Source of the DNA: Campylobacteraceae bacterium
GTDB lineage: Bacteria; Campylobacterota; Campylobacteria; Campylobacterales; Sulfurovaceae
Assembly: GCA_027065385.1 (NCBI GenBank)
Contig: JAMOOP010000163.1
Coordinates: 1 to 64,000, forward strand
Length of the DNA stretch: 64,000 bases
Reading direction: 5' to 3'
Below the pieces are notes generated by a model, which was given only the letters and a program-made list of their open reading frames with translations, did no database searches and was not told where the DNA came from. Below, in pieces: positions 1-64,000 of the stretch. The position numbers were made by a program, and so were the translations under genes. Position 1 is the stretch's first letter, and the number at the start of each line of letters is the position of its first letter.

Positions 1-1
1 C

Positions 2-277
2 TTCCTTTATCTTTGGTTGGATTTGGAAGTTATTTTAACATCTAACCTCTTCAAATCCAAAATTACAACTTCTAATATTCGCTTTTTTAATGATTTTTAT
101 AAAAATTGCACTTTGGATTTAAATTCGAGCAGATTTCCATTTAAAAGTAAAAAAATAGATAGTCGTTACCGATTTTATTTAGATAATCCTTTAGATGAAG
201 AAGCAATAACCTCAACAATAGATAAAATACTTAAAGCATTAACAACTTTTCCAAGTAGAAATGTAGATAATAGCTAA
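2..277 (+). CDS. C-terminal fragment of an unidentified protein (left edge)
   Basis: The reading frame is open from the first bases of the window and ends at a TAA, giving 91 residues of a protein whose N-terminus lies to the left. The tail is basic and aromatic in the middle (RYRFYLDN) and ends in a predicted helix (DEEAITSTIDKILKALTTF). I do not recognise the family. A loose resemblance to the C-terminus of nuclease-associated DUF4268-type proteins is too weak to name. It ends 40 bp before the MNT gene on the same strand, so it may belong to the same defence island. A TTG at base 17 could be mistaken for a start, but nothing resembling a ribosome binding site precedes it. Confidence 0.5.
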   Translation, partial: FLYLWLDLEVILTSNLFKSKITTSNIRFFNDFYKNCTLDLNSSRFPFKSKKIDSRYRFYLDNPLDEEAITSTIDKILKALTTFPSRNVDNS

Positions 278-317
278 ATTTAAAAAATATGTTAAAATTA
301 ACTAAAAGGAGCAAAAA

Positions 318-674
318 ATGCAAAAAGCAAAATTACCACAAATAGATATAGAAACAATCAAATTTGAAATAATAGAGAGATTAAAACCACTCAATCCAAA
401 TAAGATTATACTCTTTGGAAGCTACGCTTATGGAACACCAAATAAAGAGAGTGATATTGATTTATTTTTATTAAAAGATGATTTGGAGATTAAAGATTTA
501 AGATATTATGAGAGAAAAGCTAGAAAAAATATTATGGATTTGATTTTTAAATATAAAATAGGGTTTGATATATTATCAGCTCCAACAAAATATATAGAGA
601 ACCGAGAAGATTATTTTTATAAAGTGGATATATTGCAAAATGGGAGAGTTTTATATGAACAAAACAGCATCTAA
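318..674 (+). CDS. MNT-type nucleotidyltransferase (antitoxin of HEPN/MNT pair)
   Basis: This 118-residue protein carries the minimal nucleotidyltransferase signature GSYAYG followed by SDIDLF, which is the GSX10DXD pattern of the MNT/MntA family and supplies the two metal-binding aspartates. In HEPN/MNT modules the MNT protein neutralises the HEPN RNase, in studied cases by AMPylating it. The start is well supported by AAGGAG a few bases upstream. The stop overlaps the start region of the next gene, a HEPN protein, so the two are translationally coupled in the usual MNT-then-HEPN order. Function is inferred from family and neighbour; the fold assignment is firm. Confidence 0.85.
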   Translation: MQKAKLPQIDIETIKFEIIERLKPLNPNKIILFGSYAYGTPNKESDIDLFLLKDDLEIKDLRYYERKARKNIMDLIFKYKIGFDILSAPTKYIENREDYFYKVDILQNGRVLYEQNSI

Positions 675-1047
675 AGAGTGGCTTACAAAAGCTTGGCATA
701 ATCTATCCACTGCAAGATTATTATATGAAGTTAATCATTATACGGATATTATTGCTGTAGAGATACATTATGCAGTGGAAAAATCCTTAAAAAGCTTTTT
801 GGCTTTTAAGAATAAAAGAATACCTAAAACTCATAACTTATTAGAAATTTATATCTATATTGATAATTTTATCGAATTTGATAATGATGAATTGTTGCTT
901 TTAAAAGATATTTCCTCTTATCATATAGAAGAGTCCTATCCTGCATTTAATAGACCTCTTCCCCCACGAGATGAGATAAAAAAGGTATTGGAGTTTTCAG
1001 AAAAGCTTTTTGAAGATGTTTGTGATATTTTAGATATTAAAAGTTAA
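655..1047 (+). CDS. HEPN domain protein (putative RNase toxin)
   Basis: A 130-residue HEPN-family protein. The N-terminal helices (KEWLTKAWHNLSTARLLYE, then AVEIHYAVEKSLKSFLAF) match the HEPN pattern, and RIPKTH at residues 55-60 is the RX4H active-site motif of HEPN ribonucleases. The tyrosine two residues after the histidine, which MntA AMPylates in HepT-type toxins, is absent, so this belongs to the broader HEPN group rather than DUF86/HepT. I chose the ATG at 655 over the one at 640 because GGGAGAG lies seven bases before it. The gene overlaps the end of the MNT gene by 20 bases. Likely the toxin half of the pair. Confidence 0.82.
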   Translation: MNKTASKEWLTKAWHNLSTARLLYEVNHYTDIIAVEIHYAVEKSLKSFLAFKNKRIPKTHNLLEIYIYIDNFIEFDNDELLLLKDISSYHIEESYPAFNRPLPPRDEIKKVLEFSEKLFEDVCDILDIKS

Positions 1048-1079
1048 AAGAGATGAACTCGAATAAGAAGGAGCAAAAG

Positions 1080-1409
1080 ATGACAAAAGAAAAGCTATTC
1101 AATAAACTAAGAGACAAAGGCATCTTTTGGTCTTACTCCAAAGATATAAGCTATGAAAAAGCAGGAGATAAACTATTTTTAGAATATCTACTAAAATACG
1201 GAGATTTTGATGATTTGATATGGGCTTTTAAACTCTATCAAAAAGAATATATCAAAGAGATATGGGAACAGAGATTACAAAGTGATAGACAGTTTATCCG
1301 ACTCAATCTATTTTTGGCAAGAGTCTTTTTTGGTATGGATGTGGAGAGTAGCTATTTTAAGGAGATGAAAAATGCAAGACTTGAAAAATTTAGACTGTTT
1401 GCTTCCTAA
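1080..1409 (+). CDS. DUF6922-like small protein, partner of AbiEii-like gene
   Basis: A 109-residue protein with the pattern GIFWSYSKDISYEKA, then LLKYGDFDDLIWAFKLYQ. This resembles the short DUF6922-type proteins that sit immediately upstream of AbiEii/AbiGii-like nucleotidyltransferases and are presumed to be their antitoxins. The ATG at 1080 is preferred over one at 1053 because AAGGAG stands six bases before it. The C-terminus overlaps the downstream nucleotidyltransferase gene by 38 bases, which implies tight coupling. The family call comes from pattern memory and neighbour, so it is moderate; the antitoxin role is inference. Confidence 0.6.
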   Translation: MTKEKLFNKLRDKGIFWSYSKDISYEKAGDKLFLEYLLKYGDFDDLIWAFKLYQKEYIKEIWEQRLQSDRQFIRLNLFLARVFFGMDVESSYFKEMKNARLEKFRLFAS

Positions 1410-2016
1410 GACGCAAAAGCTTTTACTCAAAATGATTGGTGAGTGTAGTTTTCTTGATAAATATGTACTTGTGGGTGGTTCGGCTTTGGCTATGTATCTT
1501 TGTCATAGAAAGAGTGAGGATTTAGATTTTTTTACTTATAGTGATAACTTTGATAAAAAAGAGATTTTTGATTATATTCAAACTTTTGAAAACCAAGAGA
1601 TAATCAATCAGACACCACAACAGGTTGATTTGCTATTAGATGGGGTCAAAGTGACCTTTTTTAATGCTAATTGGAAATTTTTAGAACCTACAAAAATAGA
1701 GAAGTTTAACTTAGCTTCTATTGAATCTATCTCTGCTATGAAAGTAAATGTAGTCTTTTTGAGAGCCAAATATCGAGACTATTATGATTTGTACTGTTTG
1801 GTAAAAGATGGAATGAGTTTAAGAGATATATTTGAATATAGTATCAATATTGTTGAGGGGATTAATTTTAAACTTTTTGCTATTGCTTTGGTTTATATTG
1901 ATGATATAGAGGATGATAATATTGAATACCTTGAACCAATAGAGACAATATCCAAAGAGGAAATAAGAGATTTTTTTCAGGATAGAATAGATAAAGTTGC
2001 AAGGAGCAAAAAATGA
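1372..2016 (+). CDS. AbiEii/AbiGii-like nucleotidyltransferase toxin
   Basis: A 214-residue protein with VGGSALAMYLCHRKSEDLDFF near residues 34-54. This is the GGSAL...HRxSxDLDFF signature of the AbiEii/AbiGii (DUF1814-type) nucleotidyltransferases, including the catalytic GS and DLD. Known members block translation by adding nucleotides to tRNA acceptor ends and act in abortive phage infection. Conserved later blocks (SIESISAMKVNVVFLRAKYRDYYDLY) match the family's KxxALxxRxxxRDxxDLY segment. AAGGAG lies seven bases before the ATG. The stop overlaps the next start by four bases (ATGA), so it is probably cotranscribed with the MNT pairs on either side. Confidence 0.8.
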   Translation: MQDLKNLDCLLPKTQKLLLKMIGECSFLDKYVLVGGSALAMYLCHRKSEDLDFFTYSDNFDKKEIFDYIQTFENQEIINQTPQQVDLLLDGVKVTFFNANWKFLEPTKIEKFNLASIESISAMKVNVVFLRAKYRDYYDLYCLVKDGMSLRDIFEYSINIVEGINFKLFAIALVYIDDIEDDNIEYLEPIETISKEEIRDFFQDRIDKVARSKK

Positions 2017-2315
2017 CAAAAGAGACTATACTAAACTATCTAAAAACCCATAAACAGAATTTTCAAAAAAAATATGGAATATTTACACTTGGATTATATG
2101 GTAGTTATGCCAGAGATAGTGCAACTAAAGATAGCGATATTGATATATTTTATGAAAGAGATAGAAACTTTATACTAAAAAGTGGTTTGGAGTTTTTGGC
2201 ATTGGCTGAACAGATAGCAAAAGAGTTAAATGTTCCAAAGGTTGATTTTCTAAAATTAAGCTCCATGAACCCTATTGTAAAATTTTATGCTAAAGAGGAT
2301 TTTATATATGTTTGA
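2013..2315 (+). CDS. mntA: MntA-type nucleotidyltransferase antitoxin
   Basis: A 100-residue minimal nucleotidyltransferase with GLYGSYARDSATKDSDIDIFYE, a canonical GSX10DXD active site. In HepT/MntA (type VII) modules this enzyme inactivates the HEPN toxin by adding AMP residues to the tyrosine of the toxin's RX4HXY motif. That motif is intact in the next gene. The start overlaps the AbiEii-like gene's stop by four bases and the stop overlaps the HepT-like start by eight, so three genes are packed without gaps. This is the second MNT gene within 2 kb, and it is diverged from the first. Confidence 0.85.
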   Translation: MTKETILNYLKTHKQNFQKKYGIFTLGLYGSYARDSATKDSDIDIFYERDRNFILKSGLEFLALAEQIAKELNVPKVDFLKLSSMNPIVKFYAKEDFIYV

Positions 2316-2577
2316 TAAAAATTTGCTCCATATCTTTACAATGCTAGAGTGTATTGAAAAATGTTGGATTTATACAGAGGAGTTTGATAACGCTTATAAT
2401 TTTTTATGGGCAAATGAACAAAAAGAGAGCGTTCCTACCAAATTAAAACGGTCAGAAATTGCAGGGATAAGAGATAAAATATCTCATGATTATAGACCTG
2501 ATAGAGAGTTGATTAATGAGTTTTTGAAGTCTCCTTATTATAAACATATAGATTTATATAATCTGAAAAAGGATTAA
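2308..2577 (+). CDS. hepT: HepT-like (DUF86) HEPN RNase toxin, short form
   Basis: An 89-residue protein carrying IRDKISHDYRP, the RX4HXY motif of HepT/DUF86 toxins, including the tyrosine that MntA AMPylates. The preceding helix (ECIEKCWIYTEEFDNAYNFL) fits the HEPN core, though the protein is shorter than typical HepT (about 110-140 residues). I use the ATG at 2308 because AAAGAGGA lies eight bases upstream and the overlap with mntA is then the usual short one; an ATG at 2287 has no such site. It ends six bases before the PAP2 gene, with which it may be cotranscribed. Confidence 0.78.
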   Translation: MFDKNLLHIFTMLECIEKCWIYTEEFDNAYNFLWANEQKESVPTKLKRSEIAGIRDKISHDYRPDRELINEFLKSPYYKHIDLYNLKKD

Positions 2578-2583
2578 AAAATT

Positions 2584-3192
2584 ATGTTAAATTACTTAAA
2601 AATATACCATTATATTTTTTTTATATTAACAACTATTACTGTTATACTTTTATATAACTTTGGAGATAGAGAGATTGCTATATATTTTTATAATATGCCA
2701 AATAGTAAGATAAAAGAGTTTTTTCATTTTATAACTAGATTTGGTAAAAGTGAGTGGTATTTAGTTCCATCTATTTTACTTTTTTGGTATTTTAGAAAAG
2801 TTGAAAATAGAGAGTATGCTAAGATGGCTTGGTATATATTTGTAACAAATGTTATAGCAGGAGTCGGGGTTTGGTTATTTAAGTTTCCATTTGGAAGAGC
2901 TAGACCTAAACTTTTTTTACAAGATAATATTTATGGATTTGAGTGGTTTGAGATAAACCATAAATTAACCTCTTTTCCATCAGGACATACAATTACTGCT
3001 ATATCCTCTGCTGTGGCACTATCTCTTCTTTTTCCTAGATTTAAATATATATTTATTCCTTTTGGAATAGTTATAGCTTTTAGTAGAGTTGTGGGGACAA
3101 ATCACTATATGAGCGATGTTATATTTTCACTATTTTTGGGTAGTATGGTGGCTACTGTTTTGTATAAATATTATTTTAAAAGAAAGATATAG
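2584..3192 (+). CDS. PAP2-superfamily membrane phosphatase
   Basis: A 202-residue integral membrane protein with about five to six hydrophobic segments and the three signature blocks of the PAP2 acid phosphatase family. These are KFPFGRARPK (KX6RP), FPSGHT (PSGH, with the catalytic histidine) and SRVVGTNHYMSD (SRX5HX3D). Such enzymes dephosphorylate undecaprenyl pyrophosphate, phosphatidylglycerol phosphate or related lipid phosphates at the outer face of the inner membrane; the substrate cannot be told from sequence. It starts six bases after the HepT-like gene and could be transcribed with the toxin island, but it looks like a normal chromosomal gene. Confidence 0.85.
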   Translation: MLNYLKIYHYIFFILTTITVILLYNFGDREIAIYFYNMPNSKIKEFFHFITRFGKSEWYLVPSILLFWYFRKVENREYAKMAWYIFVTNVIAGVGVWLFKFPFGRARPKLFLQDNIYGFEWFEINHKLTSFPSGHTITAISSAVALSLLFPRFKYIFIPFGIVIAFSRVVGTNHYMSDVIFSLFLGSMVATVLYKYYFKRKI

Positions 3193-3221
3193 TTTATATA
3201 GCAATATAGATAATTTTTATG

Positions 3222-3227
3222 TATAAT
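3222..3227 (+). promoter_or_regulatory. -10 box upstream of the channel gene
   Basis: A perfect TATAAT lies 29 bases before the ATG at 3257, and AGGAGAG follows at normal distance from the start. No clear -35 hexamer is visible, as is usual for the housekeeping promoters of Campylobacterota. Confidence 0.55.
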
Positions 3228-3256
3228 CTCAGCTTAATTTAAAATTAGGAGAGATA

Positions 3257-4354
3257 ATGCGACATATTATTTTATTAGCTATATTTTTATTTTCTACCCT
3301 TACCACTTATGCTGATACAGTAAAAGTTGGTATTAAACCTTCTGAACCGTGGGTGATGTATGATAAAAACAGAACCGTCGAAGAGAGGAAGCCTATTGGT
3401 TTTAGTATTGATTTATGGAACAAAATAGCCCAAAATCTAAACTTAAATACAGAGTTTGTATATTTTGACTCAACAACAGATTTAATAAATGCTACAAAAG
3501 ATAATAAAGTAGATGTGGGCATTTCTGCTATTACTATAACTTCAGATAGAGAAGAGGTTATTGATTTTTCTAACTCTATGTATGAACTAGGTCTGCAAGT
3601 TATGATAAATGCAGAAAATGCCTCATCTAGTGTTTTATCTATTATGGCAAAAGAGATAAAAAAGATGATGACAACACAATCTATTATTATCTTTTTTCTA
3701 TTTCTTCTTATTACTATCCATTTAAGATGGTATGTTGATAAAAAAGATAAAAATTCAGACCTATTTTCTAAAGAGTATGTTATTGGAATAAAAGATGCCT
3801 TTTGGTGGGGAATAACTATGCTTGTTACTTGGGAGACTCCTCATAGTAAAGGGTTAGCTAGAATTATTGATTTATTTTGGCATATAGTTGGAATTATTGC
3901 TATTAGTATCTTAACTGCTATTGTAACAGCAGCACTTACTGCTCAAACTATTGGTGGGTCTATTCACTCTGAAAAAGATTTAGCAGGTAAGTATATAGCA
4001 GCTGTAGCTACTGATGCTCCTAGAAAATATTTAGAGAAAATTGGTGCAAATGTTGTTCCCGTTAAAACGCTAAATGATGGTATAGAACTACTTAAAAAAG
4101 GAAAAGTTAAAGCTTTAGTTCACGATGGACCAAGACTTGTATATTTAGCAAATAAGATAAATAAACAAGAAAAAAGAAGAGTTTTAGCTGTTTTACCATT
4201 TAAGTTTAATCCTCAAAACTATGGTATAGTATTCCCAACAGGAAGTAGCTTAAAAGAGTTAGTAGATAGAACACTTTTAAAACTTAGAGAGTCTGATGGG
4301 CTAGATAGTAGTTATCATAAAAAATTAAGAGAGAAGTGGTTAAAAAACAAATAA
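3257..4354 (+). CDS. Prokaryotic ionotropic glutamate receptor-like ligand-gated channel
   Basis: A 365-residue protein: signal peptide (residues 1-19), then a periplasmic solute-binding lobe that is interrupted after about residue 135 by a channel core and resumes at about residue 235. The binding domain has TSDREEVIDFS, whose arginine contacts the ligand carboxylate in this superfamily. The insert has a membrane helix at 141-160, a re-entrant pore segment (DAFWWGITMLVTWETP, 180-195) and a second helix (203-231) ending in LTAIVTAALTAQ, reminiscent of the SYTANLAAF gate helix of glutamate receptors. This order (lobe, TM, pore, TM, lobe) is that of GluR0-like channels, not ABC binding proteins. 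The expected TVGYGD potassium filter is missing. Confidence 0.75.
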   Translation: MRHIILLAIFLFSTLTTYADTVKVGIKPSEPWVMYDKNRTVEERKPIGFSIDLWNKIAQNLNLNTEFVYFDSTTDLINATKDNKVDVGISAITITSDREEVIDFSNSMYELGLQVMINAENASSSVLSIMAKEIKKMMTTQSIIIFFLFLLITIHLRWYVDKKDKNSDLFSKEYVIGIKDAFWWGITMLVTWETPHSKGLARIIDLFWHIVGIIAISILTAIVTAALTAQTIGGSIHSEKDLAGKYIAAVATDAPRKYLEKIGANVVPVKTLNDGIELLKKGKVKALVHDGPRLVYLANKINKQEKRRVLAVLPFKFNPQNYGIVFPTGSSLKELVDRTLLKLRESDGLDSSYHKKLREKWLKNK

Positions 4355-4362
4355 TATATAGT

Positions 4363-4389
4363 AGAGGAGCTATTTTCTTTTAGCTCTCT
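4363..4389. terminator. Convergent imperfect hairpin between channel gene and mltG
   Basis: An imperfect inverted repeat (AGAGGAGCTA with TAGCTCTCT around a T-rich loop) spans the 15-bp gap between two converging genes and covers the mltG stop codon. It could end transcription in both directions; there is no strong T-tract. Confidence 0.4.
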
Positions 4390-5341
4390 CTATATTTCTT
4401 AAATGCTCTTTATAAGAGTTACTAAAATCATGAACTCCATTTCTGTTTTTCATAAAAAATAGATAACTACTCTTATCTGGGTGTATAGCTGAAATTATTG
4501 CATCTATAGATACAGAACAGACAGGATAGGGTGGCAGACCTCTGTTTAGATATGTATTAAATCTACTCTTATCCTCTTTTATTCTTTTTGGTGTGACCTT
4601 TATATGTGAATATTTACCATAGTTTAGTGTACCATCCATCTGCAAAGGCATATATTTTTTTAATCTATTATATATAACAGATGAAATTTTTGGCATCTCT
4701 TCAATATTTGCAGCCTCTTTTTGAATAATAGATGCTATTGTAAGATAAAGTATCCACTCTTTTTTATCGTATCTTTGTAACTCTTTTAATGCTAATTTTT
4801 TATATTTTTTTTCACTTAAATTTACTAAAAAACTTATTAGTTTTTCCTCTTTTATACCTTTAGGGAGATGATATGTATCGGGAATTATTCCCGCTTCTGG
4901 ATATGGGCTATATTTTGAGTAGTTTCCATCTAATTTTTTATAATCTAAGTTATATTTTTTAGCAAGATTTTTAAAAAATATAGTTTTTGTCTCACCAGGA
5001 ATTAGTCTTACTATATTAAAATCTTGTATAGCAGAAGTTGTTAATTTATAAAGAAAATCTAAACGATTTATTTCCCCTTTTTTTATTTTTAAATCTCCAA
5101 CTTTAGGTTGACCAATAGCTACTAAAAGATAGGTGTCTATTATAGAGAGTTTAAAGCCTTTTTTTTGTAAAAAGTTAATTGTATTGGTTACTGAACCTTT
5201 AGGTAGTTTAATGGTTTTATTAGCTATATTATTGGGTATATTTAGTGGTATTGTTATATAAAATATAGCAGAAATTATAACAATAGCTATAATATCTAAA
5301 ATAGTAAAAATAGTTCTGTTTATTAATTGTGAATTTTTCAT
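4370..5341 (-). CDS. mltG: Endolytic murein transglycosylase MltG
   Basis: A 323-residue MltG (YceG-like) protein with one N-terminal membrane helix and a periplasmic catalytic domain. Family blocks are visible: IASIIQKEAANIEEMPKISS with the catalytic glutamate, YNRLKKYMPLQMDGTLNYG, NTYLNRGLPPYPVCSVS, and a terminal YLFFMKNRNGVHDFSNSYKEH. MltG cleaves nascent glycan strands near the membrane and sets strand length. I start it at the ATG at 5341, just before the membrane helix. The frame stays open upstream, but that stretch overlaps the divergent hydrolase and would add a second hydrophobic stretch untypical of the family. It is divergent from the lipoprotein gene across 49 bp. Confidence 0.9.
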   Translation of the reverse strand: MKNSQLINRTIFTILDIIAIVIISAIFYITIPLNIPNNIANKTIKLPKGSVTNTINFLQKKGFKLSIIDTYLLVAIGQPKVGDLKIKKGEINRLDFLYKLTTSAIQDFNIVRLIPGETKTIFFKNLAKKYNLDYKKLDGNYSKYSPYPEAGIIPDTYHLPKGIKEEKLISFLVNLSEKKYKKLALKELQRYDKKEWILYLTIASIIQKEAANIEEMPKISSVIYNRLKKYMPLQMDGTLNYGKYSHIKVTPKRIKEDKSRFNTYLNRGLPPYPVCSVSIDAIISAIHPDKSSYLFFMKNRNGVHDFSNSYKEHLRNIERAKRK

Positions 5342-5390
5342 TATAAATATTATACCTAAAAATATTATAAAAATATGATAAAATAAAAAT

Positions 5391-6302
5391 ATGAAAAAAC
5401 TTTTTTTAATATTGATACCTATTATATTTACAAGCTGTGCTTCAAAAAATCCTATAACTTGGGAAAACAGAGTTACCAATTCACATATTAAACCAATTAA
5501 TTTAGCCTATAATGAGTATGGAAAAGAGAACAATCAAACTATTCTTTTTATTCATGGTTTTGGTGAAAGTAGATACACTTGGCGTTTTATAACTAAGCCA
5601 TTAGCAAAAAAGTATCATTTAGTTACAATTGATTTAAAAGGTTTTGGAGAATCTCCTAAGACAGAAGATGAAGATTACTCTGTCTATGACCAAGCTAAAT
5701 TAATAGAAAATTTTATAAAACAAAAAGGGTTAAAAAATTTAACTATTGTTGGTCGCTCATTTGGTGGTGGTGTTGCTTTAGTTTTAGCTCTTATGCAAGA
5801 GAAAAAGATGTTTAAACATAATATAAATAGACTTATTCTTATAGATACAATGTCATATAAACAGCATCTACCATCTATGATGTGGTTACTACAAAAACCT
5901 ATTATTGGATATTTGGGAATTCATTTACTAAGTGCTGATACTATTGCACTAGAGGCATATAACTTTGCATTTAGTAATGATAAGCTTATTCCAAAAGATA
6001 GCATAACTCAATCTTCTAAAATGATGGATTTACCAAATGCAAAGTATGCTTATAAACAGACAGTAGATTATATTATTCCTGATGATATTGCAAAAGTGGA
6101 AAAGGAGTATAAAGATATTAAAATCCCAACTCTTATAATTTGGGGAAAAGATGATGTATCTATCCCTTATAGATTTGGTATAAGATTACATAGAGATATA
6201 AAAAATAGTAAACTTATACTTTTAAAAGGTGTAGGACACATGCCTCAAGAAGAGTCTCCTAAAAAGGTTATAGAGGCTATAGAGGATTTTATGGCTAGTT
6301 AA
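5391..6302 (+). CDS. Alpha/beta-hydrolase fold lipoprotein
   Basis: A 303-residue alpha/beta hydrolase. The N-terminus is a short lipoprotein signal with cysteine 16 in FTSCAS, so the enzyme is probably anchored in the envelope. The fold is marked by FIHGFGESRYTWRFI (oxyanion region), the nucleophile elbow GRSFGG with serine 123, an acidic residue in WGKDDVSIP and the histidine in GVGHMPQEE, which together give a complete catalytic triad. The substrate is unknown. It converges on the MtnK-HepT gene and overlaps its stop by four bases. Confidence 0.8.
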   Translation: MKKLFLILIPIIFTSCASKNPITWENRVTNSHIKPINLAYNEYGKENNQTILFIHGFGESRYTWRFITKPLAKKYHLVTIDLKGFGESPKTEDEDYSVYDQAKLIENFIKQKGLKNLTIVGRSFGGGVALVLALMQEKKMFKHNINRLILIDTMSYKQHLPSMMWLLQKPIIGYLGIHLLSADTIALEAYNFAFSNDKLIPKDSITQSSKMMDLPNAKYAYKQTVDYIIPDDIAKVEKEYKDIKIPTLIIWGKDDVSIPYRFGIRLHRDIKNSKLILLKGVGHMPQEESPKKVIEAIEDFMAS

Positions 6303-7936
6303 AAAGAGAAATTTTCTATTCTTTGTAGAACTACGCTACTATATTGAGGTTTAGATACTACAAAATTATAAATATCTATATATTTTTTCGATTTTACTAT
6401 ATCTATTAAAATATCTTCTCTAAACTGCATATAGTCATGTATCATACTGTTTCTAAAACCTATAGCACCTACTAGATTGGAATAAGTTTCTGTATCTATT
6501 GCCCCTACTTCATAGAGTATAAATAGTCCATCTCTTCCTCTCTGTGGAATAATTGGACAGTTAAACTCTTTTAAGATTTTTTTACACTTTCCTATCATAT
6601 TCTCTATAAGAACTTGTAAAGAACTTTTTGATGCTCTAATCTCAATAGGATTTAAGCTATCTTTTTCAGATAAGAAATCTAAAATTTTTTTCTCTTCATT
6701 TGCTATCTGTTGGCTTTGATGTAAATCATTACAGTAAGAGATTAACTCATCAACACTTTTAATATTTTCATAATTTAAAATTAGTCTCTTTCCAACTCTA
6801 AGAGCCATAAGTTCAGCCTCTTTTCTTTTTTCTCTATCTTCTATACCTCTAATATCCTCAACACCTGCTATTCCAAATACTCTTCTTGCTATCTTGCACC
6901 CTGCAAAACCTACACTTTGAGAGAATATATTTTGCATAAACTCTTTTTTAAACTCTTCTAACTCCTCTTTATCTATAAATCCATCTTTTAGTAGTGCAGA
7001 GTTTGGGTATTTCTCCCATAACTCTAAAAATTTACTCTCAAATTTACTATAAATCTCTCTTATTGTATCTAATATCCACTCTTGATACTCTCTATTTCCA
7101 CTTCTATAAAAATGGGATATATATGAGTTTATAAGATTTGCTATTAATGCACCAATATCAAACCCAAAAGCACCAACAAAGGCAAACTCTGGGTCTATAA
7201 CAAAACTCTCCTCTCTATTTAACATAATAGAGCCTGTGTGTAAATCTCCATGAAGTAGAGCATCAGTTTGAGTCATAAAGATATATTTTAATTTTAGAAT
7301 ATTTTTTTTATAATCACTCTCTTTAAAAAACTCTTTTGCTTCATTTAATAAATCTAGATTTATATCATTAGTCTTATCTTCCATAAAAGCTAGAGTAAAT
7401 ACAAAATCTTCTGTAAGTTTACATAGTTCTGTGTTTTTATTAAATCTATATATTAACTCTCTCTTCTCTTTACTACTTAGATATAGAGATGATGAGAAAA
7501 AAAGAGTATTGGCTAAAAAGGTAGATATTTGTTCTGCAAAATTTGGATAGTAGATAGTATCTATTAACCCTTTTCTCATAATAATATGTTTAGATAGATT
7601 TTGCATAATAATTAAACTCATACTCTCATCTGCATAATATATTTTTGGTACTAAATTTGGAACTAATTTACTATAAAACTCTAATGCTCTAATCTCATAA
7701 TTCATTCTCTCTCTTGATAGAGAAAATCCTTCCCCTGCTATTCTAAGATATGGAACTGCTTGTTTAACTATTAAGCTCTTTTTATTTGTTCTATTTGTAA
7801 CTATATAGACAAAGTTTAAATTACCATCACCAATTTCACTAACTTCTATATCTTCATTTTCTAAATAATCTTTTATCTCTTTTATATTTAATATATACTT
7901 TTTTACACTATCAATAGTTAATATCTTATATGACAA
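6299..7936 (-). CDS. mtnK: Methylthioribose kinase fused to a C-terminal HepT/DUF86 HEPN domain
   Basis: A 545-residue two-domain protein. Residues 1 to about 400 are a complete 5-methylthioribose kinase of the methionine salvage pathway: EIGDGNLNFVY, LIVKQAVPYLRIAGE, HGDLHTGSI (catalytic loop), FVIDPEFAFVGAFGFDIG and an arginine pair at about 351-352. MtnK is normally about 400 residues. Here a further 145 residues follow, with SLQVLIENMIGKCKKILKE, GAIDTETYSNLVGAIGF and RNSMIHDY (RX4HXY, residues 495-502), which is the HepT/DUF86 HEPN signature with its AMPylatable tyrosine. The start is a TTG at 7936 placed five bases after AAGGAG; a GTG at 7942 would sit on that site. It is the last gene of the pyrH-to-amiC block; no other salvage gene is in the window. 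Confidence 0.87.
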   Translation of the reverse strand: MSYKILTIDSVKKYILNIKEIKDYLENEDIEVSEIGDGNLNFVYIVTNRTNKKSLIVKQAVPYLRIAGEGFSLSRERMNYEIRALEFYSKLVPNLVPKIYYADESMSLIIMQNLSKHIIMRKGLIDTIYYPNFAEQISTFLANTLFFSSSLYLSSKEKRELIYRFNKNTELCKLTEDFVFTLAFMEDKTNDINLDLLNEAKEFFKESDYKKNILKLKYIFMTQTDALLHGDLHTGSIMLNREESFVIDPEFAFVGAFGFDIGALIANLINSYISHFYRSGNREYQEWILDTIREIYSKFESKFLELWEKYPNSALLKDGFIDKEELEEFKKEFMQNIFSQSVGFAGCKIARRVFGIAGVEDIRGIEDREKRKEAELMALRVGKRLILNYENIKSVDELISYCNDLHQSQQIANEEKKILDFLSEKDSLNPIEIRASKSSLQVLIENMIGKCKKILKEFNCPIIPQRGRDGLFILYEVGAIDTETYSNLVGAIGFRNSMIHDYMQFREDILIDIVKSKKYIDIYNFVVSKPQYSSVVLQRIENFSF

Positions 7937-7945
7937 ACTCACTCC

Positions 7946-9064
7946 TTATCTCTTATTTTTCTTTAAATATCTATCTACTCCCTTTGCAATACCATCTGCT
8001 AAAAGAGTTTGATAGTAATCATTTAAAAGATTTTTACCCTCTTTTGGGTGTGTGATATAACCAATTTCCACTAAAATAGATGGCATTTGAGCACCAACTA
8101 ATACCCAAAAATTAGCTCTTTTTACTCCACCATCACCTATAGATTTATAATGTTTTCTTAAGCTATTTAACATATTTCTTCTAACATCTAAACCTAGTTT
8201 ATGAGACTCAACTATTTTTTCTCGATTTAAAAGAGATAAATAAGCATTTTTAGTATAGTAATCTTTATGTTCAAACATTACACTATTCTCTTTTTCAGCT
8301 GCCTCTTTAGCTCTTTTAGATTGTGCAGGTGATAGATAATAAACCTCTATACCTTTAAAAAATTTGGCTTTTCTTTTATTTGGTGCAGCATTAGCGTGAA
8401 CTGATATAAATACATCGGCTCTTTTTTTATTGGCAAATTCAGTTCTTTTAGGAAGTTTTATAAATTTATCTTTATATCTTGTCATATAGACCTTATAGCC
8501 CATATTTTTTAATTTTACTCTTATTTTCCTAGATACACTTAAAACTATCTTTTTCTCATTTCTACCACTACAACATGTAGCACCATTATCTTTTCCACCA
8601 TGTCCTGCATCTATAACTACAATAAAATCTTTTTTATTTTCTATATTAGATATACTCTTTCCAGAAATAGTAGCATCTCTACCATAGATTAAAGGAATAA
8701 CCAAAACTTTACCACTATAGACATGTTTATTAAGTGCTTTTTGTGAAGATTTAATAACTACACGAACCCTTTCGGAATTATTTTGTGCTATTCTAAATGA
8801 GTCTATATTTTTATAACTATGATGAGATATTCCTTTGCCTGAAGGCAGAGTTGCTCCATATATATCATATACATATTTAGTCATACCATCTTCAAGAGGA
8901 ATGGCAAAATATTTTACCCCCTCTATATCAGATGAGAAATATAGCTTTAACTCACCATTTCTTATTTTACTTTTAACAAAATAGTTATCTGCAAATAGAC
9001 TATTTACAGAAAAAACCACGAAAAAAAGCAGTAAAATTTTTTTATTAAGAATTATCTTCTCCAT
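7946..9064 (-). CDS. amiC: N-acetylmuramoyl-L-alanine amidase (AmiC type)
   Basis: A 372-residue periplasmic amidase that removes stem peptides from peptidoglycan during septum splitting. It has a signal peptide, an N-terminal beta-rich AMIN-like domain, and a C-terminal Amidase_3 domain with the zinc ligands in DAGHGG, the glutamate of NEKKIVLSV, SVHANAAPN and the catalytic glutamate in ILVEIGYITHP. An insertion around KRAKEAAEKENSVMFE is the helical segment that autoinhibits this class. The start overlaps the upstream enzyme gene by 20 bases, with GGAGAA upstream. Its position next to tyrS-spoT-rpoZ-pyrH is conserved in Campylobacterota. Confidence 0.9.
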   Translation of the reverse strand: MEKIILNKKILLLFFVVFSVNSLFADNYFVKSKIRNGELKLYFSSDIEGVKYFAIPLEDGMTKYVYDIYGATLPSGKGISHHSYKNIDSFRIAQNNSERVRVVIKSSQKALNKHVYSGKVLVIPLIYGRDATISGKSISNIENKKDFIVVIDAGHGGKDNGATCCSGRNEKKIVLSVSRKIRVKLKNMGYKVYMTRYKDKFIKLPKRTEFANKKRADVFISVHANAAPNKRKAKFFKGIEVYYLSPAQSKRAKEAAEKENSVMFEHKDYYTKNAYLSLLNREKIVESHKLGLDVRRNMLNSLRKHYKSIGDGGVKRANFWVLVGAQMPSILVEIGYITHPKEGKNLLNDYYQTLLADGIAKGVDRYLKKNKR

Positions 9065-10151
9065 TCATTAACTTCTCCATAAGTTCTTTGACGGTTATAA
9101 TCTCATTTAGTCTATAACCATTAGCACCTGTGAAGAAGAGTCCACTCTCTTTAATTCCATCATAAGCATCACTTAATCTATCAGCAATACAATAACCAAC
9201 TATTTTTGCCTCAACTCCACGATTACACGGTGCAACGCAGTTTGATATACAAGCTACTTTAGGAGCAGTTCCTGCCTCAATATCTCTATGAAGTTGAGTC
9301 TTAACTCCTCTGGCAGGATAACCAACAGGAGATTTAAATAGTTTAATATCTTCTTCTTTAGCATCAATTATAACCTGCTTCATAACATCACTTGTATCAC
9401 ACTCAATTGTACCAATAAATCGTGTACCCATCTGTACAGCAGATGCACCTAAATCAAGCATTTTAACTATATCTTCATGAGTCCAAATTCCACCAGCTGC
9501 AATAACAGGAATATTACCCCAATTTTTTGCTTCTTGGACTACAGGAGGAAGTATATTTTCTAATTGGTTCTCTTCTTTAAAACAATCATCATATTTAAAA
9601 CCTTGATGTCCACCACTTAAAGGACCTTCCACTACTACAGCATCTGGTAATCTATTATGTGTTTTTTCCCATCTTCTACATAAAATTTTTAAAGCTTTTG
9701 CAGTTGATACAATAGGAACAAGTGCAACAGAAGGATAATCTTTTGTAGCCTCTGGCATGGTTAAAGGAAGTCCTGCACCTGTAATTATCATATCAGCCCC
9801 TGCTTTACAAGCATCTTCAACTACTCTATTATATTCACTTTGTGCATAAAGAACATTACAAGCTAAAGGTTTATCTCCACAAATCTCTCTTGCATTATCA
9901 AATATTTTCTTTAAAGCCTTATAAGAGTAAAAATTAATAGCATCAAGAGGTCTATGCTCTTTTCCTACAACCTTATCAGCATAGGCTCTATTTTTATAAA
10001 CACCTGTACCAACAGCTGATATAACACCTAGTCCCCCCTCTAAACTAACTGTTCCTGCTAACTTATCCCATGATATACCAACACCCATACCACCTTGAAT
10101 AATAGGTTTCTCTATGGTATATTTCCCAATTTTAAAAGATTTAAATGACAC
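9045..10151 (-). CDS. Nitronate monooxygenase-like FMN oxidoreductase
   Basis: A 368-residue TIM-barrel flavoprotein of the nitronate monooxygenase (2-nitropropane dioxygenase) family. It has IQGGMGVGISWDKLA, AGADMIITGAGLPL, VVEGPLSGGHQG, the phosphate-binding IPVIAAGGIWTHED and GASAVQMGTRF. A cysteine-rich stretch near the C-terminus (ACISNCVAPCNRG) is typical of the anaerobe branch of the family, where the physiological substrate is often unknown and may not be nitroalkanes. The start is GTG and shares its G with the tyrS stop (TAGTG), with AAGG eight bases upstream, so translation is coupled. Confidence 0.82.
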   Translation of the reverse strand: MSFKSFKIGKYTIEKPIIQGGMGVGISWDKLAGTVSLEGGLGVISAVGTGVYKNRAYADKVVGKEHRPLDAINFYSYKALKKIFDNAREICGDKPLACNVLYAQSEYNRVVEDACKAGADMIITGAGLPLTMPEATKDYPSVALVPIVSTAKALKILCRRWEKTHNRLPDAVVVEGPLSGGHQGFKYDDCFKEENQLENILPPVVQEAKNWGNIPVIAAGGIWTHEDIVKMLDLGASAVQMGTRFIGTIECDTSDVMKQVIIDAKEEDIKLFKSPVGYPARGVKTQLHRDIEAGTAPKVACISNCVAPCNRGVEAKIVGYCIADRLSDAYDGIKESGLFFTGANGYRLNEIITVKELMEKLMNGEDNS

Positions 10152-11365
10152 TACTTTACCTTTATTTTTGCAAATTTTCTTTTTCCTACTTGCAAGATAT
10201 ATTCACCAACTTTCAAATTCATTTTCATATCAGAAATTTTCTCTTGGTTAATTCGTACAGCACCCTGTTTTATATCTCTTCTAGCTTGTGAAGTTGATGG
10301 TTCTAGCTTTGCATCAACCAGTGCTTTACAAATCCATATACCATTTTCAACTTCAAATTCTGCTATATTAGTAGGTAGTTTATTTGATTTAAATACATTA
10401 TCAAACTCACTCTTTGCCATAGTAGCAGACTCTTTATTATAAAATCTAGTAGTTATCTCTAAAGCCAAATTTTCTTTAACTATTTTGGGGTGTAGTGAGC
10501 CATTTTCTACACCTTTTTTTATTTCCTTTATCTCTTCTAAAGATTTATCACTAAGTACCTCATAATATCTCCACATCAGTTCATCAGATATAGATAAAAC
10601 TTTAGCATAAATATCTTTTGCAGGTTCAGTTATACCTATATAGTTATTAAGAGACTTACTCATTTTCTGAATACCATCAAGACCCTCTAAGATTGGCATC
10701 ATTAAAACAGCCTGTTCCTTTCCAATTCCATAAGCTCTTTGAAGATGTCTTCCCATTAAAAGATTAAATTTTTGGTCTGTTCCACCTAATTCTATATCTG
10801 ATTTTAGCTCAACACTATCATACCCTTGAAGAAGTGGATATAGAAACTCTGAAATAGATATACTCTGTCCACTCTTATATCTCTTCTCAAAATCATCTCT
10901 TTCTAACATTCTAGCTACATTAAAAAGTGTAGTAAGCCCAACCAATCCACTAGCACCCAATCTATCTAACCACTCTGAATTAAATACAACTTTAGTTTTT
11001 GACTCATCTAAAATATTAAAAACCTGCTCTTGATATGTTTTAGCATTTGCTAGAATTGTATCTCTATCAAGTACTTTTCTAGTCTCACTCTTTCCTGTTG
11101 GGTCACCAATAGTTGCTGTAAAATCACCAATTAAAAGTTGTACTACTCCACCATGATTTTGAAATATTTTTAGCTTTTGAAGTAAAACTGTATGTCCTAA
11201 ATGTAAATCAGCCCCCGTTGGGTCAAATCCTGCTTTTACTGTAAAGGTTGTACCATCTTTATAATATTTAGTTACAAGATTTTCAACTCTTTCTATATCT
11301 ATAATCTCAGCTACACCTCGTTCAATCTCTTTTAATGCTATATCTATTTCATCTTTTTTTGACAT
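10151..11365 (-). CDS. tyrS: Tyrosyl-tRNA synthetase
   Basis: A 404-residue class I synthetase charging tRNA-Tyr. The HIGH motif appears as HLGHTVLLQ after FDPTGAD, tyrosine-binding blocks include [10 protein letters not shown] and [13 protein letters not shown], and KMSKS is exact ([15 protein letters not shown]). The C-terminal S4-like RNA-binding domain begins near [16 protein letters not shown]. Length and architecture are normal. It lies 14 bp downstream of spoT and is probably cotranscribed with it. Confidence 0.95.
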
Positions 11366-11379
11366 AATTACCTCTAATT

Positions 11380-13524
11380 TTATTTATTATTATACGCATC
11401 ATTTAGACTAATCATATCAACTAGTTTAAATTTCTTACTCAATTTATCTCTTAATTTTTTACTATTTTGCTCTTTTGTTTCAATCTCAATTTTACAAAAC
11501 TCTGCACTCTCACTACTACTAATTCCAAGCTCAATACTTAATACATTTAAATCCATAACTGCTAATTTATGTAAAAGCTCTGCTAATATCCCTTTTTTAT
11601 TTTGTAAACTAATAATCAGTTGATAGCGAGACGATTTGCTATTAGCCCATGATATAAATACCATAGGCTCATGATTTTGCATCTTTTTATATGCTTGTTT
11701 ACACAGTTTATGGTGAATTGTTACACTATTATCTTTTTTATAAAAGGCTACAATATCATCTCCCATTTTAGGGTGGCAACAATAGTCAAAATCTATATTA
11801 TCAATCTGTTTATTGCTAATAAATTTAAAATGCTCTTTTATAAACTCTTTTGGATAAATAAAATCATCACTTAAATTTTGATAATTGGTTATAAAGCGTC
11901 TTAATACATCATAATATATCTGTTTATTACTTGTAAGCTTAAAAGCATTCTCTTTAGACTCACATAGATTAAATAGAGATTTAACCTCATCTATTTTCAT
12001 ATCAAAAAGTAGTGAAAATATATTAATTGCACTTAAACTATTACACTCTTTGATTTTCTGTTTACAAGCATTTTTAATACCCTCTTTGGCTCTACTTGTT
12101 TTTACTGTATCTATCCAAGAGCAGTGAACAGTTGCATCTTTATCTGTATTTATTTTTACAATATCACCATTTTTAAGAGGAGTTAGAAGTAGAGCTTTTT
12201 GTTTATTAACTAATGCCGATATAGCCATATCTCCAATATCAGAATGAATTGCATAGGCAAAATCAAGAGCAACTGCATCTCTTGGAAGAGTATAATTATC
12301 TCCAGCAGGAGAAAATACAGAAATATCATCAGAAAACAAATCACCTTTAGCTAAAGCAAAAAACTCTTCTATAGACTCATCTTGATACTGTAAAGACTCT
12401 AACCAATCTAAATTAACGGCAGTTTGAGTTGTTCCACCATCTTTATAATGCCAATGAGCTGCTATTCCAAATTCAGCAGTTTTGTGCATCTCATAAGTTC
12501 TAATTTGAGTCTCTACAATTCCATCATCATCAAATAGAGTTGTATGAATTGTACTATATCCATTCTCTTTAGGAAGTGTTACATAATCTTTAAATCTTGA
12601 TATTATAGGTTTATAATGAATATGAAGCAGACCTAAAACTTTATAACAATCAATATCATCTTTAACTAAAACTCTAATAGCAATAAGGTCTAATATCTCA
12701 TCAATCCCTATCCCTTTTCTCTGCATCTTCTGATACATAGAGTAGTAGTGTTTTACTCGTCCAAATATCTCAAAATCATTCTCTTTAAAACCATTTAAAA
12801 TCATAAGATTTTTAATTTTCTGAATAAAAGTATTTAATTTTAATTGAAGACTTTGACTATGCCCTTTAATATAACTATCTATTTCTTTATAAGCATTAGG
12901 ATAGATATAGTAAAAACTTAAATCTTCTAATCTATTTTTTATTTGACCAATACCTAATCTATGTGCAATAGGAGCATATACTACCATTGTCTCTTCTGAA
13001 ATTCTAAGTTGTTTAGACTCCGATAAGGCATCTAGCGTCATCATATTATGGAGTCTATCACAAAGCTTTACAACCAAAACTCTAACATCTTTAATAGAAG
13101 TTAGTAACATTTTTCTAAAAGTGAGTGCTGAAGAGATAAGTTTTTGATTTGAGGTTGACGGAATAAGCTCCTCATCACGAATTACATCTATTTTAGTAAG
13201 TCCTTCAACTAAAAGTGCGACATCTTTACCAAATATCTCTTCTAACTCTTCTATAGTAAAATCTGTATCTTCTACTACATCATGTAAAAGGGCTGATACA
13301 ATCATTGTCTCATCATTAGAAATCATAGCAGTAAAAACAGCTACAATAATGGGGTGAAGAATATATGGTTCACCACTCTTTCGAGTCTGTCCAATATGTG
13401 CGTTTTTAGCTATTTTTAGTGCTTTAGAAATAATTTCTGAATTAGAGTCGCTATAAGAAAAGAGAAGTTTCTCAGCCTCCTCTATTGTAGAAATATTATC
13501 TGCTTTCCTGAGTAAAGCCTCCAA
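11380..13524 (-). CDS. spoT: Bifunctional (p)ppGpp synthetase/hydrolase
   Basis: A 714-residue RelA/SpoT homologue, the only one in this window, controlling the stringent response. The N-terminal HD hydrolase is intact ([34 protein letters not shown]). The synthetase domain has [17 protein letters not shown] and [11 protein letters not shown], followed by a TGS domain ([29 protein letters not shown]) and a C-terminal ACT domain. Both catalytic halves look competent. The start is a TTG eight bases after GAGGGG, immediately downstream of rpoZ; rpoZ-spoT adjacency is widespread in Proteobacteria and Campylobacterota. Confidence 0.95.
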
Positions 13525-13529
13525 AATAT

Positions 13530-13736
13530 TTACCCCTCGTCTGAAACTATTATTTTACCCTCTGCAATCTCTACTAACGCAATATCGGTAAATTTATCAA
13601 CTTTTGGGTCCATATCAACAAGTGGTGAAGCACCTTTTGCTATCTCTTCTGCTCTTTTTCCTACAGCAATTGCTAATAAATATCTATCAAACGAGAGTCT
13701 CTCTAGTGCTTGTGCTGTTAATTTTTCTATTTTCAT
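13530..13736 (-). CDS. rpoZ: RNA polymerase omega subunit
   Basis: A 68-residue RpoZ, which helps assemble RNA polymerase and can form part of a ppGpp site. The N-terminal MKIEKLTAQALERLSFDRYLLAIAVGKRAEEI is the conserved omega core, where family members read RYxLvxxaakRAreI. AAGGAG precedes the ATG. It is sandwiched between pyrH (15 bp) and spoT (5 bp). Confidence 0.92.
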   Translation of the reverse strand: MKIEKLTAQALERLSFDRYLLAIAVGKRAEEIAKGASPLVDMDPKVDKFTDIALVEIAEGKIIVSDEG

Positions 13737-13751
13737 TAATTTATCTCCTTT

Positions 13752-14492
<741 letters not shown>

Positions 14493-14560
14493 TTATCTGA
14501 AAGTACTTAAAATTGGTTGATTATATTTATCTACAAAAACTAATAAGAAAGATTATAAAA

Positions 14561-14947
14561 TTATATTTTAAAGAGTATTTTTGTACTACTACCATCAACC
14601 TCTATCTTATCACTCATTAAAACAGCAAGTTTTAAACCTCTGCCATTTTCAGCCAAATAGTCCAACTCCTCAGCCTCTTTTTTAGATGGAAGTTCTTTTA
14701 TTCCATTTCCTTCATCAGTTATTTTAATAAGAATAGATGTGGAAGAGATTTCAAATTCAATAGTTACAAATTTATCTGGTACTAATTGATTTCCATGAAG
14801 AACAGCATTTGTTGTTATCTCTTGAGCTACTAATAAAATAGTTTGACAAAGTGTCATATCAACTCTCTCTTTAAGTTGTAACTCTAACCAATTATAAACA
14901 CTATTAATCTCATCAATACTACTAGGGATAATAATTTTATTTTTCAT
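14561..14947 (-). CDS. RsbW-like anti-sigma/serine kinase (HATPase)
   Basis: A 128-residue GHKL-fold ATPase of the RsbW/SpoIIAB type. The N box (VAQEITTNAVLHGN), the G1 box (DEGNGI) and the G2 box (GRGLKLAVL) are all present. Such proteins bind a sigma factor or another target and phosphorylate a STAS antagonist. The frame extends to a TTG, but that codon is inside the GGAGA ribosome binding site, so the ATG at 14947 is the start. The STAS partner is the gene immediately upstream and two PP2C phosphatases are divergent, which completes a partner-switching set. No sigma factor is adjacent, so its target is unknown. Confidence 0.82.
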   Translation of the reverse strand: MKNKIIIPSSIDEINSVYNWLELQLKERVDMTLCQTILLVAQEITTNAVLHGNQLVPDKFVTIEFEISSTSILIKITDEGNGIKELPSKKEAEELDYLAENGRGLKLAVLMSDKIEVDGSSTKILFKI

Positions 14948-14963
14948 AGAAATCTCCAATTTT

Positions 14964-15290
14964 TTATTTTAGTTTATTACAGCTATCTACAACTGTAAAT
15001 ATTTTATGAAGTTGTGTAACTTTTAGTAGTTGAAGAGGTTGAGGGTTTAATCCACAAAGTCTTAATTGACCTCTTATACTCTTTAACTTTTTAAATGTTC
15101 CAATAACAACACTAAGACCTGAACTATCTATAAATTTAACTCTTGAAAAGTCAAGAATTATATTGGTATGTTTTCTATTAATCTCACCCTCAATAGACTT
15201 TTTAATCTCCTTCATATTACTTACATCAAATTTTTCAACATGAATTATTATTTTTTTTGCACTGCCTACTACCATTGCTGAAGTATTCAT
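14964..15290 (-). CDS. STAS-domain anti-sigma factor antagonist
   Basis: A 108-residue RsbV/SpoIIAA-like STAS protein. The core ILDFSRVKFIDSSGLSVVIGTFKKLK contains the phosphorylatable serine in DSSGL. In partner switching the unphosphorylated form sequesters the anti-sigma kinase. The kinase is 16 bp downstream, and the PP2C phosphatases that would dephosphorylate this serine are encoded divergently at 15478. Start and length are ordinary. Confidence 0.85.
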   Translation of the reverse strand: MNTSAMVVGSAKKIIIHVEKFDVSNMKEIKKSIEGEINRKHTNIILDFSRVKFIDSSGLSVVIGTFKKLKSIRGQLRLCGLNPQPLQLLKVTQLHKIFTVVDSCNKLK

Positions 15291-15349
15291 CTAATTCCTT
15301 TATATTATTTTATATATAATATAATAATGAGAAAAGATTAAAAATATCC

Positions 15350-15366
15350 TTTATTCGTAGAATAAA
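15350..15366. promoter_or_regulatory. Small palindrome in divergent Rsb promoter region
   Basis: A perfect 7-bp inverted repeat (TTTATTC, GTA, GAATAAA) sits in the 187-bp AT-rich gap between the divergent STAS and PP2C genes. A -10-like TAAAAT lies near 15451-15462 before the plus-strand gene. The palindrome could be an operator shared by both transcripts, but in DNA this AT-rich it may be chance. Confidence 0.3.
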
Positions 15367-15477
15367 ATATAATTTTAGAAATAATTATTTTATTTAAAAA
15401 TTTTTTAAACATTTTTATTCAACTTATGTTTTTAATAATTAAAAATTTATGGTAAAATATATAAAAAAAAGGTAGTC

Positions 15478-16653
15478 ATGGATAACATAAATAATATATT
15501 AATAGTTGATGATGAGCCTATAAATCTAACTATTTTAGAGTTATCACTAAATGAGTTAGAAGATATTAATATCATCTCTGCTTTAGATGGGTTTAAAGCA
15601 TTAGAGCATGTTAGAGAAAAATCTATTGATTTAATTATATTAGATTTATCTATGCCAGAACTTGATGGATTAGAGGTATTAGAGATATTAAAAGAGGATA
15701 AGCCTCTAAAATATATACCTGTAATTGTAGTTACTGCTAAAACCGAAGATAGATATAAAGCTTTAGAGATGGGTGCAGAGGATTTTTTATCTAAACCTAT
15801 TGATGTTATTGAGTTAAGATTTAAGGTAAATAATCTACTCAAACTTAAAAAGTTTAATGACCTACAAAAGTTTTTTAATGAGAGATTAGAAGAGGAGATA
15901 ACTAAAAAAGAGAAACAGTTAAGAGAGTTTGCACATGTAGAACAAGAGTTACAACTAGCAAGGGAGATACAACAGAGATTAATTCCAAAAGAGTATCCTA
16001 AAAGTGACCAATTAGATATTTATGGTAGTTGTGTATCTGCTTCAGAGGTTGGAGGAGACTATCTTGATGTATTTCAAACTGACTCAAAAGAATATACAGT
16101 ATTTATAATAGCTGATGTATCGGGTCATGGATTTGCTTCGGCTCTTATCTCTATGCAGTTTCGTTCACTAGCTAGAATTGAACTTATGAAAGGGAGTGAT
16201 GATTTTGGTGCAGAGGTAGAGAGGATTAATACAGTATTTTCAAATGATAATCAAGATGGAAGTATGTTTATTACAGCTCTTTTTCTAAGATTTCACCATA
16301 AAACGGCTACTATAGAATCAGTAAATGCAGGTCACTTTGACCCATTAGGAGAACCATCTTTAAAACATACAGAGCAGACAAAAGGGATACCAATAGGAAT
16401 AACACCCGATATTCCTTATGGCGTAGTTTGGGCTCCTTTTAATAGTGGTGATGCTATATTTTTATATACAGATGGTATTATTGAGTGTGAAAATATAGAG
16501 GGTATTATGTATGGAAATAGAATAAATGGACTTTATGATTGTCTTCAACCATTTAGTGCAAAAGACCAAATAGAGGTAATATTAGAGGCATTTCATGAGT
16601 TTATATATGAACAGACAGATGATGTTACAATACTCTCAATTAAAGCAATTTAA
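15478..16653 (+). CDS. Response regulator with PP2C (RsbU/SpoIIE-like) output, copy 1
   Basis: A 391-residue protein: a receiver domain (VDDEPINLTIL, phospho-acceptor aspartate 56 in LDLSMPELDG, VTAKT, LSKPID) joined through a coiled linker (NERLEEEITKKEKQLREFAHVEQEL) to a PP2C phosphatase. The phosphatase has SEVGGDYLDVF, ADVSGHGFASAL, LYTDGIIE and DDVTILSI as metal-binding blocks. Phosphorylation of the receiver should switch the phosphatase, which would act on the STAS protein encoded next door. The ATG at 15478 follows AGGTAG. A near-identical paralogue follows 14 bp downstream. Confidence 0.88.
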   Translation: MDNINNILIVDDEPINLTILELSLNELEDINIISALDGFKALEHVREKSIDLIILDLSMPELDGLEVLEILKEDKPLKYIPVIVVTAKTEDRYKALEMGAEDFLSKPIDVIELRFKVNNLLKLKKFNDLQKFFNERLEEEITKKEKQLREFAHVEQELQLAREIQQRLIPKEYPKSDQLDIYGSCVSASEVGGDYLDVFQTDSKEYTVFIIADVSGHGFASALISMQFRSLARIELMKGSDDFGAEVERINTVFSNDNQDGSMFITALFLRFHHKTATIESVNAGHFDPLGEPSLKHTEQTKGIPIGITPDIPYGVVWAPFNSGDAIFLYTDGIIECENIEGIMYGNRINGLYDCLQPFSAKDQIEVILEAFHEFIYEQTDDVTILSIKAI

Positions 16654-16667
16654 ATATAAAGGTAATA

Positions 16668-17855
16668 ATGCATAGTGTAAGTAATATATTAATAGTTGAT
16701 GATGATATTATAAATCTTTCGGTATTAGAGTTAGAGTTAAAGGAGTTAGAAAATGTTAATATTATCTCTGTTTTAGATGGATTTAAAGCATTAGAGTATG
16801 TTAGAGAAAATTTTATTGATTTAATCATATTAGATTTATCTATGCCTGAACTTGGTGGACTTGAAGTATTAGAGATATTAGAGATATTAAAAAAAGATAA
16901 ACCTATAAAATATATACCTGTAATTGTTATTACTTCTAAAACAAAAGATAGATATAGAGCTTTAAAGATGGGTGCAGAGGATTTTTTATCTAAACCTATT
17001 GATGTTGTTGAATTAAAACTTAAAGTTAATAATTTATTAAAACTAAAAAAAATTAATGACTTACAAAAATATTTTAATGAGAGATTAGAAGAGGAGGTAA
17101 CAAAAAAGGAGAAACAGTTAAGAGAGTTTGCTCATATAGAACAAGAGTTACTCTTAGCAAGAGAGATACAGCAAAGATTAATTCCAAAAGAGTATCCTAA
17201 AAGTAAGCAATTAGATATTTATGGTAGTTGTGTATCTGCATCAGAAGTTGGAGGGGATTATCTTGATGTATTTCAAACTGACTCTAAAGAATATACTGTT
17301 TTTATTATAGCTGATGTATCAGGTCATGGATTTGCTTCTGCTCTTATCTCTATGCAATTTCGCTCTTTAGCTAGAATTGAGCTTATGAAAGGAAGTGATG
17401 ATTTTGGTACAGAGGTTGAGAGGATTAATAAAGTATTTTCAAATGATAATCAAGATGGAAGTATGTTTATTACAGCTCTTTTTTTAAGATTTCATCATAA
17501 AACAGCCACTATGGAGTCAGTAAATGCTGGTCACTTTGACCCATTAGGAGAGCCATCTTTAAAACATACAGAAGAGACAAAAGGGATACCAATAGGAATA
17601 GAACCAAATGTCTCTTATAGTGTAGTTTGGACTCCTTTTAATAAAGGTGATACTCTTTTCTTATATACAGATGGAATTATAGAGTGTGAAAATAGAGATG
17701 GAGTTATATATGGAAATAAAAGAATAAATAAACTATATAACTCTATACAACCATTTCATGCTAAAGACCAAATAGAGTTAACCCTAGAGGCTTTTCATGA
17801 GTTTATACATGAACAGACAGATGATGTTACAATTCTGTCTATTAAGGCGATTTAA
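16668..17855 (+). CDS. Response regulator with PP2C (RsbU/SpoIIE-like) output, copy 2
   Basis: A 395-residue tandem paralogue of the preceding gene with the same receiver-linker-PP2C order and intact aspartate 56. The linker and phosphatase are almost identical to copy 1 at both protein and DNA level, while the receiver differs more (IINLSVLELELKELENV against PINLTILELSLNELEDI). Copy 2 also has an in-frame tandem duplication of nine bases in the receiver (LEILEILK against LEILK). The pattern suggests recent duplication with divergence of the input domain, so two different kinases may feed one STAS protein. Confidence 0.87.
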   Translation: MHSVSNILIVDDDIINLSVLELELKELENVNIISVLDGFKALEYVRENFIDLIILDLSMPELGGLEVLEILEILKKDKPIKYIPVIVITSKTKDRYRALKMGAEDFLSKPIDVVELKLKVNNLLKLKKINDLQKYFNERLEEEVTKKEKQLREFAHIEQELLLAREIQQRLIPKEYPKSKQLDIYGSCVSASEVGGDYLDVFQTDSKEYTVFIIADVSGHGFASALISMQFRSLARIELMKGSDDFGTEVERINKVFSNDNQDGSMFITALFLRFHHKTATMESVNAGHFDPLGEPSLKHTEETKGIPIGIEPNVSYSVVWTPFNKGDTLFLYTDGIIECENRDGVIYGNKRINKLYNSIQPFHAKDQIELTLEAFHEFIHEQTDDVTILSIKAI

Positions 17856-17866
17856 TTATCAATTTT

Positions 17867-19519
17867 TTAAATCTTATATTTACTTAAATCATTTCCTTTC
17901 GTATCTATTATATGCACAGCACAAGCTAAACATGGGTCAAAAGAGTGTATTACTTTTAAAACCTCTAAAGGTTTTGAACTATCTTCTAATTTCACTCCTA
18001 TTAGTGCCTCCTCATAAGCACCTCTAGCTCCACTTAAATCTTTTGGGGTTGCATTCCAAGTTGTAGGAGCTATAACACTATAGTTTTTTATCTTTTGGTT
18101 CTCTATATTAATAAAATGAGATAAAATCCCTCTTGGAACTTCTAAAAAGCTTCGCCCCTTTGTCTCTTTTGGAAGTGAGTTAAAATTATATTTAGCACAA
18201 GTATCTAAATCATAATATTTAATATTTTGAGCCAATCTTGATACCAACTTAAAGATATACTCACATATATAACCTGTTTCAATTGCTCTTGATGCATTTC
18301 GTCCAACTGTAGTAGAGAGGTCTATTAGTTCTAAATTGGTATCATTTAAAAACTCATCTACAAATGTTTTTATAAGTCTATTTTCTTTTAAATAACTTAT
18401 TAAAACCCTAGCTAAAGGTCCTGTCTCCATTGTATTACCATTATATCTTGGAGCTTTTACCCATGAGTATTTATCACTGTTTTTGGCTGTTTTTAATGTT
18501 CCATCTATATTTAAATCGGTATAAAATGGTCTATTTTCCTTATACCATGCTCTATCTACCTCTTCTGTTATTTTAGTTTCATCAAATTCATAGATTTTAT
18601 CAAATTGATGTCTATAAATTACTCCACTACAAAATACTCTTTGTGTTTTATCAAAATCATACCCTCCAACACTTAAAAAGTTTCCATTTGCTCTACCTAT
18701 TCCTGCTTTTATATCATCTCTTCTAGCAATACAGAGAAGTTTCATATCAGGAAGATAGGCTCTATCTATAAACTCTTTTGCTCTTTTAATAGTAAAAATA
18801 TAATCATTTAATCTTCCAACATTTAACATATCAGCTACACTTGTAACCCCTCCTACAACTAAGCTTTGAGGGTGTGGGGTTTTTCCTCCAAATATTGCTA
18901 TAGCTTTACTTATGTATCGTTGAAATTCTAATGCTTCAAAGTAGTGAGAGAGTAGTAGTAGATTTTGTTCAGGAGTAAGTTTATACTCACTATGTCCCCA
19001 ATAACCATTAGAAAATGGTCCTAATCTTCCAGCTTTTACAAATTTACCTAACTTCTCTAATAACTCCTCATAATGTGTATGTGAATTTCTAAATGGTTTA
19101 TCGCTATATCTATGTGCCTCTTTTGTTGTTTTACTAGGAACAGCTTTTAATGCACTAATAACATCTACAAAATCTAATAGATGAAGATGATAAAAGTGAA
19201 CTACATGGTCTTGAATAAAAAGAGCCATAGCTATAAGGTCTCGAATTATTTCAGCATTTTTAGGTATTTCTATACTATAAGCACTCTCTACAGCCTCTAC
19301 AGCTCCTCTAAAGTGTGAATTAGTACAAACACCACAAATTCTACCTGCCAAAAGCCCTGCATCTCTTGGGTCTCTATCTTTTAATATTATCTCTATTCCT
19401 CGAAAGAGTTGTCCACTAACATAAGCCTCTTCCACTACTCCATTATCATCTACTTCCACTTCCACTCTTAAATGACCCTCTATTCTTGTAATTGGGTCTA
19501 TTACTATTTTTTTTCCCAT
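17867..19519 (-). CDS. [NiFe] hydrogenase large subunit
   Basis: A 550-residue catalytic subunit. The nickel-binding L1 motif is RICGVCTNSH (cysteines 62 and 65) and the L2 motif DPCLACAVH (cysteines 530 and 533). Fourteen residues follow the L2 histidine and would be removed by a maturation endopeptidase, so processing is expected. DPITRIEGHLRVEVEVD at the N-terminus is standard. It lies 10 bp downstream of the fused small-subunit gene. No hyp maturation genes, cytochrome b subunit or endopeptidase gene lie in the window; these must be elsewhere. The partner lacks a Tat signal, so the enzyme should be cytoplasmic. Confidence 0.93.
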   Translation of the reverse strand: MGKKIVIDPITRIEGHLRVEVEVDDNGVVEEAYVSGQLFRGIEIILKDRDPRDAGLLAGRICGVCTNSHFRGAVEAVESAYSIEIPKNAEIIRDLIAMALFIQDHVVHFYHLHLLDFVDVISALKAVPSKTTKEAHRYSDKPFRNSHTHYEELLEKLGKFVKAGRLGPFSNGYWGHSEYKLTPEQNLLLLSHYFEALEFQRYISKAIAIFGGKTPHPQSLVVGGVTSVADMLNVGRLNDYIFTIKRAKEFIDRAYLPDMKLLCIARRDDIKAGIGRANGNFLSVGGYDFDKTQRVFCSGVIYRHQFDKIYEFDETKITEEVDRAWYKENRPFYTDLNIDGTLKTAKNSDKYSWVKAPRYNGNTMETGPLARVLISYLKENRLIKTFVDEFLNDTNLELIDLSTTVGRNASRAIETGYICEYIFKLVSRLAQNIKYYDLDTCAKYNFNSLPKETKGRSFLEVPRGILSHFINIENQKIKNYSVIAPTTWNATPKDLSGARGAYEEALIGVKLEDSSKPLEVLKVIHSFDPCLACAVHIIDTKGNDLSKYKI

Positions 19520-19529
19520 TTTTTATCCT

Positions 19530-21926
19530 TTACACTTTGACCAATTTTCTCTCATTTGCAAACTTATCAAAAAAACCTACTTCTGTACACCCTATACACC
19601 CATGTCCTGCTTGAACAGGCCAACTTGTACCTTGATTAAATTTCATTGTTGGACAGTTTACATTTGCATAAGGTCCTTTACACCCCATCTCAAATAGACA
19701 CCAACCCTTTTTAGCTCCCTCATCACCCCACTCTTTAACAAACTGCCCCAACTCATAATTTCCTCTTCGTTCACAATCATCATGAACTCTACTCTCATAC
19801 GCCCAAATGGGTCTATTAAATCTATCTAGTGCTGGTAACTCTTCAAACATAATATATGAGAGAAGTGTTCCTACTATATTAATAGGATTGGTAGGACAAC
19901 CTGATAGATTTATAATATCATCTCTATTTAAAGCTTTAGCTACTCCTACTGCTCCTGTTGGATTTGGTTTGGCTGATACTACTCCACCATCAAAGGCACA
20001 ACTTCCTACTGCTAAAATTAAAATAGCATCTTTGGCACATCTTTTTAAAAGGTCAACTCCTGTCTCTCCTTTTCTTCCAACTCTTAAATATTTTCCACCC
20101 ATTGCTAAAGGAACTGCCCCTTCAACAATTAATATATACTCACCTCTATATTTCTTAATAATAGTATCTAATTGAGTTTCACTTTCATCACCACTTGGAG
20201 ACATTATGAGTTCATGGTAATCTAATGAGATATAATCAAAAATCAAATCTTCAATTGTTGGATTAGTTGATTTAATAAAAGCTTCAGAGTTTCCTGTACA
20301 GTCGCTAAGTTCTAACCAAATAATTGGTATTTTGTTTAAATTTTTAATACCATAAGATACCACCTCTTCAAAATTTGGATGAAGTCTCATATTTGCAGTC
20401 ACCATAGAAATCCACCCATTTACCTCCTGTTTTTCTATCTCTAATGCGTCCATAGCTAGTTCTAAATCATCACTAATAAGTCTATTATAAGGGTGGAGTA
20501 GATTAAACTTATCTATTCTTCTTTTTACTTTGGCTATCTCTTTCTCTCTTATTAAATCTTCTTCTGTTTTTTTTGGCATATTTGGGTCTATAAACTGTTG
20601 AGCCTCTGTTATAACATCTTTTACCATCTCTTTACAGCTACCACAAACTCTTCCTGCCTGATTAAACTCTCCTAACTCAATAAAAGAGCTAATAGCAGTC
20701 TCTTTTACAATCTCTACAATATCTTGGTAGTATATATGTTCACAACTACAGATTAACCTACCTCTCTCTCCAACTGTTCTATTTTCATAGAGGTAGTTTA
20801 TATCTATAGTTTTACCATTTTTAATAAGTGACTCTATATATCCAATATCAATATTAGAGTTCACACCTATAAACCTCATCAATCTATCATCTGATACAAA
20901 ATATTCATCAACTCTACTATCCTCTTTTGAAGTTATAACTACCTGTTCAAACTTTTGATTAAAATTTGGGGAACGAACCTCTACAAGTTCAAACTCATTA
21001 GTTTTTAACATATTAATAGAGACTCCAAGTTTAAACTCTTCTAAATTTTTATTTAAAATATGACTAATTGCAGAGTCTGCTTCTGCTATACACTCCTTAA
21101 CTCGACCTGCAATAAATCCTGTATCTTCTAACTCTGCACACTCCCCTACAGCATAAATACTCTTATCTTCTGTTTGCATATAACTATTTACTAATATACC
21201 TCTATTTGATTTTAATATATCTCTAAATGAGTCAATATTTGGTCTAATACCTATTCCAAAAATTACAAAGGGATTTTTAAACTCTAATTTTTTGCTCTTT
21301 AACCATTTTATCTCTCCATTTTTTACATCTTTATCTAAAATCTCATCTTCATGAGAGAGTTTAACCTTTCCACTCTTAAGATAGGACTCTTCCATAATTT
21401 GAATAGCATCTATAGATAAGTTATCATCATATAGAGCCTTTTCACGATTTAAAAGTGTAATTTTAGAGACATTTTCCATACTATTTAAAGTCTCTAAAAG
21501 TTCTAATCCAATAGGTCCAGCTCCCACTATAACCACCTCTCTATTTTTTATTCCATCTTTTATAGCTTCACAATCAGCCCAACTTCTAAAAGTCACCCCC
21601 TCTTTAAATAGTGATATAGGTTTTGACCCAGTGGCTAAAATAAGCTTATCATAACTAAAGAGTGAATTTTTAGAGAATATTTTTCTATTTCTTCTATCTA
21701 TAAAAACTATTTTTTGATTTAATTCAACTCTAACTCTTTTATCTATTGGTAAGGATATATCTTTTAGAGTTCTACTCTCATCAACTAGACGACAAAGGTC
21801 TATTCTATTATATGGTAAAAATTTCTCTTCACTAACAATAAGAATATCTAAAAAACTATTCTCTTGTTTTAATCTATTTGCCAAATAGACAGAAGAGATA
21901 CCACCACCAACTATTACTACTCTCAT
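19530..21926 (-). CDS. FAD/NAD(P) oxidoreductase - BFD [2Fe-2S] - hydrogenase small subunit fusion
   Basis: A 798-residue fusion. Residues 1 to about 295 form a pyridine-nucleotide-disulfide-type flavoprotein with two dinucleotide folds (VIVGGG at 4-9; VIVGAGPIG at 132-140) and an FAD-binding YAVGECAE at 258-265. Residues about 388-440 are a BFD-like [2Fe-2S] domain (C393, C395, C428, C431), as in NirB/NasB. Residues about 500-798 are a hydrogenase small subunit: proximal cluster C543, N546, C643, C677; distal H715, C718, C743, C749; medial C758, C777, C780. The second proximal cysteine is Asn, as in group 2 (HupS-like) enzymes. No Tat signal or C-terminal anchor is present. I infer direct electron flow between H2 and NAD(P) or a similar acceptor. 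Confidence 0.88.
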   Translation of the reverse strand: MRVVIVGGGISSVYLANRLKQENSFLDILIVSEEKFLPYNRIDLCRLVDESRTLKDISLPIDKRVRVELNQKIVFIDRRNRKIFSKNSLFSYDKLILATGSKPISLFKEGVTFRSWADCEAIKDGIKNREVVIVGAGPIGLELLETLNSMENVSKITLLNREKALYDDNLSIDAIQIMEESYLKSGKVKLSHEDEILDKDVKNGEIKWLKSKKLEFKNPFVIFGIGIRPNIDSFRDILKSNRGILVNSYMQTEDKSIYAVGECAELEDTGFIAGRVKECIAEADSAISHILNKNLEEFKLGVSINMLKTNEFELVEVRSPNFNQKFEQVVITSKEDSRVDEYFVSDDRLMRFIGVNSNIDIGYIESLIKNGKTIDINYLYENRTVGERGRLICSCEHIYYQDIVEIVKETAISSFIELGEFNQAGRVCGSCKEMVKDVITEAQQFIDPNMPKKTEEDLIREKEIAKVKRRIDKFNLLHPYNRLISDDLELAMDALEIEKQEVNGWISMVTANMRLHPNFEEVVSYGIKNLNKIPIIWLELSDCTGNSEAFIKSTNPTIEDLIFDYISLDYHELIMSPSGDESETQLDTIIKKYRGEYILIVEGAVPLAMGGKYLRVGRKGETGVDLLKRCAKDAILILAVGSCAFDGGVVSAKPNPTGAVGVAKALNRDDIINLSGCPTNPINIVGTLLSYIMFEELPALDRFNRPIWAYESRVHDDCERRGNYELGQFVKEWGDEGAKKGWCLFEMGCKGPYANVNCPTMKFNQGTSWPVQAGHGCIGCTEVGFFDKFANERKLVKV

Positions 21927-21953
21927 TTTTTACCTTTTTAAATATTAAATATT

Positions 21954-21995
21954 GTGAATTTTTATCTTTAGAAATTCTATCTAAAATTCACTATA
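21954..21995 (-). promoter_or_regulatory. Hydrogenase promoter with spaced inverted repeat
   Basis: On the minus strand a -10-like TATAGT (21995-21990) overlaps the first arm of a perfect 9-bp inverted repeat, GTGAATTTT and AAAATTCAC (21983-21991 and 21954-21962 on the plus strand), with 20 bases between arms. The repeat therefore covers the probable transcription start of the hydrogenase operon and is a candidate operator or 5'-UTR hairpin. Confidence 0.4.
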
Positions 21996-22086
21996 AAACT
22001 TTAAAATTTTCTTCAAATAAGATATAAGAGATAAAAGAGAGGCTAAAATATCAATAATTAATACTATTTTAGGAGAGAGAAAGTTA

Positions 22087-22878
22087 ATGAAACAACTATT
22101 TACAATTTTTGGAAATCCAGTTAGCCACTCAAAATCGCCACTTATGCACAATCTATCATTTAAAGGGTTAAACTATAATGGCTGTTATACAAGATATAGA
22201 TTAGAAGATGGCTCTAAGCTTAGAGATAAATTTTTTGAGTTAAATATAGCAGGAGCAAATATAACAGTGCCTCATAAAGAGGAGGCTTTTAGGGCTTGTG
22301 ACTACTTAGATGAGTTTGCTAAAAAGGTAGGAGCTGTTAATACTATTGTAAAAAGAGATGGAAAACTATATGGATACAATACAGATGCTTTAGGATTTTT
22401 AAAGGCTATAGAGGAGTTTAAAGATATTAAAAGAGTTCTATTTTTAGGTGCAGGAGGTACTGCACAATCTACATCTACTATATTAAAAGATGCAGGATAT
22501 AGTGTTACTATTTTAAATAGAAGTGCAAAAAGATTAGAGCAATATAAAGAGTTTGAAACTTACACTTTTCAAAGTTTTAAAAATATAAAAAAGTATGACC
22601 TAATTGTAAATATGACATCAGCAGGGCTTGAAGATAATTCTCTTCCTTGTCCAATTGAAATATTAGATAGTGTTATTAAAGATGCTAAAGCTTGTATAGA
22701 TGTAATATATGGCAAAGAGACACCCTTTTTAAAATTTGCTAAAAAATATAATAAATCGACAAAAGATGGAAGTGATATGTTACTATATCAAGGAGTTATC
22801 GCTTTTGGACACTTTACTAATAATAAATTCTCTTTTAAAGAGATAGAGAATTATATGAAAAAAGCGTTTTATATATAA
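22087..22878 (+). CDS. aroE: Shikimate dehydrogenase
   Basis: A 263-residue AroE reducing 3-dehydroshikimate with NADPH in aromatic amino acid synthesis. Substrate-binding FGNPVSHSKSPLMHN, catalytic-lysine region NITVPHKE, YNTDALGF and the nucleotide-binding LGAGGTAQS are all visible, followed by NMTSAGL and a C-terminal LLYQGVIAF. AGGAGAG precedes the ATG. It is divergent from the hydrogenase operon. Confidence 0.93.
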   Translation: MKQLFTIFGNPVSHSKSPLMHNLSFKGLNYNGCYTRYRLEDGSKLRDKFFELNIAGANITVPHKEEAFRACDYLDEFAKKVGAVNTIVKRDGKLYGYNTDALGFLKAIEEFKDIKRVLFLGAGGTAQSTSTILKDAGYSVTILNRSAKRLEQYKEFETYTFQSFKNIKKYDLIVNMTSAGLEDNSLPCPIEILDSVIKDAKACIDVIYGKETPFLKFAKKYNKSTKDGSDMLLYQGVIAFGHFTNNKFSFKEIENYMKKAFYI

Positions 22879-22882
22879 GAGT

Positions 22883-22906
22883 AGAGACAAGATTTTACTT
22901 GTCTCT
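22883..22906. repeat. Perfect 9-bp inverted repeat at convergent gene ends
   Basis: AGAGACAAG and CTTGTCTCT flank a 6-base loop between the converging aroE and PilJ-like genes. The adjacent seven A residues lie 3' on the plus strand, so neither strand has the T-tract of a classical terminator. It may still slow polymerase or protect 3' ends. Confidence 0.5.
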
Positions 22907-22914
22907 AAAAAAAC

Positions 22915-23769
22915 CTACTTAATAGATGCCTCAAACATCTTGACAGCTTTATTCATCTCTTTTAATAGAGGCATATTTAACTCTTCAGCTTTTTTTAATG
23001 ACGCATCACTTGTATCTACTTTTTCAATAATAGGTTTATAGTTTTCCCAAAGTTTTGCCACAGCTTCTAACTGCTTTTTAATATCAGGATTTTTACACTT
23101 ATCTGTTAAACTCTTAAGTGTACTCTCAAATAATTCACCTGTTTTTTTAGCATTTTCCTTATTTGCATCTGCATCAATACCATTAGCAACAAGTAGCAAC
23201 TCTTTTGTCATTTTTTGAGTTAACATTCTCTGTTTACCTGCTAAGTTAATAGTTTTTGCCATTTCAGGGTCTAGTTTAGAACCACTATTTTTAGCATACA
23301 TTCCAACAGCTTGGTTCATATTTTTAAGTAGAGGAAGGTTCTCTTTAGCAATAGCCTCTAGTGTAGCTTTATCGCTTTTTCCTGCAACTACTTTATCAAT
23401 ACTTGCTTTAAAAGATGTCCAAAGTTTTGATACTTTATCTAATTGAGCTAAAATCTCTTTGTTTTCTGTTTTAGGAAGATTTAAATCTTTATCTCCATTA
23501 ATAAGACCTTTTAGAGTTTTATCAAAAAGCTCTTCTGTTTTGATTAGACTTGCTTTATTAGCATCTGCATCAATACCTTTTGCCATAAATAGAGCCTCTT
23601 TACTCATTTTTTGAGTTAACATTCTCTGTTTACCTGCAAGATTAATTACTGTACCACTTTGCTGTTTTGTTTGAGTAACAGCACTTTTAGTATCTGCTTT
23701 AGCATCTTCTGCAAATGTAACTACAGATAAACAAACACCTATTGCTACAATTGATAATAGTTTTTTCAT
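22915..23769 (-). CDS. Secreted protein with two PilJ-type sensor domains
   Basis: A 284-residue protein with a cleavable signal peptide (MKKLLSIVAIGVCLSVVTFA) and two copies of a four-helix module, each starting NLAGKQRMLTQKM and containing a DADANK stretch. This is the PilJ-type/type IV pili methyl-accepting N-terminal domain, also seen in nitrate-sensing NarX-like sensors, but here it has no membrane anchor or signalling domain. It is probably a soluble periplasmic ligand-binding protein or a solo sensor domain. The two halves are clearly an internal duplication. Ligand unknown. Confidence 0.72.
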   Translation of the reverse strand: MKKLLSIVAIGVCLSVVTFAEDAKADTKSAVTQTKQQSGTVINLAGKQRMLTQKMSKEALFMAKGIDADANKASLIKTEELFDKTLKGLINGDKDLNLPKTENKEILAQLDKVSKLWTSFKASIDKVVAGKSDKATLEAIAKENLPLLKNMNQAVGMYAKNSGSKLDPEMAKTINLAGKQRMLTQKMTKELLLVANGIDADANKENAKKTGELFESTLKSLTDKCKNPDIKKQLEAVAKLWENYKPIIEKVDTSDASLKKAEELNMPLLKEMNKAVKMFEASIK

Positions 23770-23918
23770 ATATTTTTCCTTTTTTTAATACTTGGTTGAT
23801 ATAGTCTAAATTCCATATCAGATACGAATATATCACAAAAAAAGTTTAAATAAGTTTAGCTTAGGATAATAATAAATTAAAAGAATATAATCATGGAAAT
23901 TGGTTACAAAAAGATATT

Positions 23919-23948
23919 ATCTACTGTAGGAGTTAACCTACAATAGAT
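23919..23948 (-). terminator. Rho-independent terminator of gltBD
   Basis: Directly after the gltD stop the minus-strand RNA forms a 12-bp stem (AUCUAUUGUAGG with CCUACAGUAGAU, one U-G pair) around a 6-base loop, followed by a U-rich stretch. Confidence 0.75.
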
Positions 23949-23954
23949 ATTTTT

Positions 23955-25340
23955 TTACGCAAAAATCTTTTCAGCAATAGCTTTAGCAGCTTCTCTTCCA
24001 TCTAATGCAGCAGTTACAACTAAATCTGCTCCTCTATGACAATCTCCACCTGCATAAACGCCCGATTTTGAACTCTCATAATTTTTATCTACTTTAATTC
24101 CACCCCACTTATCAAGCTCTATTCCATTTGCTTCTAAGAAATCATACTTAACTGGGTCAAAACCTAATGCAAAGATAACAACATCAGCATCAACTACAAA
24201 TTCACTATTCTCAACCTCTTGAACTCTTTGTCGTCCTGACTCATCAGCCTCTCCTAGTTCGGTTCTTATCATTTTAATACCAATAATATCCCCTGCTTCA
24301 TCAACTAATACCTCTTTAGGAGAGCTATAGAATTCAAAATCAACACCCTCTTCTCTTGCATTAATAAACTCTTTTTTACTCCCAGGCATATTATTAGCAT
24401 CTCTTCTATATAGACAAGTAACAGCTCTAGCTTTCTCTCTAAGTGAAGTTCTAACACAATCCATAGCAGTATCTCCACCACCAATAACTACTACTCTTTT
24501 ATCTTTTACAGCTATACTTTTATCGTACTCTTCACCAAAGTTTTTCTTCTGAATTGCAGTTAAAAACTCCATAGCCAAATATGAACTCTTAGCATCAGCA
24601 CCTTTAATAGTAGCTCTTCTACCTTTTGTAGCTCCAACTCCAATAAATACAGCATCAAACTTTTTAATTAAATCTTCAAAAGCTATATCTTTACCAACTT
24701 CACAATTTTGATTAAATATAGCTCCTGCCTCTTTTAAAAAGCCTACTCTTCTTTCTATATCTGTCTTATCAAGTTTAAATCCAGGTATTCCATAAGTTAG
24801 TAATCCTCCAGCTCTTGCCTGTTTATCAAAAAGCTCAACTTGAATACCTTTTCTAAGTAAAAATGTAGCACAAGAGATACCAGCAGGTCCTGCTCCAATA
24901 ATTGCTACTTTTTTATCACTCATTTTAGTCTGTATCATAGGTTTTAAACCCTGCTCAAAAGCCTTTTCATTAATAAATGTCTCAACAGAACCAATAGTAA
25001 TAGCTCCATGTCCATCATTTAGAGTACAATCCCCCTCACATAATCTATCGTGAGGACAAATTTTACCTAAAACCTCTGGAAAAGGAGAAGGCTCATTTGA
25101 TAGTGCAAAAGCTAACTCTAAATCTTTATTTGCTGTAGCTTTTAGCCAATGAGGAATAAGATTATGTAGTGGACACTTATTATGACAGTATGGGTCACCA
25201 CACTGAATACATCTAGCCGATTGATTAGATGCCTTATTTACAGAGAAAACTTCATAGATTTCATTAAAATCTTTAATTCTCTCTCCACCTGACCTTTTTT
25301 TTGCGTCAATTCTCTCTAAATCAAAAAACTTTTGCATCAT
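23955..25340 (-). CDS. gltD: Glutamate synthase small subunit
   Basis: A 461-residue GltD-type subunit that passes electrons from NAD(P)H to the large subunit. N-terminal cysteine clusters (CIQCGDPYCHNKCPLHN and CPHDRLCEGDC) bind [4Fe-4S] centres; two dinucleotide folds follow (AIIGAGPAGIS, VVIGGGDTAMDC) and an FAD motif VYAGGDCHRGADLVVTA. The length is typical. It starts one base after the gltB stop with GGAG inside the end of gltB, so translation is coupled. Confidence 0.93.
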   Translation of the reverse strand: MMQKFFDLERIDAKKRSGGERIKDFNEIYEVFSVNKASNQSARCIQCGDPYCHNKCPLHNLIPHWLKATANKDLELAFALSNEPSPFPEVLGKICPHDRLCEGDCTLNDGHGAITIGSVETFINEKAFEQGLKPMIQTKMSDKKVAIIGAGPAGISCATFLLRKGIQVELFDKQARAGGLLTYGIPGFKLDKTDIERRVGFLKEAGAIFNQNCEVGKDIAFEDLIKKFDAVFIGVGATKGRRATIKGADAKSSYLAMEFLTAIQKKNFGEEYDKSIAVKDKRVVVIGGGDTAMDCVRTSLREKARAVTCLYRRDANNMPGSKKEFINAREEGVDFEFYSSPKEVLVDEAGDIIGIKMIRTELGEADESGRQRVQEVENSEFVVDADVVIFALGFDPVKYDFLEANGIELDKWGGIKVDKNYESSKSGVYAGGDCHRGADLVVTAALDGREAAKAIAEKIFA

Positions 25341-25341
25341 C

Positions 25342-28300
25342 TTATTCTCCTTCTTCTATCTTTAATGGGGTACTAATCATATCTTTAGGTCGCACCATCC
25401 AGAAGTTTCTAATCTCAACTCTAAAGTTATCTAAAATCTCTTTTGCTTTTTCACTCTTAGTCTCTTTATAGTAATCTTTAAGTAACTTCTTAAGATAATA
25501 TCTCTCATTATCCATATCATCAGTATCAATTCTTGTAGCTTGAACCAATTCGCTATTAATAGTCTCTACAAATTGATGTTCTGTATCATAAATAAAAGCA
25601 ACTCCTCCTGTCATACCTGCACCAAAGTTAACACCAGTTTTTCCAAGAACAGTAACAACTCCCCCTGTCATATATTCACAAGGGTGGTCACCTGTTCCTT
25701 CTACTATTGCTATACAACCAGAGTTTCTAACAGCAAATCTCTCACCAACTTGACCTGTTACATATAGTTTTCCACCTGTTGCACCATATAAACATGTATT
25801 TCCTGCTAATGAGTAGTTAGAGCCTGATAATTTAGAGGTAATTACTATTTTTCCTCCACTCATACCTTTTCCAACATAATCATTTCCTGCACCATTAACA
25901 TAAATACTAATACCTTTACTTAAAAATGCACCTAAAGATTGTCCTGTTGTACCTGTTAGATTAATAGTAATTGAGTCTTCTGGTAAACCTTCATCTCCAT
26001 AATATTGGGCAATAACTCCTGAAATCCTTGTACCAAAACTTCTATTTAAATTACTAATTGTTTTATTAATATTAGTAACTTCACTAGGCTGTTTAATTGT
26101 TGGCATAACCTCTTTAAGTATCTCTATCTCATACTCATTTTTATCATAAGGCTCATTAAACTCAACCTGTTTAGTATTATCTCCATCTAATTTAACCAAT
26201 AAAGAGTCAAAATCAAACTTTTTAGCAAACTCATCATCAATAACTTTTAAAAGGTGTGTTTGACCTACTATATCTTCTATAGATTTATATCCAAGTTTTG
26301 CTAAAATTTCTCGTACATCATCAGCTAGAAGTGTAAAGTAGTTAATAAGTCTCTCTACAGTTCCCTCATAATATTCTCTTAGCTTCTCTTCTTGTGTAGC
26401 AATACCAACTGAACATCTATTTAAGTGACAAATTCTTAAAATTTTACAACCTAAAATAGTTAAAGCCCCTGTTCCAAATGCGTAACTTTCAGCTCCTAAA
26501 ATAGCAGCTTTTACTATATCTGTACCAGTTTTTAATCCACCATCAGTTTCAACTTTTACTTGTCCTCTTAATCCATTAGCCTTTAGTGCATTATGTGCTT
26601 CAATTAGTCCAAGCTCCCAAGGGTTTCCTGCAAATTTAATAGAGCCTAATTGTGCAGCACCTGTTCCACCATCTGCACCTGAAATAATAATCTTATCTGC
26701 ATAACATTTAGCAACTCCCGCAGCGATTGTTCCAACTCCGGCAGTTGAGACTAACTTTACAGCTACTTGTGCTTTAGGATTAATCTGCTTCATATCAAAA
26801 ATAAGTTGAGCTAAATCCTCAATAGAGTATATATCATGGTGAGGTGGAGGTGAGATTAGCGTAACACCTGGAATTGTATGTCTTAATCTTCCAATTAAAG
26901 GGGTTACTTTATGACCAGGTAACTGTCCACCCTCCCCAGGTTTTGCACCTTGTGCTACTTTTATCTGTAACTCTTTTGCAGAACGAAGATAGGCAGGAGT
27001 TACACCAAATCTACCTGATGCAATCTGCTTAATTTTAGAGTTTTTAATAGTATCAAACCTAACTGCATCTTCTCCACCCTCTCCTGAGTTACTCATACCA
27101 CCAATAGTATTCATAGCTTCAGCCATACACTCATGTGCTTCAGGTGAAATTGAACCTAAACTCATAGCAGCTGTAGAGAACCTTTTAAAAATTGACTCTT
27201 TTGGTTCAACCTCATCAATAGATATACTACTCTTATCTGAATTAAACTCAAAATAGTCTCTAATAAACTTCTTATCTCTCTTATCAACAAGGTTTTTAAG
27301 TTTTTGAAAGTCTGATTTTTTACCTGTAAGAGATGCTTTATGGATAGCGTGTACTGCTGTTGGTGAGTAATCATGATACTCTCCACCATCAAGATATTTA
27401 TAAAATGAACCTAAATTTAGAGGATATAAAGAGTCTGCCTTATTAAATGCTTCAAAGTGATACTTCTCAACACGAGCCTCTATATCTTGATATGTTAAAC
27501 CTTTAAGTAGTCCTCTAGCACCATGGAAACACTCATCAATAATTCTACCATCAAGTCCAATAATATCAAATAGAGCAGAATTTCTATAACTTGCTATTGT
27601 TGCAATTCCCATTTTAGACATAATCTTCATAAGACCTGCATTTAAAGCACCTCTAATCTTTTTAACTGTTGGTGTTAAATCAAGATTAGCATCTTTACTT
27701 CTTTTTTTAGCTAAATTTCCAGCAGTAGCAAGTAGTAGATAAGGATAAACAGCAGTTGCTCCAAAACCTATCATTAGTGCTGATGTGTGTGCATCATAAA
27801 CTTCACCTGATATTGCTACAATACTTACTAAATCTCTAACTCTATTTTTTAAAAGTCTTTGATTAAGTCTTCCAACTACCATAAGCATTGGAATAGCTTT
27901 ATTTATATTATCTACTTCTCTATCATCTAAAACAATAGTACGAATACCAATATTTTTAACATCGTCAATAATAGTATCTATAAGAATTTCTAAACTAACT
28001 CTCATATTTTCAGTAAAGGTTGTACTATAACTTTTTGCTTTATAACATGCGTCATATTTTGGATTTTTACTATTTCCAAACTCTAATAATACTTCTAGTG
28101 TCTCTTTAATAAGAATTGGTGAACCACTCTTTAATCTCTTAGCATGAAGAGCATCATCTTTTAAGATATTTCTAACTTCTCCAAAACCAGTATTTAAACT
28201 CATTACAACCTTTTCACGAATTGGGTCAATTGGTGGGTTAGTAACTTGTGCAAATTTCTGTTTAAAGAAATCAGAAAAGTTTCTTTGAATTTTAGAAAAA

Positions 28301-29769
28301 GCAGCAAGAGGAGTATCATCTCCCATAGAACCAGTTGCTTCTTTTCCATCTTTTAACATTGGCTCAATAATTTGGTCTATTGTCTCGTGAGTTATATTAA
28401 AGTATCTCTGTTTACTCTCTAAATCACTCTTTTCTAACTCATCTATAGTAGAGAGTGGAGAATCTATATACTCTTGAAGATAGCTCATATTTTCACTAAG
28501 CCAATGGTTATAGTTTGCTCCACTCTTTAGGTATTTATTAATCTCATCATTTTTAATAACTCTTGCATCTTTAAGGTCAAGCCCCATCATCTCACCAGAT
28601 TGAAGTCTTCCTCTCTCTTTTATATTCTCTACAGGAATATCAAGAACCCCATACTCTGAAGTTATAAGAAGTCTATTATCTTTAGTAATAATATATTTAG
28701 ATGGTCTTAATCCATTTCTATCTATAACACAACCAATATATCTACCATTTGTCATACTTACAGCTGCAGGGCCGTCCCACGCTTCAAAACATGTAGATGT
28801 ATATTCATAAAATGCTCTAAGTTCTGGGTCCATGTGAGGTGCATTTTGCCAAGGAGCAGGGATTAATGCTCTAGCAGTTTTAAAAAAGTCAACTCCATTT
28901 GCTTGTAAAAATTCAAAGAAATTATCTAAAGATGCCGAATCACTCATATCATCTTGTAAGATTATATCTAAAATTCTTTCTAACTCTTCATCTGTAAATA
29001 CTTCACTCTTAATAGAACCTCTTTTAGCTAAAACATTAAATCTATTAGCTTCAACTGAATTAATCTCACCGTTATGTGCAATATTTCTAAAAGGTTGAGC
29101 TAGTTTCCATTGTGGCAATGTATTTGTTGAAAATCTTTGGTGAAATAGACAGAATGAAATCTTAAAATCTTCATCTTGAAGGTCTTTATAGAACTTCTTA
29201 ATAAGGGTTGGCATAAGCAGACCCTTATAAGATATTACAGATGTAGAAAATGAAGGAATATAGAAATTTTTATCATCTTTTAGTTTATACTCAATCTCTT
29301 TTCTAGTCAAATAAATCATAGCTTCAAATCTTGAAAAAGACATAATAGAGTTTGGAGCTACAAATACCTGTGTAATAGTTGGTAAAGAGTTAATAGCATA
29401 CTCACCTAAAGCATCTGTATCGACAGGCACTTCACGAGTCATAATAATTTTTAAATCATTGGTTTCACACTTCTCTTGAAATATCTTAAAGTTATTATTG
29501 TCTCGACTAAAGACCATAGCAACAGCATACTGCTTAGGTAAAACAACACCCTCTCTCTCAGCAATTTTTTTCATAAATGAGTGAGGCATAGATAATAAAA
29601 GCCCCGAACCATCTCCACTTTTACCATCAGCTGCAACTGCCCCACGGTGCATCATTCGTGAGAGTGAAATAATTGCATCTTCTAAGTTTTTATGTGTAGG
29701 TTTGTTATCAATAGAAGCTAACAGACCAAAACCACAGTTATCTTTAAACGAAGTAAAAAGATCTTTCAT
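25342..29769 (-). CDS. gltB: Glutamate synthase large subunit
   Basis: A 1475-residue GltB making glutamate from glutamine and 2-oxoglutarate. The N-terminus MKDLFTSFKDNCGFG has the amidotransferase nucleophile Cys12 after an 11-residue propeptide; the frame extends upstream, but the ATG at 29769 matches the family start and follows AAGG. The class II glutaminase domain (HNGEINSVEANRF), the FMN barrel (GRFGVTPAYL, PGEGGQLPGHKV, SPPPHHDIYSIEDLAQLI), the cysteine cluster (CKILRICHLNRCSVGIATQ) and the C-terminal beta-helix (GRLYVTGQVGERFAVRNSG-like repeats) are all present. Confidence 0.95.
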   Translation of the reverse strand: MKDLFTSFKDNCGFGLLASIDNKPTHKNLEDAIISLSRMMHRGAVAADGKSGDGSGLLLSMPHSFMKKIAEREGVVLPKQYAVAMVFSRDNNNFKIFQEKCETNDLKIIMTREVPVDTDALGEYAINSLPTITQVFVAPNSIMSFSRFEAMIYLTRKEIEYKLKDDKNFYIPSFSTSVISYKGLLMPTLIKKFYKDLQDEDFKISFCLFHQRFSTNTLPQWKLAQPFRNIAHNGEINSVEANRFNVLAKRGSIKSEVFTDEELERILDIILQDDMSDSASLDNFFEFLQANGVDFFKTARALIPAPWQNAPHMDPELRAFYEYTSTCFEAWDGPAAVSMTNGRYIGCVIDRNGLRPSKYIITKDNRLLITSEYGVLDIPVENIKERGRLQSGEMMGLDLKDARVIKNDEINKYLKSGANYNHWLSENMSYLQEYIDSPLSTIDELEKSDLESKQRYFNITHETIDQIIEPMLKDGKEATGSMGDDTPLAAFSKIQRNFSDFFKQKFAQVTNPPIDPIREKVVMSLNTGFGEVRNILKDDALHAKRLKSGSPILIKETLEVLLEFGNSKNPKYDACYKAKSYSTTFTENMRVSLEILIDTIIDDVKNIGIRTIVLDDREVDNINKAIPMLMVVGRLNQRLLKNRVRDLVSIVAISGEVYDAHTSALMIGFGATAVYPYLLLATAGNLAKKRSKDANLDLTPTVKKIRGALNAGLMKIMSKMGIATIASYRNSALFDIIGLDGRIIDECFHGARGLLKGLTYQDIEARVEKYHFEAFNKADSLYPLNLGSFYKYLDGGEYHDYSPTAVHAIHKASLTGKKSDFQKLKNLVDKRDKKFIRDYFEFNSDKSSISIDEVEPKESIFKRFSTAAMSLGSISPEAHECMAEAMNTIGGMSNSGEGGEDAVRFDTIKNSKIKQIASGRFGVTPAYLRSAKELQIKVAQGAKPGEGGQLPGHKVTPLIGRLRHTIPGVTLISPPPHHDIYSIEDLAQLIFDMKQINPKAQVAVKLVSTAGVGTIAAGVAKCYADKIIISGADGGTGAAQLGSIKFAGNPWELGLIEAHNALKANGLRGQVKVETDGGLKTGTDIVKAAILGAESYAFGTGALTILGCKILRICHLNRCSVGIATQEEKLREYYEGTVERLINYFTLLADDVREILAKLGYKSIEDIVGQTHLLKVIDDEFAKKFDFDSLLVKLDGDNTKQVEFNEPYDKNEYEIEILKEVMPTIKQPSEVTNINKTISNLNRSFGTRISGVIAQYYGDEGLPEDSITINLTGTTGQSLGAFLSKGISIYVNGAGNDYVGKGMSGGKIVITSKLSGSNYSLAGNTCLYGATGGKLYVTGQVGERFAVRNSGCIAIVEGTGDHPCEYMTGGVVTVLGKTGVNFGAGMTGGVAFIYDTEHQFVETINSELVQATRIDTDDMDNERYYLKKLLKDYYKETKSEKAKEILDNFRVEIRNFWMVRPKDMISTPLKIEEGE

Positions 29770-29858
29770 AAACCAACCTTTATTTAAAATGTGATAGGGT
29801 ATCAATTAACAAAATCTCCCCTAAAAGTGGTCGATATTACCTAAAGAATGGTTAAGAA

Positions 29859-30476
29859 ATGAAGGGATTTATCCTTAATATAAGAAAAGCAAAAAATGAA
29901 GATGTTATTGTTACAGTTCTTAGCAAATCCATAGTTCAGAAATATTATAGATTTTATGGACAGAGACACTCAATACTACAAATTGGAAACCTAATAAATT
30001 TTGAAATTCAAGAAGATAATAAAGGATTTATGCCAAGATTAAGAAAAGTATCTCATATCCCTTTTCCTTGGATTTTTTCAAATAATAGATTACTTATTTG
30101 GCAGAGTTTTATTAGCCTATTTGAGCCACATTTAAGAGATACTAGAGCTATAGATAGCTTTTACTTTAATATTTTATTAGAAAAAGCAAATAGATGGCAC
30201 AAACAAAATCCAAAACGGTTAGCTATTGAAGCTTATTTAGAACTTTTAGAGTATGAAAAAAGATTATATAGAAGTGATTTTTGTTATATATGTAATGGTA
30301 TTTTAGAAAATGAAGTAGGAGTTATGAGAGCATTTATCATCACACACCCATCTTGTATATACTCAAAATCTTTTAATAAAAATGAAATATTCAGACTATT
30401 AAGTAGTAAAAGTACTATAGAGATAGAAGATAATCAAATAGATGAGCTGTTTGAGATAGTTCTTAAGGGGCTTTAG
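29859..30476 (+). CDS. recO: Recombination protein RecO (epsilon type)
   Basis: A 205-residue protein matching the short RecO of Campylobacterota. It begins MKGFILNIRKAKNEDVIVTVLS, an OB-fold in which RecO carries its SSB and DNA contacts, and continues with the Y-R-F-Y-GQRHSILQIGNLINFE segment found in these proteins. A cysteine pair (FCYICNG) sits where the family's zinc motif would be. RecO loads RecA onto SSB-coated DNA. The ribosome binding site is weak. It is divergent from gltB. Confidence 0.72.
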   Translation: MKGFILNIRKAKNEDVIVTVLSKSIVQKYYRFYGQRHSILQIGNLINFEIQEDNKGFMPRLRKVSHIPFPWIFSNNRLLIWQSFISLFEPHLRDTRAIDSFYFNILLEKANRWHKQNPKRLAIEAYLELLEYEKRLYRSDFCYICNGILENEVGVMRAFIITHPSCIYSKSFNKNEIFRLLSSKSTIEIEDNQIDELFEIVLKGL

Positions 30477-31092
30477 AGAAGTGTTGATAATCTTTAGTAT
30501 ATCTCCAATCTCCACCCCAACTAAAACCATATTTTTTAAAAATCATAGTAGCTTGACTTCTATTTAATAGTACAGCTTTATGAGAGGCTACTCTTTTTCT
30601 ATATTTTAAAGAATTTTTATGAGAAATATGACCTTTTCTTGAAATATAGGGATTTTCTATAGGATTTATATCAATAGCTTTTCCATAAGCATGTTTTGAC
30701 CACTTTTTAGAACCTGTTGCTTTTCTACAATTAAAAGCCGAAGTATTATCAGCCTCTATTGATTGCCAATCATTTCCATTAAAATCACTAACTAACCTCA
30801 TCTGCTTTATAGGATAACCTACATTATAAAGCTCCTCCATAATCCAAACAATATCATTAGCTATACTTTGATGAACTATTAACTCCCCTACTCTATCATA
30901 CCCATTAAAATCATGGTATTTCACTTGAATATAACGAAGATTTTTTAAAGAAACAGGACAATCTCTCCTCCAAGAGTGACCTTTTACCATTCTAGCTTTT
31001 ATATTTGGAGTTATTGGAGTTATATTAGCATTAAATGCCGAAAATAGAGTTGTTGTTAGAAAAGTAGTTATTATTATAATTTTTTTTATCAT
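30463..31092 (-). CDS. M15-family D-Ala-D-Ala carboxypeptidase-like zinc peptidase
   Basis: A 209-residue secreted peptidase with a signal peptide (MIKKIIIITTFLTTTLFSAFNA). Zinc-ligand blocks are SKHAYGKAIDINPIENPY and a terminal WGGDWRYTKDYQHF, characteristic of the Peptidase_M15_4/VanY-like group that trims peptidoglycan stem peptides. I start it at the ATG at 31092 because it gives a conventional signal peptide; an ATG at 31107 is possible and neither has a strong ribosome binding site. It ends inside the end of recO on the opposite strand and lies next to the distal end of the CRISPR array. Confidence 0.8.
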   Translation of the reverse strand: MIKKIIIITTFLTTTLFSAFNANITPITPNIKARMVKGHSWRRDCPVSLKNLRYIQVKYHDFNGYDRVGELIVHQSIANDIVWIMEELYNVGYPIKQMRLVSDFNGNDWQSIEADNTSAFNCRKATGSKKWSKHAYGKAIDINPIENPYISRKGHISHKNSLKYRKRVASHKAVLLNRSQATMIFKKYGFSWGGDWRYTKDYQHFSKAP

Positions 31093-31119
31093 AAGAAATA
31101 GTATCATAATTGATTAAAA

Positions 31120-32564
31120 TTTACAAATCCCATAGGGACAAAGTTCAAATCGAACGAGGTTATCTAGGTTATTCTGACGAAGAGGCGTAGTTTCAAATCC
31201 CATAGGGACAAAGTTCAAATTTTTTTGAAGAGAGTGAGAGAATTATTTATGAGGGAGTTTCAAATCCCATAGGGACAAAGTTCAAATATTAATGAAGATG
31301 TAGATTATGTAATAAAACAAATGCGTTTCAAATCCCATAGGGACAAAGTTCAAATATAGAGAACCGAGATATTTGCAATTCTCCCACCGATAAGTTTCAA
31401 ATCCCATAGGGACAAAGTTCAAATGAAGAGTTGTTGGCTTTTGCCAAAGAGAACCCTATGTTTCAAATCCCATAGGGACAAAGTTCAAATGATTTTGTTT
31501 CTCAAGCTTCAAGCTTAAAAGAAGTATGTTTCAAATCCCATAGGGACAAAGTTCAAATCTTATAAAAAGTTCAGAGGTATTGGAGCTAAAAACTTGTTTC
31601 AAATCCCATAGGGACAAAGTTCAAATATTAGATTGATAAAAGATGGTTGGTTGACTCCAAACCGTTTCAAATCCCATAGGGACAAAGTTCAAATGGATAT
31701 ATTGATGAGAGTAAGATAATTAATGTTACTTCGTTTCAAATCCCATAGGGACAAAGTTCAAATGAAGCTAAAGATTACTTAGAAAATTTAAAGAAAGAGT
31801 TTCAAATCCCATAGGGACAAAGTTCAAATCTTTACCAATAGCTGAAAGTGTTGCAGAGCAAATTAGTTTCAAATCCCATAGGGACAAAGTTCAAATCTTG
31901 TTGGACAACAAAGAGAGAAAGGATATATTGTGTTTCAAATCCCATAGGGACAAAGTTCAAATGGCAATATCTGCAAAGCACTTTTTACAAAAATATCTCC
32001 AGTTTCAAATCCCATAGGGACAAAGTTCAAATAGAAAGGGAAAAAATGGAAAAAATCAGAAAGTCAAAGTTTCAAATCCCATAGGGACAAAGTTCAAATA
32101 GGGCAACATATCGACTTTTGGAGTATATCTGATGAGTTTCAAATCCCATAGGGACAAAGTTCAAATTTTTTAAAATAATTCATATGGAGAGTTTTCATCT
32201 AGTTTCAAATCCCATAGGGACAAAGTTCAAATTATTCTCGTTCTAAAGTTCTACCGATTTTCTCCCTTTGTTTCAAATCCCATAGGGACAAAGTTCAAAT
32301 GCTATGTGTTGTATTTATTTGTATATAGTTAGACAGTTTCAAATCCCATAGGGACAAAGTTCAAATACAAATGTCCTTACAGGTTTACCATTGAGGTCTG
32401 TGTTTCAAATCCCATAGGGACAAAGTTCAAATTCGTGAAGGTGCGGGCAATACCTATCGATACCTTGTTTCAAATCCCATAGGGACAAAGTTCAAATAAT
32501 TATGGAATGATATTTAAGGGAATTATCTATGAAGTTTCAAATCCCATAGGGACAAAGTTCAAAT
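31120..32564 (-). CRISPR. Type I-B CRISPR array, 22 repeats, 21 spacers
   Basis: Twenty-two 31-bp repeats are separated by 21 unique spacers of 34-39 nt. On the plus strand each repeat begins GTTTCAAATCCCATAGGGAC and ends AAAGTTCAAAT. All copies are identical except the one at 31120-31150, which has two changes at its 5' edge (plus strand). Three facts show that the array is read on the minus strand: the degenerate copy is at the 31.1 kb end, a promoter lies at the 32.6 kb end, and on the minus strand the repeat ends in TTTGAAAC, a typical 8-nt type I-B crRNA handle preceded by a UCCC-UAU-GGGA hairpin. New spacers should therefore be added at 32564. Confidence 0.98.
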
Positions 32565-32708
32565 AGCAACCAAATTACTATTTTTCGGACTCTTTTTCTT
32601 ATTTGAACGAGATAATTATACTTTTATTTAGCTTAAATTAACAAGTGCTAAATTTAAAAAGACCGAAAAATAGGCGTTTTAGAAAACTTAAAGTAAGCTT
32701 TGAAAGAC
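32565..32708 (-). promoter_or_regulatory. CRISPR leader with promoter and long-range inverted repeat
   Basis: This 144-bp AT-rich stretch separates the array from cas1. On the minus strand TTGTTA (32644-32639), an 18-bp spacer and TATAAT (32620-32615) make a good promoter, predicting transcription from about 32608 into the first repeat at 32564. An 11-bp perfect inverted repeat, CTATTTTTCGG at 32578-32588 and CCGAAAAATAG at 32663-32673, brackets the promoter. A smaller one (TTTAGC, GCTAAA) lies inside. These may be sites for leader-binding proteins or an integration complex. Confidence 0.7.
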
Positions 32709-33707
32709 CTATCCATAGATAAATGGACTATATTCGCTTGTCTCTACTATGCTTTTTTTAATCTGATTAATCTCTCTACGAATAACCTGCCTCCATGTTA
32801 GCTTTTGTTCTCCTATTATGGTTTGCTCGGTCATTCTTTTTATAATTGACTTTTCTATGCTTTTAATTGCATCATTTGTAAATCTAATCCTACCACTATT
32901 TGTCTTAAAACTTTTAGCTGTAATTTCTCCATTATTAACTAGCCAAAAAATAATATTATCTCCAATAATTGGTTTAAAAATTTCTGCAATATCTAAGTGG
33001 AGACTTAAACTCCTATAGTTTGGTTCATGCAAAAATCCAATTCTTGGGTCTAATTCTGTTTTATATATCTCACTTAGTACAATATTGTAAATTCTTGTAT
33101 TTACATAAGAGATAAGTGTATTTATTTTATCGGTTGGTGGTTGTTTTGTTCTTTTTATAAACTTAAATAGTCTCTGATTTTTAATAATCTTATTCCATGA
33201 TTGATAATAGTTTTTTTGAAATGCACCCTCACTTGCCATTATCTCACCTATTGTTTTAGCTTTATTTAGACTATCTAAATGTATCTCTATATCAAATTCA
33301 ACTTTATATTTTTTACAATTATTAGCCCCATTTATAAAGTGACCTCTTGTTATCTTTTTGGCAATATGGAGTCTATGAACCTCATCATCAAAAGCTCTTA
33401 ACTGTTGAAGTAGTACAAATCCACTCTTATTTACACTATTTGAACTATTCGGAAAAAAGTTTCCTCTAAAAGTTCCAAAATGGCTAAAAAAATGTAATAA
33501 AATATTATTGTGAGCAATAAAAGCTATAGAGTAGCTATCTATATCTATCTTTCCTAATAGATAAATCTCATCTATTGCTTTAATTGGAAGTGGCTTTGAG
33601 CTTAATATATTATCATCTTCATCATATCTATCAAAATATAGGTTATTATCTTGTCTTCTCAATCTCCCATTAGTGATTAAGAAATGTGTTCTATCTGATT
33701 TTGTCAT
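32709..33707 (-). CDS. cas1: CRISPR integrase Cas1 (type I-B)
   Basis: A 332-residue Cas1 that with Cas2 integrates new spacers. The catalytic metal ligands are recognisable in IMASEGAFQKNYYQ (Glu), RIGFLHEPN (His) and LHLDIAEIFKPI (Asp). The start is the ATG at 33707, which overlaps the cas2 stop as TAATG with GAAGGGA upstream; a TTG two codons earlier is less likely. It is the last gene of the cas operon and faces the leader. Here it follows cas2, whereas in most loci cas1 precedes cas2. Confidence 0.95.
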   Translation of the reverse strand: MTKSDRTHFLITNGRLRRQDNNLYFDRYDEDDNILSSKPLPIKAIDEIYLLGKIDIDSYSIAFIAHNNILLHFFSHFGTFRGNFFPNSSNSVNKSGFVLLQQLRAFDDEVHRLHIAKKITRGHFINGANNCKKYKVEFDIEIHLDSLNKAKTIGEIMASEGAFQKNYYQSWNKIIKNQRLFKFIKRTKQPPTDKINTLISYVNTRIYNIVLSEIYKTELDPRIGFLHEPNYRSLSLHLDIAEIFKPIIGDNIIFWLVNNGEITAKSFKTNSGRIRFTNDAIKSIEKSIIKRMTEQTIIGEQKLTWRQVIRREINQIKKSIVETSEYSPFIYG

Positions 33708-33985
33708 TACCAAAAAATCCCTTCATTCTTATCTAAGCCGATTACAACTCGTTTGGTATAATTTAATCTTGTTGACTCATATATCACAATAGAGTCTAAC
33801 TCTTTATTAGTAACCTTAATTAAATCAGCTTTTAATTTTTTAAGCTCACTTGGACGAAGCTCACCTTCAAAGACCGAAAACTGCACTCTTGTTAAATACT
33901 TCTCAACGGTTTTTCTAATAACTCTACTATTATCCTTTTTCTTTTGAGCCTTATCAGCTATATCATAAAATAAAATTATATACAT
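33707..33985 (-). CDS. cas2: CRISPR adaptation protein Cas2
   Basis: A 92-residue Cas2 with the ferredoxin-like fold start MYIILFYDIAD (conserved first-strand aspartate), YLTRVQFSVFEGELRPSE and a C-terminal VVIGLDKNEGIFW. Cas2 dimers bridge two Cas1 dimers in the spacer integrase. It lies 8 bp after cas4 and overlaps cas1 by one base. Confidence 0.95.
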   Translation of the reverse strand: MYIILFYDIADKAQKKKDNSRVIRKTVEKYLTRVQFSVFEGELRPSELKKLKADLIKVTNKELDSIVIYESTRLNYTKRVVIGLDKNEGIFW

Positions 33986-33993
33986 CTACTCTC

Positions 33994-34494
33994 CTATAAA
34001 CAATAATCCCTATATCCACACCCTTTACAAAACTTTATCTTTTTAAATGGTGGTGGATTGGGTTGAGATAGAAACTTACTAATTTCTACTATTAAACTAT
34101 CCATTAAACTCATATTATCTTTATCTCCACGAACAGATATTACTTTTCTGCCACTTATAACTTTTCCATTTATCTCTTTAAGTTTAAGAGAGGTTTTTAG
34201 TTGCCACATATAAAAGAGTAGTTGCATCTTTGCACCCTCTATATTACTCATGCTCTTTTTATATTCTGTTACCATATAATGACCTCTCTCTTTACCTATT
34301 TTGTCAAATTTTAAATTAGAAAATGGAAAATCGTGTAACTGCTCCTCTTTAATCTCTGCTAATGCTTTTCCCATTAAAATATTTTCATCTTCTTGATTTG
34401 CATAAATTCTTCTACTATATAACCAAGCTTCTCTTTTACATGTGGTGTAGTAGTGAATTAGCGTTCCTGTTATTAGTTCTTGATTGAAATCCAT
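33994..34494 (-). CDS. cas4: CRISPR-associated Cas4
   Basis: A 166-residue Cas4 nuclease that trims prespacers and checks the PAM. The iron-sulfur cysteines are one near the N-terminus (TTCKREAWLYS) and three at the C-terminus (FCKGCGYRDYC). The PD-(D/E)XK core includes VTEYKKS and the QLLFYMWQLK helix. It lies 28 bp downstream of cas3 and is probably in the same transcript. Confidence 0.93.
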   Translation of the reverse strand: MDFNQELITGTLIHYYTTCKREAWLYSRRIYANQEDENILMGKALAEIKEEQLHDFPFSNLKFDKIGKERGHYMVTEYKKSMSNIEGAKMQLLFYMWQLKTSLKLKEINGKVISGRKVISVRGDKDNMSLMDSLIVEISKFLSQPNPPPFKKIKFCKGCGYRDYCL

Positions 34495-34522
34495 GGTTTA
34501 CCTTTTATAATCATTTCTTAAT

Positions 34523-36700
34523 CTAAAATCCAATATCTTCCATATCAAGCTCATCAGATTTATATTTTTTTATTCCGTAATCACAATGATACTCTTTAGC
34601 CCCACTAGGTAAATAAATCATCTCATATAAACTTTTAACTTCTTCAGTAGAAGTTTCAAAATTATCTAAATCGTTTTGATTAATATTTACACCATACTGC
34701 AACATTTTTTTAACTTGAGCTTGAATTAAATCTTTTTGTATAAACTTATCACTCTCCTCTTTTCGAATACGATATAGTTCCTCTTGTACCTCTTTTATAA
34801 ATCCACTATAAGGCTCTATAATAATCAACTGATTAAAACTCTTACTATCCATAATCTCTTCTATTTTTTGATTAATATTAAAAAATTCTAGTAATTCAAC
34901 CTCGTTTTTTATATACAAAGTCTCTAACTGCTCTTTTATCTTGGAAAAATAGAGTTCACTTATCTTTAAAATATTAGACTCTTCTATATCATCACTTTTT
35001 AAAATAGAAAATATTGTTTGACTAATTGTTTGAATATCTCCATATACTAAATCTGAATATCCACAAATATCATCAAAAATATATACTACTCCTTGATTTT
35101 TTCCAAAATGACGATTAACTCGCCCTGCCGTCTGAATAATAGAGCTAATAGGTGCTACTTCTCTAAATCCTATTTCAAAATCAAGGTCAACTCCTGCTTC
35201 TATAGATTGAGTGGATATAAGTAAAATCTTATTATCACTATTATTTAATCTATCAGATACTATCTCAATTACTCTCTGTTTATCATAATCTGTCATATAT
35301 CCATTTAAACAGTAACACTCAAAATTATCTTTAAAATATAAATAAAGCTCTTGAGCTTTTCTAATAGTATTAACTACACATAGTGTATGTTTACTATAAG
35401 CCTCTTTTTCTATCTTTTCAATAAGAGAGTTTTGTCCATCTTCCAACTCTAACCATTTTATAATATATCTATTCTGCTCTTTAAAATAGTCTAAATTAGA
35501 AATTTCTTTAAACCTATCACTCATTATAGGCATAGTTGCCGACATAAAAATAAAAACTGTATTCATCTGTTCTGAAATTATCTCACAAAGTTTAATAAAG
35601 TCTTGTCTAAATATATAAGGTATGGCTTGTGCTTCATCTATAATTACAACAGCATCTCTAAACTGATTAAATTTTACATTATCTCTATTTTTATTTCCAA
35701 ATAGTGTAAATATAATCTGATAGAGAGTGGTAATATTTATATCTCCACTAAAAGAGGTCATTAAAAACTTTACTTTTGAGTATCTATCTTTTGGATAAGA
35801 CTCATCAATTTTAGCCTTATGATGTATTTTAAAAATATCTACACCCTCTTTAAATATATCTAATATAATCTTTTCAGTTTGGTCAATAATAGATGTAAAG
35901 GGTAAAGCAAAAATAATTTTATCTCTTTTAAATCTTATAGCAAACTCCAAAGCTGTTAAAGTTTTTCCATAACCTGTTGGAGCTGTAAGAGTAAAAAGTC
36001 TTTGATTACTGTTAAAATTATTTAAAACATATTTTCTAAATTTATCTCTTTTTTTATGATAAGGGAGACTGTTTATATAATTGCTTAATGTACTATTATT
36101 AATAGGTTCTTTAAGCTCTCTTCTAATTCCAAAAATAGCTTCAAACTTATCTGCATAAATTAAAGAGCTATATAGTTTTTTAAAATCTATAAAATCATTA
36201 TAAGTAAACTCTTTTTTTCTCTTTAAACCTCTTAAGTAACACTGATATTTTTCTGTTTTCTTTTCTAACTCTTTAAATGAACTATTTAGATTTTTATATA
36301 TATCTAAGCTTTTAGCATGAGTTATAACTTCATCTAAAAAAATTAACTCCTTACTATTTAAAGCATATTTACCTATATATCTATTTGGTGCATTTAAATT
36401 AAAAAAATTTTCTACATTACCATGATGAGAAGAGATAGCTAAAAAACCAAAAAGTAGGTCTTCATCTTTAAAGTTACTATTTAAAAAAAATATATATGCA
36501 GATAGTAGAGAGTGATTTTTATCCTTTCCCTCTTCTCCTCTAATATATCTTTGAAAATTATCTTTTAGCTTTGCTATATCATGAAACAGTTTTATTTCCC
36601 TCTCTAAACTATTATCATTTTTTGAAAATATATTTTCTATATGAGAACTATAAAGTTTATTTGGGTGAGAGAGATATTTATTAAACAAAATAGACTCCAT
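34523..36700 (-). CDS. cas3: Type I-B helicase-nuclease Cas3
   Basis: A 725-residue Cas3 that unwinds and degrades DNA after Cascade binding. The N-terminal HD nuclease has FHDIAK (His40, Asp41) and ISSHHGN. The helicase has TAPTGYGKT (Walker A), VIIDEAQAIP (DEAQ form of box II), MSATMP, STQSIEAGVDLDF and IQTAGRVNRHF (motif VI). All key motifs are intact, so targets should be destroyed. The ATG at 36700 is used; a GTG one codon upstream is in frame. The gene overlaps the end of cas5 by 20 bases. Confidence 0.95.
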   Translation of the reverse strand: MESILFNKYLSHPNKLYSSHIENIFSKNDNSLEREIKLFHDIAKLKDNFQRYIRGEEGKDKNHSLLSAYIFFLNSNFKDEDLLFGFLAISSHHGNVENFFNLNAPNRYIGKYALNSKELIFLDEVITHAKSLDIYKNLNSSFKELEKKTEKYQCYLRGLKRKKEFTYNDFIDFKKLYSSLIYADKFEAIFGIRRELKEPINNSTLSNYINSLPYHKKRDKFRKYVLNNFNSNQRLFTLTAPTGYGKTLTALEFAIRFKRDKIIFALPFTSIIDQTEKIILDIFKEGVDIFKIHHKAKIDESYPKDRYSKVKFLMTSFSGDINITTLYQIIFTLFGNKNRDNVKFNQFRDAVVIIDEAQAIPYIFRQDFIKLCEIISEQMNTVFIFMSATMPIMSDRFKEISNLDYFKEQNRYIIKWLELEDGQNSLIEKIEKEAYSKHTLCVVNTIRKAQELYLYFKDNFECYCLNGYMTDYDKQRVIEIVSDRLNNSDNKILLISTQSIEAGVDLDFEIGFREVAPISSIIQTAGRVNRHFGKNQGVVYIFDDICGYSDLVYGDIQTISQTIFSILKSDDIEESNILKISELYFSKIKEQLETLYIKNEVELLEFFNINQKIEEIMDSKSFNQLIIIEPYSGFIKEVQEELYRIRKEESDKFIQKDLIQAQVKKMLQYGVNINQNDLDNFETSTEEVKSLYEMIYLPSGAKEYHCDYGIKKYKSDELDMEDIGF

Positions 36701-37391
36701 CACTATTTATTTTATATATATTATCTCTATTTTTAGAACGAATACTATTTTCTCCACCAATTTCAACTATAAATTCCTTAAAATCTTTAAAAACACGATA
36801 CTCCTCTACATCACATGCCATATTAGCTGTTGTTAATTGTACTCCGTAGTTTTCTATATCAAACTGAAAATCATCTTTTAAAGTAAATGTATTTATAGTA
36901 CAAACCTCATCTTCTAGTTTCTCTAAAAAATTTATCTCTATCCACTCAAAATCAGCAATACAAAAATTAATACCTAAATATGGAGTAAATTTAGTTGTAT
37001 GATTTTTTAAAGCCTTAGTAATCTCTTCTATATAGTTATTTTGAAGTTTAGATAAATCTAAAAAAACGGTATAAGAAGGAGAACAAATCAACTCCCTATA
37101 AAATTGCTTCTTTTTAGTTGCGTCTTGATAACCATCTTTAATGTGCATACTAGAAGATAGTGCCTTTTGAATTCCATTAAATACAAAACTTCGTTTAACT
37201 ATAGCTCTATCTATCTTTATACTATATCTTATATTTAATAATTTATAATACTCCTCTTCACCTATTAATGCCCCCAAAAATCCCATAATGGAAGTTTTTG
37301 GAGGAATAGGATATGTTAAACTAGAATATATAGTAGCAGGGTGAGAAAAATGAGCATAATCACCTGTTAATCTAAAGGCTACAAATGACAT
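36681..37391 (-). CDS. cas5: Cascade subunit Cas5 (type I-B)
   Basis: A 236-residue Cas5b. The N-terminus MSFVAFRLTGDYAHFSHPATIYSS leads into the family segment LTYPIPPKTSIMGFLGALIGEEEY, which is highly characteristic of Cas5 in type I-B. It binds the crRNA 5' handle in Cascade. It lies 4 bp after cas7 and overlaps cas3. Confidence 0.94.
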   Translation of the reverse strand: MSFVAFRLTGDYAHFSHPATIYSSLTYPIPPKTSIMGFLGALIGEEEYYKLLNIRYSIKIDRAIVKRSFVFNGIQKALSSSMHIKDGYQDATKKKQFYRELICSPSYTVFLDLSKLQNNYIEEITKALKNHTTKFTPYLGINFCIADFEWIEINFLEKLEDEVCTINTFTLKDDFQFDIENYGVQLTTANMACDVEEYRVFKDFKEFIVEIGGENSIRSKNRDNIYKINSDGVYFV

Positions 37392-37395
37392 AACC

Positions 37396-38358
37396 CTATC
37401 TCTCTATCTTTATCCAAGAAATATCAAACTGCTCTTTATGTCTCTGCTCAAAATCATAATCTACAAAATACTCTATCTTTTTAATCTTATCTTTATATCG
37501 TGTCAACTTACCTTTAAGCCTTGTAAAATCTATAGTATAATCATTAATACTTCTAATAGCCATATCATCTTTATTACTATTAAGCATAATTGAGTTATTT
37601 AAATCCCCTGCAAAAGTATCATCTTTATAAGTAATAACTATCATAAATCTTGGAGTTTGTCCCATTTTAGAACGGGTAATAAGGTTTTTTGTCCCAAACC
37701 ATAAAGCATTAAGCACTTTTGTAGCATCATCTTCACTAAAGTTTGTCTTTTTAGCATTATAATTATCCATAACTCCATAAGTAGCAAACATAGCGTAACT
37801 TAAAAAATCCTCTTCTCTAAAGGTTGCTTGTTGTTTCTGTTTTTTATCATCACTATCAGAATAGTTACTAGCAAATGCTCCTGTTCCTTTTATATGTTGA
37901 ACATTAACTTTATGAAGTGATTTTGAAACTCTAAATTGAACAGCTCCTGTAAACTGTACCCCTGCTGTAGTAATAGATTTATCTTTTTTCATCTCATCTT
38001 TATCTGAAATTGGTAAAACTCCACCAAAGGCTCTTATATCTATAAATCTATTTAAAATCTCTTTTTCCAAATCTGTTTTACTCTGTTTTATATTTATGTT
38101 ATTTTCACGAATAGCAGTCTTACAATCTAATATATTTTCAGCTCTTTTATACTCTTTAATAAAAATAGTATTAGCCCCTTCACTCTTAATAAGCTCATCA
38201 CGAATAGTTCTTTTTATCCTTACATCAGAAGCTTCTGCTACTCCTGTCTCTTCGTCCATTCTTGGTGCATTACTATTTAACATATCCCCATTTGGATTCC
38301 AATTTTCACCGTCCCATAAAAACAGTATCTCTTTTTTTGCTATTGTATCTTTTGACAT
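37396..38358 (-). CDS. cas7: Cascade backbone subunit Cas7 (Csh2)
   Basis: A 320-residue Cas7 of the Csh2 type, the repeated backbone subunit that inserts a thumb at every sixth guide base. The N-terminal block EILFLWDGENWNPNGDMLNSN followed by PRMDEETGVAEASDVRIKRTIRD is diagnostic. ITTAGVQFTGAVQFRVSKSLH follows. The start overlaps the cas8b stop by one base (TAATG). Confidence 0.95.
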   Translation of the reverse strand: MSKDTIAKKEILFLWDGENWNPNGDMLNSNAPRMDEETGVAEASDVRIKRTIRDELIKSEGANTIFIKEYKRAENILDCKTAIRENNINIKQSKTDLEKEILNRFIDIRAFGGVLPISDKDEMKKDKSITTAGVQFTGAVQFRVSKSLHKVNVQHIKGTGAFASNYSDSDDKKQKQQATFREEDFLSYAMFATYGVMDNYNAKKTNFSEDDATKVLNALWFGTKNLITRSKMGQTPRFMIVITYKDDTFAGDLNNSIMLNSNKDDMAIRSINDYTIDFTRLKGKLTRYKDKIKKIEYFVDYDFEQRHKEQFDISWIKIER

Positions 38359-40166
38359 TACTTTTTATCCTTTTTTATTTTAGTTGCATCTACATAATCA
38401 CTTCCACCCATAGCAAAAGCAAGTGAAACTTCTGAACCTTTTGCTCTATCTTTACTCATTTTCATTTTAGGCATAGATTTTATTACTTTTTCCATAATAT
38501 AACTTACAATATGATTTCCACCTCTAGCAGTAGAGCGTATTTTACGAAAAGCCTCTTCTGATTTTTGCCAAATTCTATCAAGAGAATTTTCATTAATTAC
38601 TCCACTGCCATTAAGCCATTTTCCATAAGAGCTATTATTACTTTGATTAACACCCTTTTGCCAATTAATTAAAGCATGAGATAACATTCCTAACCAATAG
38701 GCTGTTTTCAAAACCTCATTTTGTTGGATAAATGTACTTCTATTAAAAGCATTATCAATATTAATCTCTCTATTTTTCTGTCTTATTTTTAAACTATTAC
38801 TATCTAATATCTCTTCCAAATCTATCTCCTTTCTTAAAATAAACGGCTCTTTAACCTTTTTAATTTCATTAAAAAACATTGCATATCTATTAATAACCTC
38901 AATAGTTCTATCTTTATAATAACTATTAAAATATTTTTCCCAATCTACAACAGAAGCATATTTTTTATTACTATTTCCCCAATATATAAGAGTTGCAAAC
39001 TTATCTATAAGAGTGTCTTTTCCTATCTTTTTAGCTGATAATAAAGAGTTCATAATATCAAGTCTATTATCAATAATCTTTTGTATATAAATGGTCTTTT
39101 CACTATCAACTCTATCTTTATCTTTAAAAGCTTTTATATTATAAAAACCCATTCTATCAGAAATATAAGATATATAAGATGGTAAAACATCATCAATTTG
39201 AAGTAGCACATCAATAGCAGAGTTATTTTTATTATAAAATAGAATAGTGTTTAAAACAGGTAAACCTTTTTCTTTAGTAGCAATATCCTCTAAATACTCA
39301 TTAATATAAGTCTCACTCTCCTCTATTTCATGAATTTCTCCTTTACTACTCTTTTCTAAAATATCAAATACCTCATTATAAATAGACTCATTCTCACTTA
39401 AAATAGTTGGCATAATAGCCATCTTTAAACCATAGAAATTATGAGATAACATCTTATCAGTTGCATCAAATCCAATTTTAACCTTCTTAGCACTCATAAA
39501 ATTTAAAGGAAGTAGATGAGGTTTAATTGATTGTAACTTTTTAGGTAACTCATTTACAGAACAAAAAGCTAAATTAGCATCACCTCCAATTCCATTTTTA
39601 TTAGTAATTATATCGTAACCATAAACTGTTTTAATATCACTCTTATTTAAATGTTTTTCATAAATATCTTTAAAGTAAAAAGAGATAGGTTTATTTTTAT
39701 AGGATAAAGCAAAATAGGTAGTAAATTTTCCCTTCTCTCCTTTTACCTTTTCATATTTAGATAAACTTTGTATCTCTTCCATTTTATTATCTTTAAAAAA
39801 AGAGTCATCTATAGTAGTTAAAATTTTTAAAATCTTATTCTCTTCTATCTCTTCCTTATTAAAATATGATAATAAATTTTTATTAGCCTTTATTACTCCT
39901 CTTACAAATTTATCAAACTCTTTTTTTACATTTTTAGGCTCAAAAAACATATTGGGAAAAAGATTACCACTATTAGCCCCAACTCCAAAACGAGTAATAA
40001 TTAAATCTTCGTTTTTTATAGTTATAAAAGGCTCTATTTCTCTTGTCTCTATATCAAATAGATAAACTTTTATTTTTGTATATTCATACGCCTTATTTTT
40101 AACTCTCTTTTCGTCCTCTAAATAGTGTGTACCTATAGTTGAAAGTATTTTTATAATGTCGCCCAT
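38358..40166 (-). CDS. cas8b: Cascade large subunit Cas8b (Csh1)
   Basis: A 602-residue Cas8b of the Csh1/TM1802 type, the subunit that reads the PAM. It has few short motifs but matches by position, length, and segments such as FGVGANSGNLFPNMFFEPKN and the C-terminal helical AYWLGMLSHALINWQKG. The ATG at 40166 follows the stop of the small upstream peptide gene directly (TAAATG), so the two are certainly coupled. Confidence 0.92.
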   Translation of the reverse strand: MGDIIKILSTIGTHYLEDEKRVKNKAYEYTKIKVYLFDIETREIEPFITIKNEDLIITRFGVGANSGNLFPNMFFEPKNVKKEFDKFVRGVIKANKNLLSYFNKEEIEENKILKILTTIDDSFFKDNKMEEIQSLSKYEKVKGEKGKFTTYFALSYKNKPISFYFKDIYEKHLNKSDIKTVYGYDIITNKNGIGGDANLAFCSVNELPKKLQSIKPHLLPLNFMSAKKVKIGFDATDKMLSHNFYGLKMAIMPTILSENESIYNEVFDILEKSSKGEIHEIEESETYINEYLEDIATKEKGLPVLNTILFYNKNNSAIDVLLQIDDVLPSYISYISDRMGFYNIKAFKDKDRVDSEKTIYIQKIIDNRLDIMNSLLSAKKIGKDTLIDKFATLIYWGNSNKKYASVVDWEKYFNSYYKDRTIEVINRYAMFFNEIKKVKEPFILRKEIDLEEILDSNSLKIRQKNREINIDNAFNRSTFIQQNEVLKTAYWLGMLSHALINWQKGVNQSNNSSYGKWLNGSGVINENSLDRIWQKSEEAFRKIRSTARGGNHIVSYIMEKVIKSMPKMKMSKDRAKGSEVSLAFAMGGSDYVDATKIKKDKK

Positions 40167-40292
40167 TTATTCCTCTTTTGATGTATTTATATTAATTGTT
40201 GTATCTCCTGAAAATAAAAAACCTAAAAGTATTATAATTAAAAAAAACAAAGCGATTATTAAACTTAAAATAATAATTGTATTCTCTGTCAC
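40167..40292 (-). CDS. 41-residue hydrophobic single-helix peptide at head of cas effector operon
   Basis: This unannotated small gene begins with GTG at 40292, six bases after AAGGAT, and ends with TAA immediately adjacent to the cas8b ATG. The peptide starts MTENT, has one hydrophobic helix of about 23 residues (IIILSLIIALFFLIIILLGF and flanks) and ends with a polar tail (SGDTTININTSKEE). Codon use is like its neighbours. It resembles small membrane toxins or membrane-anchoring peptides in composition, but I recognise no family. Its promoter region is the apparent target of the crRNA-like element upstream, which makes a toxin (CreT-like) or a cas-regulatory role possible; both are inference. 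Confidence 0.65.
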   Translation of the reverse strand: MTENTIIILSLIIALFFLIIILLGFLFSGDTTININTSKEE

Positions 40293-40349
40293 AATATATC
40301 CTTTTTGATAATGTTATTTTAAAAGTTTAACATATAAAGCTTAAAGAGG

Positions 40350-40380
40350 TATTTTAATAACTATACTTGCTATTAAAATA
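40350..40380 (-). promoter_or_regulatory. Presumed cas effector operon promoter inside a palindrome; target of crRNA-like guide
   Basis: A perfect 10-bp inverted repeat, TATTTTAATA (minus-strand 40380-40371) and TATTAAAATA (40359-40350), brackets an 11-base centre that contains TATAGT (40365-40360), a good -10 box for the peptide-cas8b-to-cas1 operon. The minus-strand sequence ATAGCAAGTATAGTTATT (40373-40356) is also an 18-nt near match to the guide of the crRNA-like element at 40460, preceded by TTA in the PAM position. The site could therefore be controlled by a protein repressor, by Cascade, or both. Confidence 0.6.
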
Positions 40381-40406
40381 TATTTGCTTTTTTAATTAAA
40401 ATTAGG

Positions 40407-40485
40407 TAAACTTACATTTAAGTAAGCATAACAAAATCTTCCCTTATAGGGTTTTGAATATAGCGAGTATGGTTATTGCTTACTT
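40407..40485 (+). ncRNA. crRNA-like (CreR/CreA-like) RNA: degenerate repeat plus guide against cas promoter
   Basis: On the plus strand, opposite to the cas genes, CCCT-TAT-AGGG (40441-40451) forms an 11-nt hairpin like the UCCC-UAU-GGGA hairpin of the true repeat. It is followed by an 8-nt handle TTTTGAAT (true handle TTTGAAAC). A guide starting at 40460 (ATAGCGAGTATGGTTATT) then matches the cas effector promoter at 16 of 18 positions, with mismatches only at 6 and 12. A possible promoter is TTGCTT (40384-40389), 17 bp, TAAACT (40407-40412), giving a start near 40419. From there AAGTAAGC/ATAAC (40420-40432) can pair with GTTATTGCTTACTT (40472-40485) just before the cas6 stop. The true 5' and 3' ends are unknown. 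Confidence 0.6.
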
Positions 40486-41157
40486 TCATTTCACCAACTC
40501 CACAAACCCCAACCCTTTCATGCAATTAGCACCCATTCCTGTATCTAGTATCATTCTTAAAATATCTTTATCTCCCTCAATCTTATAAACTCCAAACCAA
40601 GCTTTTATAACACCTTTACTATAATGGAAAATTCTCTCTCTTGGTTTTTGTTCTATTAGTTTTATTTTTAACTCTCCACTATATTTTTTACCAAATAGTG
40701 CTTCATACTTCTCTATGGTGTTTTGGTGAATTATCTCTTGGAATTTATCGCTTTTTGGTTCTAGGTCTATCTTTTTTTTACTATGTTTACCATCTTTAAT
40801 ATTGGCATTAATAAATCCTGCTACTTTTATGGGTGAATTTATCTTACTATTTCTTTCAGTAATTCCAACAGAAGTATTGGTTAGATGAATTTCTCCTAAC
40901 TTTAAACTATTATATAGCATATATTCAGCTAACCTCTTCTCATTCTCTTTATCTAATGCTACAAATTTAGCGTGAATTTCATTCTCTATATAGGCTATTT
41001 TGAAATTCATTGATTTAAAAACTTTTCCATTTGGGTGTTTATAGCCTCTATGCTCTCTATCATCGAGGGCTGTATATATATAAGATTGAAATAGTTTAGC
41101 TATTACTCTACGAATTGGTAAATTTTTTGTTGGTAGTTTTGTTTTTATTGTTAACAT
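40486..41157 (-). CDS. cas6: CRISPR endoribonuclease Cas6
   Basis: A 223-residue Cas6 that cuts the pre-crRNA at the base of the repeat hairpin. The C-terminal glycine-rich loop (GMGANCMKGLGFVEL) is diagnostic, and several histidines in the N-terminal half could serve in catalysis. The frame extends 14 codons upstream, but the ATG at 41157 follows AGGAGAT at ideal distance. A -10-like TATACT lies at 41182-41177. It heads the locus and is separated from the remaining cas genes by the 319-bp region holding the crRNA-like element and small peptide gene. Confidence 0.93.
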   Translation of the reverse strand: MLTIKTKLPTKNLPIRRVIAKLFQSYIYTALDDREHRGYKHPNGKVFKSMNFKIAYIENEIHAKFVALDKENEKRLAEYMLYNSLKLGEIHLTNTSVGITERNSKINSPIKVAGFINANIKDGKHSKKKIDLEPKSDKFQEIIHQNTIEKYEALFGKKYSGELKIKLIEQKPRERIFHYSKGVIKAWFGVYKIEGDKDILRMILDTGMGANCMKGLGFVELVK

Positions 41158-41261
41158 ATTATCTCCTAAAAATAGAAGTATAGCACTTTTAAGAGACAAA
41201 TTCAGTCTGTAAAAAAAATTTATATGATTTTTTGTAAAATTGGGAAATTTTTATAAGAAGA

Positions 41262-41338
41262 TGGTGGGTCCTCGGGGACTCGAACCCCGGACCACTCGGT
41301 TATGAGCCGAGTGCTCTAACCAGCTGAGCTAAAGACCC
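41262..41338 (-). tRNA. tRNA with CAU anticodon (probably Ile2, possibly elongator Met)
   Basis: The minus strand folds into a complete cloverleaf: acceptor GGGTCTT with AGGACCC, D-arm GCTC/GAGC, anticodon stem CTCGG/CCGAG around CTCATAA, T-arm CGGGG-TTCGAGT-CCCCG, and an encoded CCA. The length is 77 nt. The CTTTAGCTCAG start and GGCTCATAACC anticodon arm resemble tRNA-Ile(CAU), whose C34 is modified to lysidine, more than elongator tRNA-Met, but sequence alone is not decisive. Confidence 0.93.
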
Positions 41339-41351
41339 ACCTGCGAAAATA

Positions 41352-42485
41352 TTAGAGGGATTTAACTCCCGTCATCGTTATTTTCGAGTCGGTATTATAC
41401 ATAAAATAAAAACGAAAAGCAAGTAAATTCTCCAAAATTCCAAAAATAATTGCAAAAATTACAAAAGAAGTCCCTCCGTGGCTAAACATTGGCAGTGGAA
41501 GACCCACAACTGGAGCTAATCCCATGGTCATAGAGATGTTTACAGCCATATATATAAAAAAGAGAAAAGCCATGCCTGAGGCGAAAACTTTTACAAAATA
41601 GTCTTTTTTATTGGATATGGCTATATGTAGAAGATGTAAAATAAGCATAGCATAAAGAACTATAACTGAAACCATACCAATAAATCCAAATCTTTCACCT
41701 AAATATGCAAAAATGAAGTCTGTTGAAGATACTGGTAAAAATTTTAATTGGGTTTGAGTAGCATTCTCTTTATCTTGTCCATTCATTCCACCAGAACCAA
41801 TAGCAATAATAGATTGTTGAACATGATAACTAGGTTTTCCTAAAAAATCTGCAATTCTCTGTTTTTGATATGGCTTTAACCCATGTTTATATATTACAGG
41901 AGCTGTTAAACCAATAACAACTAGTAGTGTAACCCAAATACGCATTCTAACACCAACCACAAATAAAACTCCAAATCCAGTTAAAAGAAGAACTAAACCT
42001 GTTCCTAAATCTGGTTCTTTTGCTATTAGCACAAATGGAATAAGAATATATAAAGATAGTTTAATAAACATTTTTAAATCATATCCCCATTTTGGTGGTG
42101 GATTTCTAACTATTAAATAACCTAACATTAATAATACAGTAATTTTAATAAATTCAGATGGTTGCAGTGTCATATGTGTAAAGGGTATCTCAATCCACCG
42201 TCTAGCACCTAATATCTTTTTACCAAAAAAATCAACACTTAAAAGTAAAAGAAGATTAATCCAATATGATATGGGAATTAACCACTGATATTTACGCCAA
42301 GGTATTAAAAACGCTATAAAAAAAACACCTGCTGATAATCCATAATAGATTAACTGCTTATTAAAAAGCTCTGGCTTTATCTCATATACTAGATATGATG
42401 AGAGTATAAATAGTGGTATAAGTTGTAATATTAAAATAAAATTAAATTGTTGAAGTATTCGTCTGTCAAATTGGAACCAATGCAT
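41352..42485 (-). CDS. rodA: Rod-shape peptidoglycan glycosyltransferase RodA
   Basis: A 377-residue SEDS polymerase with about ten membrane helices that elongates glycan strands with its class B PBP partner. Family blocks are LGARRWIEIPFTHMTLQPSEFIKI, AKEPDLGTGLVLLLTG (with the catalytic-region aspartate), PYQKQRIADFLGKP, GSGGMNGQDKENATQTQLKFLPVSSTDFIFAYLGE, and LPLPMFSHGGTSFV. Rod type is favoured over FtsW by these motifs. A -10-like TATAAT lies just upstream of the start. Confidence 0.93.
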   Translation of the reverse strand: MHWFQFDRRILQQFNFILILQLIPLFILSSYLVYEIKPELFNKQLIYYGLSAGVFFIAFLIPWRKYQWLIPISYWINLLLLLSVDFFGKKILGARRWIEIPFTHMTLQPSEFIKITVLLMLGYLIVRNPPPKWGYDLKMFIKLSLYILIPFVLIAKEPDLGTGLVLLLTGFGVLFVVGVRMRIWVTLLVVIGLTAPVIYKHGLKPYQKQRIADFLGKPSYHVQQSIIAIGSGGMNGQDKENATQTQLKFLPVSSTDFIFAYLGERFGFIGMVSVIVLYAMLILHLLHIAISNKKDYFVKVFASGMAFLFFIYMAVNISMTMGLAPVVGLPLPMFSHGGTSFVIFAIIFGILENLLAFRFYFMYNTDSKITMTGVKSL

Positions 42486-42722
42486 ATAATGTCCATTTTT
42501 TTAAGTATTATATCAAAGGAGTGATTAATCTTAAGTATTGATAAGAACTACAATTGTACAAATAGGGGGAGGAGTACCATTGGTTTAGTTATCTATCAAT
42601 TTAAAAGGAGGAATGGAAAATGATTTTTTCTCATCACATACTTAAGACATGTGAGAATTATACTCTAAATCAGATGAAATTACTCTTAATTAAATCCAAA
42701 ATAGTCTATTTTTTTATAAAAA
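42486..42722. other. 237-bp intergenic region with strong Shine-Dalgarno-like site and hairpin
   Basis: Between rhlE and rodA the plus strand has AAAAGGAGG (42603-42611) eight bases before an ATG at 42620, opening a 42-codon frame to 42748 that runs into the end of rhlE on the other strand. An imperfect hairpin (TTCTCATCACAT with ATGTGAGAA) follows the start. The peptide is basic and has no recognisable feature. The rodA promoter should lie at the left edge (TATAAT on the minus strand near 42507). I do not call the small frame a gene. Confidence 0.3.
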
Positions 42723-44021
42723 TTAGAAGTGACGACTATTTTTTTTAGATTTATTGGCTGTTTTTTCGCTTTTTTTACCTTTATTCATTATTTTTTCGGC
42801 TAACTCTTTTGCTTTTTTTAATTTTTCGTTATTTTTTATATCTTTTTGTTTGTTTTTTTTATTACTTAACTTTAAAGATGGATTATAATTAAAACCCTCT
42901 ATTGTTACTTTTTGTAATTTGATATGTAAAAGTTTTTCCAATTCTTCTAGTTGTGTAACCTCTTTTTGGCAAACTAAAGATATAGCCTCACCTTGGTTTT
43001 TGGCTCTTCCTGTTCTTCCTACTCTATGAATATACTCCTCATTTTTAATTGGAAGTTCAAAATTTATAACAAGTGGAAGATTTTTTATATCAATTCCCCT
43101 TGCTACGACATCCGTGGCAATTAATACTTTAGCCTCTCCATTTTTAAAATCTTTTAAAGCTTTATCTCTTATTGATTGGCTTTTATCTCCGTGAATTGCT
43201 ATAGATTTTATCTTTTGCTCTTCTAATTTTTCTACTATAAGATTAGCACCTCTTTTACTATTTACAAAAACTAAAATCCCTTTAGCCTGTTTCTCTTTTA
43301 ATAAATGTATAAGAAGGGCTGTTTTTTGCTCTTCACCTATAAAGCAAACTAGCTGTTTTATCTCTTTTGCCGATATATCACCCTCTATCTCCACTCTTAT
43401 TGGATTGTTTAGAAGAGATTTTGCTAATTTAATAACAGAAGAGGGAAATGTAGCTGAAAACATTGCAGATTGTCTTTTTTTAGGAAGTAGTTTAATAATT
43501 ACTCTTATATCATCTATAAATCCCATTTCTAAAAGTTTATCAGCTTCATCAATTATTACTATTTTTACAATTGAAAGATTAATTGTTCTGTTTTTAATAT
43601 GTTTTAAAAGTTGCCCAGTAGTAGCTACTACTATATTTGCTCCTGCTCGTATCTCTTTTACTTGACCTCCTAATTTTACCCCTCCATAAACTGCTACTGA
43701 TTTATGAGGAAACCCTTTTGAGTATCTTTTTATAGAGTTATTAATTTGTACTACAAGTTCTCTAGTTGGAGCGAGTATTAGAGCATCTATTTTATATCTA
43801 TCATCTCCCACTCTTTTTTCTTCTCTTATTGGTAAATTTTCTAAAATAGGCAAAATAAAAGATGCACTCTTTCCTGTTCCTGTTTGAGAAGAGGCTAATA
43901 TATCTTTTCCTTTTCTTAATAGAGGTATGGATTTTTCTTGTATTGGTGTGGGTTTACTATATCCCAATGCTTTTAAATTAGTTTGCATCTTTTTTGATAG
44001 CATTAGGTTTGAAAATGGCAT
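42723..44021 (-). CDS. rhlE: DEAD-box RNA helicase (RhlE-like)
   Basis: A 432-residue ATP-dependent RNA helicase. It has the Q-motif region (YSKPTPIQEKSIPLL), ASSQTGTGKSASF (Walker A), APTRELVVQ, GGVKLGGQ, TTGQLL, IIDEADKLLEMGF (DEAD), FSATFP, LIATDVVARGIDI and YIHRVGRTGRA. The C-terminal tail is lysine-rich and low complexity, as in RhlE-type helicases that act in ribosome assembly or RNA turnover. Length is normal. Confidence 0.92.
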   Translation of the reverse strand: MPFSNLMLSKKMQTNLKALGYSKPTPIQEKSIPLLRKGKDILASSQTGTGKSASFILPILENLPIREEKRVGDDRYKIDALILAPTRELVVQINNSIKRYSKGFPHKSVAVYGGVKLGGQVKEIRAGANIVVATTGQLLKHIKNRTINLSIVKIVIIDEADKLLEMGFIDDIRVIIKLLPKKRQSAMFSATFPSSVIKLAKSLLNNPIRVEIEGDISAKEIKQLVCFIGEEQKTALLIHLLKEKQAKGILVFVNSKRGANLIVEKLEEQKIKSIAIHGDKSQSIRDKALKDFKNGEAKVLIATDVVARGIDIKNLPLVINFELPIKNEEYIHRVGRTGRAKNQGEAISLVCQKEVTQLEELEKLLHIKLQKVTIEGFNYNPSLKLSNKKNKQKDIKNNEKLKKAKELAEKIMNKGKKSEKTANKSKKNSRHF

Positions 44022-44104
44022 TTGTAGTCCTTAGTTTTAATCTGAAATTATATCAAATTTTTAAATTTTTTGATATAATCGCCAAAAAAATAGAGGTATA
44101 ATTA

Positions 44105-46063
44105 ATGCAGTTTACAGAGTTTAAATTAGAAAATTTAAAAGAGTTTCCAAAAGAGTTAGATATATTATTAGAAAAACAGTTAAAAACTATAGAAGATATT
44201 AGTAATAACAGTAAAAGTAGTTATAAAGAGGTATTAAAACCATTACAAGATTTAGATAATGAGTTAGAGCTATTTTTTACACCACTTTCACACCTAAATA
44301 GTGTTAATAATTCAGATGAGACTAAGAAAGCTTATGAGGAGTCTTTACCAAAACTATCAAAATTTCATAGCCAAATAGCACAAAATGAGAAACTTTTTAA
44401 AAAAATAGAATCTATAAGCTCTCATGATTTAGAAAAAAAGAGAGTAATAGAGAATAATATTAGAGATTTTGTATTATCTGGTGCAAAATTACCAAAAAAG
44501 CAAAAAAAAGAGTTAGAAGAGATAAATAGAGAACTTAGTGAACTGTCTAATAAATTTTTTCAAAATTTAATTGATGCAAATAGTGCTTATGAGCTTATTA
44601 TAAAAGATAAAAAAGATATTAAAGAAATCCCTAGTAGTGATTTAGCATTAGCTAAAGAGAAAATTAATGGTGAAATAGTTTATAAATTTACTCTACAAAT
44701 TCCTAGCTATTTAGCCTATATGACCTATGGTACAAATAGGGAGTATAGAGAAGAGTTATATAGAGCATACTCAACAAGAGCTAGTAAAAACGGTGAGATA
44801 ATAGATAGAATACTTCTATTAAGAGATAAAGAGGCTAAACTTTTAGGGTTTGAAAATTATACTAATCTATCTTTAGCTACAAAAGATGCACCATCAGTTA
44901 ATTCTGTTATAGATTTTTTAGAGAAGTTATTAAAACTTAGCAGACCACAAGCCATAAAAGAGTTAGATGAGTTAAAAGAGTTTGCATTAAAATTAGATAA
45001 TATTAAAGATTTACAACCTTTTGATGTAGCATACTATAGTGAAAAGCTAAAAAAAGAGAAATTTGATTTTGATGAGAATATAACAAAACCATATTTTGAG
45101 CAAACTAGAGTCTTAAATGGTTTACTAGAGGTTGTATCTAATCTATTTAATATAGAGTTTAGACCATCTAATACTCCTCTATGGCACAACAAGGCTAAAG
45201 CTTTTGATATATATAAAGATAATAAAATATCAGGAAGAGTATATTTTGATTTAGAGGCAAGAAAAGAGAAAAGAGGTGGAGCTTGGATGCATAATTGGCA
45301 AACTCATTTTATAGACAGCAAAGGAGAAAAACATCTACCTGTTGTATTTATAGTATGTAACTTTCCTGCATCAACCAAAGAGAACCCTAGCCTATTAAGA
45401 CATGATGATGTGGTAACCCTATTTCATGAGATGGGACATGGAATTCATCATCTATTTTCTAAATGTCATGAATATTCGGTATCGGGAGTAAATGGTATAG
45501 CTTGGGATGTGGTTGAATTTCCATCACAGTTTTTAGAAAATTTTGCTTATGAAAAAGAGATACTTAAAAAATTTGCTTTTCACTATGAGACTAAAGAGGC
45601 TATGAGTAATGAGCTATTAGATAAGATAAAGAGAAGTAAAAACTTTCAATCAGCACTTGGAATATTAAGACAGGTAGAGTTTTCACTATTTGATATAAAA
45701 CTTCACCAAAAACTATATCAAGGTAATGAGGTTCAATCTCTATTAGATAAGATAAGAGAGGAGACAGCTTTACTTAAAGTACCAAGTTATAATAAGTTTC
45801 AAAATGGATTTGGACATATATTTTCTGGTGGATATAGTGCAGGATACTATAGTTACAAGTGGGCAGAGGTTTTAAGTGCCGATGCTTTTTTTGAGTGTTT
45901 AGATAGTAATGGTAGTTTTAATCAAGAAAAGGCTAATGGATATTATAAATATATTTTAAGTAGAGGAAGTTCTGAAGATATGAATATATTATATAAAAAG
46001 TGGTTAGGAAGAGATGCTAAAGTAGAATCTCTTTTAAAACTTTATGGGATTAAAGATTTATAA
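44105..46063 (+). CDS. prlC: M3-family oligopeptidase (oligopeptidase A-like)
   Basis: A 652-residue zinc metallopeptidase of the thimet/oligopeptidase A family that degrades short peptides in the cytoplasm. The active site is LFHEMGHGIHHLF (HEXXH), preceded by ARKEKRGGAWMHNWQTHF and VVFIVCNFP, and followed by WDVVEFPSQFLENF with the third zinc ligand. HIFSGGYSAGYYSYKWAEVLSADAF completes the family pattern. The ATG follows AGAGG. Its stop codon lies inside a hairpin. Confidence 0.92.
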   Translation: MQFTEFKLENLKEFPKELDILLEKQLKTIEDISNNSKSSYKEVLKPLQDLDNELELFFTPLSHLNSVNNSDETKKAYEESLPKLSKFHSQIAQNEKLFKKIESISSHDLEKKRVIENNIRDFVLSGAKLPKKQKKELEEINRELSELSNKFFQNLIDANSAYELIIKDKKDIKEIPSSDLALAKEKINGEIVYKFTLQIPSYLAYMTYGTNREYREELYRAYSTRASKNGEIIDRILLLRDKEAKLLGFENYTNLSLATKDAPSVNSVIDFLEKLLKLSRPQAIKELDELKEFALKLDNIKDLQPFDVAYYSEKLKKEKFDFDENITKPYFEQTRVLNGLLEVVSNLFNIEFRPSNTPLWHNKAKAFDIYKDNKISGRVYFDLEARKEKRGGAWMHNWQTHFIDSKGEKHLPVVFIVCNFPASTKENPSLLRHDDVVTLFHEMGHGIHHLFSKCHEYSVSGVNGIAWDVVEFPSQFLENFAYEKEILKKFAFHYETKEAMSNELLDKIKRSKNFQSALGILRQVEFSLFDIKLHQKLYQGNEVQSLLDKIREETALLKVPSYNKFQNGFGHIFSGGYSAGYYSYKWAEVLSADAFFECLDSNGSFNQEKANGYYKYILSRGSSEDMNILYKKWLGRDAKVESLLKLYGIKDL

Positions 46064-46073
46064 TCTTAATCCC
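46046..46073. terminator. Hairpin over the stop codon of the M3 peptidase gene
   Basis: GGGATTAAAGATT and AATCTTAATCCC pair (one bulged A) around TAT at the end of the peptidase gene, between it and the convergent lipoprotein gene. It probably serves as a two-way 3' end; no strong T-tract follows. Confidence 0.5.
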
Positions 46074-46081
46074 ACAACTAA

Positions 46082-46918
46082 TTAAAAAATCGAATTAGCA
46101 TAAGTGTTAGTTCGTTTAATCCAACCTTTTAAAAAGTGTCTCTCTGATGGTTTATTTTTAACTCTCTGTTCTAATACAACTCTTGCTGCATTTGAAAACT
46201 CTTTAAGTGCTTGAGGTCCTTTTTTAACAGGTCTCATAGTTTGAAGTACTTGAAGAAGTCCCCAACCTTGATTATTATACTTCTCACTCTCTTTAATACC
46301 TTTACCTTTAAAGTTAATATAATCAATTAGAGGATACCAACCACCTTTAGTGTCAGCTACAGCATTATAATTATTTTTAATATACTCCTGTCTCTCTTTT
46401 GGAACATATTTTACAATCTCTGGAATAGAGTCCACAACTCTATCAAAGAAGAATTTTGTTTGAAGTGCTTTTGTATTAATAATAATATTCTCTAACTCTT
46501 TAAATCTCTTATCTGTAGTTCTAGCTCTCTCAAAAGCTTTTTTATTTGCCCAAGGAATACCCTTATCTTTTTGGTCTTTTAACCACTGAGGAATATCAAC
46601 CTTATTTTTTACATAATAGTCAATCATATCAGGAAAAGTTTGGTCAAATTTTTGTGCCTCTCCTGCTGGATACCAAATAAAATGACCATACCCTAAAGAT
46701 GCAAAATTTTCACTTGGCGACCAATACATTAAATATTTAGGATTTCCTCCCGTCTCATTTTTATATATCTGGTCAGCAATTTTATTTAACTCATAAGGTG
46801 TAAGTGAAGGTCTTGTTATATTCTCTTCAATATAAACATCTTTTTGAACACTCTTTGTACAACCACTATAAAGTACTCCTACAATAGCTAAAGTTGTTAA
46901 CAATTTTAAAAATTTCAT
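46082..46918 (-). CDS. Lysozyme-like lipoprotein of unknown function
   Basis: A 278-residue lipoprotein: the signal peptide ends in VLYSGC with Cys20 as the lipidation site. The body has KIADQIYKNETGGNPKYLMY, FASLGYGHFIWYPAG and GWGLLQVLQTM. The E-x-G-G and GYGHF pattern suggests a lysozyme-like or transglycosylase-like fold, but I cannot assign a characterised family. It is the gene after leuS on the same strand, 71 bp downstream, with its own possible -10 box (TATACT at 46945-46940). The ribosome binding site AGGAGA is part of an inverted repeat. Confidence 0.65.
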   Translation of the reverse strand: MKFLKLLTTLAIVGVLYSGCTKSVQKDVYIEENITRPSLTPYELNKIADQIYKNETGGNPKYLMYWSPSENFASLGYGHFIWYPAGEAQKFDQTFPDMIDYYVKNKVDIPQWLKDQKDKGIPWANKKAFERARTTDKRFKELENIIINTKALQTKFFFDRVVDSIPEIVKYVPKERQEYIKNNYNAVADTKGGWYPLIDYINFKGKGIKESEKYNNQGWGLLQVLQTMRPVKKGPQALKEFSNAARVVLEQRVKNKPSERHFLKGWIKRTNTYANSIF

Positions 46919-46922
46919 TTTA

Positions 46923-46950
46923 TCTCCTATTTTTTTTTAAGTATAGGAGA
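46923..46950 (-). promoter_or_regulatory. Inverted repeat covering Shine-Dalgarno of the lipoprotein gene
   Basis: On the minus strand TCTCCTAT (46950-46943) and ATAGGAGA (46930-46923) form a perfect 8-bp stem with a 12-base loop. The 3' arm contains the AGGAGA ribosome binding site and the 5' arm overlaps a TATACT box. If the RNA starts upstream it would hide the translation start; if transcription begins at TATACT the 5' arm is lost. Confidence 0.4.
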
Positions 46951-46955
46951 AAAAT

Positions 46956-46979
46956 GCTAATAATCTAGTTAAGATTAGC
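46956..46979 (-). terminator. Rho-independent terminator of leuS
   Basis: Shortly after the leuS stop the minus-strand RNA can form GCUAAU...AUUAGC with inner pairing, followed by AUUUUUCU. Placement and T-tract fit an intrinsic terminator. Confidence 0.6.
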
Positions 46980-46989
46980 AATTAAATTA

Positions 46990-49371
46990 CTATTTTACAA
47001 CAATATTAACCAATTTATTAGGAACGACTATCTCTTTTATTATAGTTTTGCCCTCTAACCATTTAGGAATATTTCTTTTTGCTATCTCTATAATCTCATC
47101 TTTTGAAGCATCTGCATTAACTTCTATCTCTGCTCTTCTTTTACCATTAACTCCAACACCTAAAGTTATAGTATCTTGAACAAATACCTCATTAATAATA
47201 TCTATTTTACCTTTTAAGTTTTTAGAACTAAAAAGTTCCTCACTTAATTCAGCACAAATATGTGGAGTAATAGGTTCTAATAGATGTAAAATTATATATA
47301 TTCCCTCACTCCAAACTTCACTATTTTCTTGTTTATCTAGTGCATTTAGTGCTTCCATACATGAAGCAATTAAAGTATTAAATGCAAATGTTTTCTCATA
47401 AACGGTTATAGATTTACTAAGTGCATCATAAACTTTAGCTCTTGCTAATTTCTCATCTTTAGATAGTTTAGAATGTTCAATTTTTGGCATAGAAGAGCTA
47501 TTTACTTTTGTTTTTCTGCTATATAGTTTTTTTAAAAATCTAAATGCACCCTCAACTGCCGAGTCATTCCACTCTAACTCTTTTTGTGGTGGAGCTGCAA
47601 ATAGAGTAAATAGTCTTGCTGTATCTGCTCCATATTTAGATATAAGGCTATCTGGGTCAACAATATTACCTAGTGATTTACTCATCTTAACGCCATCTTT
47701 TAAAACCATTCCTTGTGTTAAAAGGTGATTAAATGGCTCTTTTAGATTATCTATAAAACCTAAATCTCTTAGAGCTTTTGTAAAAAATCTAGCATATAAA
47801 AGGTGTAAAATAGCATGTTCAATTCCACCAATATATTGGTCAACTCCAAGCCAATAAGATACATCTTCTTTATCAATTCCTACACTCTCCCACTTTTTAG
47901 GGTCTGTTGCATATCTAAACTGATACCAACTAGATTGCACAAAAGTATCTAGTGTATCTGTTTCTCTTATAGCCTCTTTTCCACATTTAGGACAAGAGCA
48001 GTTTTTCCATATCGGATGATTTTCTAAAGGGTTTCCCTCTCCTGAAATTGTTACATCTTCAGGCAAAGCAATAGGTAAATTCTCTATTTTTTCAGGAACT
48101 AAACCACACTCTTTACAATGAACAAATGGAATAGGCGCACCCCAATATCTTTGACGACTAACTCCCCAATTTCTTAATTTATAGTTTGTTTTTCCCTCTC
48201 CTAACCCTTTAGACTCAAAAAGTTTAATAATCTTCTCTTTAGCCTCTTCTATATTGCTATCTTCATCAACTACATGTTTTATAGGGAGATTATACTTAGT
48301 AGCAAACTCAAAATCTCTCTCATCATGAGCTGGAACACTCATTACAGCTCCACCACCATAAGATGCTAATACAAAATTTGCTGTCCAGACTGGAATTTCT
48401 TCATTAGTTAATGGGTGAATAACTTTAATTCCTAAATCATAACCCTCTTTTCCAGCTTTTGCTCTTTCAACCTCTGTCATATTTGAGATTTTTTCTATAG
48501 CTTCAATGACCTCTTTATCTAAAAGATTTAATTTAATTAACTCTTTTACTATAGGGTGTTCTGGTGCTAGTGCTGTATAGGTTACTCCATAAACTGTATC
48601 AGCTCTTGTGGTAAATACATTAAACCCATTAAAAGTATTATTTAATTTTTCTATGCTTTCATCTGAAAGTTTAAAAGTAAACTCCAACCCTTGCGATTTA
48701 CCTATCCAATTACTCTGCATAGATAGAACTTGTGATGGCCATTTACCCTCTAAGAGTTTTAAATCTTCTAAAAGCTCATCAGCATACTTTAAAATATCTA
48801 TATAGTACCCCTCCATCTCTTTTAGTTGAACTAAATTATCACATCTCCAACAACAACCATCAACTACTTGTTCATTTGCTAAAACTGTATGACAATCTTC
48901 ACACCAATTTACAGTGGTAGCCTCTCTATATAAAAGCCCCTCTTCAAACATCTTAATAATAAACTCTTGTTCCCACTTAGTATAAAGCTCATCACAAGTT
49001 GCAAACTCTCTTGTTTTTGAAAAAGATAATCCTAAAGAGTTTAACTCTCCTCTCATATATTCAATATTAGAATATGTCCACTCTTTTGGGTGTCGTCCAT
49101 GTTTTATAGCTGCATTTTCAGCAGGCATTCCAAATGCGTCCCAACCAATTGGGTGAAGTACATTATAGTTCTGTTTTCTATAGTATCTAGCCATTGCATC
49201 ACCAATAGCATAGTTTCTTACATGCCCCATGTGAAGTCTTCCACTAGGAAATGGAAACATACTTAAAATATATTTCTTTGGCAAATCTTTACTCTCAAAA
49301 GGCTCAAATGCACCTGTTTTTTCCCATATCTCTTGCCACTTTTTTTCTATTTGCTTTGGATTATAGCTCAT
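46990..49371 (-). CDS. leuS: Leucyl-tRNA synthetase
   Basis: A 793-residue class I synthetase. The HIGH motif is HMGH in [20 protein letters not shown]; the CP1 editing domain has [21 protein letters not shown] and [17 protein letters not shown]; a zinc-finger-like CPKCG is present; and KMSKS is exact ([15 protein letters not shown]). C-terminal anticodon-binding domain and length are typical of Campylobacterota. It follows the yajC-secDF block across the oppositely oriented mltB, a conserved neighbourhood. Confidence 0.95.
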
Positions 49372-49511
49372 TATCTCTCCGTAAGATTAAAATTGTGAGA
49401 TTATAGCTAATGATGTATTAGATATTATAATTTTTTTAGTATAGTTTTGCTTGTTAATCAAGTTATAAATCATTATAATTACGATAAATAAAAAAAGAAA
49501 TAGGATTTTTT

Positions 49512-50657
49512 GTGAAAATAAATAAAATATACTCATTAACACTATCAATACTACTTTTCTCGGCATGTAGTACAAAACATATAGAAAAAGAGCCAAAAAA
49601 AGAGAATAATGAAACCAATACTACAAAAAGTTTAACTTTTTTAGAAGTAAGTGCTGGAGACTTAAACTCTACTAAAGAAGAGGCTTTACCCAAAGTCTCT
49701 TATGATGAACTACAAGGAGAATTTCAAACAAATAGTAAACTATGGGAATTTATTGATATGATGGTTCAAGTTCATAACTTTGATAAAAAATATCTAAATG
49801 AAATTTTTTCACAAGCTCAAAACTATAACTATATACCACAAACAAGAAGTTGTACTAGTAATATTATTGTAGGGAAAATAGGTGCATGGGATAAGTATAA
49901 GAGCTGTTTTATATATGAGAGAAATATCCAAAGAGGTCTTAAATTTTGGGAAGAGCATGAAGATACTTTAAATAGAGCTGAAGCTCAATATGGAGTTCCT
50001 GTTAAATATATTATTGGAATATTGGGGATTGAAACAGCTTATGGTGTAAATTTTGGAAAATATAGAGTAATTGATGTATTAACAACTAAAAGTATGTTAG
50101 GTGGAAGAAGAGCCAGTTTTTATACAGATGAATTAGAGAAATATTTACTAATTAGTAGAGATATTGGGTTAAATCCAACTGAAACTATGGGTTCAACATC
50201 TGGTGCTTTAGGGTATGGTCAATTTATGCCTAGTAGTTATATGCGATTTGCAGTTGATTTTAATAGTGATGGAAAAACAGACCTTTGGGACGCAGAAGAT
50301 GCTATTGGAAGTATTGCCAATTATTTTGCACAAAATGGTTGGAACCCATCTATTCCAAAAGTAGCAGTTAGAGCTAGATATAAAGGTAATAGATTTAGAA
50401 GATTAAAAACAGGATATAAAACAAGATATTCACTCTCTTGGTTAAAAAGAAAATATCATATAGTTCCTAGAGAAAAATTCCACCCTTATGGAAAAGTATC
50501 TCTAATAAAACTACCAAGAGGAACTTATGATGAACTTTGGCTTGGTTCTCCAAACTTTAGAGTAATAACAACATATAACCATAGCACATATTATGGAATG
50601 ACTGCTTTTGAATTGGGTGAAGAGATTGAAAAAAGAAGATATGGAGGAGGAATTTAA
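49512..50657 (+). CDS. mltB: Membrane-bound lytic murein transglycosylase B-like lipoprotein
   Basis: A 381-residue lipoprotein (Cys19 in LFSACS) with an SLT-like MltB domain: GVPVKYIIGILGIETAYG carries the catalytic glutamate, and GALGYGQFMPSSYMRFAVDFN plus DLWDAEDAIGSIANYFAQNGW are strongly conserved family blocks. It cleaves peptidoglycan to 1,6-anhydro products at the outer membrane. The start is GTG with AGGA eight bases upstream. It converges on the small membrane protein gene and overlaps its stop by four bases. Confidence 0.9.
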   Translation: MKINKIYSLTLSILLFSACSTKHIEKEPKKENNETNTTKSLTFLEVSAGDLNSTKEEALPKVSYDELQGEFQTNSKLWEFIDMMVQVHNFDKKYLNEIFSQAQNYNYIPQTRSCTSNIIVGKIGAWDKYKSCFIYERNIQRGLKFWEEHEDTLNRAEAQYGVPVKYIIGILGIETAYGVNFGKYRVIDVLTTKSMLGGRRASFYTDELEKYLLISRDIGLNPTETMGSTSGALGYGQFMPSSYMRFAVDFNSDGKTDLWDAEDAIGSIANYFAQNGWNPSIPKVAVRARYKGNRFRRLKTGYKTRYSLSWLKRKYHIVPREKFHPYGKVSLIKLPRGTYDELWLGSPNFRVITTYNHSTYYGMTAFELGEEIEKRRYGGGI

Positions 50658-50998
50658 AAATCCTCTTTCATTTTAGCACTCTCCACAATAGATATAACTA
50701 AAGTATATATATTTGCAATAATTGCACCCATTACTAAACCAATAATTAAATTACCATTCTCTCCACTTCCAAATTGAAATATAAAAAATGCAGGTAATAG
50801 ATGTAAATCTGCTACTAATGAACCTGCTAAAAGTTCAGCTGAAAGCAGATTTCTAACACCTAGTTTTAATATGGTAGAGACTAGATTTATACTTCCTGCA
50901 ACAAAAAGTGCAACTACAGTGTGTTCAAGTAGATATGAGACACTTGTAGTTAAACTCATAAGTGTAAAAAAGATATAAAAAACTTTTCCCCAATTCAA
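50654..50998 (-). CDS. Small integral membrane protein downstream of secF (DUF6394-like)
   Basis: A 114-residue protein with three to four hydrophobic helices and little else, directly abutting the secF stop. A protein of this size is common after secDF in Campylobacterota, and I recall it as DUF6394, but the role is unknown. Segments GSINLVSTILKLGVRNLLSAELLAGSLVADLHLLP show small-residue-rich helices. Context suggests an accessory of the Sec translocase, which is inference. Confidence 0.7.
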   Translation of the reverse strand: MNWGKVFYIFFTLMSLTTSVSYLLEHTVVALFVAGSINLVSTILKLGVRNLLSAELLAGSLVADLHLLPAFFIFQFGSGENGNLIIGLVMGAIIANIYTLVISIVESAKMKEDF

Positions 50999-51973
50999 TT
51001 ACATAGTTCCTTGCTCATACATAGCTCTCATTTTCTCTCGCTCTTTTTCTCTTTTAAGTTTTTCAGCCTCTTTAGCTCTAAACTCTGCTATTGAGAACTT
51101 AAGCCACATTAAGATTGGAGATGCAACAAAGATAGATGAGTAAGTTCCAACGACAACACCAACTAAAAGAGTAAAACTAAATCCTTTAAGTAACTCTCCA
51201 CCAAATAGATATAGAGTAAGAACAACAAAGAATGTAGTAAGTGAAGTTAGAGTTGTTCTTGATAATGTTCTAGTAACAGACTCATCAATAACCTCTGAAA
51301 GTTCAGCTGATTTTATAGTTCTAATTCCCTCTCTAATTCTATCAAATACAATTACTGTATCGTTTAGTGAGTATCCTAAAATAGTTAAAATTGCTGCTAA
51401 AATAGGTAGATTTATATCTATTTGAAATAGTGCTAAAGCTCCAAGTGATATAGTAACATCATGAATAAGTGCCATAACAGAGGCTAAAGCAAATCTCCAC
51501 TCAAATCTAAATGAAATATAGGCTAATATTCCAATAATAGATAGAAGCATAGCCATAAGACCTTGATTTCTTAACTCATCACCAACAGCAGGTCCTACCA
51601 TATCAACACTTCTTATCTCATACTCACCTGTACCTTTTAGAAGTTTATTCATTTGGTCACTAACATCAACACTTACATCTTTTGATGTACTTTTAGTTCT
51701 AATAGCAATCTCACTATTTGAACCAAAATATGTAACATTTGCTCCTTTATAAGAGCCATTTTTATTTAAAATATCTCTTACTTGTTGAATAGGTGCATCA
51801 CCTTTATATTTTACCTGAATAACAGTTCCACCTGCAAAATCAATACCATAATTTAACCCTTTAGTCATAAGTAAAACTAAAGAAAAAACAACTAAAGTAA
51901 TAGATAAAATACCAAACTTTTTAGCATTTGCCATAAAACCTACAATAGGCTGATTATATTTAAATACTTCCAC
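50999..51973 (-). CDS. secF: Protein translocase subunit SecF
   Basis: A 324-residue SecF, the second half of the proton-driven Sec accessory complex. It has six membrane helices, GIDFAGGTVIQVKYKG after the first, VDMVGPAVGDELR in the periplasmic domain and ILGYSLNDTVIVFDRIREG in the fourth helix region. The start overlaps the secD stop by one base. The C-terminus is a charged tail (EKLKREKEREKMRAMYEQ). Confidence 0.95.
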   Translation of the reverse strand: MEVFKYNQPIVGFMANAKKFGILSITLVVFSLVLLMTKGLNYGIDFAGGTVIQVKYKGDAPIQQVRDILNKNGSYKGANVTYFGSNSEIAIRTKSTSKDVSVDVSDQMNKLLKGTGEYEIRSVDMVGPAVGDELRNQGLMAMLLSIIGILAYISFRFEWRFALASVMALIHDVTISLGALALFQIDINLPILAAILTILGYSLNDTVIVFDRIREGIRTIKSAELSEVIDESVTRTLSRTTLTSLTTFFVVLTLYLFGGELLKGFSFTLLVGVVVGTYSSIFVASPILMWLKFSIAEFRAKEAEKLKREKEREKMRAMYEQGTM

Positions 51974-53556
51974 TATTTTGCTCCTTTAGTTTTAATACCA
52001 AACCAAAAGTTTAGTCTCTTTTTATCAATTTTTGGTAATATCCACTGATAAATACCATGAGTTCCTAAAATAGCTGTAAGCATAGAGGCTAAAATACCAA
52101 TACTAATTGTTAAAGAGAAACCTTTAATAGGCCCTGTACCATAAGCAAATAGAACAACAGCTGCTATTAAAGTAGTAACATTAGCGTCCCAAATTGCAGT
52201 AAAGGCATTATTATAACCTTGTTCAATAGATTTAGTTATTGAGTTTCCTGCATTAAGAAGTTCTCTAATTCTCTCATTAATAATAACATTGGCATCAACT
52301 GCCATACCAACAGTTAAAACAATCCCTGCCATACCAGGTAAGGTAAGAGTTGCTTCAAATAGAGACATAATAGCAAGTATTAAAAATAGATTGGCAATTA
52401 GTGCTGTATTTGCTATTGCTCCTGCCATACCATAATAGATAAACATAAAAACAACAACAGATAAGAAACCAATAATTAAAGCTATCATACTAGCTCTAAT
52501 ACTATCTGCTCCAAGGCTTGGCCCCACACTTCTTTTCTCTTCAACTTGAACAGGAGCTAATAATGCACCAGAACGAAGAGCAATAGCTACATCGTGAGCC
52601 TCTTGTGGTGTAAAGTTTCCAGATATTTGTCCACTTCCTCCACCAATTCTTTCTCTAATTACAGGTGCTGAATATACTTTTCCATCTAAAACAACAGCCA
52701 TTCTTTTACCCACACTTCGTCCAGAGAAATCACCAAATATTTTAGCTCCCTGACCATTTAGTTTAAAGTTAATAAGAGGCTGATTGTTTTGTCTATCATA
52801 TCCAACTTTTGCATCAACCAACATTGAACCATCTAAAATAGGAATTGAGTGAAGAAGATATTTTTGCTTAGGGTTAGAGACATCAGTTAAAATAACATCA
52901 CCATACTGTTTAGCTTCAGCTTCACTCATAGTATTAACCCTAGCATCTCTATCTTCATCAACTGCCATCATTTGAAGGTGTGCAGCTTTAGCTATTAGCT
53001 CTCTAATTCTCTGCTCATCAGCTTGTGTTTTAATACCTGGAACTTCTACTAATATCTTATCCATACCCTGTTTAGCAACAGTAGGTTCAGCTAGACCAAA
53101 CATATTAAGACGATTTCTAATAGTATCAACTGCTTGATTTATAGCATTTTTCTTTGTCTCTTCTATTAATTGTGGGCTTAAAGTTAGAGTAAAACTTAAT
53201 CCATTCTGTTTTACATTAATCTCTTTAAAGTCATCTTTTAAAATTTCAGTTACTTTTGGTAAATCATCTTTATCTAAAAGTTCAAATCTAACACTATTAT
53301 CTTCTATCTTTAAATCATCAAAAATAATATCTTCTTTTTCTAACTGATATTTAATTGTTGTACCAATAGATTTAACTTTAGACTCTACTGCTACTTCACT
53401 TTTAACAGATAAAAGCATGTGTAACCCACCCTGTAGGTCAAGTCCTAGTGTAATCTTTTTACCCTCATCACTTTGTGTAAGAGATGGAATAGAGAATACT
53501 ACTCCAAACAAAAAAGCAAAGAGAAAGATAACAACTCTATAGTTTAATTTGTTCAT
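51973..53556 (-). CDS. secD: Protein translocase subunit SecD
   Basis: A 527-residue SecD with one N-terminal helix, a large periplasmic domain and five more helices. Diagnostic blocks: LGLDLQGGLHMLL, DTIRNRLNMFGLAEPTVAKQG, EVPGIKTQADEQRIREL, and GMAGIVLTVGMAVDANVIINERIRE with the proton-pathway aspartate. It follows yajC by three bases. Confidence 0.95.
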   Translation of the reverse strand: MNKLNYRVVIFLFAFLFGVVFSIPSLTQSDEGKKITLGLDLQGGLHMLLSVKSEVAVESKVKSIGTTIKYQLEKEDIIFDDLKIEDNSVRFELLDKDDLPKVTEILKDDFKEINVKQNGLSFTLTLSPQLIEETKKNAINQAVDTIRNRLNMFGLAEPTVAKQGMDKILVEVPGIKTQADEQRIRELIAKAAHLQMMAVDEDRDARVNTMSEAEAKQYGDVILTDVSNPKQKYLLHSIPILDGSMLVDAKVGYDRQNNQPLINFKLNGQGAKIFGDFSGRSVGKRMAVVLDGKVYSAPVIRERIGGGSGQISGNFTPQEAHDVAIALRSGALLAPVQVEEKRSVGPSLGADSIRASMIALIIGFLSVVVFMFIYYGMAGAIANTALIANLFLILAIMSLFEATLTLPGMAGIVLTVGMAVDANVIINERIRELLNAGNSITKSIEQGYNNAFTAIWDANVTTLIAAVVLFAYGTGPIKGFSLTISIGILASMLTAILGTHGIYQWILPKIDKKRLNFWFGIKTKGAK

Positions 53557-53559
53557 ATC

Positions 53560-53820
53560 TTAAGCATCTACCTTTTTATTTACAAAAGCTTTATCTAGTT
53601 TAACAATAGTTGTATCGTTTAGTTTAATTTTAACAAAATCCTCTTCAACTTTAACTATCTCTGCATAAAGCCCACCAGTTGTTAGTATCTTATCACCTTT
53701 TTTAAGTGCGTCTAACATTGCTCGATGCTCTTTTTGCTGTTTTTGTTGAGGTCTGATAATTAAAAAGTAAAAAATACCAAACAAAATAATAAGTGGTGCA
53801 AATTGTGCTATTTGTGCCAT
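53560..53820 (-). CDS. yajC: Preprotein translocase subunit YajC
   Basis: An 86-residue YajC: one membrane helix (PLIILFGIFYFLIIRPQQKQQKEH) followed by a small cytoplasmic domain with DKILTTGGLYAEIVKVEEDFVKIKL. It associates with SecDF. The ATG follows AAGGGAAA. Confidence 0.93.
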   Translation of the reverse strand: MAQIAQFAPLIILFGIFYFLIIRPQQKQQKEHRAMLDALKKGDKILTTGGLYAEIVKVEEDFVKIKLNDTTIVKLDKAFVNKKVDA

Positions 53821-53952
53821 AAGGGAAATCCTTTGAGTTTATATATAAAAATAGGCGAGTATTTTACCATTAAGAATATAACAGAAGGCTTTTTTTTCTG
53901 TTAATCAAATTTTAATTAAGATATAATTTTAAAAAAATAAAGGTAGATAAAT

Positions 53953-54297
53953 ATGAAAAAACCTATTAAAATAGTTATATATATAATCTTAACCTCAACT
54001 CTACTACTATCTCAAAATATATATGAAAAGAATTGTCTATTTTGTCATAATGACCACTTTCCTACCTCTTTAGAGAGAATGTTTATGTCATATATAAAAG
54101 TATATAGTGGGGAAATAACATTTAAAGCCTCTTTAAAAGGGTATCTTCAAAATCCAACAAAAGAACTTTCTGCTATGAGTGACTTATTTATTGACCGTTT
54201 TGGAATAAAAGAGAAAACAACCTTAAGTGAAAAAGAGTTAGAAGAGGCGATTAATATATATTGGGATTTATATAATGTTAGAAATAAATTAAAATAA
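53953..54297 (+). CDS. Small periplasmic c-type cytochrome
   Basis: A 114-residue secreted protein with a signal peptide (MKKPIKIVIYIILTSTLLLS) and one haem-binding motif, CLFCH (Cys28, Cys31, His32). The following stretch contains several methionines (RMFMSYIK, AMSDLFIDRFG) that could supply the sixth haem ligand. It looks like a class I-type monohaem electron carrier or a subunit of a redox complex, but no partner is adjacent. AAGGTAG precedes the ATG. Confidence 0.75.
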   Translation: MKKPIKIVIYIILTSTLLLSQNIYEKNCLFCHNDHFPTSLERMFMSYIKVYSGEITFKASLKGYLQNPTKELSAMSDLFIDRFGIKEKTTLSEKELEEAINIYWDLYNVRNKLK

Positions 54298-54317
54298 TCC
54301 TCAAAAAGAGAATTATT
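54293..54317 (+). terminator. Terminator of cytochrome gene, possibly bidirectional
   Basis: AATAATCCTC and GAGAATTATT form a 10-bp stem (one mismatch, a U-G pair in the minus-strand RNA) around AAAAA, followed by TTT on the plus strand. It lies between convergent genes. Confidence 0.6.
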
Positions 54318-54318
54318 T

Positions 54319-55014
54319 TTAAGAAATCACATAAGCACCATTAAACTTTTTAGATTTTAAAAACTGCTTTGCTTCCCATGGAGTACATTTAACTATTACT
54401 CTATAGGCTGTTTTCTTTTTAGACTTAATATATTTAGGAATAATTTGAACATTTTTTAGTTTGTATTTTTTCTTAAATATATTTGCATACTTTTTCTTAA
54501 AAAAAGATGCTAATTGTACCTTATAACTCTTTTTAGCTTTAGCTACTTTATAATGTCTTTTACGACTCTTTTTAGCTGAAGAGATAACTTCAATTTTTAC
54601 TCTAGCAATACCTTTTTTGGTTAACCCAATTTTTCTAGCTGCTCCATAAGATAGGTCTATATCTCGTGAACGATAAAATGGTCCTCTATCATTTACTCTT
54701 ACTCTAACAGATTTTTTATTAGTTAGATTTGTAACTTTTAATACAGTATTTAGAGCATAAGTTCTATGTGCTGCTGTCATACTATACATATTGTATCTCT
54801 CACCTGAAGCTGTTAGTCTTTTATGGAACTGTTTACCATACCAACTAGCTTTTCCTATTTTGACTAAGCCTTTAGATACATATCTTGGATAATATTTTAT
54901 TCCTCTATCTTTATATGCTAAGATATTTGCGTCTTTAGCAGTTATAGACGAAGAGAAAATAGTTAAGCCAAATATAGCTATCAAAAAACTTTTTAAAATA
55001 TAATTAAATATCAT
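54319..55014 (-). CDS. rlpA: RlpA-family septal lytic transglycosylase with SPOR domain
   Basis: A 231-residue envelope protein: signal peptide, a double-psi beta-barrel RlpA domain (GKASWYGKQFHKRLTASGERYN, MTAAHRTYALNTVLKVTNL, VRVNDRGPFYRSRDIDLSYGAARKIG) and a C-terminal SPOR domain (YKVQLASFFKKKYANIFKKKY...VIVKCTPWEAKQFL) that binds denuded glycan at septa. The lysine-rich linker is local. Function inferred from RlpA of other bacteria. Confidence 0.9.
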   Translation of the reverse strand: MIFNYILKSFLIAIFGLTIFSSSITAKDANILAYKDRGIKYYPRYVSKGLVKIGKASWYGKQFHKRLTASGERYNMYSMTAAHRTYALNTVLKVTNLTNKKSVRVRVNDRGPFYRSRDIDLSYGAARKIGLTKKGIARVKIEVISSAKKSRKRHYKVAKAKKSYKVQLASFFKKKYANIFKKKYKLKNVQIIPKYIKSKKKTAYRVIVKCTPWEAKQFLKSKKFNGAYVIS

Positions 55015-55129
55015 ATAATAAAAACTCCCATGCTAAAATATAGGTGGAAGTATATCTATTTAAAACTTTTAAAAAAGAGTGAAATGTGATTTTATTTTAT
55101 ATTTTTTACAAGAGTGTGTATTTTAGTTA

Positions 55130-55171
55130 TTTAGTCACTTTGACTAAAGATTAATGATTTTTTTGACTAAA
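55130..55171 (+). promoter_or_regulatory. Palindrome and repeated half-site upstream of htpG
   Basis: A perfect 8-bp palindrome TTTAGTCA-CTT-TGACTAAA (55130-55148) is followed by another direct copy of TGACTAAA at 55164-55171, adjacent to the probable -35 region of htpG (a -10-like TATACT lies at 55195-55200). The layout suits a dimeric regulator controlling heat-shock expression. It is neither the CIRCE element nor an obvious HspR box. Confidence 0.5.
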
Positions 55172-55237
55172 ACTACTTGAAAAATTATTAAAAATATACT
55201 ACAATGGCAAAAAAATTATATATAAGGATTATATGCG

Positions 55238-57100
55238 ATGGCAAAACATCAGTTTCAAACAGAGATAGGTCAACTCTTAAAATTAATGACACATTCACTT
55301 TATTCAAATAAAGAGATATTTATAAGAGAGTTAATTTCAAACTCTAGTGATGCAATTGATAAATTTAACTATATGCAATTAACCAATGAAAAGTTCAAAG
55401 ATGAAAATTGGACTGGAAAAATTAATGTAAATTTAGATGAAGAAGATGGAAGCTTAACTATTGGTGATAATGGTTTAGGAATGAATGAAGAAGATTTAAT
55501 TAATCATCTAGGAACTATAGCAAAATCTGGAACTAAATCATTTGTAGAGTCATTAACAGGAGATGCTAAAAAAGATAGCAATCTTATTGGTCAATTTGGT
55601 GTAGGTTTTTATTCTGTATTTATGGTAGCACAAATGGTAGATGTAGTTACAAAAAAAGCAGGTGAAGAACAAGCCTATATGTTTAGTACAGATGGTACTG
55701 GTGAGTTTGAAGTAAAACCTGTTACAAAAGAAGAACATGGAACAGTTGTTTATATTAAACTAAAAGAGGAAGAGAAAGAGTTTTTAAGTAAATGGAGAGT
55801 TCAAGAGGTTATAAAAAAATACTCTAACCATATAGCTTACCCTATTATGTTACACTACACAGAAGAGGAGACAACAGGTGAAGGTGATGACAAAGTTACT
55901 AAAAAAGTTAAAAAGAGTGAAAAGGTAAATGAAGCTACTGCTCTTTGGACTTTGCCTAAAGCATCACTAAAAAGAGAGGATTATATTGAGTTCTATAAAA
56001 CAATCTCTCATGGAGATGATGAACCATTAACTTACCTACACAATAAAGTAGAAGGGGCAAATGAGTTTACAACACTATTCTATATTCCAAAAACTGCTCC
56101 ATTTGATTTATATAGAGCAGATTATCAAAGTAATGTAAAACTTTATGTAAAAAGAGTATTTATTACAGATGATGATAAAGAGCTACTTCCAACATATTTA
56201 AGATTTGTAAAAGGTATTATTGATAGTGAAGATTTACCTCTAAATGTTAGTCGTGAAATTTTACAAGAGAATAGAATATTAGCAAATATTAAACAACATT
56301 CAACTAAAAAAATTCTCCAAGCTATTAAAAAACTAAAAGATGAGAATGCAAAAATCTTTACAGAGCAGTACAATAAAGTAATTAAAGAGGGAATTTTCCA
56401 AGACCATACAAATAAAGAGTTACTTTTAGAGATAGTAAGATATAAGTCATCTACAGAAGAGGGAATGGTAGGACTTGATGATTATATTTCAAGAGGAGAC
56501 TCTGAGAAAAAAGAGATTTACTATATTATAGGTGAAGATGAAAAAGTTTTAAGAAACTCTCCACTACTTGAAGCTTATAAAAAAGCAAATATTGAAGTTC
56601 TTATTTTAGATGATAAGGAGATAGATGAGATTGTAACTCCTGCTATTGGAACATTTAAAGAGTGGACATTTAAAGATATTACAACTATTGATGCACCAGA
56701 TAGCAAAACAGAAAAAGAGAAAGAAGAGATTAGTAAAGAGTTTAAATCTCTAACAGAAAAAATTAAAGAGGTTCTAGGAGAAGAGGTAAAAGAGGTAAAA
56801 ACAACAACTAGACTAACATCTAGCCCATCATGTGTAGTAAAAGATAGCTCTGACCCAATGGCAGGAATGGCTCATATGTTTATGCAAATGGGACAAGATA
56901 TGCCTGAAATTCCTCTAATTTTAGAAATTAATCCTGACCACGATATGATTAAAAAACTAAATAGCTTAGAGAATAAAGATAAATTTAGTGATATGGCGTG
57001 GATACTACTAGATAGTGCAAAACTTTCAGAAGGATTAGAACCTAAAGATAAGTCTGCATTTGCTTTAAGAGTAGCTAAAATTGCTACAGAAGCGATTTAA
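55238..57100 (+). CDS. htpG: Chaperone HtpG (bacterial Hsp90)
   Basis: A 620-residue Hsp90. The N-terminal ATPase has NKEIFIRELISNSSDAIDKF, IGDNGLGM, LGTIAKSGTKSF and GQFGVGFYSVFMVA. The middle domain has KLYVKRVFITDD and LPLNVSREILQ with the catalytic arginine. The C-terminal dimerisation domain follows SSPSCVVKD. Length is standard. AAGGA precedes the ATG. Confidence 0.96.
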   Translation: MAKHQFQTEIGQLLKLMTHSLYSNKEIFIRELISNSSDAIDKFNYMQLTNEKFKDENWTGKINVNLDEEDGSLTIGDNGLGMNEEDLINHLGTIAKSGTKSFVESLTGDAKKDSNLIGQFGVGFYSVFMVAQMVDVVTKKAGEEQAYMFSTDGTGEFEVKPVTKEEHGTVVYIKLKEEEKEFLSKWRVQEVIKKYSNHIAYPIMLHYTEEETTGEGDDKVTKKVKKSEKVNEATALWTLPKASLKREDYIEFYKTISHGDDEPLTYLHNKVEGANEFTTLFYIPKTAPFDLYRADYQSNVKLYVKRVFITDDDKELLPTYLRFVKGIIDSEDLPLNVSREILQENRILANIKQHSTKKILQAIKKLKDENAKIFTEQYNKVIKEGIFQDHTNKELLLEIVRYKSSTEEGMVGLDDYISRGDSEKKEIYYIIGEDEKVLRNSPLLEAYKKANIEVLILDDKEIDEIVTPAIGTFKEWTFKDITTIDAPDSKTEKEKEEISKEFKSLTEKIKEVLGEEVKEVKTTTRLTSSPSCVVKDSSDPMAGMAHMFMQMGQDMPEIPLILEINPDHDMIKKLNSLENKDKFSDMAWILLDSAKLSEGLEPKDKSAFALRVAKIATEAI

Positions 57101-57104
57101 AAAA

Positions 57105-57128
57105 TAGATAAGGAGTAATCCTTATCTA
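57105..57128 (-). terminator. Terminator of PIN toxin gene
   Basis: A perfect 10-bp stem (TAGATAAGGA, GTAA, TCCTTATCTA) lies between htpG and the convergent PIN gene. On the minus strand it is followed by a T-tract (TTTTTT), so it mainly terminates the toxin-antitoxin transcript. Confidence 0.65.
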
Positions 57129-57129
57129 A

Positions 57130-57612
57130 CTATAAATCAATTTGCTTTAGAAAACTCTCTTTAAGTCTATCTGAAATTCTAAACTTTAATCTTTTAATCT
57201 CATCTAAAACTATAACTGCTTCATCTTTTGAAATATATCCCTTTCTTACATTTAATATCAAAACACCAAGTAATCCAATAATATTTATTCTCATATTTTT
57301 AGCTACACCTCTGCCTTTTTTTTCATCTATAAGCAGTATTAAATTTAACTCTTTAGCTAAGACAATAGCCTCACTCTCTCCTCTATCTAAAATACCATCT
57401 AATAGAGCAAAAAGAGCTATATCATTTATCTTTTTTATTTCAAAAAATTTATTTTTTTTAATCTCCTCAAAAATACCATCTGATTTTACTGAAATCTCTT
57501 TAATTACCTCTTGTGGTATATAAATCTTACTAAAAAGGTTCTTTAGTAAATCATATCTACCTAACTTACCCAAAATAATAAGTGTAGTTGTATCACTAAC
57601 AATAGATTTCAG
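57130..57612 (-). CDS. PIN-domain RNase toxin (DUF3368-type) with non-canonical CTG start
   Basis: The family's N-terminus (SDTTTLIILGKLGRYDLLKNLF) contains the first catalytic aspartate of the PIN fold. In frame upstream of it there is no ATG, GTG or TTG back to the nearest stop; the first standard start (TTG at 57573) would drop that aspartate. A CTG at 57612 overlaps the antitoxin stop and would give MKSIVSDTTT, 160 residues. Further acidic residues are in RGESEAIVLAKE and LLIDEKKGRG. Either translation starts at CTG or a single change has crippled the toxin. It is paired with a UPF0175/Phd-like antitoxin, the usual partner of this family. Confidence 0.7.
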   Translation of the reverse strand: MKSIVSDTTTLIILGKLGRYDLLKNLFSKIYIPQEVIKEISVKSDGIFEEIKKNKFFEIKKINDIALFALLDGILDRGESEAIVLAKELNLILLIDEKKGRGVAKNMRINIIGLLGVLILNVRKGYISKDEAVIVLDEIKRLKFRISDRLKESFLKQIDL

Positions 57613-57938
57613 TATAAGAACTTCTCAATAGTATCTAAATCATCATCTAAATTATAATCTATTATATCAACACCTAAAGCTCCTAACATATTCATAGTAT
57701 CTAAATATGATAGATTTAAAGCTTTAGATAGTTGTCCTAATGATAGGTCTCCTTTTTTATAAGCTTTTATTAAAATCCATTTTTTAAATCCATACTCAAA
57801 TACCTCATTATCTAGTGACATAGCTACAGCTATAGGTTTACCTCGTTTAGAAATAAATATATAATTATCTCTATCCTCTACACCTTTTGTAATAATAGAT
57901 GGGTTATTTTTTATCTCTCTTATTCCTATATTTAGCAT
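57609..57938 (-). CDS. Phd/YefM-like antitoxin with UPF0175-like C-terminus
   Basis: A 109-residue protein. The N-terminal half (MLNIGIREIKNNPSIITKGVEDRDNYIFISKRGKPIAVAMS) resembles Phd/YefM-type DNA-binding antitoxins. The C-terminal half (AYKKGDLSLGQLSKALNLSYLDTMNMLGALGVDIID) has the helix-turn-helix of UPF0175 proteins, which accompany DUF3368 PIN toxins. It overlaps the toxin frame. A -10-like TATAAT lies on the minus strand at 57975-57970, inside a partly palindromic stretch suited to autoregulation. Confidence 0.72.
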   Translation of the reverse strand: MLNIGIREIKNNPSIITKGVEDRDNYIFISKRGKPIAVAMSLDNEVFEYGFKKWILIKAYKKGDLSLGQLSKALNLSYLDTMNMLGALGVDIIDYNLDDDLDTIEKFLY

Positions 57939-58110
57939 AATTTATCCTTTTATTCCTACTTATAGGGGTATTATAGCATAATTTTTCATACAAGATTAGA
58001 AATAATAAAATTATTATAATTTGATTAATACTTTAACCTCAAATTATATAAATACTAATTTCCTAAAAAATAGTTATGATTTTTAAGTTATGTGAAACTT
58101 ATAATATGGA

Positions 58111-58152
58111 AAAATCATAAATAGGAGTAAAAATCCTATTTTTTATGATTTT
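58111..58152. promoter_or_regulatory. Large bulged hairpin upstream of UPF0323 gene
   Basis: AAAATCATAAATAGGA (58111-58126) pairs with TCCTA...ATGATTTT (58134-58152) with a 3-T bulge and a 7-base loop, followed by T residues. It lies just before a TATAAT box (58169-58174). It resembles a terminator, yet no gene on either strand reads into it; a second inverted repeat (TATAATTTG, CAAATTATA at 58015-58048) precedes it. Confidence 0.4.
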
Positions 58153-58199
58153 CTATTGAAAAAGATACTATAATCCAACTAAAAAATAAAAGGAAAAAA

Positions 58200-58865
58200 A
58201 TGAATAAACATATTAAAAAGATTTCAAATTATGCAGTAGTTGGTAGTATGAGTGCTTTAGTAATAGCATCTTTAACAGGTTGTGGTGATAATCCACAAGA
58301 GAATAAACCAGCAGAGCAACCAGCATCTAGTGCTATTAAAAAAGAGGGTGCAACTGTTACTATTCAAGAGTCTATAAATAAAGATACAAATAAGAGTACT
58401 TATAAAATTATAGATGAAGTTCCAAGTGTAACAACAAGAGTTATTTTAAAAGATGCAAATGGAACTGAAAGAATTTTAAGCCAAGCAGAAATAGATAAAC
58501 TTGTTAAAGAAGAGGAGAAAAAAGTAGAGAATGGAACATCTGCTTTAACAAAAAATCCTGAAGAGGTAAAAGATAGTGGAGGATTGGGACTTGCAGGTAC
58601 TCTAATGGCTAGTATGGCAGCTGGTATGGTGGGTTCTATGCTTATGAATAAACTTATGAATAACCAAAACTATCAACAAAATAGAAGAACAAGTTATAGC
58701 TCTCCTAGTACATACTCTAGGTCTCAAAGTAGTTTTGCAAAAGCCAGAGCTAGAAACTCTGCAATAGGTAGTAGTAAAAGAGCAACAACTTCGTCTTCAT
58801 CAACTCGTCGTTCAGGGTTTGGAAGTAGTAGAAGTACAAGTAGCCGTTCAAGTTTTGGTGGTTAA
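58200..58865 (+). CDS. UPF0323-family lipoprotein
   Basis: A 221-residue lipoprotein with signal ending in ASLTGC (Cys28). The middle region (TRVILKDANGTERILSQAEIDKLV) is soluble and is followed by GLAGTLMASMAAGMVGSMLMNKLM, a hydrophobic glycine-rich segment. The tail is a long serine- and arginine-rich low-complexity stretch ending SRSSFGG. This layout matches UPF0323 proteins, which are typical of Campylobacter and Helicobacter. Function unknown. It sits 3 bp before the ATP-grasp gene, a pairing conserved in the class. Confidence 0.85.
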   Translation: MNKHIKKISNYAVVGSMSALVIASLTGCGDNPQENKPAEQPASSAIKKEGATVTIQESINKDTNKSTYKIIDEVPSVTTRVILKDANGTERILSQAEIDKLVKEEEKKVENGTSALTKNPEEVKDSGGLGLAGTLMASMAAGMVGSMLMNKLMNNQNYQQNRRTSYSSPSTYSRSQSSFAKARARNSAIGSSKRATTSSSSTRRSGFGSSRSTSSRSSFGG

Positions 58866-58868
58866 TAT

Positions 58869-60047
58869 ATGAAACTGACTCCTATAAAAGTTCCAGATAA
58901 TAAATTTTTAGAAGATATTGGTTTCTATTGGCATACAGACCCAGATAAAACTCCTTATGTAGCATCTGAAATAGTAGATATTACACCTAAAGAAGCTGAT
59001 GCTTATTATGAGGCTGTAAATGAACTATATGAGATGTTTGCAGAGGCAGGTGAGTATATAATAGAAAATGAACTTTTTCATGAATTAGGTATTCCATTTA
59101 ATCTAATAGATGCTGTTAAAATGAGTTGGGATAATGATATTCATTGGCACTTATATGGAAGATTTGATTTGGCAGGTGGAATTGATGGAAAACCAATTAA
59201 ACTAATAGAGTTTAATGCAGATACTCCAACAGCACTATTTGAAACAGCCATACTACAATGGGCAATGTTAAAAGCTAATAATATGGAAGAGACTCATCAA
59301 TTTAACAGTGTTTATGAAGCTATAAGAGATAACTTTAAACGACTTGTTATGTTAGAAGATGATATTAATGATTTTGATAAACATTATGAGGGTTGGAAAA
59401 TACTATTCTCATCTGTAAAAGATAATGAAGAGGAAGAGAGTACTGTAAAACTTCTTCAAACTATAGCTGAAGATGCAGGATTTGTAACAGAATTTGCATA
59501 TATGGAAGATGTAGAATTTGATGGAGAAGAGGGAGTATTTTATAAAGATGTAAATTATGAGTATTGGTTTAAACTATTCCCATGGGAAGATATAGGTATT
59601 GAAGAGAGTGAATTAGCTAGACTTATGACTCAAATCATGCAAAACCAAAAAGCAATCTTTTTAAATCCAGCTTATACTTTAATGTTCCAATCAAAAGCAT
59701 TTATGAAAATTTTATGGGACTTATATCCAAATCACCCACTACTACTAGAGACAGATTTTGAACCACTAAAAGGTAAAGCTCAAGTTGAGAAGAAAATCTT
59801 TGGTAGAGAGGGAGCTAATACTATAATTGTAGATGAAAATGAGAAAGTTATAGAAGAGAGAGGTGGAGAGTATGGAGAGTTTTCTTCTATTTTCCAAGAG
59901 TTTGTAGAGTTTCCAAAAGATACTAAAGATAACTATTATCAAGCAGGAGTATTCTTTGCTTATGAAGGTTGTGGACTTGGATTTAGACGAGGTGGATTAA
60001 TTCTTGATAATTACTCTAAATTTGTGGGACATAGAGTTGTAGTTTAA
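58869..60047 (+). CDS. Glutathionylspermidine synthase-like ATP-grasp enzyme
   Basis: A 392-residue ATP-grasp ligase of the YgiC/YjfC-GSP synthase C-terminal family. Visible blocks are DLAGGIDGKPIKLIEFNADTPT (metal- and substrate-binding), WFKLFPWEDIG, NPAYTLMFQSKAFMKILWDLYPNHPLLLETDF, and a final FVGHRVVV. The amidase half of true glutathionylspermidine synthetase is absent, so the substrate is unknown, probably a peptide- or polyamine-like amine. Likely cotranscribed with the UPF0323 lipoprotein. Confidence 0.87.
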   Translation: MKLTPIKVPDNKFLEDIGFYWHTDPDKTPYVASEIVDITPKEADAYYEAVNELYEMFAEAGEYIIENELFHELGIPFNLIDAVKMSWDNDIHWHLYGRFDLAGGIDGKPIKLIEFNADTPTALFETAILQWAMLKANNMEETHQFNSVYEAIRDNFKRLVMLEDDINDFDKHYEGWKILFSSVKDNEEEESTVKLLQTIAEDAGFVTEFAYMEDVEFDGEEGVFYKDVNYEYWFKLFPWEDIGIEESELARLMTQIMQNQKAIFLNPAYTLMFQSKAFMKILWDLYPNHPLLLETDFEPLKGKAQVEKKIFGREGANTIIVDENEKVIEERGGEYGEFSSIFQEFVEFPKDTKDNYYQAGVFFAYEGCGLGFRRGGLILDNYSKFVGHRVVV

Positions 60048-60050
60048 ATT

Positions 60051-60079
60051 TTATATCTCTCTTTAATAGAGAGATATAA
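60051..60079. terminator. Perfect 12-bp hairpin between convergent genes
   Basis: TTATATCTCTCT and AGAGAGATATAA flank TTAAT directly after the ATP-grasp stop and before the DUF2231 gene end. It likely acts as a shared 3' boundary; there is no long T-tract. Confidence 0.55.
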
Positions 60080-60085
60080 GAGAAA

Positions 60086-60808
60086 TTAGTTAGTACTATT
60101 TGTTTCTGTAGAATTTGACTCAATTGGAGTCTCTTCTTCTGTTTTTTCTTCTGTAGCCTCTTCCTCTTTTGGAGTCTCGTTAGTAGCTTCTACTTCTTGT
60201 TTCTCTTCAGCTTTAGCTTCCTCTTTTTTAGGCTCTTCTTCTTTTGTAGATGATTTCTCTTTAGAACCACAACTCTCTTTAAGCTCATCAAACTCATCTT
60301 GAAGGTCATCTTTATCACTTATAACATTAGCAACGGCTTCACTATTAGCACCATATTTATAAACTAATTCACCACCCTCTTGACCCTGTTTTAGCGTTAT
60401 AGCTGTAAATCCTACTAAAATAAGAACAAAGAAAAGTCTTGATATTACACCAGATAGTGCCATAAACATTAGTTTAAGTATAACTAAAGCTAATGAACCA
60501 TATACAAGATAAATTCCTAATAACTTATGCTCTTTTAAATCAGCTTTACCTGCTTCTGAAAGTAGTGAAAATGCCTCTTTCCCATCTGCTGTACCTGTAA
60601 AATACGCACCTGCCATAACAATTGCAACCACTAAAATTAAAAATAGTGAAAAAACTGATAATGCTCTTTTTCTAAAGAAAAGGTTTATAAACTCTAATAA
60701 AATAATTACTACTGGTATAGCAACAGCAAAGTGAACTACAGCTGGGTGTAGAAGAGCAGGAATATCTATTGGTAGCTCCAACGGAATGGTTAAATCTGGT
60801 AATGACAT
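60086..60808 (-). CDS. DUF2231 membrane protein with acidic C-terminal tail
   Basis: A 240-residue protein with four membrane helices in the first 145 residues. ALLHPAVVHFAVAIPVV and the GAYFTGTADGKEA segment followed by EHKLLGIYLVYGSLALVILK match DUF2231, a family with conserved histidines in the membrane that may bind haem or metal. The last 90 residues are a glutamate- and lysine-rich low-complexity tail. Function unknown. Confidence 0.75.
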   Translation of the reverse strand: MSLPDLTIPLELPIDIPALLHPAVVHFAVAIPVVIILLEFINLFFRKRALSVFSLFLILVVAIVMAGAYFTGTADGKEAFSLLSEAGKADLKEHKLLGIYLVYGSLALVILKLMFMALSGVISRLFFVLILVGFTAITLKQGQEGGELVYKYGANSEAVANVISDKDDLQDEFDELKESCGSKEKSSTKEEEPKKEEAKAEEKQEVEATNETPKEEEATEEKTEEETPIESNSTETNSTN

Positions 60809-60897
60809 ATAATCTCCTTTTGTTAAGTCAATATTTCAATTTATTATAACTAAAAAATATATTTTTGGATATTAAATTTTTAAATTTATATTCTTTT

Positions 60898-61410
60898 TTA
60901 ACTTTCTTTTACTTTTTTAGTCAAAATTTTATATATAACAAATCCAAAAAATAGTGTAATAAAGATAGAAAAATAGATAGGTATAGATTTTGTAATTACA
61001 AAAACAACTATTAAAATGGATAATAGAGTCGGAATTTCATTATAAGCTCTAAAAAACTGTCCACTTTTAATACATCTATCTTTTTCTAAAATTTTTCTAA
61101 AATATTCCATATTAAATGAGTATGCTATTAAAAAAACTAAAACTATAAGTTTAGCTATAAACCAATCTTGTTTAAGTAGTATAGGATTAATATATATAAG
61201 CGTTGCACCACTAATAATTGTAGCCCACATAGCAGGTAATCCAATAACTCTATATATTTTATCTTCTTGAATTTTAACTACAGTTGTAAAATCTTTTTTA
61301 TCTTTATGCTCTTGATGATATACAAATAGTCTAGGCATATAAAACAACACAGCCATCCACGATAAAACAGCCATAATATGAAAAGCCAATATCTCTTGGT
61401 AATAGTTCAT
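60898..61410 (-). CDS. hemJ: Protoporphyrinogen IX oxidase HemJ
   Basis: A 170-residue membrane protein with four to five helices. MNYYQEILAFHIMAVLSWMAVLFYMPRLFVYHQEH carries the conserved histidine of HemJ, and GLPAMWATIISGATLIY and WFIAKLIVLVFLIAYS are typical of the family (formerly UPF0093). It oxidises protoporphyrinogen IX in haem synthesis. The ATG at 61410 is used because GGAG lies eight bases before it; the frame extends 22 codons further without one. Confidence 0.85.
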   Translation of the reverse strand: MNYYQEILAFHIMAVLSWMAVLFYMPRLFVYHQEHKDKKDFTTVVKIQEDKIYRVIGLPAMWATIISGATLIYINPILLKQDWFIAKLIVLVFLIAYSFNMEYFRKILEKDRCIKSGQFFRAYNEIPTLLSILIVVFVITKSIPIYFSIFITLFFGFVIYKILTKKVKES

Positions 61411-61510
61411 TATTTTTACTCCAATTTTTTTGGTATCATATCTTTTTTCTGTAAAGATATTAATTAAGATTAACAAAAAATATAAAATCGTTATGTTAAA
61501 AAGAACTTGA

Positions 61511-61516
61511 TATAAT
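61511..61516 (+). promoter_or_regulatory. -10 box of valS
   Basis: A perfect TATAAT lies 36 bases before the valS ATG at 61553 in the gap between hemJ and valS; no consensus -35 is apparent. Confidence 0.5.
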
Positions 61517-61552
61517 CACGCAACAAAAAAAGATTACTAAAGTGGAATAAAA

Positions 61553-64000
61553 ATGAACGAAACTAAAAAGAATGTATATAACCCAAAAGAGATAGAAAAT
61601 AGTTACTATAAGCTTTGGGAAGAGAGAGGTTATTTTGAAATAGATGGTAACAGGGATATTCAAAAAGAGGGAAAAAACTTTGCTATTATGATGCCACCAC
61701 CAAATGTAACAGGGCATTTACATATTGGACATGCACTTACATTTACTCTTCAAGATATAATAGTTAGATATAAAAGAATGGACGGATATAAGACTCTTTG
61801 GCAAGCAGGAGTTGACCATGCAGGGATTGCTACTCAAAATGTGGTAGAAAAACAGTTACTAGAAGAGGGAACAACCAAAGAGGAGATAGGAAGAGAGGAG
61901 TTTTTAAAAAGAGCTTGGCAACAGAAAGAGAACTCTCAAAATGCTATTACTAATCAGCTTAGAAAACTAGGAGTAAGTCCAGCTTGGAGTAGAGAGAGAT
62001 TTACTATGGATAAAGGTTTGGCTAATGCTGTAAAAAAAGCCTTTAAAGAGATGTATGATAATGGTTATATAGTTAGAGGAAACTATATGATTAATTGGTG
62101 TACTCATGATGGAGCTTTAAGTGATATTGAGGTGGAGTATGAAGACCATGTAGGAAAATTATATCACATTAAATATCCTCTAAGTGATGGTAGTGGAGAG
62201 GTGATTGTAGCTACTACTAGACCAGAGACCTATTTTGGAGATACAGCTGTAATGGTTCACCCAAATGATACAAGACACAATCATCTAATAGGCAAAAAAG
62301 TAAAACTTCCTCTAATAGATAGAGAGATAGAGATAATAGCAGATAGCCATGTTGATATGGAGTTTGGAACAGGATTTGTAAAGGTTACCCCTGCTCATGA
62401 CCCAAATGATTATGAAGTTGGAAAAAGACATGATTTAGAGTTTATTACTATATTTGATGAGAAAGGTATTTTAAATAGTTATTGTGGAGAGTTCGAGGGG
62501 TTAGAGAGACTTGAAGCAAGAGAAGCTATTATGGAGAAGCTTAAAAAAGAGGGGTTTGTAGAAAAAATTGAAGAGCATAACCACCAAGTTGGACACTGCT
62601 ATAGATGTAAAAATGTGGTAGAACCTTATATATCAAAACAGTGGTTTGTTAAAAAAGAGTTTGCCTCATCTTCTATTAAGAAAGTAAATAGTGGAGAGGC
62701 TAAGTTTTTTCCAAACCATTGGATAAATAGTTATAATGCGTGGATGAGTGAACTTAGAGATTGGTGTATATCAAGACAGTTATGGTGGGGACATCAGATA
62801 CCTGTGTTTTACTGTAGAGATTGTGATAATGAGTGGGTAGAAGATGGTGATACTCCCACTAAATGTTCTAAATGTAACTCAACTAATATCTATCAAGACC
62901 CTGATGTGTTAGATACTTGGTTTAGTTCAGGGTTATGGCCATTTTCTACTCTTGGTTGGGGAAATGGAGATGAGTTTAAGGGTGAGCTGTGGAATGAAGA
63001 TGATATAAAAAACTTCTATCCAAATAATCTACTAATAACTGGTTTTGATATTCTATTCTTTTGGGTAGCTAGAATGCTTATGATGGGTGAAAATATTACA
63101 AAAGAGTTACCATTTAAAGATATTTATCTTCATGCCTTAGTAAAAGATGAGAAGGGTGAGAAGATGAGTAAATCTAAAGGTAATGTAATTGACCCACTTG
63201 TAACCATAGAAAAATACTCAACAGATGCACTTAGATTTACATTAGCAGTACTTGCAGTTCAAGGGCGAGATATTAAACTAAGTAACGATAAGTTAGAACA
63301 GAGTAGAAACTTTACCAATAAACTATTTAATGCAACTAACTTTCTACTACTAAACCGAGACTCTTTTGAAGATTTAGACCCAAATAAGATAAAAACTCCT
63401 CTTGGAAAATATATGTTAGCTAGATTTAATATAGCTGTAAAAGAGACTAGAGAGTTTATGGATATATATAGATTTAATGATAGTGCAACTACACTTTATA
63501 GATTTCTTTGGGGTGAGTTTTGTGATTGGGGAATAGAACTTAGTAAAGCAAGTAAAGAGAGTATTGGAGAGCTTGGAAGTATATTTAAAGAGTCTATGAA
63601 ACTTCTTCACCCATTTATGCCGTTTATTACTGAAAATCTATATATGAGACTATCTAAAGAGAGTTTAGAAAATAGTGACTCTATTATGATAAAATCATAT
63701 CCAACTATAAATAGAGTAGATAGTAAAGTTATAGAAGAGTTTAATTTAATTATAGAGGCTATTGTATCTATTAGAAGATGTAAAACTTTAATTGATAAAG
63801 GTAACCAAAAAATAGAAAAAGCATCAATTAAACTACCAACTAATTCTAATTTTGAAATGATGAAGCCATTTATAGAAAAACTAGCAAAAGTAGAAGAGTT
63901 ATCTTTAGTAGATAGTAAGTTAGAAAACTCTGTAACTGATGTTAGTGATAATTTAGAGAGTTTTATATCAACTAATGATATTGATATGAGTGCAATTATA
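61553..64000 (+). CDS. valS: Valyl-tRNA synthetase (partial, runs off right edge)
   Basis: The frame opens with ATG at 61553 and stays open for 816 codons to the last base of the window. PPPNVTGHLHIGHALTFTLQD has the HIGH motif; VATTRPETYFGDTAVMVHP is the editing domain; CYRCKNVVEPYISKQWFV and the later CPKC-like cysteines bind zinc; WFSSGLWPFSTLGW and GEKMSKSKGNVIDP (KMSKS) complete the family pattern. About 50-60 C-terminal residues should lie beyond the window. Function: charging tRNA-Val with proofreading. Confidence 0.96.
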   Translation, partial: MNETKKNVYNPKEIENSYYKLWEERGYFEIDGNRDIQKEGKNFAIMMPPPNVTGHLHIGHALTFTLQDIIVRYKRMDGYKTLWQAGVDHAGIATQNVVEKQLLEEGTTKEEIGREEFLKRAWQQKENSQNAITNQLRKLGVSPAWSRERFTMDKGLANAVKKAFKEMYDNGYIVRGNYMINWCTHDGALSDIEVEYEDHVGKLYHIKYPLSDGSGEVIVATTRPETYFGDTAVMVHPNDTRHNHLIGKKVKLPLIDREIEIIADSHVDMEFGTGFVKVTPAHDPNDYEVGKRHDLEFITIFDEKGILNSYCGEFEGLERLEAREAIMEKLKKEGFVEKIEEHNHQVGHCYRCKNVVEPYISKQWFVKKEFASSSIKKVNSGEAKFFPNHWINSYNAWMSELRDWCISRQLWWGHQIPVFYCRDCDNEWVEDGDTPTKCSKCNSTNIYQDPDVLDTWFSSGLWPFSTLGWGNGDEFKGELWNEDDIKNFYPNNLLITGFDILFFWVARMLMMGENITKELPFKDIYLHALVKDEKGEKMSKSKGNVIDPLVTIEKYSTDALRFTLAVLAVQGRDIKLSNDKLEQSRNFTNKLFNATNFLLLNRDSFEDLDPNKIKTPLGKYMLARFNIAVKETREFMDIYRFNDSATTLYRFLWGEFCDWGIELSKASKESIGELGSIFKESMKLLHPFMPFITENLYMRLSKESLENSDSIMIKSYPTINRVDSKVIEEFNLIIEAIVSIRRCKTLIDKGNQKIEKASIKLPTNSNFEMMKPFIEKLAKVEELSLVDSKLENSVTDVSDNLESFISTNDIDMSAII

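Follow-up and report, generated by a model that had tools for sequence, protein, structure and literature searches.

HEPN RNases act as dimers, and their active sites form at the HEPN dimer interface. In Ire1 and RNase L, the RNase is activated by nucleotide-dependent dimerization. Both proteins consist of a kinase fold that is followed by a C-terminal KEN-type HEPN RNase (PMC3710099). Another HEPN protein, HepT of the type VII HepT/MntA systems, is an RNase toxin that is silenced by MntA, an enzyme that uses a GSX10DXD motif and polyadenylylates Y104 of the Shewanella HepT, and the exchange R70H abolishes HepT toxicity (PMC7641770). According to a HEPN survey from 2013, fusions of the HepT-type (DUF86) domain are only occasional, the partners being MNT nucleotidyltransferases, a resolvase-like nuclease, and methylases (PMC3710099). 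Methylthioribose (MTR) kinases (MtnK) are homodimers with a bilobal protein-kinase-like fold (PMC2194712). In the literature searched, we found neither MtnK nor any other metabolic kinase fused to HepT/DUF86. Here, we describe such a fusion: both halves belong to known families, and the combination is new to that literature.

The fused mtnK-hepT gene was found in a window of 64,000 nucleotides, i.e., the whole stretch of DNA that was analyzed, of a Campylobacteraceae bacterium, where it occupies positions 6299..7936 of the minus strand. The ORF is uninterrupted from a GTG at 7942 to the stop codon at 6299-6301. The TTG at 7936-7934 is the likelier start codon, because the Shine-Dalgarno-like sequence GGAG precedes it by five bases (7942..7945, minus strand, read from the sequence) and because unfused MtnK orthologues have the N-terminus MSYKIL. 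This start, which gives 545 amino acids plus the stop codon, agrees with the coordinates of the first-pass annotation of this DNA. The same annotation had described the product as an MtnK that is extended by a HepT-type HEPN domain, and this description held: both domains are complete, in frame, and joined without inserted residues, and they scored above the cut-offs of TIGR01767 and PF01934, respectively. The observation is thus confirmed; the kinase-HepT fusion looks genuine and has been found in one genome so far.

The MtnK domain comprises residues 1-401 (6734..7936; this and all following features of the fused gene are on the minus strand), as delimited by TIGR01767, phmmer matches, and conserved columns. 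The score with TIGR01767 (S-methyl-5-thioribose kinase) was 473 bits, compared with a curated cut-off of 275, and the phmmer matches to 2pyw and 2olc stop at residues 401 and 400, respectively. With these two MtnK structures (PDB 2olc, 2pyw) the fusion shares the full domain and all catalytic and MTR-binding motifs, named here according to PMC2194712. These are the G-loop GDGNLNFVY at residues 36-44, the catalytic loop HGDLHTGS at residues 229-236 (7229..7252), the Mg-binding DPE (DXE) motif at residues 248-250 (7187..7195), which is part of an IDPE at residues 247-250, and the MTR-binding RR motif at residues 351-352 (6881..6886). All 92 columns that are conserved in at least 95% of the free MtnK sequences are kept in the fusion (92/92), and the free MtnK of the genus are 75-80% identical to its kinase half. 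As judged from sequence, the fused MtnK probably still acts as a methylthioribose kinase. The other MtnK seen lack a HEPN tail, and their length is about 400-430 amino acids.

Within the genus, mtnK has a patchy distribution; it is present in 7/34 sampled genomes, including that of the window, and stands in several different neighborhoods. In the window genome, mtnA is located away from mtnK on another contig (C30, 433-1440), where the next gene belongs to the class II aldolase family. These three genes are adjacent in genomes G201 and G210. The aldolase-family gene next to mtnA might act in a salvage route for methylthioribose or 5-deoxyribose.

The HepT (DUF86) HEPN domain comprises residues 403-545 (6302..6730), based on PF01934, AlphaFold2, and Foldseek. 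The PF01934 (HepT-like) score was 42.5 bits (E 6e-11), compared with a gathering cut-off of 23.5; the curated equivalog cut-off of NF047751 was not reached (49.1 bits vs 60). The HEPN domain and the full-length protein were modeled separately, both as single chains. The model of the HEPN domain alone (AlphaFold2, with 30 free relatives) had a pLDDT of 94.9, and its top Foldseek hits were the solved Shewanella HepT chains 6m6w, 7bxo, 6m6u, and 5yep. All of the top ten hits were HepT, with TM-scores by target of 0.74-0.84, placing the model within the HEPN fold. The sequence identity to free HepT toxins is about 40-58%, the value for the free HepT of a genome of the same genus being 58%. Because of this identity and the HepT-like fold, the HEPN assignment is not due to chance.

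The first-pass annotation had pointed to an RX4HXY HEPN RNase motif with a modifiable tyrosine, and the alignments bear this out. The sequence RNSMIHDY at residues 495-502 (6431..6454) aligns with the motif of the Shewanella HepT and provides R495, H500, and Y502; this motif is also retained in the relatives. Y502 aligns with Y104, and R468 (6533..6535) with R70, of the Shewanella protein (PMC7641770). The fusion thus has the fold, the RX4HXY motif, and the R70 equivalent in common with the HepT of type VII systems (PF01934; PDB 5yep, 6m6u, 7bxo), and it differs from it in being joined to a metabolic kinase and in lacking the first approximately six residues and an MntA partner. A set of 27 positions, each conserved in at least 95% of 19 free HepT, was used to quantify conservation. 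The fused domain has kept 24/24 of the positions in the body of the protein and has lost only M1, F3, and Y6, which fall within the mntA/hepT overlap of the relatives. In the tree, its branch is the longest among the Campylobacterota relatives (0.54 vs 0.32 for the sister), which could reflect decay. Relative-rate tests were significant in 2/13 comparisons, and barely so (P 0.041 and 0.046); because most of the tests were not significant, they favor neither decay nor constraint of the HepT half.

At the junction (residues ~400-407; 6716..6739), the tail of MtnK runs directly into helix 1 of HepT. The MtnK tail NYENIKSVDELISY is followed at once by CNDLHQSQQIANEEK, the counterpart in the sister HepT being KDYLIHTIDIANEEK. 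An internal start that would yield a separate HepT was considered and rejected, as no ATG, GTG, or TTG precedes residue 449 (547-aa reading), which is already inside the domain. With no start codon near the junction, translation cannot yield a complete HepT on its own. The locus is a clean meeting point of three gene ends, namely the C-terminus of MtnK, the C-terminus of HepT, and a converging hydrolase gene that has the same length as its orthologues. In the full-length model, one continuous helix crosses the junction (residues 395-425), along which the pLDDT falls from about 80 to 55. Beyond residue ~420 this model is poor (pLDDT <50), and the HEPN part and the orientation of the domains carry no confidence. 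Structure prediction, which the first-pass annotation had suggested for relating the two domains, therefore yielded a confident HEPN fold but, given the low interdomain pLDDT, not its placement relative to the kinase.

We analyzed 80 related HepT loci from GTDB contigs. In 78/80 of them, hepT is immediately preceded by an MntA-type nucleotidyltransferase ORF, which overlaps the hepT start in nearly every case. The upstream nucleotidyltransferases of the closest relatives are of the RxYGKTK...GSR...SDYD type. This arrangement identifies the fused HepT as the toxin from a HepT/MntA-type pair. An mtnK gene beside hepT was found at none of the 80 loci. The two loci without a detected upstream MntA ORF are L078 (2950-3282) and L104 (2950-3366); the L078 HepT ORF, of 110 aa, is short and perhaps broken. 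No MntA antitoxin ORF stands beside the fusion, and in a profile search the cognate MntA subfamily was absent from the assembly of the window genome, the best match being a weak one of 21.8 bits on contig C109, next to a HepT remnant. Because the antitoxin is absent, the fusion is not a member of a type VII system. At about 7600-8110, contig C109 encodes a free nucleotidyltransferase followed by a broken HepT-like remnant, which contains two TGA and one TAA within the match in one reading; this is apparently a decaying toxin-antitoxin pair.

Other nucleotidyltransferases are encoded within the window, in three stacked nucleotidyltransferase-type modules on the plus strand (318-2577). One pair (318-1047) consists of a nucleotidyltransferase (318-674) and a PF05168 HEPN protein, and it is followed by a 118-aa ORF without a family match together with AbiEii (1053-2016). 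The third module (2013-2577) had been taken for a free MntA/HepT pair 4 kb away from the fusion. Its first gene does encode a nucleotidyltransferase (2013-2315), which is of the PDC-S09 type and matches the PF01909 and PADLOC PDC-S09 models; the partner, a 96-aa ORF with an RDKISHDY motif, has no family match. The nucleotidyltransferases at 2013-2315 and 318-674 both keep the GSX10DXD motif (GSYARDSATKDSDID and GSYAYGTPNKESDID). They belong to other subfamilies, and neither matched the cognate MntA set significantly.

The occurrence of the fusion was analyzed in overlapping samples of 34 genomes of the genus, 175 of the family, 200 and then 399 of the order, and 397 of the phylum. Across these samples, MtnK was found as a free protein dozens of times and HepT many times, but never in a second fusion. 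In the genus sample, six other genomes contained a free MtnK, which in one case is truncated at a contig end; a free HepT was present in one genome. In the phylum sample, 26 other MtnK scored above the cut-off, with open frames of 391-428 codons versus 548 here. The viral contigs and plasmids searched also did not contain the fusion. Two apparent exceptions were discarded. A match in Caballeronia insecticola reached query residue 469, but the extension is due to chance, because the MtnK ORF there does not continue into a HEPN domain. An apparent HepT with a long C-terminal extension (L080) is probably a gap artefact, because its reading passes through a block of X. In the material searched, the fusion is therefore a singleton; with only one genome found to contain it, a widespread partnership between MtnK and an RNase is unsupported.

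The resemblance to Ire1 and RNase L is one of architecture. The order of a kinase fold and a C-terminal HEPN RNase is the same, but Ire1 and RNase L combine a protein kinase with a KEN-type HEPN domain, whereas the bacterial fusion combines a small-molecule sugar kinase with a DUF86-type HEPN domain. Because both of its domains come from other families, the fusion is not a relative of Ire1, and at most it may work like one. The HEPN domains fused to MNT nucleotidyltransferases, such as GlnD/GlnE and the kanamycin nucleotidyltransferase, are likewise former toxin-antitoxin partners turned into enzyme domains; however, they have typically lost the RNase residues (PMC3710099), which are kept in the fusion, and here the partner is a kinase.

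We tentatively favor, at somewhat less than an even chance, a lineage-specific fusion in which a HepT that has lost its antitoxin is kept in check by being the tethered tail of a functional kinase. An mntA-hepT cassette would have been located downstream of mtnK, and a deletion or rearrangement would have removed the mtnK stop codon, the whole of mntA, and about the first six codons of hepT. From then on, HepT could only have been translated as the C-terminal part of MtnK, which would have continued to function as a methylthioribose kinase. The HEPN domain has kept its RNase residues but would be restrained by its tether, being attached, probably via the continuous helix, to a kinase that dimerizes by itself. 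RNA cutting would consequently be weak or silent, and the cell would survive without the antitoxin. The deletion route, the continued kinase activity, and the restraint are inferred. The intact ORF and motifs, the HepT fold, the lack of a cognate antitoxin, and the singleton distribution are consistent with this reading. The fact that the evidence comes from one draft assembly, the long HepT branch, and the poor full-length model past residue ~420 count against it, and a genome with mtnK beside an mntA-hepT cassette, the presumed precursor, was not found.

Since the fusion was found in a single draft assembly, which consists of 175 contigs and has a contamination of 5.8%, a chimeric assembly or a contaminant join has to be weighed. 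The order of the hydrolase gene and mtnK was not seen in relatives, so a breakpoint does lie at the locus compared with the sister genomes. However, a random join would need to preserve the reading frame and coincide exactly with the mtnK end and the hepT start, and a second clean join would be needed at the end of hepT. The two halves are alike in GC and GC3 (0.273/0.175 and 0.273/0.167), and the assembly contains neither a second mtnK nor a second intact hepT. The amidase and nitronate monooxygenase genes upstream are syntenic with those at an unfused mtnK in genome G204. We consider an artefact to be quite improbable. Very little probability is likewise given to neutralization in trans, in which a non-cognate nucleotidyltransferase, such as the one at 2013-2315 or that at 318-674, would adenylylate Y502 and thereby silence the HEPN domain. 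The target tyrosine and both GSX10DXD motifs are present, but these enzymes belong to other subfamilies with partners of their own. The earlier idea of cross-talk between the fusion and a nearby MntA is weakened accordingly, although the motif of the nearby enzymes would be compatible with it.

Two other readings differ from restraint by the tether in what they assume about the tail. It could be an RNase gated by a ligand, an idea that the first-pass annotation had raised next to that of a kinase that might modify its own HEPN domain. Binding of ATP/ADP or MTR to the kinase cleft would then change the dimer such that two HEPN domains meet and cut RNA. The Ire1-like domain order, the protein-kinase-like fold of MtnK (PMC2194712), the intact RNase residues, and the possibly rigid helix predicted at the junction would fit such a mechanism. 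It is nevertheless unlikely, as no second lineage has the fusion and the interdomain geometry is of low confidence in the model. The more specific proposal of a bacterial counterpart of Ire1/RNase L, in which occupancy by nucleotide or MTR would switch the HepT RNase and the salvage status would control RNA cutting without any antitoxin, is rather doubtful. Alternatively, the fusion might be recent and accidental, and the HEPN tail a passenger without a selected role, which the cell tolerates since the domain is inactive or poorly folded in its new context. Such an origin, also unlikely in our view, would agree with the singleton distribution and the long branch; against it stand the 24 conserved body positions, the retention of every known functional residue, and relative rates that are not consistently raised. 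These counterarguments are not strong, because a very recent fusion would look alike.

For the biology of HepT, a toxin domain that has kept its RNase residues and stands without an antitoxin inside a metabolic enzyme is a natural experiment on the taming of addictive toxins, with tethering, ligand gating, and non-cognate modification as the routes on offer. If the RNase were gated, an Ire1-like architecture would have been built from unrelated parts.
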